From: Chlorobaculum limnaeum
Lineage (GTDB): Bacteria > Bacteroidota > Chlorobiia > Chlorobiales > Chlorobiaceae
Direction of reading: 5' to 3'
DNA: 64,000 bases
Assembly: GCF_001747405.1 (NCBI RefSeq)
Contig: NZ_CP017305.1
Span: 2,436,001 to 2,500,000 of the forward strand
This document shows positions 1 to 64,000 of this stretch, piece by piece (within the stretch, counting starts at the first letter, position 1; each line of letters begins with the position of its first letter). The notes beneath the pieces were generated by a model, which saw only the letters and a list, made by a program, of their open reading frames with translations, did no database searches and was not told where the DNA came from. The position numbers and the translations under genes are program-made.

Positions 1-651
1 GACCGCCTCTCTGGTATAGCGTCCCACGGTAAGGGGGGCTATCGTGAACCTGCCGACCGACGCCGACGCATCGTTGTCGCTGGTAATGAAGTCCTCGACA
101 AAAATGTCGCGGAAGCGGCTTTCGATCGGTTTCCCGATCGCCCGGTCTATGAACAAGGACTTGAACGGCTCGAAGCGGAACAACCCCTTGAGGTTCATCG
201 ACAGGCCGATCATAGCGCCAAGAAGCACATGATGAAACGATTTGAGGAGTTCGTCGTCGAAGATTCCGCAGTTGACGATGGTCACCGAAAGCAGGGCGTC
301 GGGAAAACGATTGCAGACCTCGGTCGCGACCATCCCTCCCATGGAGTGAGCGACAATATGGAGCCGCCTCCCGGCAAGCAGGCCGAGCTCTTCGAGCAGC
401 TTCTCGGCCTCGTCCGCGAAGCCTTCGACGGTGAACGGCGGAAGCGGCCTTTTTACCTTCGTTCTGCCGGTGCCGCTCTGATCGAACGATACGCAACGGT
501 ACCTCGGGAACAGAAGCTCGATCAGGGGCTTCCAATACCTCGAAGAAATCGACCAGCCATTGAAAAATACAACCGTCTCGCGGCTGTCACCGGAAGCACT
601 CCCCGTATCCTCGTAGTAGAGAAGGCATCGTTCGATATCAAGATGGCTCAT
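1..651 (-). CDS. alpha/beta hydrolase (3' end outside window)
   Basis: The minus strand is open from an ATG at 651 to the left edge, so the C-terminus is missing. Visible are 217 codons of an alpha/beta hydrolase: an early FFNGW loop after the first strands (residues 29-33, where the oxyanion-hole HG usually sits), a FDQSGTG turn (57-62) and the nucleophile elbow AHSMGG with Ser103. The start lies 18 bases beyond the stop of the methyltransferase upstream, so the two genes are probably co-transcribed. The substrate cannot be told from sequence. Its place at the end of a pigment island hints at a role on a pigment or lipid ester, but that is inference. Confidence 0.8.
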   Translation of the reverse strand, partial: MSHLDIERCLLYYEDTGSASGDSRETVVFFNGWSISSRYWKPLIELLFPRYRCVSFDQSGTGRTKVKRPLPPFTVEGFADEAEKLLEELGLLAGRRLHIVAHSMGGMVATEVCNRFPDALLSVTIVNCGIFDDELLKSFHHVLLGAMIGLSMNLKGLFRFEPFKSLFIDRAIGKPIESRFRDIFVEDFITSDNDASASVGRFTIAPLTVGRYTREAV

Positions 652-669
652 CAGGCAAAACCCGGCTTT

Positions 670-1287
670 TCAGGCGCTCCTGCCCCAACGCGGCAGAAAA
701 GCCCCTGTTCGTTTCATGTACTCTTCGTACTCACGGCCGAAATGACCGATCATCATTCCCTCCTCTTTCAATCCCCACCTCACGGTCAGGATGATCGCCA
801 GCACGCTCGACACGGTTACGGGAAGGTTCGCCGAGATCAGCGAAAATGAAAGAAACAGCACCATCATCGCGGAATACATGGGATGGCGCACGAAACGGTA
901 AGGGCCGTGGGACACCAGCTGATGGCCCTCCCGCAGACCGGGCAGCGGAGACCAGAACCGGCCAAGCGTCCTGAGGGTATAGACGAGGAAAGGAAACGCC
1001 AGAAAACCCGCCGCCGCCCCAGCATACCGCAGCCAGAGAGGCAGGGGCAGGTGGAAACGCTCCATCCAGGACGGGTACCAGGCATAGCTGAACACGATAA
1101 AGAGCCAGAGGAAAAACATGGCGCCCTGGAACAGGAGGCGGAAACCGCCCGAACGGCGCCGCTCCCCGGCTCCGGGGAGCACCCGTTCGCCCTGCCGCTT
1201 CAGTCGCGCGGCGAAATACCCCCTCATGCCGAAACCGGCGACATACATGCCGACGAAAAGCACCCTGAAGGGAAGTTCATCATGCAT
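670..1287 (-). CDS. ICMT/PEMT-like integral membrane methyltransferase
   Basis: A 205-residue membrane protein with several hydrophobic segments. Its C-terminal half carries the hallmark of the isoprenylcysteine carboxyl methyltransferase / phospholipid methyltransferase superfamily: GPYRFVRHPMYSA around residues 128-140, then an EEG...FGREYEEYMKR segment near 172-190. These motifs bind S-adenosylmethionine at the membrane face in this family. It starts 39 bases after the SDR gene and ends just before the alpha/beta hydrolase, giving a three-gene minus-strand unit. The methyl acceptor is unknown. Bacterial members methylate diverse lipids and quinone-like compounds, so no specific reaction is claimed. 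Confidence 0.8.
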   Translation of the reverse strand: MHDELPFRVLFVGMYVAGFGMRGYFAARLKRQGERVLPGAGERRRSGGFRLLFQGAMFFLWLFIVFSYAWYPSWMERFHLPLPLWLRYAGAAAGFLAFPFLVYTLRTLGRFWSPLPGLREGHQLVSHGPYRFVRHPMYSAMMVLFLSFSLISANLPVTVSSVLAIILTVRWGLKEEGMMIGHFGREYEEYMKRTGAFLPRWGRSA

Positions 1288-1326
1288 ACGCTCCTCGCGA
1301 GGTTTATCCTGCCGGAAGCGAACCGG

Positions 1327-2103
1327 CTACTGCTGACCGAACAGCATTCTGAGCGGGGCCGTGACGACCTTGCCGATCATGTCCGGCAGGGACATTCTGT
1401 TGATACATGCACCGTGAGACGTGTTGGCCAGGATTCTCGACGCGAGATCGGACGTGGCGGACCTGACATCCTCCCCGAACATGTTGAGGAACATCCTTCC
1501 CTCCGTGGTCGTGCCGGCCGTTCCCGCCTGGAGACCGGTGCGGATGATGCCGGGAATGACGGTGCTGACTTTCACCGGGGTTCCTTTCGCTTCCTCGATC
1601 AGCGATTTCGAGAAATAGTGGACCCCCGCCTTGGCGGTTCCGAAAACGCCCATGCCCGAAATCACGCTCCCGTCAGCCCCCTGCCCCTCCAGGTTGTAGA
1701 TATGGCCGCCGCCCTGCGCCATCATGCGGCGAAACGCCACCCAGGAACCGTTGATGGTACCCATGAGATTGACATCGACGGTTTTTCTGATATCGGCGTA
1801 ATCGAGTTTCCAGAACGGCTGCATGGGATGGGCGCAGCCCGCGTTGTTGATCCAGATGTCGACACGTCCGAACTCCTTTTCAGCCTTCTCCCAGAGAGCC
1901 TCCGTCTCGGAAAGAACGGTAACGTCGCATTGTCGGGAAAAAAGCGGCGCATCCGGGTGATTTTTTTTTAACTCCTCCAGGGCCTTTTCCAGGTTTTCAC
2001 TGGAGCTGCTGCTGATGATCACCCTGCGGCCCCTGGCGAGAAAAGCGTTAGCAAGGCCGAACCCGATTCCGCGACTGCTGCCGGTAATGACGATATTTTC
2101 CAT
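1327..2103 (-). CDS. short-chain dehydrogenase resembling chlorophyll b reductase (NYC1/NOL)
   Basis: A 258-residue SDR with the TGSSRGIG cofactor loop (residues 7-14) and NNAG (85-88). The middle reads GGHIYNLEGQGADG then VFGTAK, and later IPGIIRTGL. This pattern resembles the plant NYC1/NOL chlorophyll b reductases, which reduce the C7-formyl group of chlorophyll b to hydroxymethyl. The usual catalytic Tyr of the YxxxK motif is Phe here (FGTAK), which is odd for an active reductase. It lies in a cluster with bciD, whose product installs a C7-formyl group, so action on C7 is a reasonable but unproven idea. It could equally be a non-catalytic or retuned SDR. Confidence 0.8.
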   Translation of the reverse strand: MENIVITGSSRGIGFGLANAFLARGRRVIISSSSSENLEKALEELKKNHPDAPLFSRQCDVTVLSETEALWEKAEKEFGRVDIWINNAGCAHPMQPFWKLDYADIRKTVDVNLMGTINGSWVAFRRMMAQGGGHIYNLEGQGADGSVISGMGVFGTAKAGVHYFSKSLIEEAKGTPVKVSTVIPGIIRTGLQAGTAGTTTEGRMFLNMFGEDVRSATSDLASRILANTSHGACINRMSLPDMIGKVVTAPLRMLFGQQ

Positions 2104-2347
2104 GATGGATTTTCCGGTTACTGTTCATCAAAAGCCTCCGCCGTTCAATTAGAAAGGTATATTTTTTCCTCGTTCGCCTCAAGGGCGGGGCCGGAACTGT
2201 TGAACCGGGATAACCGTTAATCATACTCGATAAAGTTCCGGGAAGTTCGGCGCTGCGGATCCTCGCCACGGGCGCTCATACCCTGACGAGAAAAAAGCGG
2301 GGCTAAAAAAGAAAAAATACAATAAAAAACCCTGTTCTGAACAGATA

Positions 2348-2986
2348 ATGCCATTATATACCATGGAAGTTACCGGTAAAAGCAAAGCGGCCGTTGTACT
2401 TGAGTCGTGCCTTCAGGCATCAACCATATATTTTTCCAATCATCAAAAAATACTGAAATGTAACCCGTACTGTACGCACGTAGAGTATCTCCGGGATCTC
2501 GATATTTTTCAGTGGACTTTTGAGGTGGACGACCCGAGAAACAACCCCATCATAGCCATCTTTTTTGTCAAACAGAGTCAGGAAATTCTACCGGTTGACA
2601 GCCCTGCCTTTTCCAGATGCACCACGCGAAACCTTCATCCGATAGACATAAAGCAGCCTGGGAAAAAAATCCGGTGGACCACAGCCGATTCCGTTCCCGA
2701 CCTGAACCCCGTCAACAGCCACACCTTCATCGGCACAACCCATTCAGAAATCTGCCTGTTCCATCAGTCGGACAACAAAACCGTCGTCCATTTTGAAACA
2801 AACATCACGCTAGACTTTCAGCTCTCTTTTCCGCTGAACCTCATGCCCGAGCCGGTGTTGAAAATAATGAGTAATACAATCATGTCAAAAATAATGCAGC
2901 AAGCCACCGAGAGCATGCTTTGCCAGGTTCAAGCGGACATCTGCTGCTCGGCTCCGGAAATATCGGCCGAAGGTGGGAAAAAGTAG
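2348..2986 (+). CDS. DUF1997-type conserved protein
   Basis: A 212-residue protein without signal peptide or membrane segment. The layout (N-terminal VVLESCLQASTIYFSN, a central WTFEVDD, a late PLNLMPEPVLKIMSNTIM helix and a final region that binds no obvious cofactor) fits the DUF1997 family of phototrophs and plants, whose function is unknown. An internal ATG at 2363 could also be the start; no strong ribosome site decides between them. It is transcribed away from the SDR gene and towards the cyclase gene on the opposite strand. Placement in the pigment island suggests a link to carotenoid or chlorophyll handling, as inference only. Confidence 0.65.
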   Translation: MPLYTMEVTGKSKAAVVLESCLQASTIYFSNHQKILKCNPYCTHVEYLRDLDIFQWTFEVDDPRNNPIIAIFFVKQSQEILPVDSPAFSRCTTRNLHPIDIKQPGKKIRWTTADSVPDLNPVNSHTFIGTTHSEICLFHQSDNKTVVHFETNITLDFQLSFPLNLMPEPVLKIMSNTIMSKIMQQATESMLCQVQADICCSAPEISAEGGKK

Positions 2987-2999
2987 CTCCGGAGGCGTT

Positions 3000-4541
3000 T
3001 CAGCGTGAGGGAGAAAACGCCCAGCCGACAAAATTCTTGATCATGCCGAGCGATCCGCCAAGCCCCAGCTTGAGCGCGGTAACCCAGAGCACTTCGGGAT
3101 ATTTCAGGGCGACATTCACCCCGATGGTCATCATGTCCGAGAACTGGAGCGTATCCCTGAACATGGCCTCGCGGTAGCGGACCGGAAGCTCGTCGAGAAC
3201 GATCATCACCTCGTTCATGAGTTCATTGACGAAATTCGGGCTGTCCGTCGCCTTGTTGTAGCACATGTACTTCATCAGGTTCGCCATGGCCGCCACGTTC
3301 GGCTCGTAAGCACTGATGGTACCAAGCCTTTCCGCGGAGAGCTGGTCTTCCCCGAGCGCGCGTTGCAGACCGTCGGTCAGACGTTCGAGATTCCTCACCA
3401 TCGATCCGAAACCGCAGAAGGTCAGCGGGGACCCGAGCGTGGCGGCGTCGCCGAGCATGAGAATGCGATCGTCGGCGATCACCCTTGTACAGCCGAAACC
3501 GTCATGGAAATAAGCAGGAATAATGCCATAAACCGGACGCTCGATCGCAAAATCCTCTCCTGGCTTCTTGTAATCGGGAAGCTTTCTGAAATACGCCTCG
3601 AAAAGACCGAGAAGAGATTTGTCGTTATCCGAATCGACCGCGTCATAGAAAAACAGGTAGGTTGTGTACTTGCCGTTTCCGGCGGGGAAACCCTCCCAGA
3701 TGAGTTGACGTCCGCTTCCGGCACTCATGTCGGCGGGTTCCGTGCTCACAAGAATTTCCCCGATCTCGTGATCGACCCCCTCGAGGCCGGTCGATATGGT
3801 TCCCACAGTAGGGCAGACATGGGTATGGGGATCCCCATCGTTAAGCTGCATGGCAACAGGAGAAAGCACCCCCATCGCATCGACGAAAACTTTCGCCCTG
3901 CAATAAAGCGTTTGGCCGTCCGCGCCGACCACCTCGGCGACAACGTAATCGTCGAACCTGTAAAGCTTTTTGAATGTGGTTCCTCCGTAAACCCTGCATT
4001 CCGGATTGCCAAGCAGTTTGTCCAGAGCTTTCCCGAGAAGCCTGTCTGCATCGACGGCGCAATCGAGAACATTGTCCAGATAAAGCCTTCTCTGCCTGCC
4101 ATTATCGACAAAAAACTCCGCCCATCCGGTCTTGTACCTGCATACGATACACTCTTCGATCTCTTCTTCGGTCAGCAACCCCGTCCGGCACAGGGCATCG
4201 AGTTCGCCTCTCGAGATATTCCAGTCTCTGGTCGAACGACCGGGAGTGTGGCTGTCTATAAGCACTATGCTCCGCCGGTATACAGAACCCATGACGGCGG
4301 CATGAAGAAGACCGAGCGTTCCTCCGGCATAAATAATATCGAAATCTCCTGAGAAAGTGGCGTATCCGGGCAGTTCACTCCCATCGAGGACGACAAGGGG
4401 AACATTGTCCTGGCTGAACGTTTCCCAGTAATGATCTATCTCCCGGATACGCCGAAAGTGCTGTTCCCCGTCCGCGACCGAACTGAAATACCTGTAGACA
4501 AAAGGATGCGTCTCTTTGATATTCGCCAGCATATCAAGCAA
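3000..4541 (-). CDS. cruB: carotenoid cyclase, CruB-type (CruA/CruB family)
   Basis: A 513-residue FAD-dependent cyclase. The N-terminal FDIIYAGGTLGLLHAA (about residues 67-82) is the dinucleotide-binding fold start, followed by PGRSTRDWNISRGEL and a C-terminal MLGDAATLGSPLTFCGFG, all typical of CruA/CruB lycopene cyclases. In green sulfur bacteria CruA makes gamma-carotene from lycopene, while brown species carry the paralogue CruB, which closes the second ring to give beta-carotene for isorenieratene. The name cruB rests mainly on its neighbour bciD; sequence alone does not separate it from cruA. It reads towards the DUF1997 gene, with stops 14 bases apart. Confidence 0.8.
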   Translation of the reverse strand: MLDMLANIKETHPFVYRYFSSVADGEQHFRRIREIDHYWETFSQDNVPLVVLDGSELPGYATFSGDFDIIYAGGTLGLLHAAVMGSVYRRSIVLIDSHTPGRSTRDWNISRGELDALCRTGLLTEEEIEECIVCRYKTGWAEFFVDNGRQRRLYLDNVLDCAVDADRLLGKALDKLLGNPECRVYGGTTFKKLYRFDDYVVAEVVGADGQTLYCRAKVFVDAMGVLSPVAMQLNDGDPHTHVCPTVGTISTGLEGVDHEIGEILVSTEPADMSAGSGRQLIWEGFPAGNGKYTTYLFFYDAVDSDNDKSLLGLFEAYFRKLPDYKKPGEDFAIERPVYGIIPAYFHDGFGCTRVIADDRILMLGDAATLGSPLTFCGFGSMVRNLERLTDGLQRALGEDQLSAERLGTISAYEPNVAAMANLMKYMCYNKATDSPNFVNELMNEVMIVLDELPVRYREAMFRDTLQFSDMMTIGVNVALKYPEVLWVTALKLGLGGSLGMIKNFVGWAFSPSR

Positions 4542-4723
4542 AAAAAGCGTTGAATGAAATTCCGTTTTGAAATTAAACTATTTTCGCCCCTCTGCAAACC
4601 AATCACCCCTTTCCCGGAGGTCGGACAGGGCGCAACTGCACACTTGCCCGGAGAAGGATTATTCTGTAAATTGAAGTTTAAATGTCAATCACCCTTCAAA
4701 CCCAGTCAGTGAGGTAAGCACCT

Positions 4724-4945
4724 ATGCCGAAAAGCTCTGCAATTGATTTTCTGGAAAAAATGAAGTCAGACAACGAACTGGCCGATAAAGTCAATAACGC
4801 CGAAAACAAGGAGGTTCGCTGGAAAATCATCCGGGACGCGGGATTCGACTTCACCAGGGAGGAACTCGATCATGCAACTGTCGAGGCTTTGAACCACTTC
4901 GAACGCTGGAGCTGGGAAGCGAGGCTCATTGCCAACTGGCTGTAA
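4724..4945 (+). CDS. Nif11-like small protein (orphan leader-type)
   Basis: A 73-residue protein whose first 45 residues (FLEKMKSDNELADKV, then AGFDFTREEL) match the Nif11 domain, found both in nitrogen-fixation accessory proteins and in leader peptides of ribosomally made peptides. The C-terminus is Trp-rich (RWSWEARLIANWL) and has no Gly-Gly cleavage site or Cys/Ser/Thr-rich core, so it does not look like a lanthipeptide or nitrile-hydratase leader precursor. No modification enzyme for peptides is adjacent. A GAGGTAAG stretch about 10 bases before the ATG serves as ribosome site, and a strong terminator follows directly, so it is a monocistronic unit. Confidence 0.75.
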   Translation: MPKSSAIDFLEKMKSDNELADKVNNAENKEVRWKIIRDAGFDFTREELDHATVEALNHFERWSWEARLIANWL

Positions 4946-4971
4946 CCTCTTTGCCGATCTTCCGGAGAATC

Positions 4972-5016
4972 AAAAAGGCCGCCGTGGAACACACAGCTTC
5001 CACGGCGGCCTTTTTT
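4972..5016 (+). terminator. rho-independent terminator after the Nif11-like gene
   Basis: An 18-bp arm AAAAAGGCCGCCGTGGAA pairs with TTCCACGGCGGCCTTTTT across an 8-base loop and runs into six T. It begins 27 bases past the stop of the Nif11-like gene. The A-rich left arm would also let it work on the minus strand. Confidence 0.9.
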
Positions 5017-5050
5017 GCGTTGCACTCCTGCACCCGCATACCGGAAAGGG

Positions 5051-5090
5051 CAAAAAAATAGCCGCCAACCCCTGAAGCGGGGTGGCGGCG
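5051..5090 (-). terminator. rho-independent terminator of bciD
   Basis: Read on the minus strand, GCCGCCACCCC pairs with GGGGTTGGCGGC (one bulged base) over a short loop, followed by TATTTTTTT. It lies 30 bases after the bciD stop, so it ends the bciD transcript. Confidence 0.8.
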
Positions 5091-5119
5091 CGGCAAAACC
5101 TGCCGATAAACGGGAAAAT

Positions 5120-6328
5120 CTAACAGACGGGGTAGGCTTCGGGCAATTCGTAACCCTGCTCCTGAAGCTTGTAGGCCAGCATATCTCCGGCGAGAATAAT
5201 ATACTGGGAACGCCCCATTCTCGTGTAACCGGGACGATGATCCTTGGCAAGAGGCATGTCGAAACGATCCTGGTACTTGATATAGAGATCGGCAACCTTT
5301 TCGGAGGCCTCGACCAGCCAGTCGGCGTTCGGAGGAGGCATTCTGAACATATCGGCACCCGGTACCGGCTGATAGACAAGCATATTGGGATAGACTCCCT
5401 TCGACATTCGCTCCTCGACACCTTCGAGCATGATGTTCATCGGTTCGAGCCCCATCAGGATGAAGCTCGTCGTTCCCCTGCCTGGGCCGAAAATTTTGAC
5501 CGAGGCCTCCTGGGCTTCGAGCCAGTACTCAAGAGGATAGGTCGCGGATTTTCCAGGACAGATCGCCTTGAAGTAATCTGGATGTGTCACCTCGAGATCA
5601 AACTCGGTGGAGTTGAGGCCGGAAGCTTTCCACTTCTCCATTTCCTTGAAATCGTCCGGCGGGTAAAGGTTGGCTGTTATATGGAGTTCGTTCAGTACTT
5701 CAGGACTGACCTGCTCACGCAAAGGAGCCATAACCAGCTCCACCAGATCGGCAACCTGGGCTCGCCTCGAAGGATCGACAAGTCCACCGATAATGACAAG
5801 AGTACCTCTCCAACCCGCATCAGTGGCGATTTTAACAGCTTCAGCCTGCTCTTTAGCCAGTTCTTCGATCTTGGAAAACGGCATTTTTGCCAGTTCCTTG
5901 CCTACACCGATATGCTGATCTGCAAAGAAAAAGCAGAAGCGGCAGGAACGCCCGGTGTTGTTGTTGTCACAGCTGTAACTGTAATGGATATTGATGATAT
6001 CCTGATTCATGCCGATGACGGCTGCATCGACCGGGCGACCGTTACTGAGCTTGCCGCTACGCCAGGAAAAAGCCTCCTGCATCCGCCCGCTTGCCAGGTG
6101 CTGGCCGCAATCGTAAAACTCGACATCGTCGCCATTGACCTGGACCTCAAGACGGGTATAAGGCTCCTGCCTTACAAGCGTTGCAAGGTCACTGCCGTTA
6201 AGCACCATCGCCCTGAAGGGATTAAAGCCGGAGGCTGGTGGTTTGTTAACCGTCACCTTGGCGCCCTCGGAAAGCAGTCGCGCCTTTAAATGAATATCTT
6301 CTTTGGTAATAACCCTTTTTGTGCTCAT
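5120..6328 (-). CDS. bciD: radical SAM enzyme, probable BciD (bacteriochlorophyllide c C7 oxidase)
   Basis: A 402-residue radical-SAM protein. The iron-sulfur site is a Cys, eight residues, then CRFC, at about residues 119-131 (YSCDNNNTGRSCRFC). This spacing is longer than the classic CxxxCxxC. BciD of brown green sulfur bacteria converts the C7 methyl of bacteriochlorophyllide c into the formyl group of bacteriochlorophyll e. I assign it from length, radical-SAM class and company (CruB-type cyclase, NYC1-like SDR, BchF- and BchQ-type paralogues); I cannot confirm by alignment. It ends in its own terminator. No strong ribosome site is seen before the ATG. If wrong, it is another radical-SAM tetrapyrrole or lipid enzyme. 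Confidence 0.75.
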   Translation of the reverse strand: MSTKRVITKEDIHLKARLLSEGAKVTVNKPPASGFNPFRAMVLNGSDLATLVRQEPYTRLEVQVNGDDVEFYDCGQHLASGRMQEAFSWRSGKLSNGRPVDAAVIGMNQDIINIHYSYSCDNNNTGRSCRFCFFFADQHIGVGKELAKMPFSKIEELAKEQAEAVKIATDAGWRGTLVIIGGLVDPSRRAQVADLVELVMAPLREQVSPEVLNELHITANLYPPDDFKEMEKWKASGLNSTEFDLEVTHPDYFKAICPGKSATYPLEYWLEAQEASVKIFGPGRGTTSFILMGLEPMNIMLEGVEERMSKGVYPNMLVYQPVPGADMFRMPPPNADWLVEASEKVADLYIKYQDRFDMPLAKDHRPGYTRMGRSQYIILAGDMLAYKLQEQGYELPEAYPVC

Positions 6329-6477
6329 AACGTTACGTATTGTGCGTTAACAAACCATTGATGGGATTCCGACAGAAACCAACAGCGAATGCCCTATTGC
6401 GGCCAGGCAAACGCGTAAAATCAAGCGACTATTGACTACCCTAAAGGGAAAAACAGCGGGTCCCACAATCCAATACA

Positions 6478-6699
6478 CTAAACAGCCCCCTTATTCTTTT
6501 TAAGGTGCAAACCCTCGATCAGAAACCCGCCCGCGTAGATAAGCAAAAAACCTGCAAGAATAACGACAAGGTAAATCTGCCTGTCTATCGCTGCTACCAA
6601 CTGACCGGACTCCCAGATAATGTAAACCAGTATCAACCAGCCCAAGCCCACTGAAAAGACCGCTATATTCCATAATTTGGCAAAACTACCCGACAACAT
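6478..6699 (-). CDS. small two-helix membrane protein
   Basis: A 73-residue protein with two predicted transmembrane helices (about residues 10-30 and 42-62) and a basic C-terminus (LKKNKG). I do not recognise a family. It sits between the BchF-type hydratase and bciD on the same strand, so it is probably carried in the same transcript and may help a membrane-bound pigment enzyme. That link rests on position only. Confidence 0.55.
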   Translation of the reverse strand: MLSGSFAKLWNIAVFSVGLGWLILVYIIWESGQLVAAIDRQIYLVVILAGFLLIYAGGFLIEGLHLKKNKGAV

Positions 6700-6774
6700 A
6701 ACAGTGAATTTTTTAGTTATAATACCGCTGCGAGCCTGACATGGCCAACTCCGCCACAGCCATCTATTGCCCCC

Positions 6775-7248
6775 CTATGATGCGCCTTCCGCAGACAGAC
6801 GCTTCTCATTCCGCTTCTCGAGCACGATGCGCACAAGATACTGCAACGCATTGGCAACATAGGTTGAGTAGGCAATGAAAGCCTCGATAACGAGAACATC
6901 CTCACTGGCCCCCATAAACGCAAAAACGAAGTAGAGCAAATGGAAGGCACCAGCGATCGTACTGCCAATATCTTCCCAAAAAAACTCCTTTGAAAACACC
7001 CACTTCCCGAAAATCTCCTTTTCAAAGTAGGCTCCTGTAATAAAAAGCAATGCGAACAGAAAGGTCTTGAAAAGAATCGCTATGCTCACCCAGTAAAAGC
7101 TGAAAACCTGATTATCCTGATAGTAGAGGTAGGTCACGGTGACTCCCCCAAGAAAAACAAAAAACTGAATCGGAGCCAGAATAAGCTGAACATCGGTCCA
7201 CACCGATGCGTTTCGCTTGGCCAGCTGCTCCGGAGTATATCGCGGCAT
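6775..7248 (-). CDS. BchF/BchV-family vinyl (bacterio)chlorophyllide hydratase
   Basis: A 157-residue membrane protein beginning [20 protein letters not shown], with four hydrophobic helices and the conserved [16 protein letters not shown]...FFWEDIGST block (about residues 68-97). This is the signature of the C3-vinyl bacteriochlorophyllide hydratases BchF and BchV, which add water to the 3-vinyl group to give 3-(1-hydroxyethyl). Green sulfur bacteria normally carry both BchF and BchV; this may be either, or an extra copy tied to bacteriochlorophyll e synthesis. It is divergent from the BchQ-like gene, across a repeat-bearing gap, and opens the minus-strand unit that continues to bciD. Confidence 0.85.
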
Positions 7249-7441
7249 AGTCTTGCTGAATTAAGCCCGTTAAAAAGAATCCGTAACCCTGAAAGCCCTG
7301 AATATATGAAAATATTTGATTTTCTCAACAAATGGAGTCTGGGGCGGAAAGAACGCCCCCCCACCTTCATACAAACTGAAATTACCAACACTTTTCCAAG
7401 ATGCTCTTTTCATTATACTGGTGATTTTGTTATAATCGTCA

Positions 7442-7585
7442 AGGGCATCTCTAAAAAGTGTCATGAGCGAGTCGAGTGCAAGGCGGACGGAGCGGAGAAA
7501 CCGGAGTGTACACGTAGTACATGAGGATTTCGAGCACCGCCCAACGCAGCAATCGGGTCGCGCAATAGGTTTTTAGAGGTGCCCT
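7442..7585. repeat. MITE-like palindromic element
   Basis: A 144-bp stretch bounded by near-perfect 16-bp inverted ends: AGGGCATCTCTAAAAA at 7442-7457 and the complement of AGGGCACCTCTAAAAA at 7570-7585 (one mismatch). The interior is itself loosely palindromic around GTGTACACGTAGTACAT. It codes for no protein. Its size and ends fit a miniature inverted-repeat transposable element, and it sits in the divergent promoter gap between two pigment genes. No convincing target duplication is visible. Confidence 0.65.
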
Positions 7586-7732
7586 CAATGCACAAGCAAG
7601 CGATACCCGCATGTTCGACCTGCGCGCAATCACGGCAAACCACAGTGCCGCAAACAAAAGTTGGGCCTGGGTGACCGGATTTTAACCATTCACGAGCCTT
7701 GTGAGTAAACAAGGCAACGACTGAGTTCTCTT
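7586..7732. other. non-coding remainder of the bchF-bchQ divergent gap
   Basis: Together with 7249-7441 this forms a gap of about 480 bases without a convincing gene. Open frames on the minus strand here run through the MITE-like element and show no family features. It must hold the promoters of both flanking genes, but I cannot place them. Confidence 0.4.
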
Positions 7733-9141
7733 ATGGATACCGTTACAGCAAAAAAAAACGATCGCTTGACATCCTCTTTGTCGCCCCACAAGGGAAAAAG
7801 GACTCGAAGACCAACCAGAAGCCGCTGTTCCATATGGCCATCGGCGTCCTTGTCAGCATAACACCGGAGCACCATAATATCGAAATAATTGATGAGCGTT
7901 TCGGCGACACCATCGATTATGACAAACAATATGACTTCGTCGGAATCACTTCGCGAACTATCGATGCCAAAAGAGCTTACGAAATCGCAGATGAATTCCG
8001 GAAAAGAGGAACAAAAGTCATCCTTGGAGGACTTCATGTCTCGTTCAACCCAGAAGAGGCCAGGGAACATGCGGACTGCATTGTCTGCGGAGAAGCAGAA
8101 AACCTCTGGGACACCATTCTTGAAGACGTTGCAGCAAAGCAGCTCAAGGCGCACTATGACGCAAAGGATTTTCCTCCTGTCACCACCATCGCACCCCTGA
8201 ACTACAAAAGAATCGCCAGGGCCTCGAAAAGAGAAAAGGTTGACAGCACGAAATCGATCCCCATCTACATCACCAGAGGGTGTCCTTACGAATGCTCGTT
8301 CTGCGTCACACCAAACTTTACCGGAAAACTGTACAGACGCCAGAATGATGAAGAGCTGAAAGCTCAGATAATGGCGGCAAAGGAGGTTTTTTTCAAAAAT
8401 AACGGGCGAAAAAACGCCAAACCCTGGTTCATGCTCTGTGATGAAAACCTGGGTATCAGTAAAGCGCGGCTCTGGAAAGCACTCGATCTGCTCAAGGAGT
8501 GCGATATCATGTTCAGCGTCTTTCTGAGCATGAACTTCCTCGAGGATGACGAAACCGTCAGGCGTTTGGTGGAGGCCGGTTGCAACATGGCGCTGGTTGG
8601 CTTCGAATCAATCAAGCAAAGTACGCTGGAAGCCTATAATAAAGGGCATGTCAACTCGGCAGATAAAATCGTCGAAGTAATCGAGCGCTGCAGAAAGGCA
8701 GGGCTTAATATTCAGGGAAACTTCCTGATCAATCCAGATCTCGACAGCTTCGAAGACATGGACGAACTGGTCAGGTTCATCGGACGCAACCACGTATTCA
8801 TGCCCATCATTCAGATCATTACGCCTTACCCTGGGACAAAAATGTATCACGAATACAAGCAAAAGAGCCTGATCGCCGATGAAGATTGGGACAAGTACAA
8901 CGCCCTCAACCTTGTGGTTAAATCGGTAAATTATGATCCGGTCTCATTCCAGCACAAGTTCATGCAAATTTACTACCAAAGTTACTCCTGGAAAAACATC
9001 ATCAACAGGGTACGCATGAACCCGTACCCGCTAATCAATCTGATTTCAAGCCTTGCCTTCAGGAAGCACCTCCGCGACCAGCTCGATTCGTTTGAAAAAA
9101 ACAATGCCCTGAAGCCCTCTGATAAAAAAAATATTTTCTGA
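7733..9141 (+). CDS. BchQ/BchR-family B12-binding radical SAM methyltransferase (frame break at A9 tract)
   Basis: From 7759 onward the frame encodes a complete B12-binding plus radical-SAM protein: a cobalamin-type Rossmann half ([13 protein letters not shown]..., later VILGGLH), then [11 protein letters not shown] for the iron-sulfur cluster. This matches BchQ/BchR, which methylate C8 or C12 side chains of chlorosome bacteriochlorophylls. No in-frame start exists before the first beta strand; the first in-frame ATG (7834) would delete it. An ATG at 7733 is out of frame by one base, and a tenth A in the A9 run (7750-7758) would join the two frames exactly. As written, 7733-7861 is a 42-codon ORF. 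Sequencing error, decay and slippage are all possible. Confidence 0.75.
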
Positions 9142-9144
9142 CCC

Positions 9145-9261
9145 ATGGAAGCTCCGATAAACTACACGACACTGTTTGCACCGGTTGCATTCTATCTTTC
9201 CGGAGTCGTCATCGTTTTTCTGCTCAATAAATTTATCGGAAAGCAGGAAAAACAACAGTAA
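9145..9261 (+). CDS. 38-residue single-helix membrane peptide
   Basis: The ATG lies 3 bases after the stop of the BchQ-like gene, in a tight two-gene arrangement. The product is a short lead, one hydrophobic helix (about residues 9-28, FAPVAFYLSGVVIVFLLNKF) and a charged tail ending KQEKQQ. Single-helix proteins of this size often stabilise membrane or pigment complexes, but I know no family for this one. Coupling to the methyltransferase gene is the main support that it is real. Confidence 0.55.
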   Translation: MEAPINYTTLFAPVAFYLSGVVIVFLLNKFIGKQEKQQ

Positions 9262-9491
9262 CCCCGACACCAAAGCTTTTCAGGGCCAAAACCACCCACG
9301 CAGAGACTTTGGCTCATGTGGCTCATTATGTTGACGAGACAATAACTGTTTGCGTTCGTGAATAAAATGTTTTAACTTAGCTGTCAACTACCAGTCCGGC
9401 AAATGGACTGTATCAGGAATTAGCAAGTAATCTCGAAAAGGACACATCATTTTTCCTGTAAATTCTTTTCAACGCAAAACCTATACACATT

Positions 9492-9725
9492 ATGGCAAAC
9501 GGTTCAAACAATGATCTGGCAGGTTCCATTTCAGCCCTTATGGACACCTTCGCCAAACTCGGCCAACAACAGCTCGAAATGCTGAACAGTGGCATCAAAG
9601 CTGCTTCAGAAATGGTCGAACCTCTCGGAAAAACCATGACCGATCTGGGTGGCAATGTTGTCAACACTGTCAATCAGGTATTGCAGAACGTGTCATCCAA
9701 TCTCGGTGGCGGCTCTTCCAAGTAA
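9492..9725 (+). CDS. csmB: chlorosome envelope protein, CsmB/CsmF family
   Basis: A 77-residue protein starting MANGSNNDLAGSISALMDTF and containing EPLGKTMTDLGGNVVNTVNQVLQN. This layout is that of the CsmB/CsmF chlorosome envelope family: small amphipathic proteins of the lipid monolayer around the bacteriochlorophyll aggregate. CsmB and CsmF are hard to separate by eye; the N-terminus looks more like CsmB. It has its own strong terminator and no partner gene, in line with high separate expression. The leader of about 230 bases before it shows no other gene. Confidence 0.75.
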   Translation: MANGSNNDLAGSISALMDTFAKLGQQQLEMLNSGIKAASEMVEPLGKTMTDLGGNVVNTVNQVLQNVSSNLGGGSSK

Positions 9726-9746
9726 GAAGCGCCTTCAGTACTGACC

Positions 9747-9782
9747 AGCACCTTGCGCTCCCGTGCAAGGTGCTTTTTTTTA
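9747..9782 (+). terminator. terminator of the CsmB-type gene
   Basis: AGCACCTTGC (9747-9756) pairs with GCAAGGTGCT (9765-9774) over an 8-base loop and continues into a run of T. It overlaps the longer possible start of the next ORF, which argues for the later start at 9808. Confidence 0.9.
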
Positions 9783-9807
9783 TCCGCCGCTTCGACTCAC
9801 CTGCAAC

Positions 9808-10812
9808 ATGGACGCCCTCGACTCCATCCGCCAGCTTTATCCACCCGGCGAACGCTCGAACCTCGATATTCAGAACATCAAAGGCGACGCCTCGACACGG
9901 CGCTACTTTCGCGTGAAGTCACCGCGCGGCTCAGCCATCGCCTGCATCGACCCGGCCTTCTGTGATGCCACGCTGGGAAGCTACCCGTTCCTCATCGTCC
10001 ACGATCTGTTTGCGTGCCACGACATTCGAGTGCCCGAAGTGTACGAAACATCCGGCGATACGGGAGTGCTGCTGCTCGAAGATTGCGGCAACCTGATGCT
10101 TCAGGACGAAATTCCACAACTCGACGCCGACCAGCTTTCGGCGCGCTACCGCCAGATCATCGACCTGCTCGTCCGCATCCAGTCGATCCGCCCAGACGAA
10201 AAAACGCCGGAATCGGGAATCCCCTTTTCGCTGAGTTTCGACGAAGAAAAGCTCATGTTCGAGTTCGACTTCTTCATCGAACACGCCTTGCGAGGCTATT
10301 TCGCGGAGCGACTCGACGGTCGCGCCATCGCGGAGCTTCGCGGCGAGTTCCTCGCCATCGCCCGGCTGCTGGTGCTGCCGGAGCACTTCGTGCTGAACCA
10401 TCGCGACCTCCACAGCCGCAACATCATGCTCTCCGGCGACGAACCGGTCGTCATCGACTTCCAGGATGCCCGCCTCGGCCTGCCGCAGTACGACGCCGTG
10501 TCGCTTCTGCGCGACTCCTATGTGCGGCTCGACCTGGAGCTGGTCGATGAGCTGAAGCGCTACCATTTCGACCAGCTCGTCCGGCATAATTTGACGACTA
10601 TGGACGAGGCGGAGTATTTCCGGCTTTTCGACCTGATGGCTTTCCAGCGCAACGTCAAGGCTGTCGGCACCTTCTGCTACCAGACCACGGTGATCGGCAA
10701 CCGCGCTTTCGAGCCGTGCATCGCGCCGACCCTCGCTTATCTGCGAGAGTACATCGACGCCCGGCCGGAGCTTGCCACGGCGGGCCGCCTGCTCGAACCG
10801 ATCATTCCCTGA
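9808..10812 (+). CDS. amgK: AmgK-like sugar kinase (APH fold)
   Basis: A 334-residue aminoglycoside-phosphotransferase-fold kinase. It has the catalytic HRDLHSRNIML loop (HxDxxxxN, about residues 213-223) and the metal-binding VIDFQDA (about 230-236). AmgK phosphorylates the anomeric carbon of N-acetylmuramate or GlcNAc in cell-wall recycling; the following MurU-like gene supports this reading. An upstream ATG at 9763 would lie inside the csmB terminator, so 9808 is preferred. It is the first gene of a four-gene plus-strand unit. Other sugars are possible substrates, since the APH fold is broad. Confidence 0.75.
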   Translation: MDALDSIRQLYPPGERSNLDIQNIKGDASTRRYFRVKSPRGSAIACIDPAFCDATLGSYPFLIVHDLFACHDIRVPEVYETSGDTGVLLLEDCGNLMLQDEIPQLDADQLSARYRQIIDLLVRIQSIRPDEKTPESGIPFSLSFDEEKLMFEFDFFIEHALRGYFAERLDGRAIAELRGEFLAIARLLVLPEHFVLNHRDLHSRNIMLSGDEPVVIDFQDARLGLPQYDAVSLLRDSYVRLDLELVDELKRYHFDQLVRHNLTTMDEAEYFRLFDLMAFQRNVKAVGTFCYQTTVIGNRAFEPCIAPTLAYLREYIDARPELATAGRLLEPIIP

Positions 10813-10820
10813 AATTCGCG

Positions 10821-11750
10821 ATGAACGCCTTCGTCCTCGCGGCGGGCTTCGGCACCCGCCTGCAACCTATAACCGACGCGACGCCCAAGCCGCTCGTGCC
10901 GGTGCTGAACGTGCCGAGCCTCTGCTACTCGCTCTTCCTGCTCGCTGAGGCGGGCATCCGCAAAGCGATCATCAACATCCACCACCACACGGATCAGTTG
11001 CGAGACTTTTTCGATCGGCGCGACTTCGGCAACCTCGAAATCGTGCTTTCGGAGGAGCGCGATATTCTCGGCACCGGCGGCGGGCTGAAGAAGTGCGAAG
11101 CGCTGCTTGACGATGGCGATTTCGTGCTCATCAACAGCGACATCATCAGTGACATGAATCTGCGGGCGTTGATCGAGACGCACCGGCGCTCTGGTTGCGG
11201 TGGCACGCTCGCGCTCCACGAAACACCGCTGGCGGCGCGGATCGGCCACGTCGGCGTGCGCGACGGCCGGGTGCTCGACTTCAGGAACCAGCGCGGCACC
11301 GGCCTCTCGTCTCCCTTCATCTACACCGGCACGGCGGTACTGAGTCCGGCGATTTTCCGGCACCTGAAAACGGAGTTTTCCGGCATCGTCGAAACCGGCT
11401 TTTACGGACTGGTGGACAACGAAGGTCTCGCCTCTTTCGAGCACTGCGGAGTGTGGCAGGACATCGGCACCCTGCCGAACTTTTACCGCGCGAACCTCGA
11501 CGATAATTTGCGTATCCTTCAGCTTGCGGAGCGCATGAAGCGGGCAATCGGCCTCTTTCCGCGGATGGTCTCGGATGAAGCGTCGATCAGCGCCGATGCC
11601 CGCGTCGAAAATTCGGTGATCGGCGCGAACTGCTCGATAGCCGCCGGAGCCGCCGTGGAGCATTCGGTGCTCCTGCCCGGCGCGACCGTCGAGAGTGCCG
11701 AGGTTGTCCGCAACGCCATCGTCGCGCCCGGCATCCGCATTTCGCTTTGA
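10821..11750 (+). CDS. murU: MurU-like sugar-1-phosphate nucleotidyltransferase
   Basis: A 309-residue nucleotidyltransferase. The start MNAFVLAAGFGTRLQPITDATPK carries the GxGTRLxPxT...PK signature and Lys, followed by INSDIISD metal site near residue 105. The C-terminus has hexapeptide-like turns (ADARVENSVIGANCSIAAGA) suggesting a short left-handed beta helix. MurU joins UTP and MurNAc-1-phosphate to give UDP-MurNAc, bypassing de novo synthesis. The start 9 bases after the kinase stop, and the kinase itself, point to this AmgK-MurU route. A glucose- or mannose-1-phosphate role cannot be excluded from sequence alone. Confidence 0.75.
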   Translation: MNAFVLAAGFGTRLQPITDATPKPLVPVLNVPSLCYSLFLLAEAGIRKAIINIHHHTDQLRDFFDRRDFGNLEIVLSEERDILGTGGGLKKCEALLDDGDFVLINSDIISDMNLRALIETHRRSGCGGTLALHETPLAARIGHVGVRDGRVLDFRNQRGTGLSSPFIYTGTAVLSPAIFRHLKTEFSGIVETGFYGLVDNEGLASFEHCGVWQDIGTLPNFYRANLDDNLRILQLAERMKRAIGLFPRMVSDEASISADARVENSVIGANCSIAAGAAVEHSVLLPGATVESAEVVRNAIVAPGIRISL

Positions 11751-11777
11751 GTTCCTGACATCGCAAACAGCAACGAC

Positions 11778-12944
11778 ATGGTCATCAACGGTCTCGACAT
11801 TCTGCTCCGGAATCCCGAAATGCTGAAGAACCGGCGCGTCGGCCTGATCGCCAACCAGACCTCAGTCTCGATACAGCTCGAATACTCCTGGACGCTGCTT
11901 CGCCGCGCCGGCATGGAATTGACGAGAATCTTCTCGCCGGAGCACGGCCTCTTCGCCGTCGAACAGGATCAGATCGCCGTCTCGCGCCAGCCCGACACCG
12001 GCTGCCAGATCGTGAGCCTCTACGGCGACAGCGAGCAGTCACTCGCCCCGGCCCGCGAGCTGCTTGAAGGACTCGACATCGTGCTCTTCGACATTCAGGA
12101 TGTCGGCTCGCGCTACTACACCTACGTCAACACGCTGGCACTCTTCATGGAGGCCGCCTCGGGACTCGACATCGAGATCATGGTGCTCGACCGCCCGAAC
12201 CCGCTCGGCGGCGAGCTGATCGAAGGGCCGCAGCTCGATCCGGCCTTCCACTCCTTCGTCGGCGTCATGCCGGTGCCGGTGCGCCACGGACTCACCGCCG
12301 GAGAGATCGCCCACTTTTACCGCGACTACAAGAAGCTCGACATCGAGTTGAGCGTCGTCACCATGCAGAACTGGTCGCGCGACATGCTCTTCCCGGAGAC
12401 CGGCCTGCCGTGGGTTCCGCCCTCGCCGAACATGCCGTCGTTCCCGGTCGCCGAGGTCTACCCCGGCATGTGCCTCTTCGAGGGGCTGAACGTTTCGGAG
12501 GGGCGCGGCACCACCACGCCGTTCCTGCTCTCCGGCGCGTCATTTGTCGACCCGGAGGAGCTTGCCGCGCGGCTCGCCTCGATGCCGCTCGAAGGCGTGG
12601 TGTTCCGCCCGACCTGGTTCCGCCCGACCTTCCACAAATACGCTGGCGAGGCCATTGGCGGCATCTACCTTCACGTGACCGACCACGCCCGCTTCCGCCC
12701 CTTCGCCACAGCGGTCGCCATGACCTGCGCCTTGCGGGAGCTGTATCCCGACAGGCTCCGGTTCCTCGACGGAGTCTATGAGTTCAGGGACGACATTCCG
12801 GCATTCGACCTGCTTGCCGGAAGCGGCGTGATCCGCTCGATGATTCTCGATGGAACTCCGGCGGAGAGCGTCATCGCTTCGTGGGAAAGGGACGAGGCGG
12901 CGTTCGCGGCGATCAAACCCAATTTCCATCTGTACGACGCCTGA
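11778..12944 (+). CDS. namZ: NamZ-type exo-beta-N-acetylmuramidase (DUF1343)
   Basis: A 388-residue DUF1343 protein. Visible landmarks are GLIANQTSVS (residues 22-31), FSPEHGLF with Glu-His (54-61), DIQDVGSRYYTYVNTL, DRPNPLGG and a late SEGRGTTTPF. Members of this family include NamZ, which releases single MurNAc residues from peptidoglycan fragments. The preceding kinase and uridylyltransferase genes would use the released MurNAc, which fits well. No signal peptide is seen; the related proteins vary in location. The reaction is assigned from the family and context, not from catalytic-residue proof here. Confidence 0.8.
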   Translation: MVINGLDILLRNPEMLKNRRVGLIANQTSVSIQLEYSWTLLRRAGMELTRIFSPEHGLFAVEQDQIAVSRQPDTGCQIVSLYGDSEQSLAPARELLEGLDIVLFDIQDVGSRYYTYVNTLALFMEAASGLDIEIMVLDRPNPLGGELIEGPQLDPAFHSFVGVMPVPVRHGLTAGEIAHFYRDYKKLDIELSVVTMQNWSRDMLFPETGLPWVPPSPNMPSFPVAEVYPGMCLFEGLNVSEGRGTTTPFLLSGASFVDPEELAARLASMPLEGVVFRPTWFRPTFHKYAGEAIGGIYLHVTDHARFRPFATAVAMTCALRELYPDRLRFLDGVYEFRDDIPAFDLLAGSGVIRSMILDGTPAESVIASWERDEAAFAAIKPNFHLYDA

Positions 12945-12999
12945 GGGTTTATTGATACGCCCGCCGCGCCGTTTCATTGACAACAGCAGACTCGACCCG

Positions 13000-14412
13000 A
13001 TGCAACCTCTCGATTACGCCATCATCATCCTCTTCCTGGCGGGCAACATGCTGCTCGGACTCTGGCAGGGGCGAAGCAACAAACAGACCAGCGACTACTT
13101 CCTCGGCGGCCACAAACTGCCGTGGTTCATGGTGATGCTCTCCATCGTCGCCACCGAAACCTCGGTGCTGACCTTCGTGAGCGTGCCCGGCCTGGCCTAC
13201 CGGGGCGACTGGAGCTTCCTCCAGCTCTCGTTCGGCTACATCGTCGGCAGGATTCTGGTCAGCTTCATTCTGCTCCCCACCTATTTCAAGCAGGGCGTTA
13301 CCTCGATCTACGAGGTGATCGGCATGAGGTTCGGCCACGGCATCCAGAAAACCGCCTCGGTTATCTTTCTGTTGACGCGCATTCTTGGCGACGGCATCCG
13401 GTTTCTGGCGACCGGCGTGGTGGTGCAGGCCGTCACCGGCTGGCCGCTGTCGCTCTCGGTGCTGGTGATCGGCATCGTCACCCTCGTCTATACCATTTCA
13501 GGCGGGTTGAAAACCGTCGTCTGGCTCGACAGCATCCAGTTTGCGCTCTACCTTGGCGGCGGCATCGTCACGATCCTCTTCATCCTCGCCCGGCTCGACG
13601 CGCCGCTGAACGATGTGCTCGCGCCGCTCCTCGCCGTCGGAAAGCTGCGGATCATCGACACTGATCCGAATGTTCTTACCAACCCGCTCTCGTTTTTCAG
13701 CGCATTTTCCGGCGGAATCCTGCTCTCACTCTGTTCGCACGGCGTCGATTATCTGATGGTGCAACGCGTACTCGGCTGCGACGGACTGGCATCCGCCCGC
13801 AAAGCCATGATCGCCAGCGGCATCTTCGTGCTGTTCCAGTTCGCGCTCTTCCTCCTGGCGGGTTCGCTCATCTACGTTTTTTTCAATGGAGCGCCGCTGG
13901 TCAAGGATCGCGAATTCACCGCATTTATCGTCCAGACGCTGCCCGCCGGTCTCAAAGGCTTGCTGCTGGCCGGAATTCTCTCAGCCGCCATGTCAACCCT
14001 CGCCTCGTCGATCAATTCGCTGGCCGCCTCGACCGTCACCGACCTCATGAAGGGCAGGGCATCGCTCAACGCTTCGCGCCTCATCAGCGTCGCCTGGGCC
14101 ACGGTGCTGATCGGCATTGCGCTGGCCTTCAATGAGAACGACAAGGCCATCGTCATGCTCGGCCTCGAAATCGCCTCGTTCACCTATGGCGGACTGCTCG
14201 GCCTCTTCCTGCTTTCGAAAAGCCGCCGCGATTTCCGTTCATCCAGCCTCGTCGCCGGACTGCTTGCAAGCATGGGCGTCGTTTTCCTGCTCAAATTTCT
14301 CGGACTGGCGTGGACCTGGTACATTGCGGTTTCAGTCATGCTCAACATCCTGACGACGGTCGGAGTCGAGGCATTGCTTCCTGAGAACAAGGAGTCTTTC
14401 GCTCGGAAATAA
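13000..14412 (+). CDS. sodium:solute symporter (SSS family)
   Basis: A 470-residue membrane protein with about 13 hydrophobic segments and SSS features: SDYFLGGHKLPWFMVMLSI near the N-terminus and TISGGLKTVVWLDSIQF around residues 163-180. A longer ORF starts at 12850 but overlaps the NamZ gene and adds a basic non-membrane stretch, so the ATG at 13000 is preferred. As the last gene of the amgK-murU-namZ unit, it probably imports a cell-wall sugar such as MurNAc; SSS members do carry sugars and sialic acid. The substrate is inferred from context only. Confidence 0.8.
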   Translation: MQPLDYAIIILFLAGNMLLGLWQGRSNKQTSDYFLGGHKLPWFMVMLSIVATETSVLTFVSVPGLAYRGDWSFLQLSFGYIVGRILVSFILLPTYFKQGVTSIYEVIGMRFGHGIQKTASVIFLLTRILGDGIRFLATGVVVQAVTGWPLSLSVLVIGIVTLVYTISGGLKTVVWLDSIQFALYLGGGIVTILFILARLDAPLNDVLAPLLAVGKLRIIDTDPNVLTNPLSFFSAFSGGILLSLCSHGVDYLMVQRVLGCDGLASARKAMIASGIFVLFQFALFLLAGSLIYVFFNGAPLVKDREFTAFIVQTLPAGLKGLLLAGILSAAMSTLASSINSLAASTVTDLMKGRASLNASRLISVAWATVLIGIALAFNENDKAIVMLGLEIASFTYGGLLGLFLLSKSRRDFRSSSLVAGLLASMGVVFLLKFLGLAWTWYIAVSVMLNILTTVGVEALLPENKESFARK

Positions 14413-14536
14413 ACATTATTGCAAACAAAGCTGTATCTTGTGAGCATGTATTACCAGTGATGGCCCCGCATCACGCCGTCCACGCTGCAACGAACCGGAA
14501 AAGAATTTCTGAATAAAAACGAAGACACGACGAATC

Positions 14537-14914
14537 ATGAAAACGAACGATCCCATCCTGGTCATTGAGGATGAGGAAGATATCAGACAGATGATCTGCG
14601 AAATTCTCGAAGAGGACGGTTATCCTACTGTTCAGGCATCCGACGGAAACGAAGGTTTGCAGATACTCAGGAAAACACCCGAGATACGCATCGTCGTCAC
14701 AGACCTTTTGATGCCGGAAAAAGAGGGCATCGCCATGATCAGCGAACTCAGGAAAGATTTTCCCTGGATCAGGATTGTAGCCATTTCCGGAGGCGGCATC
14801 AGCATTCCGGAAAACTATCTCAACCGGGCCAAAGCCGTCGGCGCGGACGCCACGTTGTGCAAGCCTTTCGAAAGCGGCGAACTCCTGAGCATCATCGATG
14901 ATCTGAACCGATAG
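14537..14914 (+). CDS. single-domain response regulator (CheY-like)
   Basis: A 125-residue receiver domain without output domain. Acidic pocket EDEED (residues 11-15), phosphoacceptor Asp in TDLLMPEKEG (about residue 56), AISGGG, and the conserved Lys in CKPF (about residue 110). It closely resembles the receiver at 17055, sharing MPEKEG and AISGGG, so the two are likely duplicates flanking one histidine kinase gene. Without an output domain it would act through protein contacts or phosphotransfer. Confidence 0.85.
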   Translation: MKTNDPILVIEDEEDIRQMICEILEEDGYPTVQASDGNEGLQILRKTPEIRIVVTDLLMPEKEGIAMISELRKDFPWIRIVAISGGGISIPENYLNRAKAVGADATLCKPFESGELLSIIDDLNR

Positions 14915-14988
14915 GCCGGATCGGCGCGTTTTGACAGGTCACATAACCGACCCGGCAGCGAACTGCATCAAGTCACAAACTTTCAGTA

Positions 14989-16140
14989 ATGGACCGTTAC
15001 ACACCGGATTCGTCGGCAGGCGCTGACAACGGGGTACCCGAGGTGCACATTGCGGCGCTTGAGAAAAAAATCGCTATGCTTGAAAGCAGGGCTTCGTTTG
15101 CCGAACAGCAATCGAAGGCGCTCGAGGTTGCCCTTGAATCAGCCCGTGCCGGTTGCTGGGAATGGGATAGGGATAGCGATACGATCCGTATCGACCGGCA
15201 ATGGGCCGTCATAAGCGGCATCGTTCCCGGAAGGTTCGATGCGCTGACGCTCGAAGAGTGGCGCGAACTCTGCCATCCGGACGATCTCGGTACAGTCGCG
15301 AAATCGATAGACGAGTATCTGAACGGCAACGGAGAGCTTCTGGAGTTTGAACTGCGGGTGCGACATGACGGTGACGGATGGATCCGGGTGCTCGACCGGG
15401 GCAAAATCACTCGCCGCGACCCGTACGGCAAGCCGTCGCTGCTTGCCGGATCACGGCAAATCATCACGGACAGGCTCGACGCGGGCGAATCGCGGGCGAA
15501 AAAAGCACAGGAAGAGCTGCAAGCACTGATCGACCATATTCCGGGCGCAGTGTACCATATTGACATGGCTGGGCAAACGACGATACGCTCCAGTCCACCC
15601 GAATTTCTGAAAGCGCTCGCTTCCGGGCATCAGGGAACGCCTCTGTTCAACACCCTTTCGATGATTCACCACGATGACCGGCACATGGTTGCCGGCGCGT
15701 ACAGCAAACTCAAGGAAGCTCCGCAATCCCGGACACTGGTGTACCGGATAGTCACCCCGGAGGGAGGAGTGCGCTGGATCGAAGACCACATGAAATCATC
15801 GTTCTCGGATGACGGGCTTTTTTCAGGAATCGACGGCCTCCTGTGCGAAATAACCGACCGCATCAACGGTCTTGAAGAGGCGCAACGGCTTGAATCGCAA
15901 TTGCGCAAATCACAAAGACTTGAAACCATCGGCACTCTTGCCGGCGGTATCGCTCACGATTTCAACAACATCCTCACTCCGATTCTCGGTTACGCTGAAA
16001 TGGGACTCTCCAGCACTGGCGAGGAGGATCCGATGCACGAGTACTTCGCCGAAATCACGCAGGCCGTCGAACGCGCTCAAAAGCTCGTTGGCCAGATTCT
16101 GACCTTAGCCGGGCAGAAGAGGGTAAGGCCATGCCTGTAA
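14989..16140 (+). CDS. PAS-domain histidine kinase, N-terminal part (frameshifted)
   Basis: 383 residues. After a short coiled coil (IAALEKKIAMLESRA) come two PAS regions (about 45-160 and 170-290) and a dimerisation/phosphoacceptor helix with AGGIAHDFNNILTPILGY (His about 322). The frame then ends in QKRVRPCL just as the ATPase domain should begin, and the ATPase half continues in another frame at 16131. Adding one C near 16104 would give ILTLSRAEEGKAMPV and fuse the halves into one hybrid kinase of about 686 residues. As written, this half can carry the phosphoryl group but has no kinase domain. Confidence 0.8.
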   Translation: MDRYTPDSSAGADNGVPEVHIAALEKKIAMLESRASFAEQQSKALEVALESARAGCWEWDRDSDTIRIDRQWAVISGIVPGRFDALTLEEWRELCHPDDLGTVAKSIDEYLNGNGELLEFELRVRHDGDGWIRVLDRGKITRRDPYGKPSLLAGSRQIITDRLDAGESRAKKAQEELQALIDHIPGAVYHIDMAGQTTIRSSPPEFLKALASGHQGTPLFNTLSMIHHDDRHMVAGAYSKLKEAPQSRTLVYRIVTPEGGVRWIEDHMKSSFSDDGLFSGIDGLLCEITDRINGLEEAQRLESQLRKSQRLETIGTLAGGIAHDFNNILTPILGYAEMGLSSTGEEDPMHEYFAEITQAVERAQKLVGQILTLAGQKRVRPCL

Positions 16141-17048
16141 GCATCCAGGAGATCATCGACGAAGCCATACAGCTCCTGCGCCCTTCGCTGCCTTCGTCCG
16201 TTATCATCGAAGAGCACATCGACCATTCGTGCCGCAACGTTCTTGCCGACCCGAACCAGATGCACCAGGTCGTCGTGAATCTCTGTACCAATGCCGTCCA
16301 TGCCATGGAGCAAACCGGAGGAGTGCTGAAGATCGGCCTCAGGGAAATCATCGCCGGAAACGGCATTCCCTCGGTCGTGCCGAAGCTGCCTGAAGGCAAC
16401 TATGTCGAACTGACCATTTCCGATACCGGAACCGGAATGGACGAACTGACCGCCGAACGCATTTTCGAACCATTCTTCACGACCAAATCGATCGATAAAG
16501 GCGTAGGACTTGGTCTGTCGGTCGTCCATGGCATCGTTATCGCTGCCAACGGACATCTCAACGTCGAAAGTGAAAAGGGAAAAGGATCGACATTTCATGT
16601 CTGGCTGCCTGCTAACGAAAATAAAGCCAGCGCCAAAGCTGAGGAAAAGCCCCAGCCAGCGAAATACGCGGCCAATATTCTCTTCATCGACGACGAGCCT
16701 GCCGCGGTTCAGATGGTGTCGATCATGATGACCAAACTCGGTTACAACATACGCGCCGAAAAATCTCCGGCTGAGGCGTTGAAAATCTTCCGGGAACAAG
16801 CGGATCAGTTCGACCTGGTCATCACCGATCTGACCATGCCCGAAATGACCGGCATCCAGTTGACCGGCGAGATCCATAAAATCTCGCCCTCGATCCCGGT
16901 CATTCTGATGACCGGATACGGTAAAATCATTGACCACGACACGCCGCTGAAACACTATGGAATAACCCGTCTGCTGAAAAAACCGGTCAAGCTCGCCCAG
17001 TTGGCCTCGGCGGTCAACGAAGTACTCTCATCAACAAAATCTTCTTAA
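16131..17048 (+). CDS. histidine kinase ATPase domain plus receiver, C-terminal part (frameshifted)
   Basis: 305 residues: an HATPase_c domain with the N box (QVVVNLCTNAVHAM, near residues 44-57), DTGTGMD and GLGLSVVHG glycine boxes, then a receiver domain from about residue 180 with LFIDDEP, TDLTMPEMTG and a late KKPV Lys. Its ATG overlaps the end of the upstream half by ten bases, so coupled translation of two separate proteins is conceivable. The simpler reading is one hybrid kinase broken by a one-base loss. Confidence 0.8.
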   Translation: MPVSIQEIIDEAIQLLRPSLPSSVIIEEHIDHSCRNVLADPNQMHQVVVNLCTNAVHAMEQTGGVLKIGLREIIAGNGIPSVVPKLPEGNYVELTISDTGTGMDELTAERIFEPFFTTKSIDKGVGLGLSVVHGIVIAANGHLNVESEKGKGSTFHVWLPANENKASAKAEEKPQPAKYAANILFIDDEPAAVQMVSIMMTKLGYNIRAEKSPAEALKIFREQADQFDLVITDLTMPEMTGIQLTGEIHKISPSIPVILMTGYGKIIDHDTPLKHYGITRLLKKPVKLAQLASAVNEVLSSTKSS

Positions 17049-17054
17049 ATCAGT

Positions 17055-17417
17055 ATGAAAATTCTTGTCATCGACGACGATCATTCCGTCAGAAAGTTCA
17101 TAGCGACGACGTTGAAAAAAGAAAATTTCGTCGTAACCGAAGCCGAAAACGGCGCTGAAGGGCTAAAAAAACTTCAGCAGGAACGAGACATATCCATCAT
17201 CATCACCGACCTGATCATGCCAGAAAAGGAGGGAATCGAAACTATCATGGAGGTGCGCAAGATCAATCCCGCGCTGAAAATTCTGGCCATTTCCGGCGGC
17301 GGAAAAGCCGGCCCCGAAAACTTCCTGCTGCTTGCCGATGCCGTTGGGGCAAACGCCACGCTCAAAAAGCCCTTCGGCGGGCAGGAACTGCTCATGTGCC
17401 TGCGCATGTTGGCCTGA
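17055..17417 (+). CDS. single-domain response regulator (CheY-like)
   Basis: A 120-residue receiver domain starting 6 bases after the hybrid kinase stop, so in the same transcript. It has IDDDHSV, the phosphoacceptor in TDLIMPEKEG (about residue 52), AISGGG and the Lys in KKPFGG. The same motifs occur in the receiver at 14537. With the hybrid kinase this makes a small phosphorelay whose output is not visible in the window. Confidence 0.85.
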   Translation: MKILVIDDDHSVRKFIATTLKKENFVVTEAENGAEGLKKLQQERDISIIITDLIMPEKEGIETIMEVRKINPALKILAISGGGKAGPENFLLLADAVGANATLKKPFGGQELLMCLRMLA

Positions 17418-17512
17418 TTGGCAACACAGCAAGGAATCCCTGTTGCGCCGGTACATTATTTTTCTTAACTTTGACGGAAAATATGACCATTCAATAACAA
17501 GGAAATTTTCAC

Positions 17513-17761
17513 ATGAACAACCCAGCCGGAGCATTCGTCCAGGGCGCTGAAGCCTATGGCAGGTTTCTCGAGGTATTTATCGATGGCCACTGGTGGGTAG
17601 TCGGTGACGCCCTTGAAAATATTGGCAAGACCACCAAAAGACTTGGTGCGAATGCCTATCCTCATCTCTATGGCGGCAGCGCGGGGCTGAAAGGTTCCTC
17701 TCCGCGGTATTCCGGCTATGCCACGCCGACAAAAGAGGTGAAAAGCAGATTTCAGGAGTGA
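17513..17761 (+). CDS. csmE: chlorosome envelope protein CsmE
   Basis: An 82-residue CsmA-family protein: GAEAYGRFLEVFIDGHWWVVGDALENIGK, then LKGSSPRYSGYATPTKEV. CsmA itself builds the chlorosome baseplate with bacteriochlorophyll a; CsmE is its paralogue and lies beside csmD, the pairing known for green sulfur bacteria. The single His in DGHW (His27) is the likely pigment ligand by analogy with CsmA. CsmA and CsmE are matured by removing the C-terminal stretch. The ribosome site is AAGGAA before the ATG, and a strong terminator follows. Confidence 0.9.
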   Translation: MNNPAGAFVQGAEAYGRFLEVFIDGHWWVVGDALENIGKTTKRLGANAYPHLYGGSAGLKGSSPRYSGYATPTKEVKSRFQE

Positions 17762-17780
17762 ACATCACTCGTGTCTAAAC

Positions 17781-17808
17781 AAAAAAAGGGCTTTAAGGCC
17801 CTTTTTTT
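17781..17808 (+). terminator. terminator of csmE
   Basis: AAAAAAAGGGC pairs with GCCCTTTTTTT across a six-base loop, 20 bases after the csmE stop. It is symmetrical and could work both ways. Partial read-through into csmD is possible. Confidence 0.9.
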
Positions 17809-17971
17809 GTTTTCCGTTCGCCCTTCGCTTGAAGGGTTATCCGCGAATGAGTACATTTTTACAGAAATACCTGCGCTGTTGATTTTTACGGTACTCCACA
17901 TTTGCTGACCACGCAGGGACAGACATCAATTACTCGAAGATTCAACTCACTATCAAAAAAGGAGATGCATT

Positions 17972-18313
17972 ATGGCAGAGGAAGAAAAAATCGACACGAT
18001 GAAGTCATTCGATTTCGCCGTCAAAAGCATAACGGAGGCAGGCGTCAACCAGCTCAATCTCGTTTCCAATACCATCCAGTCCGCAGTGCCCGCAGTCACC
18101 AGTGCCGCGCAGAGCGTCACCGACGCCGTTTCGGCATCGGTCAAGACCGTGAGCGAGGCTGCAGGAACCTTGACCGGTGCGCTCGGCGAGCTTGGCGGAG
18201 CTGTCGTCAATCTGGCTGGCGCCGTGGCCAACTCGGCCGTTTCGGTCGCCCAGTCGGGAGTCAACACCGTCGCGAACGCTGTCAGCTCGATTCTCCCGGC
18301 CAAAAAAGCCTGA
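17972..18313 (+). CDS. csmD: chlorosome envelope protein CsmD
   Basis: A 113-residue Ala/Val/Ser-rich protein with a charged N-terminus (MAEEEKIDTMKSF) and two weakly hydrophobic repeats (ALGELGGAVVNLAGAVANSAVSVAQSG). Length and composition match CsmD, an envelope protein of the CsmC/CsmD group. The SD sequence AAAGGAGAT lies 8 bases before the ATG, strong for this genome and suggesting high expression. It follows csmE, separated by a terminator and a 200-base gap. Confidence 0.85.
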   Translation: MAEEEKIDTMKSFDFAVKSITEAGVNQLNLVSNTIQSAVPAVTSAAQSVTDAVSASVKTVSEAAGTLTGALGELGGAVVNLAGAVANSAVSVAQSGVNTVANAVSSILPAKKA

Positions 18314-18346
18314 ACCCCTCACTCGCGCCAGCCAACCACCTGCCGT

Positions 18347-18376
18347 ACCGGAGCCTCGAGAGCTCGAAGCTCCGGT
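18347..18376 (+). terminator. hairpin between csmD and the opposing SDR gene
   Basis: ACCGGAGC (18347-18354) pairs with GCTCCGGT (18369-18376), with a CTCGAGAGCTCGAA loop that holds further self-complementary bases. No T run follows, so it may be a 3'-end stabiliser rather than a classic terminator. It lies between convergent genes. Confidence 0.5.
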
Positions 18377-18399
18377 GGGCGGCCCTCCCGATTCCGCTC

Positions 18400-19098
18400 T
18401 TACGACAGCTTGTCGAAATAGCCCGCGAGCGACTGCTGCGGTTCGGGAGCTTCGATGATGACCTCGAAGGTTTTGTTTGCCGCCTTTTCGACCCACAGCG
18501 ACAGCACGGCCAGCTCGGCCACGTCTGACCGGTTCATCCAGCCGTTCCACAAGTGATCGCCCTGCTCGACATGAAGCCGGTGCTGAAGCGGCTCGCCATC
18601 CCTCAGACCGCCCGGGCGGATGATGGTATGGGTGCGGCCTTCCGAGGCAAAGATTTTCCGCAGATGCTCCTCGGCTGCATGTTTCATGCTCAACACGCCG
18701 CCGAAGAGGTTGAGCGGATGGTACCATTTGGTCACCGCGATGGAGCTGACCATCGCGAAATGCCGCACACCAGCTTTGGCGGCCTCGTCCATCAGCCTGA
18801 TCGCGCCATCGCGGTCAACCTCCGACGGCGAGGCCTCGCCGCTCACCGACGAAGAGCCGAGCGCGGAGATGACCGCGTCGCAGCCGCTGACCGCCCGGGC
18901 GATCGACTCGGCATCCTGTATTTTCCCGATGGCCACTTCGACGGCATCACCGAACATGCTCCTCGCTTTTTCCTCCGAGCGAACGAAAACCCTGACAGGT
19001 ACGCCATGGTGCAAGAGTCGCCGGACAACCCAACTTCCCGTCTTGCCTGTCGCTCCGGCGACGAGCACTTTCTTTCCGTATTCCGATTTTTCAGTCAT
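18400..19098 (-). CDS. NAD(P)-binding atypical SDR (NmrA/Ycf39-like)
   Basis: A 232-residue Rossmann protein with VLVAGATGKTGSWVV near the N-terminus (residues 11-25), a VSSIAVTKWYHP region and a RPGGL loop. These are features of atypical SDRs of phototrophs used in pigment assembly or quinone and flavin redox sensing. No classical YxxxK motif is obvious. It converges with csmD. The exact role is unknown. Confidence 0.8.
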   Translation of the reverse strand: MTEKSEYGKKVLVAGATGKTGSWVVRRLLHHGVPVRVFVRSEEKARSMFGDAVEVAIGKIQDAESIARAVSGCDAVISALGSSSVSGEASPSEVDRDGAIRLMDEAAKAGVRHFAMVSSIAVTKWYHPLNLFGGVLSMKHAAEEHLRKIFASEGRTHTIIRPGGLRDGEPLQHRLHVEQGDHLWNGWMNRSDVAELAVLSLWVEKAANKTFEVIIEAPEPQQSLAGYFDKLS

Positions 19099-19326
19099 AA
19101 TTCCCCTCTGCTTTTTTTCATTTCATGCTCCTGTTCAGAAAAGAGAACCATTTCTTCAAGCACTCTGTTTCCGGCATGTTTTTCATGAAAGAGGAGATCA
19201 TCCCAGGGGGAGCGATGGACTCTCTCTCTTTTTCATTAAGTTTCGGAATAATCGGCTGCAAGCAAAGAACACGATCAATCTGCCCTTCAAGTCAACCGTC
19301 TTTCAGGCACCCAACAACATCGCGCC

Positions 19327-20646
19327 ATGAAAATCCATCGTCCAACCGTTTCGGCAATCATTCTTGCGATCACGCTCTCCTCCCCAACCATTGCCCATGC
19401 CTATAACCGCGATCAACTGAAGCTGCTTCAGAAGAGCGTCGCCGAGTGGAACGCCATGCGCAGTCAGCAGCCGGAGCTTGCCATCGATCTCTCCAAAGCC
19501 AACCTTGAAGACGCGAACCTCAAGGGGGCAAATCTGTCGAAGGCCAATCTCTCCAAATCCGACCTCAGCGGCGCGTCACTCGACCAGGCAAACCTCGAAG
19601 GAGCAAACCTTGGCATGGCTTACCTGAAAAAGACGAACATGAAAGCCGTCAACGCTTCGCGAGCCTGGCTGGCGGGCGCGAACCTGAGCGGCGCGTTCAT
19701 GAAGGATGCCTCGCTGAAGGAGGCCAATCTTGCAGGCGCGAACCTGCGGTGGGTCAAACTGGGTGGAGCCGATCTGGAGCGGGCAAGCCTCAAGAATACG
19801 GTGCTGTTCGAAGCGGATTTCGAGCGGGCGAACCTCAAGGGGGTGCAATTCAACAATGCCCGCTTCATCGGAAACGCCGTGCTGAAGGACGCCGTGCTGT
19901 CAAGCAACACCGTGCTGCCCTCTGGCGAGCCGGTCACTCGCGGCTGGGCGACGATGCGCGATGCCCGTTTCGTCAGGGAAGCTCCCGCCGCGCCGCCGGA
20001 ATTCGCGCCACCAGTCATGGCTTCGCCGGTCGTCATTCCGGAGAACATGCCTGCCGGTAGCGCCCAGGCCGTTCCGACGCCGCCTGCGCCCGATGTGAGG
20101 GAGGTCGAGGAGTGGAATGCGATGCGGCAGAACAATCCCGAAACGAAAATCGAAATGACCGAGGAGAAACTCGGCCAAACCGAACTTGCCGGCGTCGATC
20201 TGAGAGCGGCCTCCCTGTCGAAATCCGATTTCGAACGCGCCAACCTCGACAAGGCCAACATGGCCGGTGCCAACATGGCCGGTGTGAATCTCGAAAGAGC
20301 CGACATGAAAGAGGCGAACCTGAAAGGGGCGAATCTCGAAGGCGCAAACCTCGACCGCGCCTACATGAAAAATGCCGATCTTTCCGATGCGAATCTCAAG
20401 GGCGCTGTGCTTTACGGGGCAACGCTTTACGGAGCGAATCTCGATGGCGCGAACCTGACTAATGCTTCACTGTTCGACGCAAATCTGGAAAAAGCCTCCC
20501 TGAAAGGGGCCGACCTGACAGGCGCAACGCTGACGGGCGTTAACCTGACCGATGCGATCATCTCCTCGACAACAATCACCCCTTCGGGCAAAAAGGCGAC
20601 GCGAAGCTGGGCAATGCTCAACAATGCCGTTTTCACCGATAAATAA
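19327..20646 (+). CDS. secreted pentapeptide-repeat protein with two repeat domains
   Basis: A 439-residue protein with a signal peptide (cleavage likely after AHA, residue 25) and two long runs of A(N/D)LxxA pentapeptides, about residues 55-205 and 290-425. Each run is introduced by the same module: EWNAMR then a PE pair (at about 38-50 and 259-272), and each ends with a TRGWA or TRSWA sequence before a short tail. So the protein is an internal duplication. The repeats form right-handed quadrilateral beta helices. Periplasmic location is expected; the partner is unknown. Confidence 0.85.
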   Translation: MKIHRPTVSAIILAITLSSPTIAHAYNRDQLKLLQKSVAEWNAMRSQQPELAIDLSKANLEDANLKGANLSKANLSKSDLSGASLDQANLEGANLGMAYLKKTNMKAVNASRAWLAGANLSGAFMKDASLKEANLAGANLRWVKLGGADLERASLKNTVLFEADFERANLKGVQFNNARFIGNAVLKDAVLSSNTVLPSGEPVTRGWATMRDARFVREAPAAPPEFAPPVMASPVVIPENMPAGSAQAVPTPPAPDVREVEEWNAMRQNNPETKIEMTEEKLGQTELAGVDLRAASLSKSDFERANLDKANMAGANMAGVNLERADMKEANLKGANLEGANLDRAYMKNADLSDANLKGAVLYGATLYGANLDGANLTNASLFDANLEKASLKGADLTGATLTGVNLTDAIISSTTITPSGKKATRSWAMLNNAVFTDK

Positions 20647-20671
20647 CCGATGACAAAAAGCTGAACCGGAT

Positions 20672-20905
20672 ATGGCTAACATTCTTGTCGCAAGCTACTA
20701 CAGCCGCTGGGACCTGGCTGAGCACAAAGGGCGGATCGCCCTGTACGATACAAGCAACCAGCTTATCGAGAACCATCTGTTCATTCACCCGGCGGAGTTC
20801 CAGGTCGTGGCGAGCATGCTCCGGCATGAAAAACCGCTCTGGTTCGATACCGAGGCCAAGCACCTTCGTACAGGATCTGAGCCGGTCGGCGAATGGGAAA
20901 GCTGA
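20672..20905 (+). CDS. small conserved-looking protein of unknown function
   Basis: A 77-residue soluble protein, ANILVASYYSRWDLAEHKGRIALYD..., starting 25 bases after the pentapeptide gene. I recognise no family. It has no signal or membrane segment. Codon use matches its neighbours, which supports it as a real gene. Confidence 0.6.
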   Translation: MANILVASYYSRWDLAEHKGRIALYDTSNQLIENHLFIHPAEFQVVASMLRHEKPLWFDTEAKHLRTGSEPVGEWES

Positions 20906-20950
20906 GGCGAGGCAAACAGCGCCGTTCATGACGAAGGGCGCTGTTCCGGT

Positions 20951-21229
20951 TCAGTTGGGAAAACGCTTCCTGTGAAGAAGCTGCAGCAGAGGATGGGCTC
21001 TGGTGATGTTGGGATCGCTGACCGGCAGCAGATGCTTTTTCCCGGTGCGCGTAACCACCTCGATCGTGCCGTCGGCATTGACGGAGGTCACTTTCCAGTA
21101 CTTGTCGACCACATAGTGATAATGCTCGCCGTGTTCGAGGGCGTAAACCTGCCTGGCTCTCGGGCCTGGCGATACGGAGCTTTTTGGTTTGTGATAAATA
21201 ATAGAATCTCCGATCCTGAATTGAGGCAT
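20951..21229 (-). CDS. small protein, unknown function (CarD/KOW-like N-terminus)
   Basis: Translated from the ATG at 21229 this gives 92 residues, MPQFRIGDSIIYHKPK..., with a basic C-terminus. AAGGAGG lies 7 bases before that ATG, so the longer ORF to 21367 is not needed. The opening FRIGDSIIYHK is reminiscent of small beta-barrel domains such as CarD or KOW types that bind RNA polymerase or RNA, but the protein is too short for a full CarD. No firm function. Confidence 0.65.
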   Translation of the reverse strand: MPQFRIGDSIIYHKPKSSVSPGPRARQVYALEHGEHYHYVVDKYWKVTSVNADGTIEVVTRTGKKHLLPVSDPNITRAHPLLQLLHRKRFPN

Positions 21230-21391
21230 CATCCCCCCTCCTTTCCGTCGATCGAACGGCATACAGATTGGTATAAAAAAGTTAGTTATCGTTGATTGTA
21301 TAAAAAAAACCAGAAAAAACTCTACAATTTTTTCATCATAGCCATTCGCGCGGCTCTTTTTTCCCAAAGAGCCACGATTGGCCCATGCCGT

Positions 21392-22576
21392 TCAGGAAAT
21401 CTCTTCAGCAAATCCGATGACAAGCCGGTCACCTTCCCTTCGCGCTCCGGTGGTTTTGAGCGTGGCCAGAGCCTGCGGCAGCACCATGTTCCGCCGGTGG
21501 TTGCCGATCCGGATATTCAGCTCGTCGCCGCTCTTGCTCAACTGAACCGTTTCGTCCGGCATGTTGGGAAGCAGCAGTTCGAGATCGTATCCCCCCTCTG
21601 TCTGCCTGATGTGATAGGGATTGCGCCGGTAATAGACTTGTGACGGGTCTTCGTCGCCATAGAGCAGCTCCTTGAGCTTTTCGAGCGTCGCAAGCCCGCA
21701 AATCTCCCGTGACCAGAGAGGAACCTCCTTGACGGGCAGCGGACTGAAGCTGTCGATGATCTCCTGCCGGTAGATTTTCTGGTTCTCCTTCCAGTACTGA
21801 AAATAGGGGTCGGTCACCTCGTCGGGAATGATTCTGTTGGAGATGACCATGTCGATGGAGATGTTGTAGAGGCTGAGGTAAGCCTGCGCCCGGAGCGACT
21901 CCTTGATGACCATCTTCTCGGGATTGGTGACGAGCCGCGCCGAGGTGACGCTGTTGTCGGTCAGAATCTTGCCGAGCGCCTCGATCTGCCCGTAAAACTC
22001 GTAGGGCAAGTCCATCATCTCCTTGTCGGGCAGTGAAAAACCGGCGAGCGGCCTGAAGATCGGCTCCACCAGCGGCCGCAGATAAACGGCCATCTTTTCG
22101 AGCGGCTTGTACAATCGCCGCATATACCAGCCGCCCACCTCGGGAATGCTCAAGAGGCGCAAGGCTGTACCGGTTGGGGCGGAATCGATGATCAGCACGT
22201 CGTAATCGCCCTCCCTGTGGTGGCGGAACACCCTGACCAGCCCGAAAATCTCGTCCATGCCGGGCAGGATGGCCAACTCCTCGGCCTGCACGCCGTCCAG
22301 CCCGCGGGCCTGGAGCACCTCGGTCATGTAGCGCTTGACGCTTCCCCAGTTCTGCTCCAGCTCTTCGAGCACGTCGAGTTCCGCGCCCCAGAGATTCCGG
22401 CGCACCTCGCGCGGCTCGTGGCCAAGCGGCACATCGAAACTGTCGGCGAGAGAGTGGGCCGGATCGGTGCTCAGCACCAGGGTTTTATAGCCCAGCTCGG
22501 CGCAACGCAATCCGGTGGCCGCCGCCATCGAGGTTTTGCCAACCCCGCCTTTCCCCGTCATGAGAATCAGACGCAT
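21392..22576 (-). CDS. ArsA-family ATPase with C-terminal HSP20-like domain
   Basis: A 394-residue protein. The deviant Walker [10 protein letters not shown] (residues 8-16), [14 protein letters not shown] switch and [13 protein letters not shown] Walker B region define the ArsA/Get3 group of P-loop ATPases. From about residue 310 the chain changes to a short beta-rich domain ([33 protein letters not shown]), like the alpha-crystallin-type ArsA_HSP20 domain. No arsenite operon genes (arsR, arsB) are nearby and the Cys pairs of arsenite pumps are absent. A client-handling or membrane-protein targeting role is more likely than arsenite export. Confidence 0.85.
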
Positions 22577-22691
22577 TCAACGCTCCTTTTTTCCTTACCC
22601 AACCACAGGGGGAAAAAAATAGTTTGTTCTCGTCACAAGCCGCTCGCCCCATCCGGCAACTGAAAAATGGCTACTTGCCGATACAGTACGC

Positions 22692-22725
22692 AAAAAAGCC
22701 TCTCTGCCACGAAAGCGAGAGAGGC
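22692..22725 (-). terminator. terminator after the HTH-PAS gene
   Basis: Read on the minus strand, GCCTCTCT pairs with AGAGAGGC over a 12-base loop and is followed by TTTTTT. It lies about 55 bases after the stop of the HTH-PAS gene. Confidence 0.85.
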
Positions 22726-22778
22726 CTGAGCATGCTGTCGTTATTTTGAAATCCGGGACGCCGCCCTGCCGAAACCGG

Positions 22779-23438
22779 TCAGAAGAGCTGGTTATCGGTT
22801 TTGCGCAGAATCATCGCGTACTCGTTCTGGTCGGTCATGGGCTTTCTTTTGACCGAAAGACTCCATTCGACATTCATCCAGGAACCATCGCCGGACTTGA
22901 ACCTCGAATAGAACATGAGCACAGCCTCATGGGGCTTCTGGCGGTCGAGCGCGTTCTTGAAGTGCAGGTAATCATCCGGGTGAAGAATTTCCGCAAGCGA
23001 TACTCCGGCCAGCGAACCCGGCGCGAAACTCAGGAACTTCTCGATCGAGCTGCTCAGATCGACAATTTTTTCTTCATCGTCCAGAACAGCATATGCCTCG
23101 ATGGCCGGCTTGAGGCGCTCCTCGAACCTGCCGATGTGCATGCGCACCTGTCGAAGCAGATTGTCGATATCCATGCGGTACCGGGAAAGCGCCAGAGCGT
23201 CGCTGATCGGACTCACCTGCTCGCCCACGGCATGACCGGTGAGGATCCAGTCGATATCGGCTCCATCCTTTTCGAGCCGGTCGAGCATCTTTTTTCCCGG
23301 AAGACACTTGCCCTTGAGATACGGAGTCATCTGCGCCGGGTATTTGATGCCTACCGCCCGGCAAAAGGCATTGACCGAGCCGTGCTTTTTGAGGATATAA
23401 TTTCTGAGACGATGATTGAATCCGCTATGTGTGCTCAT
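22779..23438 (-). CDS. HTH-PAS regulator
   Basis: 219 residues from the ATG at 23438. The N-terminal part (residues 8-70) fits a phage-repressor-like helix-turn-helix: GSVNAFCRAVGI..., ending DIDWILTGH. The C-terminal half (about 120-215) is a PAS domain with LAEILHPDDYLHF and FKSGDGSWMNVEWS. A sensor that binds DNA according to a small-molecule, redox or light cue is plausible; no ligand can be named. The longer ORF to 23501 adds residues without a better start. Confidence 0.75.
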   Translation of the reverse strand: MSTHSGFNHRLRNYILKKHGSVNAFCRAVGIKYPAQMTPYLKGKCLPGKKMLDRLEKDGADIDWILTGHAVGEQVSPISDALALSRYRMDIDNLLRQVRMHIGRFEERLKPAIEAYAVLDDEEKIVDLSSSIEKFLSFAPGSLAGVSLAEILHPDDYLHFKNALDRQKPHEAVLMFYSRFKSGDGSWMNVEWSLSVKRKPMTDQNEYAMILRKTDNQLF

Positions 23439-23559
23439 GATAATGGATAAATAGCTGTTAACAATTCGATTCGATAATAATGCGAAACAACCGGTTCGCA
23501 TTCATGCTGATAGCAAACGGCGTATGTCGCTTCGAGAAACAGGAAAAGCCATCCGCGTC

Positions 23560-24330
23560 TCATCCATCGGTTTCCCTGGCCGGAACATTGAACAGGGCGC
23601 TGGTAACTATCGGAACCAGAAAAATCGACACCGTGATGACCGACATAACCAGATCTGCGTGATGTCCTGCGAGATAGCCACTGATCGCCATTGTCGGCCA
23701 GAGATGCTCGAAAACACTGAAGGTCAACCGCAAACCCAGAACAGCAAGCACGATATAGGCGCAAGACTCCAGGAAAGCATACTCTTCCATCAGCCGGATA
23801 AAACCGTATGCAACGAAACGCATGGTCAGGATTCCGATGAAGACTCCGGTACAGACCAGAATGATATTATCCGTGAAAGCGACCGCCGCAAAGACATTGT
23901 CGATTGAAAACGCAATATCCATCATCTCGACAAATATCACCGTAGACCAGAATGGACCAATCCTTCCCGCGACAAATCGATAGAGGCGATTGTTGCGCTT
24001 TTCGTTACTGAGTGCGCCCGCATCCTTTGCGCTCCGACTGTTCCACCAGCTCCAGACCAGATAGAGCAGGTAGATGCCGCCAAAAGGCTTGAGCCACCAG
24101 ATGCTGACCAGGGAGGCGGCAAAAACCAGAAAAAGGCCTCTGAATAGATAAGCGCCGATAATGCCATATCTTAGCGCTGCCGGGCGCTGTTGCTGGGGAA
24201 GGTCGAGAACCATGGTCGCGAGCACTGCGGCATTGTCCACCGACAGCAGCCCCTCGATCACGACAAGATTCAAAATGACGAGCAGTGACGACGCAGGGTG
24301 CTCAACGATTTGCTGGACAAGTTCTTGCAT
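23560..24330 (-). CDS. TerC-family integral membrane protein
   Basis: A 256-residue membrane protein with about seven helices and the TerC pattern: VIEGLLSVDNAAVLA (residues 24-38) and EMMDIAFSIDNVFAA (about 134-148), two inverted halves each bearing an acidic SxDN motif thought to bind metal. TerC/Alx proteins are linked to metal (manganese) efflux and membrane-protein metalation. It stands alone between regulators and the Kup gene. Confidence 0.85.
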   Translation of the reverse strand: MQELVQQIVEHPASSLLVILNLVVIEGLLSVDNAAVLATMVLDLPQQQRPAALRYGIIGAYLFRGLFLVFAASLVSIWWLKPFGGIYLLYLVWSWWNSRSAKDAGALSNEKRNNRLYRFVAGRIGPFWSTVIFVEMMDIAFSIDNVFAAVAFTDNIILVCTGVFIGILTMRFVAYGFIRLMEEYAFLESCAYIVLAVLGLRLTFSVFEHLWPTMAISGYLAGHHADLVMSVITVSIFLVPIVTSALFNVPARETDG

Positions 24331-24417
24331 CGAGATTTAGTCTGCCTGTTCCCGTTTCTATATGTCAATGTACATAATACTATATAGAAAACAAATACAA
24401 ACAGGAAAAATGCAGTA

Positions 24418-26337
24418 TCAAATCTGCACCTGTACGCCAATCTCGATAACCTGGCCCGAAGGAAGATCGTAGTAGGCCGTTGCGCTCAGCGCGTTGCGCG
24501 CCATCAGCGCAAACAGCTTTTTACGCCAGACGCTCATTTTCGATTTCATGCCAGTCACGATCTTCTCCCGGTTGAGAAAGAAGCTGATCGCTTCGGGCCT
24601 GAAGTGCATTCCCTGCTGGTTGGCCAGGGCGAGTACCTGCCGGATGTTGGGATACTCCATGAAGCCGTACCGGGCGATGATCTTGTACATGCCGTAATTG
24701 AGCTGCACCACCTCGACCTTTTTGCTGTTCGGCACCCTCGGCACCCGCTCGGTGGAGAAGTTGAGCAGCCCGACCTCAGAATGGAGAATCTTGTTGTGGC
24801 GCATGTTGTGCAACAGAGCCATCGGCACCACGTCGGGATTGGCCGTCAGATAGACCGCCTGGCCCTTGACCCGCTGGGGCTGTTGAATGGCGAGACTTTC
24901 GGCGAACTCGGCAACCGTGAGCGTACGCTCCTGAATCTGCTGCATCAGAAGCTGACGCCCCTGCTTCCAGGTCAGCATCACTGTAAAGAGCACGAAGCCG
25001 ATCACCAGCGGAAACCATGCTCCATGGAACAGCTTGCTGACGCTGGCGCCAAAAAACGACAGGTCGATGATCAGGAAAAATCCCATCAGAAGATTGATGG
25101 CCAAGCGGTTCCAGTTCCAGAGATCACGGGCGACATAATAGAACAGAACGGCTGAAATCAGCATGGTCGCCGTCACCGCCACGCCGTAAGCCGACGCGAG
25201 CTTGCTCGAAGAACCGAACCCTGCGACCAGCGCAATCGTGGCGAACATCAGCGACCAGTTGGCAGCCGGAACGTAAATCTGTCCGATATGGCTGGCCGAG
25301 GTATGCCTGACGGTGAGGCGCGGAATATAGCCGAGCTGGATGCCCTGCTGGGTCAGAGAAAAGACCCCCGTGATGAGCGCCTGCGAGGCGATGATGGTCG
25401 CGAGCGTCGCAAGGATGACCATCGGAATCAGCCCCCATGATGGCACCAGCGCATAGAAGGGATTGTATGACTTTTCAGGCTCGGAGAGCAGCACCGCTCC
25501 CTGTCCGAAATAGTTCATCAACAGGGCTGGCAGCACCAGCACCAGCCAGGTCAGCCGGATCGGGCGTTTGCCGAAATGGCCCATGTCGGCGTAAAGCGCC
25601 TCTGCGCCGGTCACGGCGAGAAAAACCGCGCCAAGCACCATGAAGCCTTGGGCATGGTTGTTCATCAGAAATTCGATACCGTACCACGGAAACACTGCCT
25701 GCAATATCTGCGGATAACGGATGATTTCAGCGAGGCCGCAAAGTCCGATGGAAGTGAACCAGATCAGAATGATGGGCCCGAAAAACGACCCGACCTTGGC
25801 CGTGCCGTGATGCTGAAACAGAAAAAGCCCAGCAAGAATGACAATAGTCACGGGTATCATGAAGGGGGTGAAACTCGGAGCCACGAGCTGAATACCCTCG
25901 ACGGCGCTGAGCACCGAAATCGATGGCGTGATCATGCCATCGCCATACAGCAGCGCCGCGCCAAACAGGCCGATACCGACCAGTATCCACCGTTCGCTCT
26001 TGTTCTTTTTGCTGTGCGAAATGATCAGCGAGGTCAGGGCGAGAATGCCTCCTTCGCCCTCGTTGTCGGCCTTCATGATGAAGGTCAGATACTTCAGGGT
26101 AACAATCAGAAGGAGCGCCCAGATCAGCAGTGAAAGCACTCCAAGCACGTTTGGAGTAGTCACGGGAATGCTGAATTCACCATGAAAACACTCTCGGATG
26201 GCGTAAAGCGGACTGGTGCCAATATCGCCGAATACCACGCCAAGCGCTGCAAGCGACAGGGTGGCGAGTCGCCTGGGATCAGTATCACTGGAGTGGGAAC
26301 GGGAAGATAAATGAGAATCTCCGGATGTCGTGGACAT
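24418..26337 (-). CDS. kup: Kup potassium uptake permease
   Basis: A 639-residue permease from the ATG at 26337 (an ATG at 26376 would add 13 residues; neither has a clear ribosome site). LGVVFGDIGTSPLYAI near the N-terminus is the Kup signature, followed by YGDGMITPSISVLSAVEG. Twelve membrane helices run to about residue 460, then a cytoplasmic tail of about 180 residues. Kup takes up K+ with protons. No partner gene is nearby. Confidence 0.9.
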   Translation of the reverse strand: MSTTSGDSHLSSRSHSSDTDPRRLATLSLAALGVVFGDIGTSPLYAIRECFHGEFSIPVTTPNVLGVLSLLIWALLLIVTLKYLTFIMKADNEGEGGILALTSLIISHSKKNKSERWILVGIGLFGAALLYGDGMITPSISVLSAVEGIQLVAPSFTPFMIPVTIVILAGLFLFQHHGTAKVGSFFGPIILIWFTSIGLCGLAEIIRYPQILQAVFPWYGIEFLMNNHAQGFMVLGAVFLAVTGAEALYADMGHFGKRPIRLTWLVLVLPALLMNYFGQGAVLLSEPEKSYNPFYALVPSWGLIPMVILATLATIIASQALITGVFSLTQQGIQLGYIPRLTVRHTSASHIGQIYVPAANWSLMFATIALVAGFGSSSKLASAYGVAVTATMLISAVLFYYVARDLWNWNRLAINLLMGFFLIIDLSFFGASVSKLFHGAWFPLVIGFVLFTVMLTWKQGRQLLMQQIQERTLTVAEFAESLAIQQPQRVKGQAVYLTANPDVVPMALLHNMRHNKILHSEVGLLNFSTERVPRVPNSKKVEVVQLNYGMYKIIARYGFMEYPNIRQVLALANQQGMHFRPEAISFFLNREKIVTGMKSKMSVWRKKLFALMARNALSATAYYDLPSGQVIEIGVQVQI

Positions 26338-26532
26338 AGGCAGGAAAGTTCTTGTTACCGCAAAGGTTTCATGCACAAAAGCCGGTTACGGCTGCTGAAT
26401 CCCTTCACAGGAGGAACGCCGGATATGGCTGACAAGCTCGAATGTCGAGGAACGGTTTCACAAGCTTCGAACAATCGAAGCCAAAGAATATACACAATCG
26501 CCCTCAATTGCAAACTAAAGCCCCGGCACGCA

Positions 26533-27504
26533 TCATGGTGGCGTACTGTCATCGCTCATCATCTCCCGGAGCACCTCGACAGCCATCGAATCACCAAGCG
26601 CCGAAGCCCGCCGAAGGTCTTCGATGGCCCCCTGACGATCCCCGGTAAGCTTCCGTACGACCCCACGGTTGTACCATCCGGAACCATTTTTCGGAGAGGC
26701 CGATACAACAAGGCTCAAATCTTCCAGCGCACCCGGATAATCGCCCAGTGAAAGCCGAGCGAAAGCCCGGTTGTTCCGGGCCACAAGCATATCGGGATCG
26801 AGCACGAGAACCTTCGAGTAATCCTCGACGGCTTGTTTAGCATCCCCAAGCGCTATATGAGCGTTGCCAAGGTTATACCAAGCCACGTTGTAGCGAGGAT
26901 CGATGCTGACCGCTTCGAGGTAATCGGCGACCGCACCAGAGGGATCGCCGGAAAGGTTCCTGGCGAGGCCCCGGTTGTTGTAGGCACCAACAAGCAACGG
27001 ATCGAGTTCCGTAGCCCTGGTGAAATCGGCGATCGCAAGCGCATACCTCTTCATCGACGTTCTGACCGTGCCGCGATTGTTGTATAACTCCGCCATTGCC
27101 GGCTTTAACGCGATTGCCCGCGTCATATCCGCATCGGCCTCGGCATACCGGCCAAGAGCCGCCAGGGTAAATCCGCGATTATTGTATGCTCCGAATGAAT
27201 GAGGATCGATGCTAATGCTTTTGCTGTAGTCGGCAATTGCTCCCTTCAGGTCGCCAATCGAACCACGGGCAAGACCCCGGTTGTAATAGGCGTCCGGATT
27301 GCCGGAAGCCAGGCGTATGGCGCGGCTGAAATCTTCGATCGCCCCCGGATAATCCCCGTTGAGTCCTTTCCGGACGCCCCGCTCTATCAGATCATCAGCA
27401 AGCCCGGCCGCTTGAGTTGGCGGCGTAAGTAACAGCAGATACATCACTGCCAGAATAAAGCCAGCCATCTGCTTGCCGGCATCTCGTGCGCGTTTGTGTC
27501 TCAC
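26533..27504 (-). CDS. exported TPR protein
   Basis: A 323-residue protein with an N-terminal hydrophobic signal (residues 13-33, ending TQAAG) and eight successive 34-residue TPRs (AYNNRG..., DYSKSI..DP) filling residues 37-310. TPR superhelices mediate protein contacts. The repeats are very regular (YNNRG recurs), indicating recent expansion. No function can be assigned. Confidence 0.85.
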   Translation of the reverse strand: MRHKRARDAGKQMAGFILAVMYLLLLTPPTQAAGLADDLIERGVRKGLNGDYPGAIEDFSRAIRLASGNPDAYYNRGLARGSIGDLKGAIADYSKSISIDPHSFGAYNNRGFTLAALGRYAEADADMTRAIALKPAMAELYNNRGTVRTSMKRYALAIADFTRATELDPLLVGAYNNRGLARNLSGDPSGAVADYLEAVSIDPRYNVAWYNLGNAHIALGDAKQAVEDYSKVLVLDPDMLVARNNRAFARLSLGDYPGALEDLSLVVSASPKNGSGWYNRGVVRKLTGDRQGAIEDLRRASALGDSMAVEVLREMMSDDSTPP

Positions 27505-27970
27505 TTGCTGAAGCTGCTATAATCTGATCGATCCGAGCGTTTCTCTGTCAGATTGATTCAACAGCACAAACCACCTAAAAACTTCCCGCAAGCGGTACGC
27601 CCGCCACGAACTTCGCTGGCCAGCAATACGAAAAACGCACGAATAACCAAGGCTGATACAACGCAGAGCCGGTGCATTCTGCGCATTTTTTTACTCAAAA
27701 CGACCAGCTATTCAAGCAATGAAACCCATTGCCAATATCAGCTAAACAATTATATAAAAGATACTTAATGATTCAATCAGCCTCATTATCACTATGCTGG
27801 ATCACGCAGAGCAATACGATTTCGGACTTTAAAAACCTTTTTCTTATATTAACCAGCTCATTCAATTACCGTGAACCAAAACCGCGATCTACCACAGACA
27901 CTCTTATGAAAGACATAGCAACCATGCACAGCACCAGATCGAGTAGACGCGCGTTAACCAGTATGCGATT
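27505..27970. other. intergenic region without recognised gene
   Basis: 466 bases, AT-richer than the surroundings, between the divergent TPR and RlpA genes. Short open frames here show no family features or ribosome sites. It should contain the promoters of both genes. Confidence 0.5.
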
Positions 27971-28474
27971 ATGAAAAAAACCTTTACCCTGTACAGTCGC
28001 CTTTTATTGGCATTATCACTCTTCATCCAGGCATCTCCGCTCAGTGCCTTCGCCAGCCAAAACGGAGCCATAAACCAAACCATTTCCCGGAAAAGCGGCT
28101 CATCCCGGATATCCGGTAACAGCCCCGGCAGTCCGGCAAAAGAACTCGCGACAGCAAAAGCCCTTCCGGGCAAAAACAAGTTTATGGTCGCTGTCGGAAA
28201 AGCCTCCTATTACGCCACCAGATTTCACGGCAGAACCACGGCGAACGGCGAAACGTTCGACATGAAAGAGTTCACCGCCGCCCACCGCTCGCTTCCGTTC
28301 GGAACCATCGTGCGGGTAACCAATCTCAACAACGGGAAAATGGTCTTCGTGAAGATCAACGACCGGGGTCCTTACATCAAAAACCGGATCATCGATCTTT
28401 CGAAAGCCGCCGCCAAAAAGCTCGACCTCGTTGACAACGGCGTCGGCAGAGTCAAGATCGAAGCCTACAACTGA
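27971..28474 (+). CDS. rlpA: RlpA-like double-psi beta-barrel lipoprotein-family protein
   Basis: A 167-residue exported protein (signal to about residue 29, SAFAS). The C-terminal domain (about 75-165) has [42 protein letters not shown] and VKINDRGPY, the RlpA double-psi barrel with its conserved Asp in NDRGP. RlpA enzymes are septal lytic transglycosylases or cell-wall binders. There is no SPOR domain. The signal peptide lacks a lipobox Cys. Confidence 0.85.
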
Positions 28475-28754
28475 CCCGAACGCCACCGCGCATAAACTTG
28501 CCAGGAAATGCTGGGGGCTGTCTCGAACGCAACAGCGAGAGGCCCTCGCAGACATTACGCATTCCTCCAAAATCATTGTCATCCCGGAATAGACCGACCA
28601 AGCCCCTCAGATGAACATCGCATTGTCAGTGCACAAACGTTTGTGCTAACAATCCGAAAAAATTGCTGCGCAAGCATTGCCCCTCACTGAACCATGACCG
28701 TATTTTACCTGTACAACGATTCGTGGTTTAACGAACGGCAAATCGCTATGTCTC

Positions 28755-30506
28755 ATGAATCAAAAAACATACCGGGCATTCATCAGCTATTCCCATGCCG
28801 ATGAAAAGCAGGCTTCGTGGTTGCAAAAAAAGCTTGAAAGCTATACGATTCCGGCGCAAATCAGAAAAGCGTACGGCGAAATCATCCCGAAACACCTCCG
28901 TCCGGTGTTTCGCGACAAAACCGACCTGCGCCCCGGCAATCTCGGAAAATTGATCTCCTCGGAGCTCGATGATTCCGGATATCTGATCGTCGTCTGCTCT
29001 GAAGCCTCGAAACAGTCAACATGGGTGAACCGCGAGATAGAGCACTTCCGGCAGGCGGGCAACGCCGACCGGATCATCCCGGTCGTCACTGGCTGCAAGC
29101 AGCAGCGCGATATCACCGATTGTTACCCCGCCGCCCTCGATAAGAGCAACCAGCTCGGCATCTCGTTGCACACACTTGGTAAAACCAGAACCCTGCTCAG
29201 CATCATCGCGACCATTCTCGATATCCGCTTCGACGATCTGTACAAACGCCACCAGAAAGCTCAAAAGAAAAAATTGGTACTGCTCGTTTTGTTATCGCTG
29301 CTCATCCTGCTCATTGCATCGGCCCCCGCCAGAGAAATTTTCAGACTCTGGCAGCAACAACAGGCGCTCACCAGCGCCGCATCGGTCACTCAGCATATTG
29401 CTTCGTCACTCATGCAATCGAACTCACCGACTGTCGAAGAGCGAATGACGAATCTCAACAACACCTGGGTAGCCGAAGGCAACAACGAAAACAATGTCAT
29501 CTTCCCGCTGGAACGCAGAAGAGAAAAATCAAAAATCTTTACCGGCGACCTTCGACGAGAGCTTGATGCAGCATTCGTAATGGAGCACCTTTTACCCGGC
29601 GGCAAAGAATCGTTCAGGGAAAAAATCGGACGCCTCAACAGCCAGAACGATCGTTCGACGCAAGCCATCATCAGCTCTGCGGAGTTCATCATCAAGCACA
29701 GAAAAAACGCCCTTGCAGAACTGAAAGAGATCGAGGATTCACGCTCGCTCCAAGACGCCCAACGGCATATAGGTTACTTTGAATCAGAGCTTCAGATGAT
29801 GAGGCTCTACGGCATGACTCTTTTCTGGCAACTGCATCAAACGCTGAAACCCCTGGCTGATGACGGCCACCCCGAAGCCCAACTGGCGCTCGCTCTTGCC
29901 AGCTCGATTCCTTTCGACCAGCAGACCGTGCTCGATAAAATCGAAGCGTCACTCGGCCAGAAAAAGAGACTCATCAACAACGCGAAAACCGGATTAGAAA
30001 CGGCTAAACTGCGTCTGTCAGCAGGGTACGACAAAATCAGGCGTACCTGCGAACCTTTGCCGGACGATCCGCCCGAGCAGGTCTGGGGAAAAATGATGCG
30101 GCTTGTCGCTTTGGGTCTGATTCCCGAAGCGCTCTCGAACCTCGACTATTATGAAAAGATGATGAAAAAGAAACGTGACGATCCGTCGGCCTATACTGTA
30201 CCTGCCAGGGTGTTCATCAAGGAGTACCTCCACAAAGCCGAGGAGGGCGGAGTCGTCGTCTTCGGCTTCGAGGGAAACCGCCATCACGGCTCACTCAAGA
30301 CCGGCGACATCATCACCGCCGTCGACGGCCGGCGCATCCTGTTTGCCGATGATTTCATCGCCGCCCGAAAAGCAGCAAAAACAAATGCGCCGGAACTGGC
30401 GATCTATCGCCACAATCGGCAAACAGGGCGGCTCGAGCCAATCTCCGTCAGACTCTCGCCAAACGATCCGAAGGTCGGTATGATGGATCTGGTTGAAAAG
30501 TTGTAA
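28755..30506 (+). CDS. TIR-transmembrane-PDZ protein (putative NADase effector)
   Basis: 583 residues. Residues 5-155 form a TIR domain: AFISYSHADEKQASWLQKKLE at the start and STWVNREIEHF, where Glu94 occupies the position of the NADase catalytic Glu. A single helix (about 173-190, KLVLLVLLSLLILLIASA) follows, then a long helical region (195-495). The C-terminus (about 498-575) is PDZ-like, with GSLKTGDIITAVDGRRI. TIR first, membrane helix and PDZ last is an unusual order: the PDZ would face the periplasm if the TIR is cytoplasmic, suggesting that envelope stress or protein ends trigger NAD+ cleavage. It heads a three-gene cluster. Function is inferred. Confidence 0.8.
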   Translation: MNQKTYRAFISYSHADEKQASWLQKKLESYTIPAQIRKAYGEIIPKHLRPVFRDKTDLRPGNLGKLISSELDDSGYLIVVCSEASKQSTWVNREIEHFRQAGNADRIIPVVTGCKQQRDITDCYPAALDKSNQLGISLHTLGKTRTLLSIIATILDIRFDDLYKRHQKAQKKKLVLLVLLSLLILLIASAPAREIFRLWQQQQALTSAASVTQHIASSLMQSNSPTVEERMTNLNNTWVAEGNNENNVIFPLERRREKSKIFTGDLRRELDAAFVMEHLLPGGKESFREKIGRLNSQNDRSTQAIISSAEFIIKHRKNALAELKEIEDSRSLQDAQRHIGYFESELQMMRLYGMTLFWQLHQTLKPLADDGHPEAQLALALASSIPFDQQTVLDKIEASLGQKKRLINNAKTGLETAKLRLSAGYDKIRRTCEPLPDDPPEQVWGKMMRLVALGLIPEALSNLDYYEKMMKKKRDDPSAYTVPARVFIKEYLHKAEEGGVVVFGFEGNRHHGSLKTGDIITAVDGRRILFADDFIAARKAAKTNAPELAIYRHNRQTGRLEPISVRLSPNDPKVGMMDLVEKL

Positions 30507-30605
30507 TATTCAGTGAGACTTGCGAGCATCGGAAAATGACTTTTTGCATAGTTCAGCAGTACCTCAGGAGTATCATCACGCAACTTCAAACCCGGAGGCA
30601 CCTCG

Positions 30606-32003
30606 ATGGCAACATGGCAAATCAACGATATCCGCAAAACAGCGGCCAACAAAGCCTGCATCATCTTCATTCACGGCTTCAACGGCGATCCCACATTCAC
30701 GTGGGGCAGATTTCCGGATCTGCTCTGCCACGAGCCTACCATGAACGGATGGGATATTGTGTGTTTCGGTTATAAAAGCTCTCTCGCCCCAGACCTGACC
30801 GGCATCTGGAGAGGAAATCCGCCAATACAGACCATTGCTGATTCCCTGAACACCTTCATCAAATCGAAATTTGCTTCCCGGTACGATGCCTTCACCATGA
30901 TCGCTCACAGCATGGGCGGTCTGGTCGTTCAGCGCGCCTTGCTCGATGACGCTGTGCTGGCCCAAAAGACTGACAAGGTCATCCTGTTCGGCACTCCCAG
31001 TTTCGGTCTGGACAAAGCCGCGCTTTTCCAGCTTCCGATCCTGAGCGAATTGTTCCGACAGCCTCGTGACATGGGCAAGAAATGCAAGTTCATCAAATCA
31101 CTCCGAAGCGACTGGAAACAGCAATTCGGGACAGCGATCCCGTTCGGTTTTCTTGCCGTCGCCGGTTCGGAAGACGAGTTCGTGCCCCGTTCATCATCGA
31201 TTGACGGCTTTCTCCGGGACCAGTACGCGGTAGTACCCGGCGATCATCTGACCCTCGTCAAGCCGGAAAAAGCAACGGATGCCAGCTTCACCATTGCTCA
31301 CGGGTTCATTACTGAAAAAGCCGGCTACCTTGGCCCGTGGGGTTCGGACGCCCTTGCCTGCGCGAGACGCAAACGGCAACAGGTCATCGGTCAACTCGAA
31401 AAAAACCGGGCGAATCTGGATCGGCAGGCTTTGGTAAACCTGGCGCTGGCGCTGGATGAACTGGGCAGACGCAAGGAGGCCATGAACGTACTCGGCGATG
31501 CCCGGCGACACGGCACGGATGCGATGGGCGTTTTGGCCGGACGTCACAAACGCAACTGGCTCCAGGACAGAATCGATGAGGAAGCTCGCAGCGCCCTCGC
31601 GCTGTATGCAGATGCATACGAAATCGCCGAGGCGAATAACGATTTCGCCCAAGCCTACTACCACGGCATCAACCTCGCATTTCTGGCGCTCGTGTATGAA
31701 AACGATCTTGGCAAAGCTCGACGCATCGCTCATCATGTACTCGAACATTGTGCGGATGCGAAACAAAACGAAAAAGCCAACGAGCGCCTGTGGCGAATGG
31801 CTACGGAGGGCGAGGCCAACCTGCTACTCGGCAATATCGATGTCGCGATTGAAAGCTTCACAAGCGCGCTGCAAGGGCCGCCCGTACCAGAACCATGGCA
31901 ACTCACCTCAACCGCCAGGCAGGCACTGTTCATTGCCGACAAACTTGGTGATGAAGCGCTTGCTCAATCCATGCTGAAACTTTTTTCCGGAGACCAGCCA
32001 TGA
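30606..32003 (+). CDS. alpha/beta hydrolase with TPR-like C-terminus
   Basis: 465 residues. Residues 15-230 form a lipase-like alpha/beta hydrolase: FIHGFNGDPTFTW, nucleophile elbow AHSMGG (Ser102), likely acid in GSEDEF (Asp190) and His214 in GDHLTL. From about 250 the protein is helical with TPR-like pairs (LVNLALALDELGRRKEAMNVL; AYYHGINLAFLALVYEN), like the TPR/TRAFs-binding segment found in bacterial conflict proteins. Its stop overlaps the next ATG by four bases, so the two are translationally coupled. A phospholipase or esterase effector is plausible. Confidence 0.8.
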   Translation: MATWQINDIRKTAANKACIIFIHGFNGDPTFTWGRFPDLLCHEPTMNGWDIVCFGYKSSLAPDLTGIWRGNPPIQTIADSLNTFIKSKFASRYDAFTMIAHSMGGLVVQRALLDDAVLAQKTDKVILFGTPSFGLDKAALFQLPILSELFRQPRDMGKKCKFIKSLRSDWKQQFGTAIPFGFLAVAGSEDEFVPRSSSIDGFLRDQYAVVPGDHLTLVKPEKATDASFTIAHGFITEKAGYLGPWGSDALACARRKRQQVIGQLEKNRANLDRQALVNLALALDELGRRKEAMNVLGDARRHGTDAMGVLAGRHKRNWLQDRIDEEARSALALYADAYEIAEANNDFAQAYYHGINLAFLALVYENDLGKARRIAHHVLEHCADAKQNEKANERLWRMATEGEANLLLGNIDVAIESFTSALQGPPVPEPWQLTSTARQALFIADKLGDEALAQSMLKLFSGDQP

Positions 32004-33406
32004 ACAAGCCGTTGTGTTTCGTCATCATGCCCTTCGGCACGAAACCCGACCCGGCCGGAGGGGCAGATATCGATTTCGACGCCATTTACCATTCGGCAAT
32101 CGAACCGGCCATCGCCGATGCCGACATGGAGCCAATCCGCGCCGACGAGGAGCGCACTGGCGGCATCATCCACAAGGCGATGTTCGAGCGGCTGCTGTTG
32201 TGCGACTACGCCATCGCCGACCTGACCACGGCCAACGCCAACGTCTTTTACGAACTCGGCGTCCGCCACGCCGCCCGGCCACGAACGACCATGACCATCT
32301 TTGCCAGGCATCAGCCGATCCCGTTCGACATCGGCTACCTGCGCTCACTGCCCTACACCCTGGGCAAAAAAAATTGCTTTGGCGATGACGAGGCTCCCGC
32401 CCTGCGCACCGCCGTGGCCAAAAAACTTCGCGACCTGCGAAACCTCACCATCAACGAAGCCCCGATCGACAGCCCGCTGTTCACGCTTCTTTCCGACTGG
32501 AAACCCGGCGACATCGCCCGCCTCAAGACCGACCTGTTCCGTGACCGTGCGCAAGCCAACGAACAGTTAAAGCGCCGTCTGGCGGCAATTCGCGACAAAA
32601 GCAAACACGAAAACACCCGGCAGGAGGCCCATGAATTGTTGCAGGCATTCCGCAAGGAGATCGAACCCGTCGATGCAGCCGATGCGGTCACCATTGTCGA
32701 TCTGATGCTCACCTATCGCGCCCTGAAGGACTGGAACGGCATGATCGCGCTCCACGATGCCATGCCTGAAATGCTGAAGCGCCAGATTCTGGTACGCGAA
32801 CAACTGGGGTTTGCCTACAACCGCCGGGCGGGCGAAAACAAGGATCTGACCGACCGAGCCGAAGCCCTGCGCATCCTCACCGAGGTGGATGAACAGCAAG
32901 GCCCCAGTTCGGAAACGCTCGGCCTGATCGGACGCATTCACAAAGATCAGTGGAAAGAGGCCCTCGAAGCAGGAGAGTCGATCGCCGCCCTCGGCCATCT
33001 CGACCAGGCCATCGACGCCTACCGGCGAGGTTATCTGGCAGACCTGCGCGACGCTTATCCCGGCATCAACCTTCTGACCCTGCTCGACATACGCGGCGAC
33101 GCCGAATCGCTCACTGAAAAATCACGCATACTGCCGGTCGTCCGTTTCGCCGTCGAACAGCGCCTTGTCGGCACAACGTCAGACTACTGGGATCACGCCA
33201 CCATGCTCGAACTTTCGGTGCTGGAGAACGACAACAAACAGGCGATGAAGCACCTGGCCAAAACGGTCGCGATCATCCGGGAAAGATGGGAACCGGAAAC
33301 TACAGCCCGAAATCTGAAAATGATCATACAAGCAAGAATGGTGCGAGGAGAAGAAACCGACTGGCTGAAACAGATCATTGCCGAACTCGACAAGCGTTCA
33401 GCATAG
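32000..33406 (+). CDS. deoxyribosyltransferase-like (DRHyd) domain plus TPR/TRAFs-binding protein
   Basis: 468 residues. The first 140 residues form a nucleoside 2-deoxyribosyltransferase-like fold: CFVIMPFGTK, IYHSAIEPAI, then AIADLTTANANVFYELGVRHA, with Asp74 and Glu85 in the expected nucleotide/ribose pocket. The remainder is a helical repeat array resembling the TRAFs-binding (DUF4071) region that follows a similar domain in animal ASK kinases. The ATG sits in an ATGA overlap with the hydrolase gene. Together with the TIR gene, two different enzyme classes that can cut nucleotide glycosidic bonds are present. Role as sensor or nucleotide-processing component is inference. Confidence 0.8.
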   Translation: MNKPLCFVIMPFGTKPDPAGGADIDFDAIYHSAIEPAIADADMEPIRADEERTGGIIHKAMFERLLLCDYAIADLTTANANVFYELGVRHAARPRTTMTIFARHQPIPFDIGYLRSLPYTLGKKNCFGDDEAPALRTAVAKKLRDLRNLTINEAPIDSPLFTLLSDWKPGDIARLKTDLFRDRAQANEQLKRRLAAIRDKSKHENTRQEAHELLQAFRKEIEPVDAADAVTIVDLMLTYRALKDWNGMIALHDAMPEMLKRQILVREQLGFAYNRRAGENKDLTDRAEALRILTEVDEQQGPSSETLGLIGRIHKDQWKEALEAGESIAALGHLDQAIDAYRRGYLADLRDAYPGINLLTLLDIRGDAESLTEKSRILPVVRFAVEQRLVGTTSDYWDHATMLELSVLENDNKQAMKHLAKTVAIIRERWEPETTARNLKMIIQARMVRGEETDWLKQIIAELDKRSA

Positions 33407-33911
33407 CGCTGGTCATGAACTAAAGGCCCTGCGTCGTTTCAAACCCGCACGTGACGCCGGTCGAGAACGCTGACCTTCATCTTTCTCGACCCCGGCAAGC
33501 AGCAATGAACAATGCCGACAACGCGGCAACTCACTGCACAAGCCTTACCGTCACTGCCGATCGATGGCTTTGGAACGAACATCACGATTTCGGACCAGAA
33601 AGCATCAGGGCAGAAAAATAACGCTCATTTCCGCCCGAATAGCTTCCGCGCCCTTGTCTATGCAAGGCTATATAATCATATGACTGCATAGTTATTTTAC
33701 TTGCATCGTAAAGCTACCCGTTTTATATTAACAATTGTTTTAAGATCAACCGAGTTCACTTCTTTTTATTCCGGCTTCTGCCAGTTATCAAGACATTCTC
33801 TTTGTCAGCTGGGGCTGCCATCGGATTTTCAGATTGTTATCAGCTATTGTCATTCGCCAGTTTCATCGTGCTTCGATACAGTTCATGCAATGTAAATAAG
33901 GAGAACCCGTT
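33407..33911. other. intergenic region upstream of fccAB
   Basis: 505 bases with no convincing gene. An inverted repeat at 33456-33496 (GCCGGTCGAGAA against TTCTCGACCCCGGC) follows the three-gene cluster and may act as its 3' end, but lacks a T run. The last 250 bases are AT-rich and must hold the fccAB promoter. Confidence 0.45.
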
Positions 33912-34316
33912 ATGCTTCCAAAAAAGAACGTAGTGCTGGGCCTGGTGTTCGCCGTAGCACCATTGTTTCACGCCAGCAGTACTGTGATCGCCGCCGACGC
34001 GCCAGCACCGGCTACGGTTGCCGCCCCGGCCCCGGCTCCGGCTCCGGCCCCAGCTATGAATCCGGAACAGATGCGTGAACGCGGCCAGATACTGGCGCTT
34101 TCCTGCTCCGGATGCCATGGCACCGATGGTAAAAGCTCGAGTATCATGCCATCGATTTATGGCAAGACCACAGGGTATATCGAATCCGCACTGCTCGATT
34201 TCAAATCCGGCGCCCGGATGTCAACCGTCATGGGCAGACATGCCAAAGGTTACACGCCTGAAGAGATTCACCTGATTGCCGAGTATTTCGGAAATCTGTC
34301 GAAAAAGAAAAATTAA
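33912..34316 (+). CDS. fccA: flavocytochrome c sulfide dehydrogenase, cytochrome subunit
   Basis: A 134-residue exported cytochrome c: signal peptide to about residue 28, an Ala/Pro-rich linker (29-48), and one heme site CSGCH (residues 65-69) with a later Met in [11 protein letters not shown] as sixth ligand. The single heme and direct partnership with fccB identify the cytochrome subunit, which passes electrons from sulfide oxidation to the soluble cytochrome pool. TAAGGAG lies shortly before the ATG. The stop and the next start are 16 bases apart. Confidence 0.9.
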
Positions 34317-34332
34317 CCGGAGGAAAAGGGTC

Positions 34333-35628
34333 ATGAGTATTTCAAGGCGTGATTTCAACAAACTGCTTGTATCAGGCGTCGCCGGTTCGGCGTTCGGAAT
34401 TTTTGGAATGAGCGGCAATGCATTTGCGGCTGGCGGATCGAAAAAACATGTGGTGGTGGTCGGCGGCGGCTTTGGTGGCGCGGCAACGGCCAAGTATCTC
34501 AGAAAGCTCGATCCATCGCTCGCCGTAACGCTGATCGAGCAGAAGCTCTCCTACGTAACCTGTCCGTTCAGCAACTGGGTGCTTGGCGGGCTGAAAACCA
34601 TGAAGGACATCACCCACACCTACACGGCTCTCCGCACCAGGCATGGCGTGAACGTCATTGCCGACCGGGTCGTCTCGATCGATGCCGCGAAAGGCACGCT
34701 CAAGCTTGCTGGCGGCAGGGTGATCGGCTATGATCGTCTCGTCGTCTCTCCCGGTATCGATTTCAAGTATGACGCCATTCCGGGTTACAGCCAGAAGATT
34801 GCCGAATCGAAAATCCCCCATGCCTGGCAGGCCGGCCCGCAGACGGTGCTCCTGCATCGCCAGCTCCAGACGATGAAAAACGGCGGCACCGTGCTCATCT
34901 GTCCGCCGGACAACCCGTTCCGCTGCCCTCCCGGCCCATACGAGCGCGCCAGTCTGGTCGCGCACTACCTGAAAAAACACAAGCCGAAATCGAAGGTCAT
35001 CATCCTCGATGCCAAAGAGAAGTTCTCCAAGCAGGGACTGTTCAACAAAGGATGGGAGCGGCTCTATCCGGGCATGATCGAATGGCACAGCTCGACGGGC
35101 GGAGGCAAGGTTCTTGGCGTCGATGCCAAGGCCATGACGGTTGAAACCGATTTCGGCGCGGTCAAAGGCGCGGTGATCAACATCATCCCGCCTCAGAAAG
35201 CTGGCAAAATCGCATTCGATGCGGGACTCACCAATGAAAAAGGGTGGTGCCCGGTTCATCCCGCCTCGTTCGAATCGACGCTGCACAAGGGAGTTCACGT
35301 CATCGGCGACGCCTGCATCGCCGGCGCCATGCCGAAATCCGGCTTCGCGGCCAGCAGCCAGGGCAAGGTTGCCGCAGCGGCGATCATCAATATGCTTCGC
35401 GGCAAGGAACCGGCTCCGCCGTCTCTGGTCAATACCTGCTACAGCCTGATCGGCCCGGAATACGGCATCTCCGTGGCGGGCGTCTACGAGTTCGCCGCGA
35501 GTGGTATTATCGAAATACCGGGATCCGGAGGGCTTACGCCAGCCGATGCGAGTGACGACCAGTTGTTGCAGGAGGCGATGTTCGCCGATGGCTGGTACAC
35601 CAATATCAGCAAGGATATCTGGGGATAA
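34333..35628 (+). CDS. fccB: flavocytochrome c sulfide dehydrogenase, FAD subunit
   Basis: A 431-residue sulfide:flavocytochrome c reductase subunit. The Tat-type leader [12 protein letters not shown] directs folded export; the FAD fold begins [11 protein letters not shown] (residues 41-51). Cys77 (VTCPFSNW) and the later GWCPVHP Cys form the redox pair near the flavin, as in the family. The subunit oxidises sulfide to polysulfide or sulfur in the periplasm. An earlier ORF start at 34276 overlaps fccA and is not needed, since GGAGGAAAAGGG precedes 34333. Confidence 0.92.
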
Positions 35629-35684
35629 ACCGAAGCTTGCCGCCGTATATCGGTCGGCAGGCATGATTGCATGAACTGAATCTC

Positions 35685-35763
35685 AAGGGTATCTCTCTGA
35701 TTGACCGCTGCGTCCGAAGAACTCCCACTTCGGCGCTACGGCAACAGGAGAGATACCCTTTTT
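35685..35763 (+). terminator. large structured hairpin / terminator after fccB
   Basis: A perfect 13-bp outer stem (AAGGGTATCTCTC at 35685-35697 with GAGAGATACCCTT at 35748-35760) runs into TTTTT. Inside it lies a second hairpin, CCGAAG (35714-35719) with CTTCGG (35728-35733), extended by GCG/CGC. It is larger than a usual terminator; see findings. Confidence 0.75.
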
Positions 35764-35936
35764 GATTTTCGAGCGCGATCTGAAGAGACTCGCTTGCCGT
35801 CCATTTTGGGTAGATATTCCCCCTTAATTGCATGGAATCTGATCTGCCAGCATCCAAACAACGTGCAGCCTCGGCTGTCGGGAACCTGTCACCAAAGCGC
35901 TGATTTTTTTCTGCCTCTGCCCAACACGTCGCAGAA

Positions 35937-36497
35937 TCACTGCGGTGTTGCCTTTTCGGGCTTGTCCGGCTCGAAATCGAGCGAGATCGAGTTCATGCAG
36001 AAGCGCTTGCCGGTCGGCGGCGGGCCGTCGTCGAAGAGGTGGCCGAGGTGGGCGTCGCACCGTCCGCAGAGCACCTCGGTTCGCGCCATGCCGAAAGAGT
36101 TGTCTGGCCGGTAGATGACGCTGCCGGGGCGCGCGGCCTCGAAAAAGCTCGGCCAACCGCAGGTGCTGGCGAACTTGGCGTCCGAACGGAACAGCGCGTT
36201 GCCGCAAGCCGCGCAAAAGTAAGCGCCGATTCCCTCGTAATCCCAGTATTTTCCGGTAAATGCCCGTTCGGTCTCCCCGTGGCGCGCCACGGCGTAGAGG
36301 TCGGGTGGGAGCACCTTTTTCCAGACAGAATCCGGCAAGTCAAGCCGGGTCGTGTCGGTTCGCGAATAGTAGGGGTTGTGCGGATGGCTGGCGTCGTTCA
36401 TGGCGTTGTCCGGTTTCGGTGGCTGCGGTTTCGGTGAGGCGTGACAGGCGGATAACGCCGTCAGCAGCACAAAAACCTGAATGGCGAAGGGTCTCAT
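35937..36497 (-). CDS. msrB: peptide methionine-(R)-sulfoxide reductase, lipoprotein form
   Basis: 186 residues from the ATG at 36497 (a TTG at 36521 would add eight). The start MRPFAIQVFVLLTALSAC carries a lipobox ending at Cys18, so it is a probable lipoprotein. The MsrB domain has zinc pairs CAAC and CGRC, GWPSFF, and the catalytic Cys in GKRFCMNS near the end. It repairs oxidised methionine in envelope proteins, useful when an anaerobe meets oxygen. Confidence 0.9.
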   Translation of the reverse strand: MRPFAIQVFVLLTALSACHASPKPQPPKPDNAMNDASHPHNPYYSRTDTTRLDLPDSVWKKVLPPDLYAVARHGETERAFTGKYWDYEGIGAYFCAACGNALFRSDAKFASTCGWPSFFEAARPGSVIYRPDNSFGMARTEVLCGRCDAHLGHLFDDGPPPTGKRFCMNSISLDFEPDKPEKATPQ

Positions 36498-36597
36498 TGC
36501 GGTCACGGTTTTTCCCCACAACGCCTCCGCCGCCCCAAGCGTTCCGGCTACAGCTCACTCGTGGCGAGTCAATACCAAACAGCCATGTGCAATCCCC

Positions 36598-36697
36598 GTC
36601 ATTGCGAGGAGCACAGCGACACGGCAATCCATTCGGATTCAGTGAAGACTTTTAAAAATGGATCGCCACGTCCCGACAAGTCGGGACTCACGATGAC
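36598..36697. repeat. imperfect inverted-repeat intergenic element
   Basis: GTCATTGCGAGGAGC...GGCAATCCA (36598-36631) is partly complementary to TGGATCGCCACG...CGATGAC (36659-36697), forming an element of about 100 bases. A small perfect hairpin TCCCGAC/GTCGGGA (36671-36686) lies inside. Elements of this kind with a CATTGCGAGGAGC core are common intergenic repeats in many bacteria. It lies between msrB and the MFS gene. Confidence 0.5.
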
Positions 36698-36706
36698 GAA
36701 TCTCTG

Positions 36707-38041
36707 TCATTTTTCAGTTGACATACCACCGGTAACTTTGTACTCCTGCCACGATCTCATGATCTCCTTGCGTGACATGAACAGGACCATCGTGGCGGCG
36801 ATGGTGACAATCGCGCCCGTACGGAGCGCCACGGCGGTGCTGAAATGCTCCGAGAGCGAACCCATCAGGAGGTTGCCGAAGGGCATAAGACCAAGCAGCA
36901 CCATCAGGTAGATGCTCATGACGCGCCCGCGGAACCGGTCTTCGACCAGCCGCTGCACCGTGCCGGTCATCGTGGCGAAGGCGGTCAGCATACCGAGGCC
37001 GGAGACGAAGAGAAAGCCAAGCGCCAGCGGCAGCCAGGTGGCGAAGGTGAAGGCCAGCAACCCCAGCGCGAAGGTCAGAATACCGCCGATCACCAGGAGA
37101 CCGCCGCGCACCCTGCCGCTCGACGCCGACACTACCACCGTGCCGCAGAGGGAGCCAAGCCCGAAGGCCGAGTAGAGATACCCCATGCCATCGGCCCCGA
37201 TGCCGAAGACCCGCCTGGCGACCACCGGCAGCATCGCCATGAACGACCAGCCGAAGATCGAGACCACGGCGACGAACAGCACGATCGTCCGGATGAGCGG
37301 GTGCGTCCAGGCATAAACGATGCCGTCGCGGATCGAGTGGATCGGATGCTCCGTCGAGAGTGTGCGCGGTGCGGTTTTCGGCAGCTTTATGGCGAGCAGC
37401 GCAGCGATCACGGCGATAAAGCTTGCACCGTTGGCGATGAACGCGCCACCAGTGCCGATCCAGGTGATCATCAGACCGGCCAGCACCGGCCCGATAACGC
37501 GCGAAGCGTTGAAGATGGAGGAGTTCAGCGCGACGGCTGACGGCAGGTGCCGCCGATCCACGATCTCGCTGATGAAGGCCTGGATGGCGGGCGTGGCGAC
37601 CGCGCTGACGCTGCCGATCAGGAAAGCGAGCACGAGAATGAATGGAAGCGTTGCCCAGCCGACGAGGACAGCGATGCCGAAAACGATTGAGAGCAGCATC
37701 AGGAGCACCTGCGACCAGAGCAGCACCGCCTTGCGCGGATAGCGATCCACGAGCATCCCGCCGAAGAGCGACAGGAGAAGCGTCGGCACGGACGAAGCCG
37801 CAGCAGCCACACCCACCCAGAACGCCGAACCGGTCATGTCGAACACCAGCCACCCCTGCGCCACGATCTCGATCCACGTCCCGATCATCGAGATGATCTG
37901 GCCCACGAAATAGAGCCGGAAATCCCGGCCTGCAAAAGGGGGAAACGCTTCGAGCAGCGTCGCTTTCAGCCTGCCGCCAGACGGCGAGGCAGACGGTTCA
38001 TCGTTATTTCCGGAAAAATCGCCTTCAGCGGCAGTACTCAT
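36707..38041 (-). CDS. MFS exporter (EntS/MFS_3-like)
   Basis: 444 residues, about twelve membrane helices after a cytoplasmic lead of about 35 residues. GGMLVDRYPRKAVLLWSQ between helices 2 and 3 is the MFS loop motif, and FRGRVMSIYLMVLLGLMPFGNLLMG marks the second half. The overall pattern resembles the enterobactin-exporter-type MFS_3 group. The substrate is unknown; no siderophore synthesis genes are near. Confidence 0.82.
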   Translation of the reverse strand: MSTAAEGDFSGNNDEPSASPSGGRLKATLLEAFPPFAGRDFRLYFVGQIISMIGTWIEIVAQGWLVFDMTGSAFWVGVAAAASSVPTLLLSLFGGMLVDRYPRKAVLLWSQVLLMLLSIVFGIAVLVGWATLPFILVLAFLIGSVSAVATPAIQAFISEIVDRRHLPSAVALNSSIFNASRVIGPVLAGLMITWIGTGGAFIANGASFIAVIAALLAIKLPKTAPRTLSTEHPIHSIRDGIVYAWTHPLIRTIVLFVAVVSIFGWSFMAMLPVVARRVFGIGADGMGYLYSAFGLGSLCGTVVVSASSGRVRGGLLVIGGILTFALGLLAFTFATWLPLALGFLFVSGLGMLTAFATMTGTVQRLVEDRFRGRVMSIYLMVLLGLMPFGNLLMGSLSEHFSTAVALRTGAIVTIAATMVLFMSRKEIMRSWQEYKVTGGMSTEK

Positions 38042-38274
38042 GGGAGGTCATTCGTCAATCATTCGTCCACGGAATTCAAAGCAGGAGAAAGGTAGAAAAA
38101 AGAACTGGCACTCCATACAATCCGGAAGGCAAACAAACAAATCAGAATTAACACCGATTAAAACTAAATTCGCGCACGGTGTCCGGACACGCCCGTTCCC
38201 ACAAGGAAAAGGAAGTCCGGACGCCGCATTGTCGTTTCTTCGTTTTTCTAACAACTGGAAAAGGAGTTCTTCCG

Positions 38275-38820
38275 ATGAATGTAGTAAATCCGGAAGCAAT
38301 TGGCGTATTCGGGCTTGTGGTGACCGTATGGGTATTTGGTCTCGAGCAGCTCGGATTCGGAGTGAACAAGGATACAGACCATGCCGCACTGGGCAGAAAT
38401 CTGGCAAACGTCGCGCTCTGGTTCGGCGGCGTCGCCCAGATTTTCACCGCGCTCTGTATCTACCTGTTCGATGTGGGAATGCCTCCGGAAATCAGAGTCT
38501 ACCTGGGTACCGTCTTCGCGACCTACGGACTCTTCTGGGTTGTCGTGGCCATGCACTTCTACAATCCCGGTGACAAGAAAGTCTATGCCCATTTCTTTCT
38601 CGGAATTTTCTTCATGACCGCGCTTTTCAGCTACAAGGCGATCCTGCTCGGCAAGATCTGGCCTCTGGCGACGGTGCTTCTGCTCATCAACGGCCTGACG
38701 ATTCTCCTGCCGTTCACCTGGTACAAGCAGAACGCGATCATCACCAAACTCTGCGGAGCGCTGAATGTCGCCATCGGCATCTGCGCCGTGCCGATCCTCA
38801 TGCACGCCCTCGGACTTTGA
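38275..38820 (+). CDS. SatP/YaaH (GPR1/FUN34) acetate/succinate transporter family protein
   Basis: 181 residues from the ATG at 38275, with AAGGAG placed nine bases before it. Six membrane helices; the N-terminus NPEAIGVFGLVVTVWVFGLEQLG is a variant of the NPAPLGL motif of this family, with Pro retained. Family members move acetate or succinate with protons. For a phototroph that assimilates acetate alongside CO2 this fits, but the motif is diverged, so the substrate stays open. Confidence 0.75.
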   Translation: MNVVNPEAIGVFGLVVTVWVFGLEQLGFGVNKDTDHAALGRNLANVALWFGGVAQIFTALCIYLFDVGMPPEIRVYLGTVFATYGLFWVVVAMHFYNPGDKKVYAHFFLGIFFMTALFSYKAILLGKIWPLATVLLLINGLTILLPFTWYKQNAIITKLCGALNVAIGICAVPILMHALGL

Positions 38821-38833
38821 TGCCCCCGATTCT

Positions 38834-38869
38834 CCGGGCCGTTCAGCTCATCGAACCTGAACGGCCCGG
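38834..38869 (+). terminator. strong hairpin after the SatP-like gene
   Basis: CCGGGCCGTTCAG pairs perfectly with CTGAACGGCCCGG across a ten-base loop, 13 bases after the stop. No T run follows, so its action as an intrinsic terminator is uncertain. Confidence 0.65.
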
Positions 38870-39322
38870 GGGAACCGGCGCTTCAGTCGCCATCGAACCC
38901 GCCGGAAACGTTTCGTTCGGAATAACCTCCTGCATCGAGCCTCCCACCGCCCTCCGGCTCGCGTTCGCCGGAATATGACAACTGGCCAGAACGCTTCTGA
39001 CTCGCAAATTCGCTCCTGTCATCAGACTCCCTGGGTGATGCCTTGAGATGGCACCGGTAAAAAAACGGTGAATCCTCTGCTGGTTTCATAACGCTATCAT
39101 TTGTATTGGCATCTCGAAAAACTCATACTTCCACCCTCTTTGCCGAACAGCATGGATCGAATCCGCTCGAACGTCCGGGAAGTAAACGGCATCTATCCGT
39201 TTCTTACGAAAAAATCCGTCAATGGGAATTTTTTCGTACAAAGAACCTTATTTTTAAATATGGTGACCGTCTATCTCTTTCAAGGTCAATCCATTACTTC
39301 ATCTAACCAATCATACATCGCC
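38870..39322. other. intergenic region before the dodecin gene
   Basis: About 450 bases. A 68-codon frame on the minus strand (38883-39089) is Ser/Gly/Arg-rich and has no ribosome site or family resemblance, so I do not call it. The last 200 bases are AT-rich and probably contain the dodecin promoter. Confidence 0.4.
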
Positions 39323-39535
39323 ATGAGCGCTCACGTTTATAAGAAACTCGAAATCGTCGGTTCTTCGGCCACCAGCATCGAAGAGGCTGTGAACAACGCC
39401 GTCACTAAAGCCGCCGAAACCATCCGGAACATCCGCTGGGTCGAGCTGGTCGAAACCCGCTGCCACGTCGAAGAGCAGAAGATCGCCTACTGGCAGGTCA
39501 CCTGCAAAATCGGCTTCACCCTCGACGAGAAGTGA
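39323..39535 (+). CDS. dodecin-family flavin-binding protein
   Basis: 70 residues from the ATG at 39323; an upstream in-frame ATG at 39101 adds a stretch without coding character. The chain VYKKLEIVGSSATSIEEAVNNAVTKAAETIRNIRWVELVETRC is the dodecin strand-helix-strand pattern with the flavin-stacking Trp (IRWVE). Dodecins form dodecamers that bind and buffer riboflavin or FMN. A terminator follows. Confidence 0.85.
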   Translation: MSAHVYKKLEIVGSSATSIEEAVNNAVTKAAETIRNIRWVELVETRCHVEEQKIAYWQVTCKIGFTLDEK

Positions 39536-39565
39536 ACCGAAAGTAGCGTTCCGCAACGACAAGAG

Positions 39566-39585
39566 GCTGCCTGGGCAGCCTTTTG
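39566..39585 (+). terminator. terminator of the dodecin gene
   Basis: GGCTGCC pairs with GGCAGCC over a short loop and is followed by TTTT, about 30 bases after the stop. Flanking A and T bases extend the stem. Confidence 0.8.
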
Positions 39586-39677
39586 CGGTTTGAGCTGGCC
39601 TGGTGGACTGAGTGGACGGAATACCCGGCACTCACCGCCCACCGATTTTCATCCATAATTCATAATTCTTCTCTCAC

Positions 39678-41075
39678 TCACAGCATGTGCGTCAGGTTCA
39701 GCGCCCAGTTGGTCTGGCTGTGCGAAATCACGGTATTGTCGCCGTTGGTTGCCTCGACCCTGGGAGCCCAGCTGAACGCTGCGGCAACGCTGGTCGCGTC
39801 GTTCACGCGATAACCGAAACCGCAGGTGTAGTGGTTGGTGGTAATAGCCGGAAAGAGCGGATTGAGGTACTTGTCGGGAACCGGGTTGGTCGAGAAGCTC
39901 GCGCCCGCCCGCAAAGCGAGCTTGTCAGTGGCCTTGTACTGCACGCCAACAGACCAGATCGTCTGATCCTTCCATTTCTGATCCATCGTCACATCGAGAT
40001 TCTGCCCGGAAAATGCACTTGACGCGTCGGCGATGAAGGTCATCTGGAATTTGTCCATGACCGTTGACCAGTCGATGAACTTCACATCACCGGCGATCAT
40101 GAACTTGTCGGAGGGATTGAGCGCGATTCCGGCAGCAAAAGTTGCCGGCCACTCGAAGTTGCGCACCTTGATTTTACCGGAAACAGGCTGGGTTCCCATA
40201 TTACTTGAAAATGACAAGGTCGCATTGCTGGTTTCAAGATCGGAAAGCTTTGTCTGGGTGTGATAGCTCGCGCCGATGGTCACGGCTTTGCTGACCTTAT
40301 GAGTGAGACCAAACTTCAGGCCGGTGCCGAATCCAACCGCTTTTCCCATAAAGGGAGAGTCGTTCGTAAAATCGAACCGGGCATAATTGATGTCCGTTAT
40401 CCCCCCTGGCCCCATCATGGACTCCAGCGAAGTTCGCATCGAGCCACCAACCGAACCGCCATTGCCAGCCATCATGCCGGCAAAATGCTGCCCGTCCATG
40501 TCCATCTGCAAATCCATGCTGGCAATCACGACGTCGAACGAAGCGCCGAGCGTCGTCTTGTCGGTCAGATTGTAGGCCACCGGGAACATGATGCGCCCGA
40601 CGCCGACCTCGCTCCGGATATCCTCACCGCTCATCAAAACCCCGGGAACGCCATTCATCGATGTTCCCATTGAAAACATTGGCGAGTCGCTGCCGTAGTC
40701 AGTACCCATGCCGCCCTGGGCGAGCATCGCCATGCCCCAGGTGATCCGACCGTCACGGCGCATGTAGGACATCGAAGGCATGAAGAACGACGTTGCATCG
40801 GAATTATCGGAATTGCCTCCGTTCTCCAGCGAAATGTCGGGATGCAGCCCGCGGATGCCGAAGCCGATCTCCGATGCTCCCTCTTTCATGAAGCCGAGGG
40901 TTGCGGGGTTGTTCATGGAGGCTGAATTGCCGGTATCGTAAGCCGAGCCGGTGCCGCCCATGGCCATCGATTTTGAACCGTACCCTTCGAGGTTCATGCC
41001 ATTGGTGGCGAAAGCGGGAGTGGCTCCGATGAGCACGAGAAGGGAAACAGCCGAACATGCGGTTTTACGAATCAT
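39678..41075 (-). CDS. FadL/OMPP1-type outer-membrane porin
   Basis: 465 residues with a signal peptide (to ATPAFA, about residue 23) and the FadL N-terminal hatch: TNGMNLEGYGSKSMAMGGTGSAYDTGNSASMNNPATLGFM, including the conserved NPA. The rest alternates short strands as in a beta barrel ending in an aromatic/aliphatic C-terminus (LNLTHML). These porins admit hydrophobic compounds through a lateral gate. A hairpin lies in its leader. The cargo is unknown. Confidence 0.88.
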   Translation of the reverse strand: MIRKTACSAVSLLVLIGATPAFATNGMNLEGYGSKSMAMGGTGSAYDTGNSASMNNPATLGFMKEGASEIGFGIRGLHPDISLENGGNSDNSDATSFFMPSMSYMRRDGRITWGMAMLAQGGMGTDYGSDSPMFSMGTSMNGVPGVLMSGEDIRSEVGVGRIMFPVAYNLTDKTTLGASFDVVIASMDLQMDMDGQHFAGMMAGNGGSVGGSMRTSLESMMGPGGITDINYARFDFTNDSPFMGKAVGFGTGLKFGLTHKVSKAVTIGASYHTQTKLSDLETSNATLSFSSNMGTQPVSGKIKVRNFEWPATFAAGIALNPSDKFMIAGDVKFIDWSTVMDKFQMTFIADASSAFSGQNLDVTMDQKWKDQTIWSVGVQYKATDKLALRAGASFSTNPVPDKYLNPLFPAITTNHYTCGFGYRVNDATSVAAAFSWAPRVEATNGDNTVISHSQTNWALNLTHML

Positions 41076-41117
41076 GATGTCAGTGTATTGAGGTTAGATG
41101 CTTGCGGCCAGCCAGAT

Positions 41118-41171
41118 CCTTGCGACCTCGACAGCCCAATGGAGGCTGGTAACCGTCGAATGGTCACAAGG
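41118..41171 (-). promoter_or_regulatory. leader hairpin upstream of the FadL gene
   Basis: CCTTGCGACC (41118-41127) and GGTCACAAGG (41162-41171) pair over 9 of 10 positions with a smaller GCC/GGC pairing inside. It lies about 45 bases before the porin ATG on the minus strand, thus in its likely 5' leader. No known riboswitch motif is recognised. Confidence 0.4.
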
Positions 41172-41572
41172 ATACGAGGAATAGCCGGGTTGATAATATC
41201 CGGAGAGCACAGTTCACTCCGGGACACCTGTTTCGAGCATCGCGATGCAGTGGATCGTCATGCGCCCGATTTCAGCTCCGCGAGCCGGACGACAACGCCA
41301 GCATCTGCGGATTCGATAAAACCATCATGCCCGGTTTTGCGCCGGAGCCATACAACTTTGAATCGACCTCTTCAGCGAAGCGGGGCTTGTCTGACAAGCG
41401 TTACATTCCGTTTTCCTGCTCGTCCATCTGAAGCCAGACGGGAATTTTTTGTGGGGGTAGCTGAAAACGGCAACGAAGACAAAACCCAATAACATGAGCA
41501 TATAACTGATCAAATATATGGTAATATTACTGATTGCGCAACACCTGCCGCGAAAAAGGCGCTCGATCTCAT
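41172..41572. other. intergenic region between FadL and PEPCK genes
   Basis: 400 bases with no gene I can support. A frame of 134 codons on the plus strand starts within the porin leader and has Arg/Ser-rich, non-family sequence. Probably regulatory DNA for the porin gene. Confidence 0.4.
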
Positions 41573-41576
41573 AAAA

Positions 41577-41600
41577 AAAGCGGACATCGCTGCCCGCTTT
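41577..41600 (-). terminator. terminator of pckG
   Basis: On the minus strand AAAGCGG and CCGCTTT pair over a ten-base loop, followed by TTTT. It begins about 30 bases beyond the pckG stop. Confidence 0.8.
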
Positions 41601-41630
41601 TCTTCGTCTGTAAATGAATATCCGCTGAAC

Positions 41631-43496
<1,866 letters not shown>

Positions 43497-43579
43497 AATA
43501 ACTGATAATCGATTAAAAAATTGATGTCATCTACAAAACAGCACGCCCCGGCAGGAAAATCCCCCGGGGCAGCAAAATC

Positions 43580-43602
43580 AGTCGTCTTGAAAAGACGACT
43601 GT
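43580..43602 (-). terminator. hairpin after the TlpA-like gene
   Basis: A perfect 10-bp inverted repeat, CAGTCGTCTT and AAGACGACTG with a three-base loop. On the minus strand it is followed by ATTTTGC. It lies 44 bases after the stop of the thioredoxin gene, which makes it that gene's likely terminator. Confidence 0.65.
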
Positions 43603-43645
43603 ACTTCACGCTTGAGCACGGCACAAAAAACCGGCATGGTCATAT

Positions 43646-44179
43646 TTATTTAACCGCTTTGGCTTTCAGCGCCGTACTGACGATCTGCTCGAACTGCGCC
43701 TTGCTTCTCGGCCCGACAATCACGCCGGTAACCTTGCCCGAAGCATCGACAACGAACGAAGTCGGAATACCGGAAATGCCACCGTCGATGTAGCCGTTGA
43801 AGGCCTGGATCAGCTCGGGGGTCGCCATCATTACCGGCCAGGTCATCCCTGCCTGCTTCATGTAATTCTTCACGTTCGGCGCTTTTTCGTTGACCGCAAT
43901 ACCGACAAAGGTGAACCCTTTGGCTCCCCAGGCTTTCTGAACCTGCACCATGTCCGGAATCTCTGCCCGGCAGGGCGGACACCAGGTGGCGAAGAAGTTG
44001 ACGATGTAGGCCTTGCCCTTGAGGGAAGACGAGGAGAACGGCTTGCCGTCAACGGTCACGCCTGAAAAAGAGGGTGCGGGCGCCGGAGCGGCGACAGCTT
44101 GACCGGAAAAGGCGACGGATGCGGCAAAAACCATAAAAGCAGCCATGATGGCGACAAAAGGAGAGGTGATTCTTTTCAT
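43646..44179 (-). CDS. TlpA-family thiol:disulfide oxidoreductase
   Basis: 177 residues from the ATG at 44179. A signal peptide to about residue 30 (AVAAP) exports a thioredoxin domain with the active site WCPPC (Cys67, Cys70) and the cis-Pro loop GIPTSFVVD. Such proteins (TlpA/ResA-type) reduce periplasmic disulfides, often for cytochrome c maturation, which fits an organism rich in periplasmic cytochromes. No ccm genes are adjacent. Confidence 0.87.
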   Translation of the reverse strand: MKRITSPFVAIMAAFMVFAASVAFSGQAVAAPAPAPSFSGVTVDGKPFSSSSLKGKAYIVNFFATWCPPCRAEIPDMVQVQKAWGAKGFTFVGIAVNEKAPNVKNYMKQAGMTWPVMMATPELIQAFNGYIDGGISGIPTSFVVDASGKVTGVIVGPRSKAQFEQIVSTALKAKAVK

Positions 44180-44369
44180 AACGTTTCTTTTGATGATGGA
44201 AATCCAGACCGATTCAATGTTCACAGGCAACAAATAGTTCTGAACCGTAATATAGGAATACCGTGGTTTTCCCCTTGTGGGCCCCCTGATATTTCTTTGT
44301 GTTTTGAGAACAAATAAGCTATATTTCGTCTCGAATTTTCCTGCCTGCGGGCAGAAAGAGCCGAATCAA

Positions 44370-44442
44370 GCCACCTTAGCTCAGTTGGTAGAGCAACTGT
44401 TTCGTAAATAGTAGGTCGTGGGTTCAAGTCCCTCAGGTGGCT
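44370..44442 (+). tRNA. tRNA-Thr (anticodon CGT)
   Basis: A 73-base cloverleaf. Acceptor arms GCCACCT and AGGTGGC pair fully; the D arm is TTAGCTCAGTTGGTAGAGCAA; the anticodon loop TTCGTAA gives anticodon CGT for ACG codons; the T arm contains GGTTCAAGTCC. Discriminator base T; the CCA end is not encoded. Confidence 0.95.
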
Positions 44443-44523
44443 CGCTTATACCGAGAACCCGAGCCGGGTAACCGGAACAGAGCCTGAAAACGGAGCCGCA
44501 CTGCTCCGGCACCAAACGTTTGA

Positions 44524-45939
<1,416 letters not shown>

Positions 45940-45953
45940 ACCAACGGCAAGAC

Positions 45954-46220
45954 ATGGCAAGTTCAGACAAAGCCTTCAAGCTCGATATCGTCACGCCGCA
46001 GAAGCTTTTCTTTTCGGGAGAGGTGACCAGCGTCATCGCTCCGGGCCTGGACGGGTTGTTTCAGGTTATGAAAGGTCACGCTCCCCTGCTCGCCGCGCTC
46101 AAAAGCGGCAAGGTGCGGCTCTCTCTTGCTGACCGCTCCGAGAACTCGTTCCAGATCGAGGGCGGATTCTTCGAGGTGAGCAGCAACAAGGCGATTCTGC
46201 TGACCGAAGAGGTCGCCTGA
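45954..46220 (+). CDS. atpC: F1-ATP synthase epsilon subunit
   Basis: 88 residues, starting 14 bases after atpD. The sequence [45 protein letters not shown] is the N-terminal beta-sandwich of epsilon. The C-terminal helical hairpin found in about 135-residue epsilons is absent; the short form is normal for green sulfur bacteria and implies that the inhibitory 'up' conformation is lacking. Confidence 0.95.
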
Positions 46221-46246
46221 TTCACGGCGGCACAACAACATTAAAA

Positions 46247-46283
46247 ACATCAGCAGTACTGAAACGTGCTGCTGGTGTTTTTT
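46247..46283 (+). terminator. terminator of the atpDC operon
   Basis: ACATCAGCAGTACT and the following GTGCTGCTGGTGT form a stem with G-T pairs around a short loop, running into TTTTTT. It ends six bases before the ATG at 46290, so the next gene must have its own promoter or rely on read-through. Confidence 0.75.
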
Positions 46284-46289
46284 GCTTTC

Positions 46290-47237
46290 ATGAAAATTCT
46301 GATCCCCAAAGCGCTCCGCAGGGAAGAGGTCATCGGCCTGATCTCGCCATCTTCGACCTGCGCCGAGCCGGAAAGAATCCAGCGGGCCGTCACCTATCTT
46401 GAACGCTGTGGCTACAGGGTCAAAACCTCGCTGTACCTGAACCGTTCCGAGCACGACCCCGCGCACACTGACCGTTACAAGCTTCACGATCTCCATCAGA
46501 TGTTCGCCGACCGCGAAGTCCGTGCCATCTTCTGCCTGCGCGGCGGAGCCGGAGCCACGCGGCTGCTCGACAGAATCGACTACGCCCTGATCGCAGCCAA
46601 TCCGAAAATCCTCGTCGGCTACTCCGACATCACGGCGCTGTCGCTCGCGGTGTTCCGGAAAACCGGCCTCGTCAACTTTTCCGGCCCGATGGCGGTCACC
46701 GACCTTTTCGAACCAAGCAGCTATACCGAAGAGCACCTCTGGGGGATGCTCACCGATCCGGGCTATTCGAAGAGCCTCGTCAATTTCGACGGGCACGAGG
46801 TCGGTTGCGTCAAACCCGGAGCCGTCGCCGGACGGCTGATCGGCGGCAACCTCTCGGTGCTCTCCTCGCTGGTCGGAACGCCGTACCTGCCGTCGTTCAG
46901 CGGCAGCCTCCTGTTTACCGAGGATGTCAACGAACCGGCCTACCGGATCGACCGGATGCTCTCGCATCTGTTCAACGCCGGTCTGGCGCAGAAGTGCCGC
47001 GGCCTCATGTTCGGCCAGTTCAGCAAAAACCCCGCCGACGAAAACCGCGACTATCGCTTCGACAAGATTTTCACCTATTACGCAAACCGGATGCACGATG
47101 GCGCGCCGGTGATGACCGGACTTTCTTACGGTCACATCCGCGAATTGATGACCCTGCCGGTCGGGGCGCGCTGCCGCCTGGAGATTTCGCCGGAACAGTT
47201 CTCTTTCGGGGCGGCGGAGGCGGTGGTCTCGATCTGA
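46290..47237 (+). CDS. LD-carboxypeptidase family protein (S66)
   Basis: 315 residues from the ATG at 46290. GLISPSSTCAEPERI opens the fold, FCLRGGAGATRLLDRID precedes the nucleophile in GYSDITAL (Ser about 111), and Glu and His of the S66 relay are found in LFTEDVNEPAYRIDRM and SYGHIRELM. LD-carboxypeptidases remove the terminal D-Ala from recycled cell-wall tetrapeptides; related MccF-type enzymes cleave toxic peptide-nucleotides. The presence of a MurNAc salvage operon in the same window favours the recycling role. Confidence 0.82.
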   Translation: MKILIPKALRREEVIGLISPSSTCAEPERIQRAVTYLERCGYRVKTSLYLNRSEHDPAHTDRYKLHDLHQMFADREVRAIFCLRGGAGATRLLDRIDYALIAANPKILVGYSDITALSLAVFRKTGLVNFSGPMAVTDLFEPSSYTEEHLWGMLTDPGYSKSLVNFDGHEVGCVKPGAVAGRLIGGNLSVLSSLVGTPYLPSFSGSLLFTEDVNEPAYRIDRMLSHLFNAGLAQKCRGLMFGQFSKNPADENRDYRFDKIFTYYANRMHDGAPVMTGLSYGHIRELMTLPVGARCRLEISPEQFSFGAAEAVVSI

Positions 47238-47310
47238 GTGCAGACTTGCTGAAAAGCGTGCAGCTTTATAAATTACAGTTTATTTTTCAGGGAAAACGAC
47301 ACCCATCATC

Positions 47311-47610
47311 ATGATCCGGCTTGCCACGGGGAACGATACCGATACCAGGACCGAAACACTTGTCGCCGATGTCGATACGCTCGACTCCTGGCGCGTCGTG
47401 CTTTTCAACGACGACGACCACACCTTCGACGAGGTGATCTTCCAGATCATCAAGGCCGTGCGCTGTCCAAGGTCAACCGCTGAAAAGCACACCTGGGAGG
47501 TGCACACCAAAGGTCGTTCGATCGTCTATGCCGGTGAAATGTTCAATTGCATCCGCGTCAGCGCCATCCTCGAAGAGATCGCCCTGAAAACGGAAATCCA
47601 GACAGGGTAA
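47311..47610 (+). CDS. clpS: ClpS-like protease adaptor
   Basis: 99 residues. The core [27 protein letters not shown]...[13 protein letters not shown] matches ClpS, including the acidic NDDDHTFDE patch that grips N-degron amino ends. ClpS delivers substrates with destabilising N-terminal residues to ClpAP. The clpA gene is not adjacent. The N-terminal tail of about 25 residues is Thr/Asp-rich. Confidence 0.88.
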
Positions 47611-47716
47611 CGCTCATTGACGTTGGCGCGTTGTAAAAGCGCGTCGCATCGATGCTCTCCTTCTCAACCCCCTCGTACAGCGCCTTTATCCTCTTTCAAC
47701 CCGAACGTCGTGAAAT

Positions 47717-48439
47717 ATGGAGAGTACGCAGGATTATTCGACATTGCTGATCCTCCTGGGCGGGTTGAGTGGAATTGCGCTCTATGCCGAAGCCGTGCGC
47801 GTCGGTCTGCGCGACAAAAGCTACGCGATTCCTGTGTGGGTGATCGGACTCAATTTCTCGTGGGCGGTGATACACTCGCTCTTTGCGGGGAAAATCGAAG
47901 GGGCCTCGCTGCCGGTACTCATCGTTGCCGTCCGGATCGCGCTCGACATTGTCGTCCTTTACACCTGGTTCAAATTCGGCGGCAGGCATTTTCCTGAAAA
48001 TCCGGGTGAACGCTGGTTCGTGCCGTGGAGCCTGTTGGTGATCGTTGTCGCATTTATTCTGCACAGTACTGTCATCATGCAGTTCGGCATCTCTCCGGGG
48101 CTTGCCTACACGGCTGTCATGCAAAACTTCGTGATGTCGCTGCTCTTCATCGCCATGCTCGCCCGCAGAAAGCGCCGGAAAGCGCAGAGCATGATCATTG
48201 CCGTGGCGAAGCTGACGGGTTCGCTCTCGATGACCACACTTTGCGGCGTGATTGGCCACGAAGCGCTCGATGGCCCGAACACCCTGCTGCTTGTCATCGG
48301 CTCGCTGAGCTGCCTGTTCGACCTGATCTACATCGCGCTGCTCAGCCAGGCGAAACCGTACGAAAAGAGAGAAAAGGGGCAGGCCACGATTGTCCAGCAA
48401 AATATGACTGGCGGTGAATTCGATGCGTTTCGATCCTGA
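47717..48439 (+). CDS. seven-helix membrane protein (PaxB-type terpene-cyclase-like pattern)
   Basis: 240 residues with about seven hydrophobic helices and no signal peptide. GLRDKSYAIPVWVIGLNFSWAVIHSLF (about residues 30-56), followed by RIALDIVVLYTWFKFG, recalls the acid-containing helices of membrane terpene cyclases of the PaxB type, where Glu and Asp act in protonation. In this protein the first motif has Trp-Ala in place of the usual Trp-Glu, so cyclase activity is doubtful. I treat function as unknown. Confidence 0.65.
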   Translation: MESTQDYSTLLILLGGLSGIALYAEAVRVGLRDKSYAIPVWVIGLNFSWAVIHSLFAGKIEGASLPVLIVAVRIALDIVVLYTWFKFGGRHFPENPGERWFVPWSLLVIVVAFILHSTVIMQFGISPGLAYTAVMQNFVMSLLFIAMLARRKRRKAQSMIIAVAKLTGSLSMTTLCGVIGHEALDGPNTLLLVIGSLSCLFDLIYIALLSQAKPYEKREKGQATIVQQNMTGGEFDAFRS

Positions 48440-48457
48440 TGTCTGCGAATATAATTG

Positions 48458-50080
48458 GGGTCTGCTGAATAATGGTTAAATTGTTTTATGGTAATGAATT
48501 AAGCGGTATTTTTGTATCTTGAATGCAAGGAAAAGCCTGAAAAAGCCCCAAAAACCTTGCACCTCGATACCGCCGATTCATGTACCAGCCGAAGTTTCAG
48601 CAGCTCACGTTCGAAAATTTCCATCTGCCGTTTGGTGGTAAACTCGATCCGGAAAACCGGTGGGTGAAGCTCGCCGACGTAATTCCCTGGCACGTCGCCG
48701 AGACGAAGTATGCCAAAAACTTCATGTCGAAACGGGGCGCTCCTGCACTGACGGTTCGCATGGCGCTGGGGTCCTTGATTATCAAGGAGAAGCTCGGCCT
48801 TTCGGATATCGAGACGGTCGAACAGATCAAGGAGAACCCGTATCTCCAGTTCTTTATCGGTCTTGAAACGTACCAGCATGCAGCGCCCTTCGATGCCTCG
48901 ATGCTGACCCACTTTCGGAAGCGGCTGAAGCATACCGATCTGGCCGCGTTGCAGGAGGAACTCCTGCAACGCCATCTGGCTGAAGAGCGCAGGAAGGCTG
49001 AGGAAAGGAACCAGAATGACGACGGAGACGGAGGTTCCGGCAACAAGGGCAAACTCATCGTTGATGCCACCTGTGCTCCGGCAGACATCGCCTATCCGAC
49101 GGATATCGGACTCTTGAACGATGCCCGCGAGAAGACCGAACGGATCATCGACGATCTCTGTGCCATGCACCCGGAAGGCGTCGCAAAACCCAGGATGTCC
49201 CGCCGGACGGCAAGGAAGGATTTCCTTGCTGTCGGCATGAAGAAGAGCCTGTCGAGAAAGGCCCTCCGCAAAGGCCTACGCAAGCAGTTGAGTTATCTCA
49301 GGAGGAACCTGCAGTACATCGGCGGCTTGTCCGCCTCGGTTCCGCTGACCGTCCTCTCGACAGCGCGGTATCGCGACCTGCTGGTGATCGATGAGCTGTA
49401 TCGGCAGCAACAGGAAATGTACAAGAGTGACAGGAAGAGCATCAGCGATCGAATCGTCAGCATCAGCCAGCCCCATGTCAGGCCGATCGTACGGGGCAAG
49501 GCCGCAGCCAGGACGGAGTTCGGCATGAAGCTCTCCATCAGCGTCGTCGACGGCATCAGCCTGCCGGAACGGATGAGCTGGAACGCCTACAACGAAGGCT
49601 GCGACCTGGTGCGGGATATCGAGCGATATCGCGAGCGCTACGGGCACTATCCCGAATCAGTCCATGCCGACAAGATCTACCGGACGCTGGCCAACCGGAT
49701 GTGGTGCAAGGCACGAGGAATCCGGCTGAGCGGCGTGCCGCTCGGTCGGCCCCCGAAGGATGTTGAGAAGAACCGGGCCCGCCGGCGGCAGATCAGGGAA
49801 GACGAAGGAGTCCGGAATGCAGTCGAAGGCATGTTCGGTAAGGCGAAGCGCCGATACGGGCTGGGCCGGGTAATGGCGAGGCTTGCCGAGAGCAGTCTGA
49901 GTGTGGTCTCGATCACGTTCCTCGTGATGAACTTGGACAGGCTGCTCGCCGCTCCTTTTTTGCGCCTGTTTGAATGGCTCCTTTTGGAGCTTGATGTAAT
50001 CAGAAATTTGTTCGCGTGGTCACCTCCCCGAGCGGCGATTGAGTGCCGCGGGGCGATGGCTTGAATTCTTCAGCAAACCC
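48458..50080 (+). mobile_element. complete IS element (IS5-like superfamily), 1,623 bp
   Basis: The ends GGGTCTGCTGAATAA (48458-48472) and the complement of GGGTTTGCTGAAGAA (50066-50080) are inverted and match at 13 of 15 bases. The sequence TAATTG occurs directly before the left end (48452-48457) and directly after the right end (50081-50086), a 6-bp target duplication. One intact transposase fills the element. Perfect duplications and an open ORF indicate recent movement. Confidence 0.9.
48580..50064 (+). CDS. transposase (DUF772 plus DDE domain)
   Basis: 494 residues. The N-terminal third (PKFQQLTFENFHLPFGGKLDPENRWVKLADVIPW, LSDIETVEQIKENPYLQFFIG) is the DUF772 DNA-binding domain. The DDE core is split by a long insert: first Asp in KLIVDATCAPADI (about residue 150), second in HADKIYRT (about 364), and Glu in the AVEGMFGKAKRRYGL Y1-like motif (about 412). 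All catalytic residues are present. No frameshift or stop interrupts the gene. Confidence 0.93.
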   Translation: MYQPKFQQLTFENFHLPFGGKLDPENRWVKLADVIPWHVAETKYAKNFMSKRGAPALTVRMALGSLIIKEKLGLSDIETVEQIKENPYLQFFIGLETYQHAAPFDASMLTHFRKRLKHTDLAALQEELLQRHLAEERRKAEERNQNDDGDGGSGNKGKLIVDATCAPADIAYPTDIGLLNDAREKTERIIDDLCAMHPEGVAKPRMSRRTARKDFLAVGMKKSLSRKALRKGLRKQLSYLRRNLQYIGGLSASVPLTVLSTARYRDLLVIDELYRQQQEMYKSDRKSISDRIVSISQPHVRPIVRGKAAARTEFGMKLSISVVDGISLPERMSWNAYNEGCDLVRDIERYRERYGHYPESVHADKIYRTLANRMWCKARGIRLSGVPLGRPPKDVEKNRARRRQIREDEGVRNAVEGMFGKAKRRYGLGRVMARLAESSLSVVSITFLVMNLDRLLAAPFLRLFEWLLLELDVIRNLFAWSPPRAAIECRGAMA

Positions 50081-50119
50081 TAATTGCCGGGTGACAACTC
50101 CGCATCCGGCAGCAAAATG

Positions 50120-50185
50120 TGCTGTCAGCCGATGAAGCAAAGTTAAGCTCGGCGATGAAATCGGGATCGATGGCCTCGACGCGCT
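50120..50185 (-). pseudogene. HemD-like remnant
   Basis: A minus-strand stretch encodes RVEAIDPDFIAELNFAS, matching 13 of 17 residues of the HemD end of the CobA-HemD gene 3.5 kb away ([17 protein letters not shown]). Only about twenty codons align, after which the frame loses resemblance. At the DNA level the two copies are clearly diverged. It lies between the IS right end and the Roco gene. It is best read as a leftover of a second copy. Confidence 0.6.
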
Positions 50186-50215
50186 TTCGAGGCGGCACAT
50201 CGGCAGACGGTTGCC

Positions 50216-52990
50216 TCAATACTCTCCCTCGAACTGCGGATGCACCCACAGGAACTCCTGCCGCTTGTTCTGCACCCGAATCAGCCCGCCGAAGCTTGGG
50301 TCTTTCTCCTTCAGCCAGGCGTGCAACTGCCGCAGGACAGCCCCCTGCGCCCGGATCGCCTCGCCGCGCTCCAGCTCCGGCGCGTCGCTGCGACCCAGCC
50401 ATGCGCCGGATTGCTCTCCGCCTTTGAGCACCGATTCGAGACTCTTCTGACCAAGGTCCAACTCCTTCTCCAGACCCTTGTAGGCGGTGTCATCCATGAT
50501 GAATTTCGTGGCCGACGCCGCCACCGGCAGTACGAGGCTCAACGTGCCGGTGAGCACCTTGAGGAATGGCGCAGCCTTCTCGAACCACTCGCGAGGCAGG
50601 GTCAACTCATACACGCCCGCTTTGCTTTTCTTGCCATTCAATTCCGGCAACGGCTGACGGCTGTGCTCGCACCACAGCGTCAGGCGGAACTTCTGGCTGA
50701 TCCACCTGGGCCGCTCAAAGAACCCCGGATCAACCGGCTGGAAGCTGAACAGGCGCGGGCCTTCCTTCGCTTCGTCAAGCAGCGTGTGAATCAAGCTGTC
50801 GTAAGCGCCCTCCACCTTGCTCACAAGTTCCTTGCCGGATGCGTCCAAATGATCAAAGCGACCGATGACCTGAGCATGCTGCTCACCTAGTTGCTCCCGA
50901 ACCTCCCGCAACATCCGCATCGCTTCAGCGGAATGGGCAAGCAGTTCCTCCAGCGGATTTGGCTGCGCGGCAGGGGCATTGCCGAGCAGTTGCACGACAG
51001 GCTGCCACTCGTTGCAGACGGTGCATGGAACTTCGAAGCGTTTGCGCTTCTTGTTTTCAAGCAGGTTTCCGACCTCAAACAAGCCGATGCATGGCGTCCC
51101 GCTATTTGCTTTCATCAAACAAGGCACCATAACGTCGCAACGCATTCCCTTCCAACCTTGTTCCGGGTTTTCCACAAGCCACTTCACCTCATAAGTCAAA
51201 ACCGAAAGGAAACGAGCGGCAAAAGGAGAACGCACGGTGATGCGGACATCATTATCGATATGCTCAAGAAAAGCGCGTGCTCCGGTATCATCCTCCAGTA
51301 CCAGACCACGTTGCCAGTGAACGCTCTCGTGATGGTTTGCACGCCCCAGCGAATATTTATGCAGGCGGACAATGAGCCGGTAAAAAATCCCTTCCGCTGT
51401 GACGGATTGATTCTTCTTTGTCTCCACGATCCTGCAAATTTGCACCTGCTGCTCATCGCCAGAAAATGGGCTTGCTGGCCAGACATGCATCAGGGCTTTT
51501 TCAGGGCGAACGTCAGGCACCAACTGCGCAATCAGGCTCGTGCCATCAGCATCGTTTCTGCCTTGCTCGGCAATTCGGTATGAGAGGTCGAACCGTTCCA
51601 TCAACCTGAGAAATATAGGATGCAATCTTTCAGGATAACGATTCTCCTCCGGCCTGTCGGGATCATTCCAGAGCAATCCAAGCCGCTCGAAGCTGACAAG
51701 GCCATGCCCGACGTTCCGCGTGTGCTCATCGTCGAGCACAAAACTTATCGCCGTGGCCAGCCAGTCGGGTTTCAGAATGACGATGTCGCGCAATGCAGGA
51801 TCGTGCTCGTAATGGATCAGGTCGCCCACGCGACGGCATATGAGTAGCAGCAACCGTGCATCCTCTTCATCCACCTTGTGCTCCTTGCAGATGGCGAAAA
51901 CGCGGTCAAGCGGCAGCCAGGCTTCGTTGCTGTTCCGCAACGCTTCACGCGCCTCCTGCCAGTGCTTTGGGAAGGTACGGCCCATTTCGGGCAATGAAGC
52001 CGCGACTTGCACGATGACCGTCTTCAGTTTTTCAATGGTTGGACGCTCGCCTTGCTCATTCGGCTTGCTGTCGATGGTGATGAAATCCACCACGGTCTCC
52101 CTGCCGAACAGATCCCAGATTTCCTGGCGGTCGATGTCCGGCTGGCGCTCTTTGGGGCCACCGTGGGTGGCGACGACGAGGATTTTAGCCTCCGGCTCGC
52201 GGTGCTTCACCAGCTTGATCCACTCCTTCACGAACCCCTGCTGCGGCCCTTCGCGCGGCTTCCACACCACCAGATAGACCGCCGGGGCGGTAAAAAACAA
52301 CTGGTGCGTTGGCCGATAGACCCGCTGTCCGCCGAAATCCCAGCCGTTCAGCGTAATCTCCGTGCCGGTGGCGGGATCGGTCACCTTCACCGGCTTGATC
52401 TCGATGCCGTGCGTGGTAGGCTTGCCCTCCTCCCACTGGTCGCCGCGCAACGCCCCAAGCAGGCAACTCTTCCCCACCTCACCCTCGCCAATGAGAATCA
52501 GCTTCACCTCGTTCAGCACCACCTGCGCCGCCGCCTTCGCCCGCAGGTAGCGTTTGACTGCATCGAGGCCCTCCTTGTAGGCGGCGGCGAGTTCGGGGTT
52601 GAGTGGGTTGCCGTCAAGGTTGAGTCTCTGCAAATCATGCCACTCGTTCAGCCACTCGGGCAGGTTCATCACATTGCGCTGAATCGCTGTCAGATATTGA
52701 AGCTGACTAAGACTACATAATTCAGGAGGAATGCCTGAAAAAAGACTGAAGCTCCTAAATGAACCAATTGTAAGGAGTTTCAAATGTATCATTTTTCCGA
52801 GTGAGGCAGGAAATGTCTCGATTCGATTGGCATCGATCGACAGGTCGGTAAGTGCAGCGAGTTGCAAGATGCAATCTGGAAATGATGTCAGTTTATTGGT
52901 TGACAAGGATAGCTTGCGAAGCTGATAAAGTTCACCGAACGACTCTGGCAGTGAAGTCAAATCGTTCCAGTCCAATATGATTGACTCCAA
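50216..52990 (-). CDS. Roco protein, main part (LRR-Roc-COR)
   Basis: 924 residues. Leucine-rich repeats (LTSLPESFGELYQLRKLSLS...) occupy 1-150. The Roc GTPase follows: P-loop GEGEVGKSCL (about 168-177), DFGGQ switch (about 215) and THGG. The COR region runs to about 550 and an unusual C-terminal extension (Cys pair CTVCNEW, coiled coil around residues 700-760) to the end; there is no kinase domain. Bacterial Roco proteins dimerise through COR, and a green sulfur bacterial one is a known model for LRRK2. The LRR start lies in another frame at 52996-53298. Confidence 0.88.
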   Translation of the reverse strand: MESIILDWNDLTSLPESFGELYQLRKLSLSTNKLTSFPDCILQLAALTDLSIDANRIETFPASLGKMIHLKLLTIGSFRSFSLFSGIPPELCSLSQLQYLTAIQRNVMNLPEWLNEWHDLQRLNLDGNPLNPELAAAYKEGLDAVKRYLRAKAAAQVVLNEVKLILIGEGEVGKSCLLGALRGDQWEEGKPTTHGIEIKPVKVTDPATGTEITLNGWDFGGQRVYRPTHQLFFTAPAVYLVVWKPREGPQQGFVKEWIKLVKHREPEAKILVVATHGGPKERQPDIDRQEIWDLFGRETVVDFITIDSKPNEQGERPTIEKLKTVIVQVAASLPEMGRTFPKHWQEAREALRNSNEAWLPLDRVFAICKEHKVDEEDARLLLLICRRVGDLIHYEHDPALRDIVILKPDWLATAISFVLDDEHTRNVGHGLVSFERLGLLWNDPDRPEENRYPERLHPIFLRLMERFDLSYRIAEQGRNDADGTSLIAQLVPDVRPEKALMHVWPASPFSGDEQQVQICRIVETKKNQSVTAEGIFYRLIVRLHKYSLGRANHHESVHWQRGLVLEDDTGARAFLEHIDNDVRITVRSPFAARFLSVLTYEVKWLVENPEQGWKGMRCDVMVPCLMKANSGTPCIGLFEVGNLLENKKRKRFEVPCTVCNEWQPVVQLLGNAPAAQPNPLEELLAHSAEAMRMLREVREQLGEQHAQVIGRFDHLDASGKELVSKVEGAYDSLIHTLLDEAKEGPRLFSFQPVDPGFFERPRWISQKFRLTLWCEHSRQPLPELNGKKSKAGVYELTLPREWFEKAAPFLKVLTGTLSLVLPVAASATKFIMDDTAYKGLEKELDLGQKSLESVLKGGEQSGAWLGRSDAPELERGEAIRAQGAVLRQLHAWLKEKDPSFGGLIRVQNKRQEFLWVHPQFEGEY

Positions 52991-52995
52991 CTGGG

Positions 52996-53298
52996 TTAGC
53001 CTACCGATCGACTCTGGAGCGACGTCAGTCGATTTGTACTGAGGTCCAGTGACTGTAACTTTGTGAGTTTGCCCAGCGATTCCGGCAGTGATGTCAGTTG
53101 GTTTTCGCGAAGGTTCAGCAACCGCAACTGTGTGAGTTGGCCCAACGATTCCGGCAATTCAGTGAGTCTCTCTGAATCTCCTAAGTACCATGTGTCCTTG
53201 GCGTACCATATGCGACTTAGATCGAGTTCGGTCGCCCCGGTTCGCAGGGCTTCCGCGATTTTCTTTTCTGCTATCAGATATGCTTTGTTCTTTGCCAT
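52996..53298 (-). CDS. Roco protein, N-terminal LRR fragment (frameshifted)
   Basis: 100 residues: MAKNKAYLIAEKKIAEALRTGATELDLSRI, then two complete LRRs (LTELPESLGQLTQLRLLNLREN; LTSLPESLGKLTKLQSLDLSTN) before the frame derails into LQSRSVG and stops. One additional base near 53017 would give LTSLPESIGRLTQLESI and join it to the main Roco ORF, producing a protein of about 1,027 residues. The basic N-terminus and lead helix are typical of the LRR cap. Without this part the main ORF lacks its LRR cap and a natural start. Confidence 0.85.
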   Translation of the reverse strand: MAKNKAYLIAEKKIAEALRTGATELDLSRIWYAKDTWYLGDSERLTELPESLGQLTQLRLLNLRENQLTSLPESLGKLTKLQSLDLSTNRLTSLQSRSVG

Positions 53299-53551
53299 GA
53301 GCCGTGTCTTCAGGTTAAACCAGCATCCTAATTGTCATAGGGCGAACATTGACAGGTAGTGATCGATGAGAGCGTGGGTGTCGATCAGAGTGGTTCCGGG
53401 AGTCGCGTCGGCTTTCGTGTCGGGGGATGATCACTCGCAAAAATTAGCGCAAAATCAGCAAAGAAACAACCACTCCGGCGCGGCAGGGGCTTCATGTCCG
53501 GGACGATTCTTTCAGAGATAACCGCAGGCGCGGAAATGTGTTCCGGCCTGC

Positions 53552-54946
53552 TCAGCCGCCGAACTGTTTTTTTACGTCCTCCGCCGTCCGCTCGTCCGCC
53601 GGGGTGACGACGATTCGGGCGGGAATTGCGTCGTGCAGCTCCCTGAATTTCCTGACGCACTCCGGCGAGGCGAAGTAAATTTCGTCGATAAAATCGAGAT
53701 CGATGGCTTCGACGTGATCCTGCGCGCCGTGCACATAGACGGCGAGCGGCGTGACTTGGTTGCCACCCTCGCGCAGTTGCCCGGCCACCAGCTCATCGAC
53801 GTGCTCCGCGCCCGGCAGGAGAATGCGCTGGCCCGTCAGCCCCTGTCGCCTCAGCATCTCCCCGATGCCGGTCGGCGTTTCCGCTTCGAGTCGGCAATCG
53901 GCAATGATGCCGTGTTCCTGAAGCTCCGTGGCCGCCAGACGGTTCGAGGTGCAGATGACGAGATGCGCCAGGTGGCGGACGTCACGTCCGTTTTCGAAGA
54001 GGTACTTGAAGAAGTAGCGCACGGCGAAGCGGTTCTGGAAGAAGAGCATCGTGAACTGCCCGATCCCTTCGATGCAACTCTTGACCGCGCCGAGATCCGC
54101 GCCCGCAACCTGTCGGCACGGGAAGGGCACGGTGATGTATTCGGCTGGCGTATATTTTTTCGGTGCCTCGCCGGTCATGAGCACCTTCTTCTTGCGGGAG
54201 TACCAGTTCTCTTCGATGTACTGGCTGATGTTCTGGCCGATGATGAGCAGCGCCGGTGAGTAGACCGCACGCTCGCGCTTGCGGAACTCGTCGAGCGTAC
54301 TGATAAAGATGCGCTGGTTGTAGCGCGTGGCGTTCTGCACCACGGCAACCATCGTCTCGCCGCTTCGCCCCGACGCCGCCACCTTGTCGAGCACGTCGTG
54401 CACGTTCGAGGCCACCATGTAGTAGACGATGGTGTCGGTATCGGGCACCTGAATGCTGTTGACCGGATGGCCGGTGCAGAAGGCCACCGACGAGGATACC
54501 TTGCGCATGGTGAGCGGAATTTCGCTGTAGGCGCTGGCCCCGTGCGCCGCCGTGATGCCCGGAATGATCTCGTACTCGATGCCGTGCTGGCGGAGCGTGT
54601 CGATCTCTTCGCCGCCCCGTCCGAAAATGAAGGGATCGCCGCCCTTGAGCCTCACGACGGTCTTGCCCATGAGCGCATGGCGCACGATCTCCTGATTGAT
54701 CTCGTCCTGCGCGAAGTGATGCGCATCCTTGCGCTTGCCGGTGTAAATCTTCTCGGCCCTGTAGGGTTCGAGCATCTGGGGCAGCACGAGGTCGTCGAAG
54801 AGGATCACGTCTGCCTCGCGCAACACCCGGTCGGCTTTGAGCGTCAGCAGTTCGGGATCGCCCGGCCCCGCGCCCGCGATATAGACGTACCCTTTCTTCG
54901 CCGGTGTCTGTGACGGTGTCGGTTCTGTATGGATTGAATCGGTCAT
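53552..54946 (-). CDS. cobA: uroporphyrinogen-III C-methyltransferase / HemD fusion (dsrW position)
   Basis: 464 residues. Residues 20-260 form the SAM-dependent methylase: [17 protein letters not shown] and [18 protein letters not shown]. Residues 290-464 form a HemD-type uroporphyrinogen-III synthase domain. The enzyme would make uroporphyrinogen III and methylate it to precorrin-2 for siroheme, the cofactor of DsrAB. It lies 21 bases after the precorrin-2 dehydrogenase gene at the tail of the dsr operon, in the position that the green sulfur bacterial literature names dsrW. Confidence 0.9.
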
Positions 54947-54967
54947 TGCGGATACTTCCTTGCGAAA

Positions 54968-55429
54968 TTAGGGGTTATCGTCCGGCCAGGTCTCGTTGAC
55001 GAACTCCCGGAGGCGGTTGCGCCACTCCACGGACTTTTTGACGTTCTGGCCGTTCGAGGAGACCGCGACGGTCATCTCCTTTGTCTTGATGATCGCTGGT
55101 GAGATGAAGCCCGAAAGCTCGCGGTTATCGACGACGTTCACCAGGATTCCCCGCGCCTCGGCGTCGTCGCGGACGCGCCGGTTGACCGCCTCGACGTTGG
55201 TGCTGGCGTAGACGAGGAACGCGCCGTCGAGGTCGGAGGAGTCGTACTCCTTGTAGACCTCCGTGAACCCCTTGCCCTTGAGTTCGTCGATGATTTCAGG
55301 CGAGACGATGGTGATGTTCCGGGTATACTTTTCGATGGTCTGAATCTTGTGCAAGGCGATCTTGCCGCCGCCGACGAAGAGAATCTTCTTGTTGTCCACC
55401 CGGATGTTGAGCGGCAGAAACACTTTCAT
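54968..55429 (-). CDS. precorrin-2 dehydrogenase/siroheme synthase N-domain-like (dsrV position)
   Basis: 153 residues. [25 protein letters not shown] is the NAD-binding start of CysG/Met8p-type enzymes; [35 protein letters not shown] contains the conserved FISPA and SS-NG segments with the catalytic Asp (VVDN). It oxidises precorrin-2 to sirohydrochlorin and may chelate iron. This and the methyltransferase supply siroheme to the sulfite reductase of the operon. The gap to dsrP is about 340 bases and contains a terminator, so it may have its own promoter. Confidence 0.87.
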
Positions 55430-55589
55430 AGAACGTGTGATTTTGTCATGACATGAACATGATGAACATGCGAAAGAACATGGTCGTTCCGCAGGGTCAT
55501 GAAGATAATGAAGATGAAACGTAAATACGGGACATTTGTCGAGGAAGAAAACGCATCATCGCACCATTTCGTCCGGGCGCTTCGCGAAT

Positions 55590-55642
55590 TGTCGGAATGC
55601 CCTCTCAGGCATCCCGGTATTCCCCACATGGGCATCCCGACA
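55590..55642 (-). promoter_or_regulatory. inverted repeat in the leader of the siroheme genes
   Basis: TGTCGGAATGCCC (55590-55602) pairs with GGGCATCCCGACA (55630-55642), 12 of 13 bases, with a third partial copy GGCATCCCG between them. It sits between the dsrP terminator and the ATG at 55429, about 160 bases upstream of the latter. Alternative pairing among three copies is possible. No known riboswitch is recognised. Confidence 0.45.
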
Positions 55643-55706
55643 GGATCAACGAACGACGAGCATGTTCGATACCGGTTTCAATACCGGGAAAATCACCCTT
55701 CACGAA

Positions 55707-55736
55707 AAAGGCCGCGGCATACAATCCGCGGCCTTT
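55707..55736 (-). terminator. terminator after dsrP
   Basis: AAAGGCCGCGG and CCGCGGCCTTT pair perfectly over an eight-base loop, with a T run on the minus strand. It lies 34 bases past the dsrP stop and separates the dsr structural genes from the siroheme genes. Confidence 0.85.
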
Positions 55737-55769
55737 GAATCTTCTGGGCAATCCTTCAAACCAGCCTTC

Positions 55770-56921
55770 TCACTCCTGCGTCTTGACGGCGATGGCGGTC
55801 TTGAGCAACATGGTCAGCACGAGCAGGCCGATGGCCCAGATACCGAGCGTGACCGAAATTTCGGTGGCCGTCGGCATGTAGTCCACGATCTCTTCGAGCG
55901 GCGTCGGTACGAATCCGCCAAAGACGAGGCCCATTCCCTTGTCGATCCAGATCGAGACGACGAGGCCGATGCAGGCCGCGATGAGCGCGCCGTTTTTGCG
56001 GCGCAGCGGCGGGGAGAGCAGCACACCCACCGAGATGATGCCGGTGATGAGCGAGAACCACATCCACGGCACGAGCGGCGCGTGGCCTTCGAGGCCGAAG
56101 AAGAGGTACTGCAAGCTGTGCATGTGCGCCGGAATGTTGCTGTAGAAGGCCGTGAAAAACTCCGTGCCGAGGAAAAAGAGATTGGCCAGGCCAGCATAAG
56201 AGGCGAGCACCGAAAGCTTGAGACGCGCTTCCGGGCCGGCGTCGAATTTGGCGACCTTCTTCAGAATGAAGGTGATGAGAATCAGAATGGCCGTACCGGC
56301 GGCGAAGGCCGAGGCGAGGAATCGCGGGGCGAGCACGGCAGTCAGCCAGAGGTGGCGACCCGGCAGACCGGCGAAGAGAAACGCCGTCACCGTGTGGATG
56401 CTGAAGGCCCACGGAATCGAAATGTAGATCAGCGCCTTCACCCACGGCGCGGGAGCCACGCCTTTGCGCTCCGCGCCGAGCACCGCCCAACCGCTGATGA
56501 GGTTCAGGAACAGGTAGCCGTTGAGCACCATGACGTCCCAGAAGACCATCGAGTGGGGCGAGGGATAGAGCAGCACGTTGAGCACGCGGTCGGGGCGGCC
56601 CATGTCGGCCAGAATGAAGAGCATGCACATCAGCGCCGCCGAAACGGCGAGGAACTCTCCGACGATGACGATTTTCGAAAAGGCCTTCTGGTTGTGCAGG
56701 TAGTACGGCAGCACCAGCATCACGGCCGAGGCGGCCACCCCGACCAGAAAGGTGAACTGGGCGATGTAGACGCCCCAGCTTATGTCACGGCCCATGCCGG
56801 TGACGCCGAGGCCGAGGGTCATCTGGCGGGCGTAAGCCGACACTCCGAGCCCGATGACGACGAGCAGGATGGCTACCCATGTCCAGTAGCCGCGGCCTCC
56901 TTTGAGCGCTTTCTCGATCAT
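55770..56921 (-). CDS. dsrP: DsrP, NrfD-like quinone-interacting membrane subunit
   Basis: 383 residues with about ten membrane helices, the NrfD/PsrC type that contacts the quinone pool. Conserved polar residues lie in LADMGRPDR and PHSMVFWD. It belongs to the DsrMKJOP complex that links the menaquinone pool to cytoplasmic sulfur chemistry. It begins nine bases after dsrO. Confidence 0.93.
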
Positions 56922-56930
56922 GGCTTATGG

Positions 56931-57707
56931 TTAGATGATGTAAAAGACTGACGGCAGCGTGCCGAGTTCCGGCTTGCGCTGCATGGTTTCGTTCGCGGCG
57001 AGCATCTTGCGAATCTCCGAATCGGGCTTGTTCAGATCGCCGAAGGTGAGCGCATTCTCCGCGCAACTGACGACGCAGGCCGGAAGCTCGCCCTTGACGA
57101 GCCGCTCCGAGCAGAAGTTGCACTTCTCGACCACGCCGCGCATTCTCGTCGGATAGGCGGTGCTCAGCTCTTTGACCTTCGGACGCGGGTCTTCCCAGTT
57201 GAAGCTGCGCGAACCGTAAGGGCAGGCGGCCATGCAGAAGCGGCAGCCGATGCAGCGGTGGTAGTCGATGGAGACAATGCCGTCCCAGCGCTTGAAGGTC
57301 GCTTCGGTCGGGCACGCCTTGGTGCAGGGCGGCTCGGCGCAGTGGTTGCAGAGCGTCAGCACCTGGCGTTCGAGCACTTCGGGATTCTGGAACTGCGTGC
57401 TGGCGGTTGGAAAAGCGTGCTCGTAGCCGCTCTTCCATATCCACTTCACCTCGCTCTTCGACTTGCCGAAGTCCGGAACGTTATGGTCGTGGTGGCAGCG
57501 AACGATGCACTCGGTGCAATTGCCGAGGCACTTGCGGGTATCGATCAGCATCCCCCAGCGCACCTTGCCGGGCACGGGAGCATCGGTAAAACTCGACGAA
57601 TCAGTCGGTTCGAGCGCGAAGGCCGGGATCAGACCCGCGGCCGCGCCCAGTCCGGCCAGAGCGCCCAGACCTGCTTTCTTCAGAAATTCTCTGCGATTTT
57701 GACTCAT
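56931..57707 (-). CDS. dsrO: DsrO, periplasmic ferredoxin-like iron-sulfur protein
   Basis: 258 residues from the ATG at 57707. A Tat signal ([16 protein letters not shown]) exports a four-cluster ferredoxin-like protein, with Cys groups [40 protein letters not shown] and CNFCSERL. The start overlaps the dsrJ stop by four bases (ATGA). The longer frame to 58064 overlaps dsrJ and is not the gene. Confidence 0.93.
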
Positions 57708-58126
57708 TGCGGTACCTCCATCGGCGACAGATGACAATTCCAGCATGTCGGCTTGACATTGGCATACTCGTGACACATAAAACAGAACATCGGATTCGAA
57801 CCGTGGCACCCGAGGCAGGTGTTCAGGCTCTTGTCGAAGTGCGCGCCTTCGGGATTGACGAAGGTGCGGTTCCCCTTGCGCACCGAATCCTTGCGCCACT
57901 TGTCGAGCACCTGCATGTGGTGCGCCCGCATGTAGTCGGTCGGCAGGATGCACTTGGCGCTGTCCACCGGCGCGCCTTTGGCGGCCGACGCCGCGACCGG
58001 CGCGACGGCATCGGCGGCTATCGCCGGAGCCGAGCCGTGATGACCGGCCTGGATGAAAAACCATGCCGCCACGAAAACAGCGAGGCCGGCGGCGATGGCT
58101 GCAAGAAACTGACTGAACTTATTCAT
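57704..58126 (-). CDS. dsrJ: DsrJ, triheme cytochrome c
   Basis: 140 residues. An uncleaved or signal-type N-terminal helix (residues 9-27) and three heme sites, CLGCH, CFMCH and CWNCH, in the last 40 residues. DsrJ is the periplasmic heme subunit of DsrMKJOP and carries a heme with unusual ligands in relatives. It overlaps both neighbours (eight bases with dsrK, four with dsrO). Confidence 0.93.
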
Positions 58127-59771
58127 CGTCGTCGCCCTCCCCGAATCCGGCCATCGGATTCTCTCTCAGGTCTTCGGTTCTCTTCTTTTCCCCCTGCATG
58201 ATGAGCGCGTTGCCAACCAGTTCGTGCAGTCCGTAGACCGTCACGCCCGGATTCCAGTAGCGCATCAGCGCCGGAAGACTGGCCCGGTCGATGGCGCAGA
58301 TGGTGACCAGCGAATCGACCTTGTGCTTCTCCCGCACGTGCGCCACGGCGCTCGCTCTCGGGAAACCGCCTCTCATGCGGGTGTCCATGAACTCCTCGGC
58401 GTTCAGGCCGCTGCCCGATCCGCAGCAGAAGGTCTGCTCCTTGATGGTATTTTCAGGCATTTCGTGGAAAACGTTGCACACCTTGTTGAGAACATAGCGC
58501 GGCTCCTCGAACATGCCCATGCCGCGGGCGACGTTGCATGAGTCGTGGAAGGTAGTGCGCAGGTGGTCGTTGCGCGTGGGGTCGAGCTTCAGCTTGCCGT
58601 GCTTGATGAGGTCGGCAGTGAACTCGGCGATATGCACCATTTTGGTGGTTTTCGCGTTGGTGAACTTCGTCCCGGTGATGGGCGAAACCGGCTCCTTGAG
58701 GAAGTCCGCCGGGCCGTTCATGGTGTTCATGTACTGATGCACCACGCGCCACATGTGACCGCACTCTCCGCCAAGAATCCACTTGACTCCGAGACGTTTC
58801 GCCTCGTGGTACATCTTGGCGTTGATCTTTTTCATCATCTCGTTCGAGGTGAACATGCCGAAGTTGCCACCCTCCGAAGCGTAGGTGCTGATGGTGTAAT
58901 CAAGACCGATGTGGTGGAAGAGCAGCAGGTAGCCCATCATCGTATAGACGCCGGGATCGGCGAAGACGTCGCCCGACGGCGTGATGAACAGGATTTCGGC
59001 CCCCTTGCGGTTGAAGGTCGGATTGACCTTCACGCCGGTCACATCCTCGATGTCATCGACCAGCGACATGATGTTCTGCTCGAAGGTGTGCGGCTCGATG
59101 CCGAGGTGGTTGCCCGTGCGGTTGCAGTTGGCCACCGGCGCGAGAATCCAGTTGTTGTTCACGCCGATGAGGTTGAGCAGCTCGCGCACCATCATGGTGA
59201 TTTCGGCGGTGTCGATGCCCATCGGGCAGAAGACCGAACAGCGGCGACACTCGGTGCACTGATGGAAGTACATGTGCCACTCCTTGATCACATCCTGCGT
59301 GAGCGTCCTCGATCCGGAAAAATCCTTGAGGATCTTTGCCAGACCCGTGAAGTCGTTGCGATAGACCGAACGGACAAGCTCGGCGCGAAGCACCGGCATG
59401 TTCTTCGGGTCGCCCGTGCCGAGGAAAAAGTGGCACTTGTCGGCGCATGCGCCGCAGCGCACGCAACTGTCCATGAACACCTTGAACGAACGGAACCGCT
59501 TCAGGCGATCCTTCATGCCGTCGCGGATGGTTTTTTCCCATCCTGCGGGAAGCTGCCAGTCCTTGTCGGTGGCAGCCCATTTCCTCGGGTTGGCGAAGTG
59601 CAGCTCGTCGAGCACTTCAGGCTTGGCGGGAAAACACCAGTTGCCGTCGCGGAACTCCACCGGCAAATCCCACCAATCCTTACCGCCGAACTCCCCCTTG
59701 AGGAGCCGCGGCTTCTTTTGTTCGAACTCTTTCTTGAGTTCGTCTGGCTTGAGGGCGTATTTATTGGACAT
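58119..59771 (-). CDS. dsrK: DsrK, HdrD-like iron-sulfur subunit
   Basis: 550 residues, cytoplasmic. Two 4Fe-4S motifs ([14 protein letters not shown] and [14 protein letters not shown]) in the first half and, near the C-terminus, the Cys-rich CCG segment (CCGSGSGLN) that holds the special cluster of heterodisulfide reductases. DsrK is thought to oxidise or reduce DsrC trisulfide. It starts six bases after dsrM. Confidence 0.95.
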
Positions 59772-59777
59772 AATTGA

Positions 59778-60773
59778 TTATTGCTTTTCGACCGGAAGAC
59801 CCGCCTTTTTCATTTTTTCGCGGAACTCGTCTTCGTATTCGGCATAAGTCCTGAACTTGATGTCGGGATTCCAGGGGTTGACATGCCGCCTGGCGCGGCT
59901 GTTGTTCGGCAGGTTGCGCGTCGGGCTGAGGAAGATGCCGCCCATGTGCACCAGCTTGCTGAACGGAATGTAGGCAAGCAGCACGCAAACCAGGAACAGG
60001 TGAACATAGAACAGGACGCCAATCGGTTCAGGCGCGTCGAAGCCGAAGTGAGCCAGCGTCATGGCCAGCGCCTTGACCGGCATGACATTGACCTTGGTCA
60101 CGTAGCGCATGCTGATGCCGATGACGGCGATAGCGCCAAAGAGGAAAAGCGGGAAATAGTCCGTCGAGAGCGAGAGCAGCCGCATCTTTTCGTCCGACAG
60201 GCGGCGCAGCACCAGAAAGGTGATAGCGGCCAGCGCGAGGGCGTCGGTGAGGTAGAATGCGGGCACGGTGACATCGAGGAAGCTGTCGAAGGTTTCGAGC
60301 AACCCGATCGGCATCGGCAGGGTTTCGAGGAAAAAGCGCGCGTGGCGAATGACGATGACGAGCATCGACCAGTGAAACGCCAGGCCGCCGAGCCACAGCC
60401 ATTTGTGCGAACCGTAGACCAGCTTTGGGCCGCCGTGCAGTTCGGCCTTGGTGTTGCGGAAGAGCGAACGGAACAGGAATACTTCGGAGAGCACCCGGAC
60501 AGCCGCCATGAAGGGATTCGACGGACACTCCAGCGGGTTGGTCTTGACCCAGTCGAGCGACTGCTCCTGACCGCAGGTTGTCGGAATGTTGAACGGCACC
60601 GGCCTGCGGATCCAGTCGATGAGGCGGAAGAACATTCCGAGTACGAGAATGGCCGCCGCGGCGTAGGGAATGACGATGGCGAAAACGTAGTCGAGCTTGC
60701 CGTAGGTGATTCCGGCCCAGGGAATCAGCGCCAGCACAATCACCGCGATCAGCGGTTTCAGCACTTTCTTCAT
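59778..60773 (-). CDS. dsrM: DsrM, NarI-like b-type cytochrome subunit
   Basis: 331 residues with about six membrane helices and paired His residues in WLGGLAFHWSMLVIVIRHARFF and the KVNVMPVKALAMTLAHFGF region that can hold heme b. It moves electrons between the quinone pool and DsrK. Its ATG overlaps the end of the preceding gene by four bases. Confidence 0.93.
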   Translation of the reverse strand: MKKVLKPLIAVIVLALIPWAGITYGKLDYVFAIVIPYAAAAILVLGMFFRLIDWIRRPVPFNIPTTCGQEQSLDWVKTNPLECPSNPFMAAVRVLSEVFLFRSLFRNTKAELHGGPKLVYGSHKWLWLGGLAFHWSMLVIVIRHARFFLETLPMPIGLLETFDSFLDVTVPAFYLTDALALAAITFLVLRRLSDEKMRLLSLSTDYFPLFLFGAIAVIGISMRYVTKVNVMPVKALAMTLAHFGFDAPEPIGVLFYVHLFLVCVLLAYIPFSKLVHMGGIFLSPTRNLPNNSRARRHVNPWNPDIKFRTYAEYEDEFREKMKKAGLPVEKQ

Positions 60774-61210
60774 GCTTCGGCCCTCCTGAGCGCCATGTGC
60801 ATCTTGCGGCGGCCCTCGTCGAATTTGATCTGGCAGATGGTCTCACGGTGCTTCATGTAGCTGTCGAAGGCTTGCAGGGTGAGCTCTTCGAGGCGGTCGC
60901 GGCACGGATGGTCGCACCCGGCGGGCAGCTCTTCGATCAGTCCACGTAGCATGAACAGGATCGACAGTGATCTGGAAGGAGGAATATCCTGGACAGCAAG
61001 GATCCGGGTGATGCGCATGATCGGCTCGGCGGCCTGTACGGTGCGATCCGTCACGGCATCGAGCAGAGCGCCCAGCTCCTCGGCGATGGCGGCAGCGACC
61101 AGCGAGCCGTGGCTCGCGCCGCCGGGCAGCATCGCCACGACAGACGAACTCCACCGGTCGAGCAGGGTTTTCCGGTTCTCTTTGACTATCTGTTCCCACG
61201 CTCTCGTCAT
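60770..61210 (-). CDS. dsrT: DsrT-position protein with RsbRD-like N-terminal fold
   Basis: 146 residues from the ATG at 61210. All helical: AWEQIVKENRKTLLDRWSSSVVAMLP resembles the RsbRD N-terminal (globin-like, non-heme) domain. A protein in this position, between dsrL/dsrU and dsrM, is called DsrT in green sulfur bacteria and some sulfate reducers. Its function is not known. The stop overlaps dsrM, so expression is tied to the membrane complex. The name rests on position. Confidence 0.75.
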   Translation of the reverse strand: MTRAWEQIVKENRKTLLDRWSSSVVAMLPGGASHGSLVAAAIAEELGALLDAVTDRTVQAAEPIMRITRILAVQDIPPSRSLSILFMLRGLIEELPAGCDHPCRDRLEELTLQAFDSYMKHRETICQIKFDEGRRKMHMALRRAEA

Positions 61211-61249
61211 AAGATTGCAGAATAAGAGGTTGTTACATTCAAAACAGCG

Positions 61250-61272
61250 CGCCGGTCTTCTGGAGACCGGCG
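61250..61272 (-). terminator. hairpin between dsrU and dsrT
   Basis: CGCCGGTCT and AGACCGGCG pair perfectly around five bases; on the minus strand a TTTT follows about seven bases further. It may attenuate transcription between dsrL-U and the TMKJOP part, or serve as an RNA-processing site. Confidence 0.55.
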
Positions 61273-61299
61273 AACTTGAAGCGCTTCCCGAAAGCGGGA

Positions 61300-61662
61300 T
61301 CAGGCGCACCTGGCCATGAAGGCCTCGTAAACCGGACGCCAGGTTTTGGCCACCGCCTCGAAAGGCAATTCGAGGTACTGACAAAGATAAAGGGCGTCAT
61401 GGACATCGCCAAGATTTCCTTTTTTTAACGCTTCGAGCGCTTTCTTGCCGGACTCGGCGGTATCCTGCCCCGTCAGGCGGGCCTGCCGCCAGTAGTTGAT
61501 CGCCTCTTCGCGATAGACGGCGTTTTTGGGAAGTGACTCGGCAGCCTTGAGGCTGCTCACCTCGACCTGACGGTTGCCAAAAGCGACCGGCCAGCCGGAA
61601 TCCTGCCAGTGAGAGGAGGTTTCGATGGCCTTCTCGACCATCGGGATCATATCGTCCATCAT
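61300..61662 (-). CDS. dsrU: small helical protein in the dsrU position
   Basis: 120 residues, soluble, mainly helical (MVEKAIETSSHWQDSGWPVAFGNRQVEVSSLKAAESLP...). I recognise no enzyme motif. It starts 32 bases after the dsrL stop and precedes dsrT, the position called dsrU in green sulfur bacteria. The name is positional; I do not assign a function. Confidence 0.65.
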   Translation of the reverse strand: MMDDMIPMVEKAIETSSHWQDSGWPVAFGNRQVEVSSLKAAESLPKNAVYREEAINYWRQARLTGQDTAESGKKALEALKKGNLGDVHDALYLCQYLELPFEAVAKTWRPVYEAFMARCA

Positions 61663-61694
61663 AGGGTTTCGCTCTTTTCAGGTTTCGATGATTC

Positions 61695-63428
61695 TTACAG
61701 TCCGTCGCCCATGCCCATCTGGATGTAGCCGCAGGGGCAGACCAGGGAGCAGAGGTGGCAGCCGACGCATTTCGAGTAGTTGGTGTACACTTTTTCGCCT
61801 GCCGGGTTGTCGCGGTAGCGCGTGATCGCCTCCTGCGGGCAGAACGAGACGCACTGCTTGCAGTCGAAGCAGAAGCCGCAGCTCATGCACCGTTTCGATT
61901 CGGTGAGCGCGTCCTCCGGGCTGAGCGCCACGAGCAGTTCGTCGTGGTTGCCCACCACCACCTCCGGCTCGATAGTGCTGCGCCGGGCCTGTGGCGTGTG
62001 CACGAAGTAGAGCATGTCCTGCTTGTGCGGCTTGGTGATTTCGCGGTACGGGTACTCCGGCATCGACTCGCCCTTCAGGAAGGCGTCGATCGAGGCGGCG
62101 GCTTTGCGTCCGTGCCCCACGGCGGTGGTGATGAGATCGACCTTCAGCGCGTCGCCGCCGCCGAAGAGCTTCTCGCGGCCCGGAATGCGGAAGTTGCGGT
62201 CAACCTTGAGCCACGGGCCGCTCGACGCGCTGCCGAGGCCTGACAGGTCGGTCGCCTGGCCGATGGCCGCCACCACCATGTCCGCTTCGACGACGAAGCT
62301 CTCGTCGGTGCTTTTGTAGCGCAGGAACGGAATCGGCGAGTTCCAGCCCTCTTCGCCCTTCGCTTTCTTGACCATTTTAGTGCAGCGCAGGCCGGTGACG
62401 CCGCTCTCGCCGCCGAGCACCTCTGCGGTGCCGGTCTGGAAGTACATCGTCGTGCCCTCTTTTACGGCGTCGTCGTATTCGTTCTCGAAGCAGGCCATCT
62501 CTTCGCGCGGTACGCCGGAGATGATCGAGGCTTGCGAGCCGAGGCGCAGGGCGAGCCGGGCGACGTCCATCGCCACGTTGCCGTCGCCGATCACCACCAC
62601 GTGCTTGCCGACCGGAATGTCGTCGCCGAGCACTTCGTAGCTCTTCAGGAAGTCGATGGCGTTGGTCGCGCCGGGCGTGCCGTCGAAGCCGGGCACGGGC
62701 AGGCCGCGCCCTTTCTGCGCGCCGACGCCGATGAACACCGCGTCGTACTCCGCTTCGAGCTGTTCGAGCGTCACGTCCTTGCCGATGGTGACGCCCATCT
62801 TCGTCTCGACGCCGAGGTCGATGATTCTGGCGATTTCGGCTTCGAGCACCTTGCGATCCACCCGGTAGCCCATGATGCCGTAGAGCACCATGCCGCCGAG
62901 CTTTTCGTTGGCGTCGTAGATGGTGACGGCGTGGCCTTTGCGGCGAAGCTGGTACGCGGCGGACAGTCCCGCCGGGCCGCCGCCGATGATGGCGACTCGC
63001 TTGCCGGTGTCAGCGCCGGGGCCTTTGAGTTTGAGGTTGTTTGCGATGGCGTAGTTGCCGATCACCTGCTCGACGGCGTTGATGGCCACGCTTTCGTCAT
63101 GGACGCCGCGATTGCATTTGCTCTGGCACGGGTGCGGGCAGATGCGGCCCATGATCGCCGGAAACGGGTTGGTCTCCACCGCCGTCTCCCACGCCGATTT
63201 CAGCGCATCGTCCGACGGGTCGGTGCCGTTCAGAAAGCGGTTGATGCCGCGAATGTCCTCGCCTGCCGGGCACTCCGCCGTGCAGGGCGGAGTCTGCGGC
63301 ACGTAGACCGGGCATTTGTGGCTGTGATCCCCGAAGGCGACGATCTTGTCGGTCCCTGTCAGTTCGCTGAAGGCAGGGAAGACGTACTCTGTCGCAAAAT
63401 CGAGAATCGGGTTTGATTCTGCATTCAT
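61695..63428 (-). CDS. dsrL: DsrL, iron-sulfur flavoprotein NAD(P)H oxidoreductase
   Basis: 577 residues. N-terminal Fe-S segment (CTAECPAGEDIRGINRF; CPHPCQSKCNRG), FAD fold IIGGGPAGLSAAYQLRRKGH (about residues 149-168), NAD(P)H fold VVIGDGNVAMDVARLA (about 284-299) and a C-terminal ferredoxin tail with CMSCGFCFDCKQCVSFCP and CVGCHLCSLVCP. DsrL partners DsrAB, transferring electrons between the reverse sulfite reductase and NAD(P). It begins 24 bases after dsrB. Confidence 0.95.
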   Translation of the reverse strand: MNAESNPILDFATEYVFPAFSELTGTDKIVAFGDHSHKCPVYVPQTPPCTAECPAGEDIRGINRFLNGTDPSDDALKSAWETAVETNPFPAIMGRICPHPCQSKCNRGVHDESVAINAVEQVIGNYAIANNLKLKGPGADTGKRVAIIGGGPAGLSAAYQLRRKGHAVTIYDANEKLGGMVLYGIMGYRVDRKVLEAEIARIIDLGVETKMGVTIGKDVTLEQLEAEYDAVFIGVGAQKGRGLPVPGFDGTPGATNAIDFLKSYEVLGDDIPVGKHVVVIGDGNVAMDVARLALRLGSQASIISGVPREEMACFENEYDDAVKEGTTMYFQTGTAEVLGGESGVTGLRCTKMVKKAKGEEGWNSPIPFLRYKSTDESFVVEADMVVAAIGQATDLSGLGSASSGPWLKVDRNFRIPGREKLFGGGDALKVDLITTAVGHGRKAAASIDAFLKGESMPEYPYREITKPHKQDMLYFVHTPQARRSTIEPEVVVGNHDELLVALSPEDALTESKRCMSCGFCFDCKQCVSFCPQEAITRYRDNPAGEKVYTNYSKCVGCHLCSLVCPCGYIQMGMGDGL

Positions 63429-63452
63429 GAGGTTGCTCCTTTGCTTTTCAGC

Positions 63453-64000
63453 TTAAAAACGGATGTGCGCCGACTGGTTGAAGGTGGTTCGGGCGTGACG
63501 GTAGCTGTCGATCATGTTGTCGTCGAACTGCAAGCCGGTCTCCTCGAAGAAACGCTTCCAGCCGATGCGGTTGATCCATTCGCCGATGCGCTCCCACGGG
63601 CGGCCTCCGGCTTTGTAGGCGGTCAGGATGCGGCCGACGACCTCGGTCACCTCCGGCCAGCGCGGCGGGTTGTTGGGCAGGTTGTGCGCGACGAGACTCA
63701 TCGTCGAGGGCTTCGAGCGGGCGTTGCTGTTTTTGCCGCCGACCCAGACGGCGAACTTGGAGTGTTCGGGGTGGTTGATCTCCATCGCTGGGCAGGCGCC
63801 AAAACACGCGCCGCAGCAGATGCACTTAGCTTCGTCAACCATGAGGCTCTTTTTGCCGTCAACGACGGTCGGGCGGATCGCGGCGACCGGGCAGCGGGCC
63901 ACGGCTTTCGGCAGTTCGCAGGTCTTGACGAGGTGGTCGTGGTTGATGCGCGGTGGTCGGGTGTGCTTGACGACCACCGCGATGTCGGCCTGGCCGCCGC
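63453..64000 (-). CDS. dsrB: DsrB, sulfite reductase beta subunit (N-terminus outside window)
   Basis: The C-terminal 182 codons are present; the frame stays open to the right edge. HTRPPRINHDHL and the coupled-siroheme region lead into a ferredoxin insert CICCGACFGACP, then VWVGGKNSNARSKPS and the family's helical end. DsrB with DsrA holds the siroheme-[4Fe-4S] centre that oxidises persulfide sulfur to sulfite in phototrophs. dsrA and dsrC should lie just beyond the edge. Confidence 0.93.
   Translation of the reverse strand, partial: GGQADIAVVVKHTRPPRINHDHLVKTCELPKAVARCPVAAIRPTVVDGKKSLMVDEAKCICCGACFGACPAMEINHPEHSKFAVWVGGKNSNARSKPSTMSLVAHNLPNNPPRWPEVTEVVGRILTAYKAGGRPWERIGEWINRIGWKRFFEETGLQFDDNMIDSYRHARTTFNQSAHIRF

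Follow-up and report, generated by a model that had tools for sequence, protein, structure and literature searches.

The window, a stretch of 64,000 nucleotides of the Chlorobaculum limnaeum genome (NZ_CP017305.1, positions 2,436,001 to 2,500,000), carries genes of a BChl e cluster, among them a gene for a B12-binding radical SAM methyltransferase, here named bchQ2, which as deposited has its conserved start separated from the rest of its reading frame by one base. The features concerned are the following, with positions counted within the window.

5120-6328, minus strand: bciD, for C7-methyl oxidation in BChl e synthesis, assigned from gene order and PMC3613366.
6775-7248, minus strand: bchF-like C3-vinyl hydratase gene of the BChl e cluster (bchF2 or bchF3 in the literature), the divergent neighbour of bchQ2, with a match to TIGR02020 BchF above the cut-off.
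7442-7585, no strand assigned: MITE-like element, bounded by 16-bp inverted termini, lying between genes upstream of bchQ2 and missing at the sister locus L040.
7733-7861, plus strand: short ATG-initiated frame of 42 codons that holds the conserved gene start and then runs out of frame; the ATGGATACCGTTACAGCA start recurs, in frame, in L040.
7750-7758, plus strand: A9 tract, at or beside which the frame changes; one of 36 places in the genome with nine or more A's.
7753-7759, plus strand: A_AAA_AAC heptamer, read from the sequence as phased with the ATG frame, on which a -1 slip would lead into the conserved frame (CGA TCG CTT).
7759-9141, plus strand: body of bchQ2, B12-binding radical SAM methyltransferase (PF02310 and PF04055), in the conserved frame with no further stops; 68% identical to the canonical copy and 95% to L040.
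7834-7836, plus strand: earliest ATG in phase with the conserved body; judged from the reading frame, residue conservation and a structure model, a start here would truncate the enzyme inside its first helix.

The profile matches to the B12-binding (PF02310) and radical SAM (PF04055) domains, together with 68% identity over 454 residues, that is, over its whole length, to the canonical and intact bchQ of the same genome (C1:465740-467098), agree with BchQ, the C8(2) bacteriochlorophyllide methyltransferase, and with the BchQ-like character attributed to the gene by an earlier note on this DNA. Nonetheless, bchQ2 differs from the canonical gene in belonging to a separate clade, in being linked to bciD and the bchF-like gene, and in having its start out of frame as deposited. 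A tree built from 41 homologues places the canonical copy with the bchQ of other Chlorobaculum (clade A) and the window copy in a mainly Chlorobium clade. The cluster known from brown green sulfur bacteria (bciD, bchF2/bchF3, cruB) is resembled in that bciD and the bchF-like gene adjoin bchQ2; the parts consulted of its published descriptions report bciD with bchF2/bchF3 (PMC3613366, PMC6639628) and, in contrast to the window, make no mention of a second bchQ. Upon comparison of the window genome with the Chlorobaculum parvum MAG that carries L040 (G002), BciD is 99.5% identical and BchQ2 95%, while the gene just beyond reaches 78% and other window DNA about 69-82%. Because the values for BciD and BchQ2 lie far above that of the flanking DNA, the BChl e cluster, bchQ2 included, looks transferred. 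Judged from sequence, the window gene is a second C8(2)-methyltransferase gene, part of a horizontally shared BChl e cluster. No further members were found among viral contigs. The sequence examined comprised regions around A-runs, the flanks of the window and homologous loci. The window genome contains more copies of the MITE-like element, six of them matching at 79-90% over nearly the full length.

Chlorosome absorbance is tuned through the C8 methylation that BchQ carries out, and whether one or two BchQ enzymes work in a cell affects how homologue patterns and mutants are to be read. Cba. limnaeum is a model for BChl e work, and the parts consulted of the 2013 bciD paper discuss a single BchQ.

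The frame opened by the ATG at 7733 stops at 7861, while the conserved frame, open between a TGA at 7702 and its own stop at 9141, contains no ATG, GTG or TTG before 7834. In the deposited sequence, the sole conserved start thus lies one base off, and bchQ2 lacks the intact frame with a usable start that characterizes the BchQ family. The earlier note had placed the 7733 start one base out of frame with the rest of the gene and had located the break at the nine A's of 7750-7758; both statements are borne out, the offset lying at or next to the tract. An alternative in-frame start was considered and rejected: none precedes 7834, and starting there would delete residues 1-26, including the near-invariant L7, P11, G13, Q21, P23, L24 and F25, and with them the predicted first beta strand (residues 5-10; the helix is predicted at 24-35). 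The structural prediction, made from four sequences, is of modest quality (mean pLDDT 60.7), and weight was given only to that first strand, where pLDDT reaches 85. Residues 4-26 are about as conserved as the rest of the protein: across 41 homologues, the most common residue has a mean frequency of 0.77 there and 0.78 elsewhere. The 461 codons of the body contain no second lesion. Since tracts of nine or more A's occur at only 36 places in 2.8 Mb, it is unlikely that the break meets so rare a tract by chance; tracts of this kind are favoured both by real slippage mutation and by 454 miscalling.

The sister locus L040, the closest homologue of bchQ2, matches the window exactly between the ATG and the tract and stays in frame beyond it. 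It reads A8CCAGATCG (GCA AAA AAA ACC AGA TCG) where the window has A9CGATCG, and other clade members show T-R or S-R codons at the same site (ACC CGA in L041, TCA AGA in L042). If the ancestral codons were ACC CGA, one C-to-A change and the loss of one C suffice to give the window sequence, and loss of an A would call for one more change. The missing base may have been lost as easily among the C's after the run as among the A's, and a tenth A may tentatively be regarded as one possible true state. The proposal that a tenth A restores the gene therefore stands in part: it does join MDTVTAKKK to the conserved frame, other single bases do so equally, and the sister sequence suggests that the lost base may lie 3' of the A-run.

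Substitution patterns indicate strong purifying selection on bchQ2. Between the window and L040, dS is 0.46 and dN 0.023, giving a ratio of 0.05, close to the 0.058 of the intact pair L041-L042, and, of the changes that could be assigned, the window branch received 24 synonymous and 9 nonsynonymous ones and the sister branch 27 and 8, respectively. As estimated from these counts, a fully unconstrained state would occupy at most about 3% of the window branch. An old pseudogene is rejected by the dN/dS of 0.05 and the absence of relaxation on the branch, and any true loss must therefore be very recent. The gene would accordingly still work in the cell, have been broken only very recently, or be expressed through some bypass.

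The second of these states corresponds to a genuine and very young null allele, in which a redundant bchQ2 would have lost one base beside the A-run while the native bchQ carries out the methylation; this has a reasonable though lesser claim and is held tentatively. The intact canonical bchQ of clade A in the window genome agrees with it, and the absence of relaxed selection requires the allele to be extremely recent. Its main support comes from other broken or lost copies. Frameshifts were found in three of the bchQ homologues examined (the window gene and those of G025 and G038), each at a position of its own, and the runs involved differ. G025, a brown genome of Chlorobium type, shares the gene order of the window and has an intact native bchQ, and its bciD-linked bchQ lacks one base in an A-run close upstream of TAA. 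Because this second genome with an intact bchQ is also frameshifted in its bciD-linked copy at an A-run, real young lesions probably occur. Two of the three dual-copy genomes (G025 and the window genome itself, which is G000) have a broken bchQ2 beside an intact native copy, against 1 of 42 genomes with only this kind of bchQ, that one being G038 (hypergeometric p about 0.009, a post hoc test); in the other 41 the sole, bchQ2-type copy is intact. On the contrary, both copies are intact in the third dual-copy genome, G018. A reciprocal case is offered by G002, whose bchQ2 is intact and which lacks the native bchQ at the corresponding locus (contig C50), although this genome is a draft MAG with 9% contamination. 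Thus, the pattern of broken and lost copies suits redundancy after cluster transfer, even though the case in the window itself depends on a 454-based assembly. Such damage to, or loss of, a spare bchQ, affecting either the native or the incoming copy once the brown cluster had been acquired, would make a small case of redundancy following horizontal transfer.

Some details of these loci are recorded here. The G025 break (L087:6400-6420) reads GGA AAA AAG TAA, an A_AAA_AAG with the stop directly behind it, where a -1 slip restores the conserved frame. In G038, the break consists of a surplus base in a C8 run (L043:6105-6112), in the sole bchQ copy found in that genome, and the neighbouring genes compared are largely intact. 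In G002 (HyVt-633 MAG; L135, G002:C50:8000-11737), a contiguous stretch at the canonical bchQ locus has 269 bp where about 1.65 kb would be expected, only bchQ2 being kept, and the gene beside this gap is IS200-like by our own reading.

The distribution of the A-tract bears on the suggestion of the earlier note that a phase-variable or slippage-controlled switch operates here. As a contingency switch, the tract would vary in length within the population, turning BchQ2 on and off and tuning antenna absorbance. Lengths of A9 in the window and A8 in the sister, and the C8 run that breaks the sole bchQ of G038, could be read in that sense. However, among the homologues compared, the tract appears only in the window and its sister, in frame as A8 in the latter and missing at this site in L041, L042, L043 and L087; the change between window and sister is coupled to a substitution rather than being a pure change of tract; the three breaks fall at three positions in different runs; and an intact native bchQ would mask the off state. 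A phase-variable switch is thus considered highly improbable.

A leaky enzyme is a further possibility, if the lesion is real and either RNA polymerase adds an A within A9 or the ribosome slips by -1 on A_AAA_AAC, yielding MDTVTAKK(K/N)RSLDIL and a low dose of BchQ2, with no programmed signal. The A9 run, the heptamer correctly phased at 7753-7759 and purifying selection across the whole body are compatible with such a rescue, as is the A_AAA_AAG of G025, described as much more shift-prone in E. coli (PMC5009743), on which a -1 slip restores the frame of that gene; moreover, a laboratory system has yielded functional protein despite frameshifts in an A8 run (PMC3812077). Nonetheless, the -1 phasing is no independent evidence, any deletion in an A-run leaving such a site automatically; E. 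coli RNA polymerase inserts at A7 at only 0.39% (PMC6260861); and A_AAA_AAC shifts only weakly in E. coli, far less readily than A_AAA_AAG (PMC5009743). No stimulatory structure was found downstream of 7753-7759 (z = +1.43, with 190 of 200 shuffles folding at least as well), and conservation of the heptamer was not found in the relatives, the sister being in frame and the others having no such site there. The stem behind the G025 site (z = -2.84) lies within the range of intact homologues, 2 of 30 of which fold at least as well there, and structure-stimulated frameshifting was rejected. Leaky rescue is therefore possible, and on balance unlikely. Weaker still is a general version for dual-bchQ brown green sulfur bacteria, by which the BChl e-linked copy would be selected and expressed only through A-run slippage (A_AAA_AAC in limnaeum, A_AAA_AAG in G025), producing a low, noise-driven extra C8 methylation; it appears quite doubtful. 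The proposed switch, in either of its forms, thus finds no support, considering that (i) the tract is not conserved, (ii) no structure follows it, (iii) the canonical bchQ is intact, and (iv) A_AAA_AAC is weak in E. coli (PMC5009743).

Known cases of slippage offer partial parallels. Poly(A) frameshifts rescued by transcriptional slippage (Blochmannia, Citrobacter tssM) share with bchQ2, as far as the parts consulted of those reports go, an A-run in an otherwise open and constrained gene, whereas rescue is reported there and bchQ2 has an intact homologue in the same genome. With dnaX-type programmed -1 frameshifting at A_AAA_AAG, the likeness lies in a heptamer phased for -1, the bchQ2 site differing in being A_AAA_AAC, in having no stimulatory stem and in not being conserved.

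Long homopolymers are a common source of length errors in 454 consensus sequences. The Cba. limnaeum DSM 1677T genome (CP017305, 2,797,276 bp) was obtained by 454 GS FLX+ sequencing and Newbler assembly, with Sanger reads for gap closure only (PMC5473272), so that the A9 tract stands in a 454-only consensus. The plain alternative named in the earlier note, a base missed in assembly, gains strength from this. Mainly because of the 454-only assembly and the homopolymer length errors of 454, a miscall is the best reading of the displaced bchQ2 start, closely ahead of a young genuine null allele, with a probability that we put a little under even. It would imply that one base of the A9-C run was dropped from the consensus, in sequencing and not in the cell, that the true bchQ2 starts at the ATG of 7733 and reads through in frame, and that the displaced start is most likely absent from the living cell. 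The position of the break at one of the longest A-runs of the genome, the intact start of the sister, a body free of any other lesion and purifying selection as strong as in an intact pair all agree with a miscall.

Other observations weigh on the opposite side. Other A9-A10 tracts, where checked in genes of assigned identity, leave the frame intact, examples being DnaX (A10), RsmA (A10), RlmN, a glycosyltransferase and an exosortase; miscalls at A-runs are therefore not common in this assembly, which somewhat lowers the case for an artefact. Furthermore, the lost base may as easily have been among the C's, where a 454 error would be less expected; another frameshift in the window, in a histidine kinase gene and outside any homopolymer, indicates that real lesions or other errors exist; and the bciD-linked bchQ of G025 is likewise frameshifted as assembled. 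A general excess of frame breaks in the assembly was rejected, 4-5 of 62 genes being split relative to two relatives over 184 kb around the window, against 8-9 of about 110 when the relatives are compared with each other; most of the split genes lie near gene ends or antisense.

The kinase gene (14947-17036, plus strand) encodes a hybrid PAS/HisKA/HATPase/receiver protein and is split by a one-base deletion near 16107, with ACCTTAGCC in place of the TTCAGC of relatives; intact orthologues of 709 residues are found in G015 and G019. Slippage in dnaX giving a short gamma subunit is known from Thermus. The in-frame A10 tract of dnaX in the window genome (L058:2001-2010, G000:C1:940202-940211) is a candidate slippage site for making such a subunit, and the A10 of rsmA/ksgA, also in frame, lies near the gene start (L068:2001-2010).

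Follow-up and report, generated by a model that had tools for sequence, protein, structure and literature searches.

A conserved operon of the Chlorobiaceae with a proposed role in N-acetylmuramic acid salvage

Knowledge of bacterial cell-wall recycling comes largely from gammaproteobacteria, with contributions from a small number of further groups, and in Bacillus subtilis, with its NamZ/NagZ/MurQ system, N-acetylmuramic acid (MurNAc) is routed via MurQ. The Pseudomonas-type system comprises AmpG, NagZ, AnmK, MupP, AmgK and MurU and arrives at UDP-MurNAc past MurA and MurB, without MurQ; the AmgK/MurU route is the source of intrinsic fosfomycin resistance in Pseudomonas (PMC5371407). In Tannerella forsythia, NamZ (YbbC) is found by MurT, MurK and MurQ, with AmgK and MurU encoded separately as an anabolic branch alongside MurK/MurQ (PMC7670621, PMC5388701), and this AmgK and MurU function in E. 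coli (PMC13041923). The NamZ of B. subtilis is extracellular (PMC13204101). In Bacteroidota, a kinase fused to RapZ is paired with a short MurU. Our literature search retrieved no paper on wall recycling in green sulfur bacteria, and the sole paper it retrieved that names both AmgK and NamZ was a review that does not link them.

The window analysed here is a stretch of 64,000 nucleotides from Chlorobaculum limnaeum, the genome of which is a single contig of 2.80 Mb with Chlorobaculum as its closest named relatives. The following features are relevant, with positions counted from the first nucleotide of the window.

9747-9774, plus strand: terminator-like hairpin, 12-pair stem followed by a T run (consensus scan)
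9808-10812, plus strand: amgK-like kinase gene, 334 aa (APH, 98 bits)
10821-11750, plus strand: murU-like transferase gene, 309 aa (NTP_transferase, 76 bits, and a C-terminal left-handed beta-helix tail)
11778-12944, plus strand: namZ, 388 aa (NamZ_N, 252 bits; NamZ_C, 164 bits)
13000-14412, plus strand: SSS symporter gene, 470 aa (SSF, 104 bits)
46290-47237, plus strand: LD-carboxypeptidase gene (Peptidase_S66, 126 bits; S66C, 114 bits)

We propose that the four consecutive genes probably serve the salvage of MurNAc to UDP-MurNAc without MurNAc breakdown. They form the run with short gaps that had been described at the outset: the coordinates are exact, all genes lie on the plus strand, and the gaps from kinase via transferase and NamZ to symporter are 8, 27 and 55 bases. 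In a transferase-based scan of named genomes, 73 of 78 Chlorobiaceae loci retain all four, with order and strand unchanged, and the neighbourhood is therefore not due to chance. Four of the remaining five loci are interrupted by contig ends; the one genuine exception (L148, in genome G022) has no NamZ within 2 kb past the transferase, the NamZ copies of this genome being located on other contigs. The terminator-like hairpin may mark the upstream edge of the operon, separating it from a small gene upstream, the case for which is its stem length, because terminator-like sites are overall no more frequent in the region than in shuffled sequence. No Rfam elements were found in the region.

The operon is real and family-wide, and the MurNAc salvage that it probably performs is best classed as a new form of the AmgK/MurU route and not as Pseudomonas-type, because AnmK and AmpG were looked for and not found. 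As in the Pseudomonas-type system, an AmgK-type kinase and a MurU-like transferase would lead to UDP-MurNAc past MurA and MurB, and MurQ is missing. In contrast to it, the Chlorobiaceae possess neither AnmK nor an AmpG above cut-off, NamZ and a symporter are part of the operon, the NagZ-like GH3 protein is exported, and the transferase carries a beta-helix tail. The placement of NamZ beside a MurNAc transporter, here a proposed one, is shared with T. forsythia, from which the present case differs in that MurQ is missing and MurA is present. NamZ would yield free MurNAc as in B. subtilis, but from an operon copy without signal peptide and in cells without MurQ. The pairing of AmgK-like and MurU-like proteins is also common to the Bacteroidota and to a second family of the order (f2), in which, however, the kinase is RapZ-fused and the transferase has no tail, with AnmK present in f2.

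The kinase is AmgK-like, and we propose that it acts as a MurNAc (and GlcNAc) 1-kinase. It displays the APH fold together with the HRDxHxxN and DFQDA catalytic motifs that were taken to define AmgK membership. Its best NCBIfam models are two AmgK equivalogs, both at scores below the respective cut-offs (NF045759, 115 bits versus 550; NF045698, 59 versus 500). The motifs NHRDxHxRN and IDFQDAR show no variation across 13 orthologues, and 3csv, the sole solved relative, has HRDFHxxN and IDFQDAKLG at matching positions.

The transferase is MurU-like and a proposed MurNAc-1-phosphate uridylyltransferase. At full length it is matched best by a mannose-1-phosphate guanylyltransferase model (138 bits versus 115 for MurU), while the catalytic domain alone is matched best by MurU (NF045761, 116 bits versus 95), so that assignment as a guanylyltransferase ranks second once the catalytic domain is scored by itself. 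The preference is also seen in an orthologue from another locus (L036; MurU 142 bits, guanylyltransferase 104), with the NF045761 cut-off of 250 reached by neither catalytic domain. The motif LGTGGGLK, identical in 15 orthologues, aligns with the TGGG of the solved MurU 4y7t, where guanylyltransferases show TAGP. The closest solved relative is nevertheless GMPPB, and the minimal MurU form without a C-terminal domain (model length 226) stands against 309 aa with a beta-helix tail here. Because kinase and transferase both score under the equivalog cut-offs, we name them AmgK-like and MurU-like and not formal members.

The operon NamZ exceeds the gathering scores for both Pfam domains (NamZ_N and NamZ_C; NamZ/GH171). 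A second NamZ encoded near 1.42 Mb (405 aa, 39% identical to the operon copy) has a clear signal peptide, and the motifs PEHG, DIQD and LDRPNP are common to both copies and to the solved structures 4k05 and 4jja. Signal peptides were assessed by visual inspection of the N-termini. The operon copy shows none, nor is there an in-frame start codon upstream; the signal peptide is absent in 15 of 15 operon NamZ copies, and 14 orthologues share a conserved start. The operon NamZ should therefore act in the cytoplasm. Two GH3 proteins start with signal peptides, one of them NagZ-like (191 bits; cut-off 207). Since these and the second NamZ carry signal peptides and the operon NamZ does not, the cell seems to possess an outer and an inner enzyme set, the operon representing the inner one. 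The preliminary description had the four genes free, import, phosphorylate and activate MurNAc; salvage to UDP-MurNAc stands as the best reading, but the order of freeing and then importing misplaces the operon NamZ. The LD-carboxypeptidase noted in the same window is real and, having no signal peptide, cytoplasmic, yet it lies 32 kb from the operon, to which it does not belong; it reaches 229 bits with the muramoyltetrapeptide carboxypeptidase model (cut-off 378) and is a possible partner in stem-peptide recycling.

For the symporter, which is a member of the SSS family (PF00474) with an SSF domain over cut-off, we propose import of MurNAc or of MurNAc-GlcNAc. The closest relatives of solved structure transport iodide, monocarboxylates, vitamins or sialic acid. 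SiaT, the transporter of sialic acid, binds the carboxylate through Ser60, Thr63 and Arg135 (PMC5931594). In our alignment, Ser60 and Thr63 correspond to invariant S55 and T58 of the symporter, but Arg135 is matched by a glycine; two invariant arginines, at positions 127 and 134, are located on that helix. These residues are compatible with an acidic sugar, and we read them no further than that.

The distribution of the set was surveyed in 98 genomes of the order, 86 in Chlorobiaceae and 12 in other families (2 in f2, 10 in f3 and f4). The AmgK-like kinase is present in 84 of the 86 Chlorobiaceae genomes, and precisely these genomes also encode the transferase, so that the earlier statement that the set is known in scattered groups understates its near-universal occurrence in this family. 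Genomes G014 and G049 lack both genes and hold one NamZ only, as compared to at least two in nearly all others; since these genomes are 92% and 99% complete, respectively, joint loss of the set is likely. MurQ above its cut-off of 302 is found in none of the 86 Chlorobiaceae genomes and neither of the two f2 genomes, as opposed to all ten of f3 and f4. Chlorobiaceae matches to MurQ of about 20-40 bits were rejected, being far under that cut-off, partial, and located in frames of around 600 or 220 residues; they presumably reflect other SIS-domain proteins. Of the two recycling genes singled out for inspection at the outset, murQ is thus absent, and for nagZ there is a NagZ-like GH3 protein, which carries a signal peptide. 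AnmK is likewise found in 0 of 86 Chlorobiaceae genomes and in 11 of the 12 others, a contrast that for AnmK and MurQ alike lies between families and amounts to few evolutionary events. AmpG above its cut-off (350) was detected in none of the 98 genomes, nor at E 0.001 in the genome of the window; matches in 22 genomes, at 18-34 bits, were rejected. In f2, the kinase is fused to the RapZ C-terminal domain and occurs with a short MurU and AnmK. Judged from these gene contents, the AmgK/MurU/NamZ/symporter set is a near-universal Chlorobiaceae trait that takes the place of the AnmK/MurQ of related families.

Among the best 80 matches of the genome scan, those outside the Chlorobiaceae came from two Spirochaetota MAGs only, and in both the kinase-transferase pair follows murC, a short gene, ftsA and ftsZ, these division and wall genes being named from sequence rather than by family search. 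A wider search of 247 Spirochaetota genomes identified the kinase in 60. Of the 20 loci of the close type, 19 are readable upstream of the kinase, and 16 of these have ftsZ as the immediately preceding gene; 15 of the 20 contain a transferase close to the kinase and 8 of the 20 a NamZ. Several spirochaetal kinases lack a neighbouring transferase. One locus (L209) contains kinase, transferase, NamZ and symporter in the order of the operon. Spirochaetal NamZs adjoining the pair also have no signal peptide, the exported or lipoprotein-like NamZs being separate genes. The adjacency to ftsZ supports an independent tie of the kinase to wall synthesis. In the kinase tree, the Chlorobiaceae form one clade (100/99) within the spirochaetal group, placed with moderate support (91/82) beside two genomes that also have the symporter at the locus, and the RapZ-fused kinases of Bacteroidota and f2 form a separate clade. 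This suggests that the set was gained from a spirochaete, a direction that we infer, as the root of the tree was placed at its midpoint.

From the combined gene set, we infer substrates, transport and flux along the following lines. The second NamZ and the NagZ-like GH3 protein, both exported, probably act in the periplasm and generate the pieces for import, and the symporter would move MurNAc or the MurNAc-GlcNAc disaccharide over the inner membrane with sodium. Once imported, disaccharides would lose the MurNAc at their non-reducing end to the cytoplasmic NamZ. The AmgK-like kinase would then place a phosphate on C1 of MurNAc, and addition of UMP by the MurU-like enzyme would yield UDP-MurNAc, which may join wall synthesis at MurC, bypassing MurA and MurB. 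If the kinase accepts GlcNAc as well, like its NCBIfam namesake, neither sugar of the disaccharide would be lost. MupP would be unneeded if MurNAc-6-phosphate never forms. In cells without MurQ, the wall is the sole destination left for MurNAc, in line with recycling by an autotroph. Overall, the salvage interpretation first put forward is partly supported, and has gained the mutual exclusion with AnmK/MurQ, the joint absence in G014 and G049, and the spirochaetal division and wall cluster.

Alternatively, the symporter may transport an unrelated solute, so that wall fragments enter otherwise and the operon is the cytoplasmic half only. The breadth of the SSS superfamily, the diverse cargo of the solved relatives and the spirochaetal loci, most of which have kinase and transferase without an adjoining symporter, speak for this; we nonetheless regard it as rather unlikely, given the fixed fourth position of the symporter in 73 of 78 loci and in L209, and the lack of an AmpG above cut-off. 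The imported material could also derive mainly from the peptidoglycan of neighbours or dead cells and not from the cell's own wall, in keeping with an operon that carries its own importer and with an exported NamZ and two exported GH3 proteins that could attack a foreign wall. However, with no catabolic MurQ, MurNAc only returns to the wall, as suits reuse of own turnover, and the set is near-universal in the Chlorobiaceae and sits in a division cluster in spirochaetes, making a chiefly foreign source an unlikely one.

It is more doubtful still that kinase and transferase activate another envelope-glycan sugar, of the GDP-mannose or heptose type, with NamZ and symporter merely co-resident. The full-length transferase score, GMPPB as the closest solved relative and a beta-helix tail like that of guanylyltransferases all point that way, but the catalytic domain alone favours MurU and has the TGGG of the solved enzyme instead of TAGP. 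Moreover, the linkage to NamZ is strict in the Chlorobiaceae and extends to joint absence, and the spirochaetal copies lie in a division and cell-wall cluster. MurNAc salvage to UDP-MurNAc hence remains our preferred reading.

As a tentative extension, which we hold at slightly less than evenly balanced, a self-contained cassette of cytoplasmic NamZ, AmgK-like kinase, MurU-like transferase and SSS disaccharide carrier may have moved between Spirochaetota and the Chlorobiaceae ancestor, displacing AnmK/MurQ. If true, this would represent a third route to UDP-MurNAc, fed by NamZ and involving neither anhydroMurNAc nor MurNAc-6-phosphate, and a new class of muro-sugar carrier in the form of the symporter. 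In spirochaetes, the adjacency to ftsZ provides a function-linked context for these genes. For the green sulfur phototrophs, labelling with MurNAc probes is predicted. MurA is present and retains the LPGGC motif with the target cysteine, and should thus be fosfomycin-sensitive; by analogy with Pseudomonas, fosfomycin resistance via the operon is possible, and the cassette suggests a possible bypass of MurA inhibition in Chlorobiaceae and spirochaetes.

Immediately around the proposed MurNAc salvage operon lie two genes:
window 9492-9725, forward strand, 77-residue protein, upstream of the operon
window 14989-17048, two-frame hybrid histidine kinase, just downstream of the operon
The small upstream protein, which gave no matches in Pfam or NCBIfam, presumably resembles a chlorosome envelope protein. 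In the histidine kinase, the PAS-HisKA portion occupies one frame (14989-16140) and the HATPase and receiver portion a different one (16131-17048). Since both portions share a single frame in all eight relatives checked, the window copy is frameshifted, through either mutation or sequencing error.

Elsewhere in the window, three neighbouring forward-strand genes (28755-33406; products of 583, 465 and 468 aa) have N-termini resembling, in order, TIR, hydrolase and TIR-like proteins, and possibly form a defence cluster. The forward strand also encodes an exported protein of 439 aa (19327-20646) whose pentapeptide repeats fall into two blocks.

In another family of the same order, the AmgK-like kinase is fused to a RapZ C-terminal domain and adjoined by a short MurU at two loci:
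L044 14306-15778, reverse strand, kinase-RapZ fusion
L045 8628-10088, reverse strand, kinase-RapZ fusion
Similar long frames are found across Bacteroidota. Among the spirochaetal loci (L161, L162, L204-L221), some AmgK-like kinases have no MurU-like gene nearby, and ftsZ directly precedes the kinase in most.

The host genome encodes two GH3 proteins:
L053 1612-2796, forward strand, GH3 protein with signal peptide
L054 2430-4238, forward strand, GH3 protein with signal peptide
Unlike E. coli NagZ, which is cytoplasmic, both carry the signal peptide at their N-terminus.
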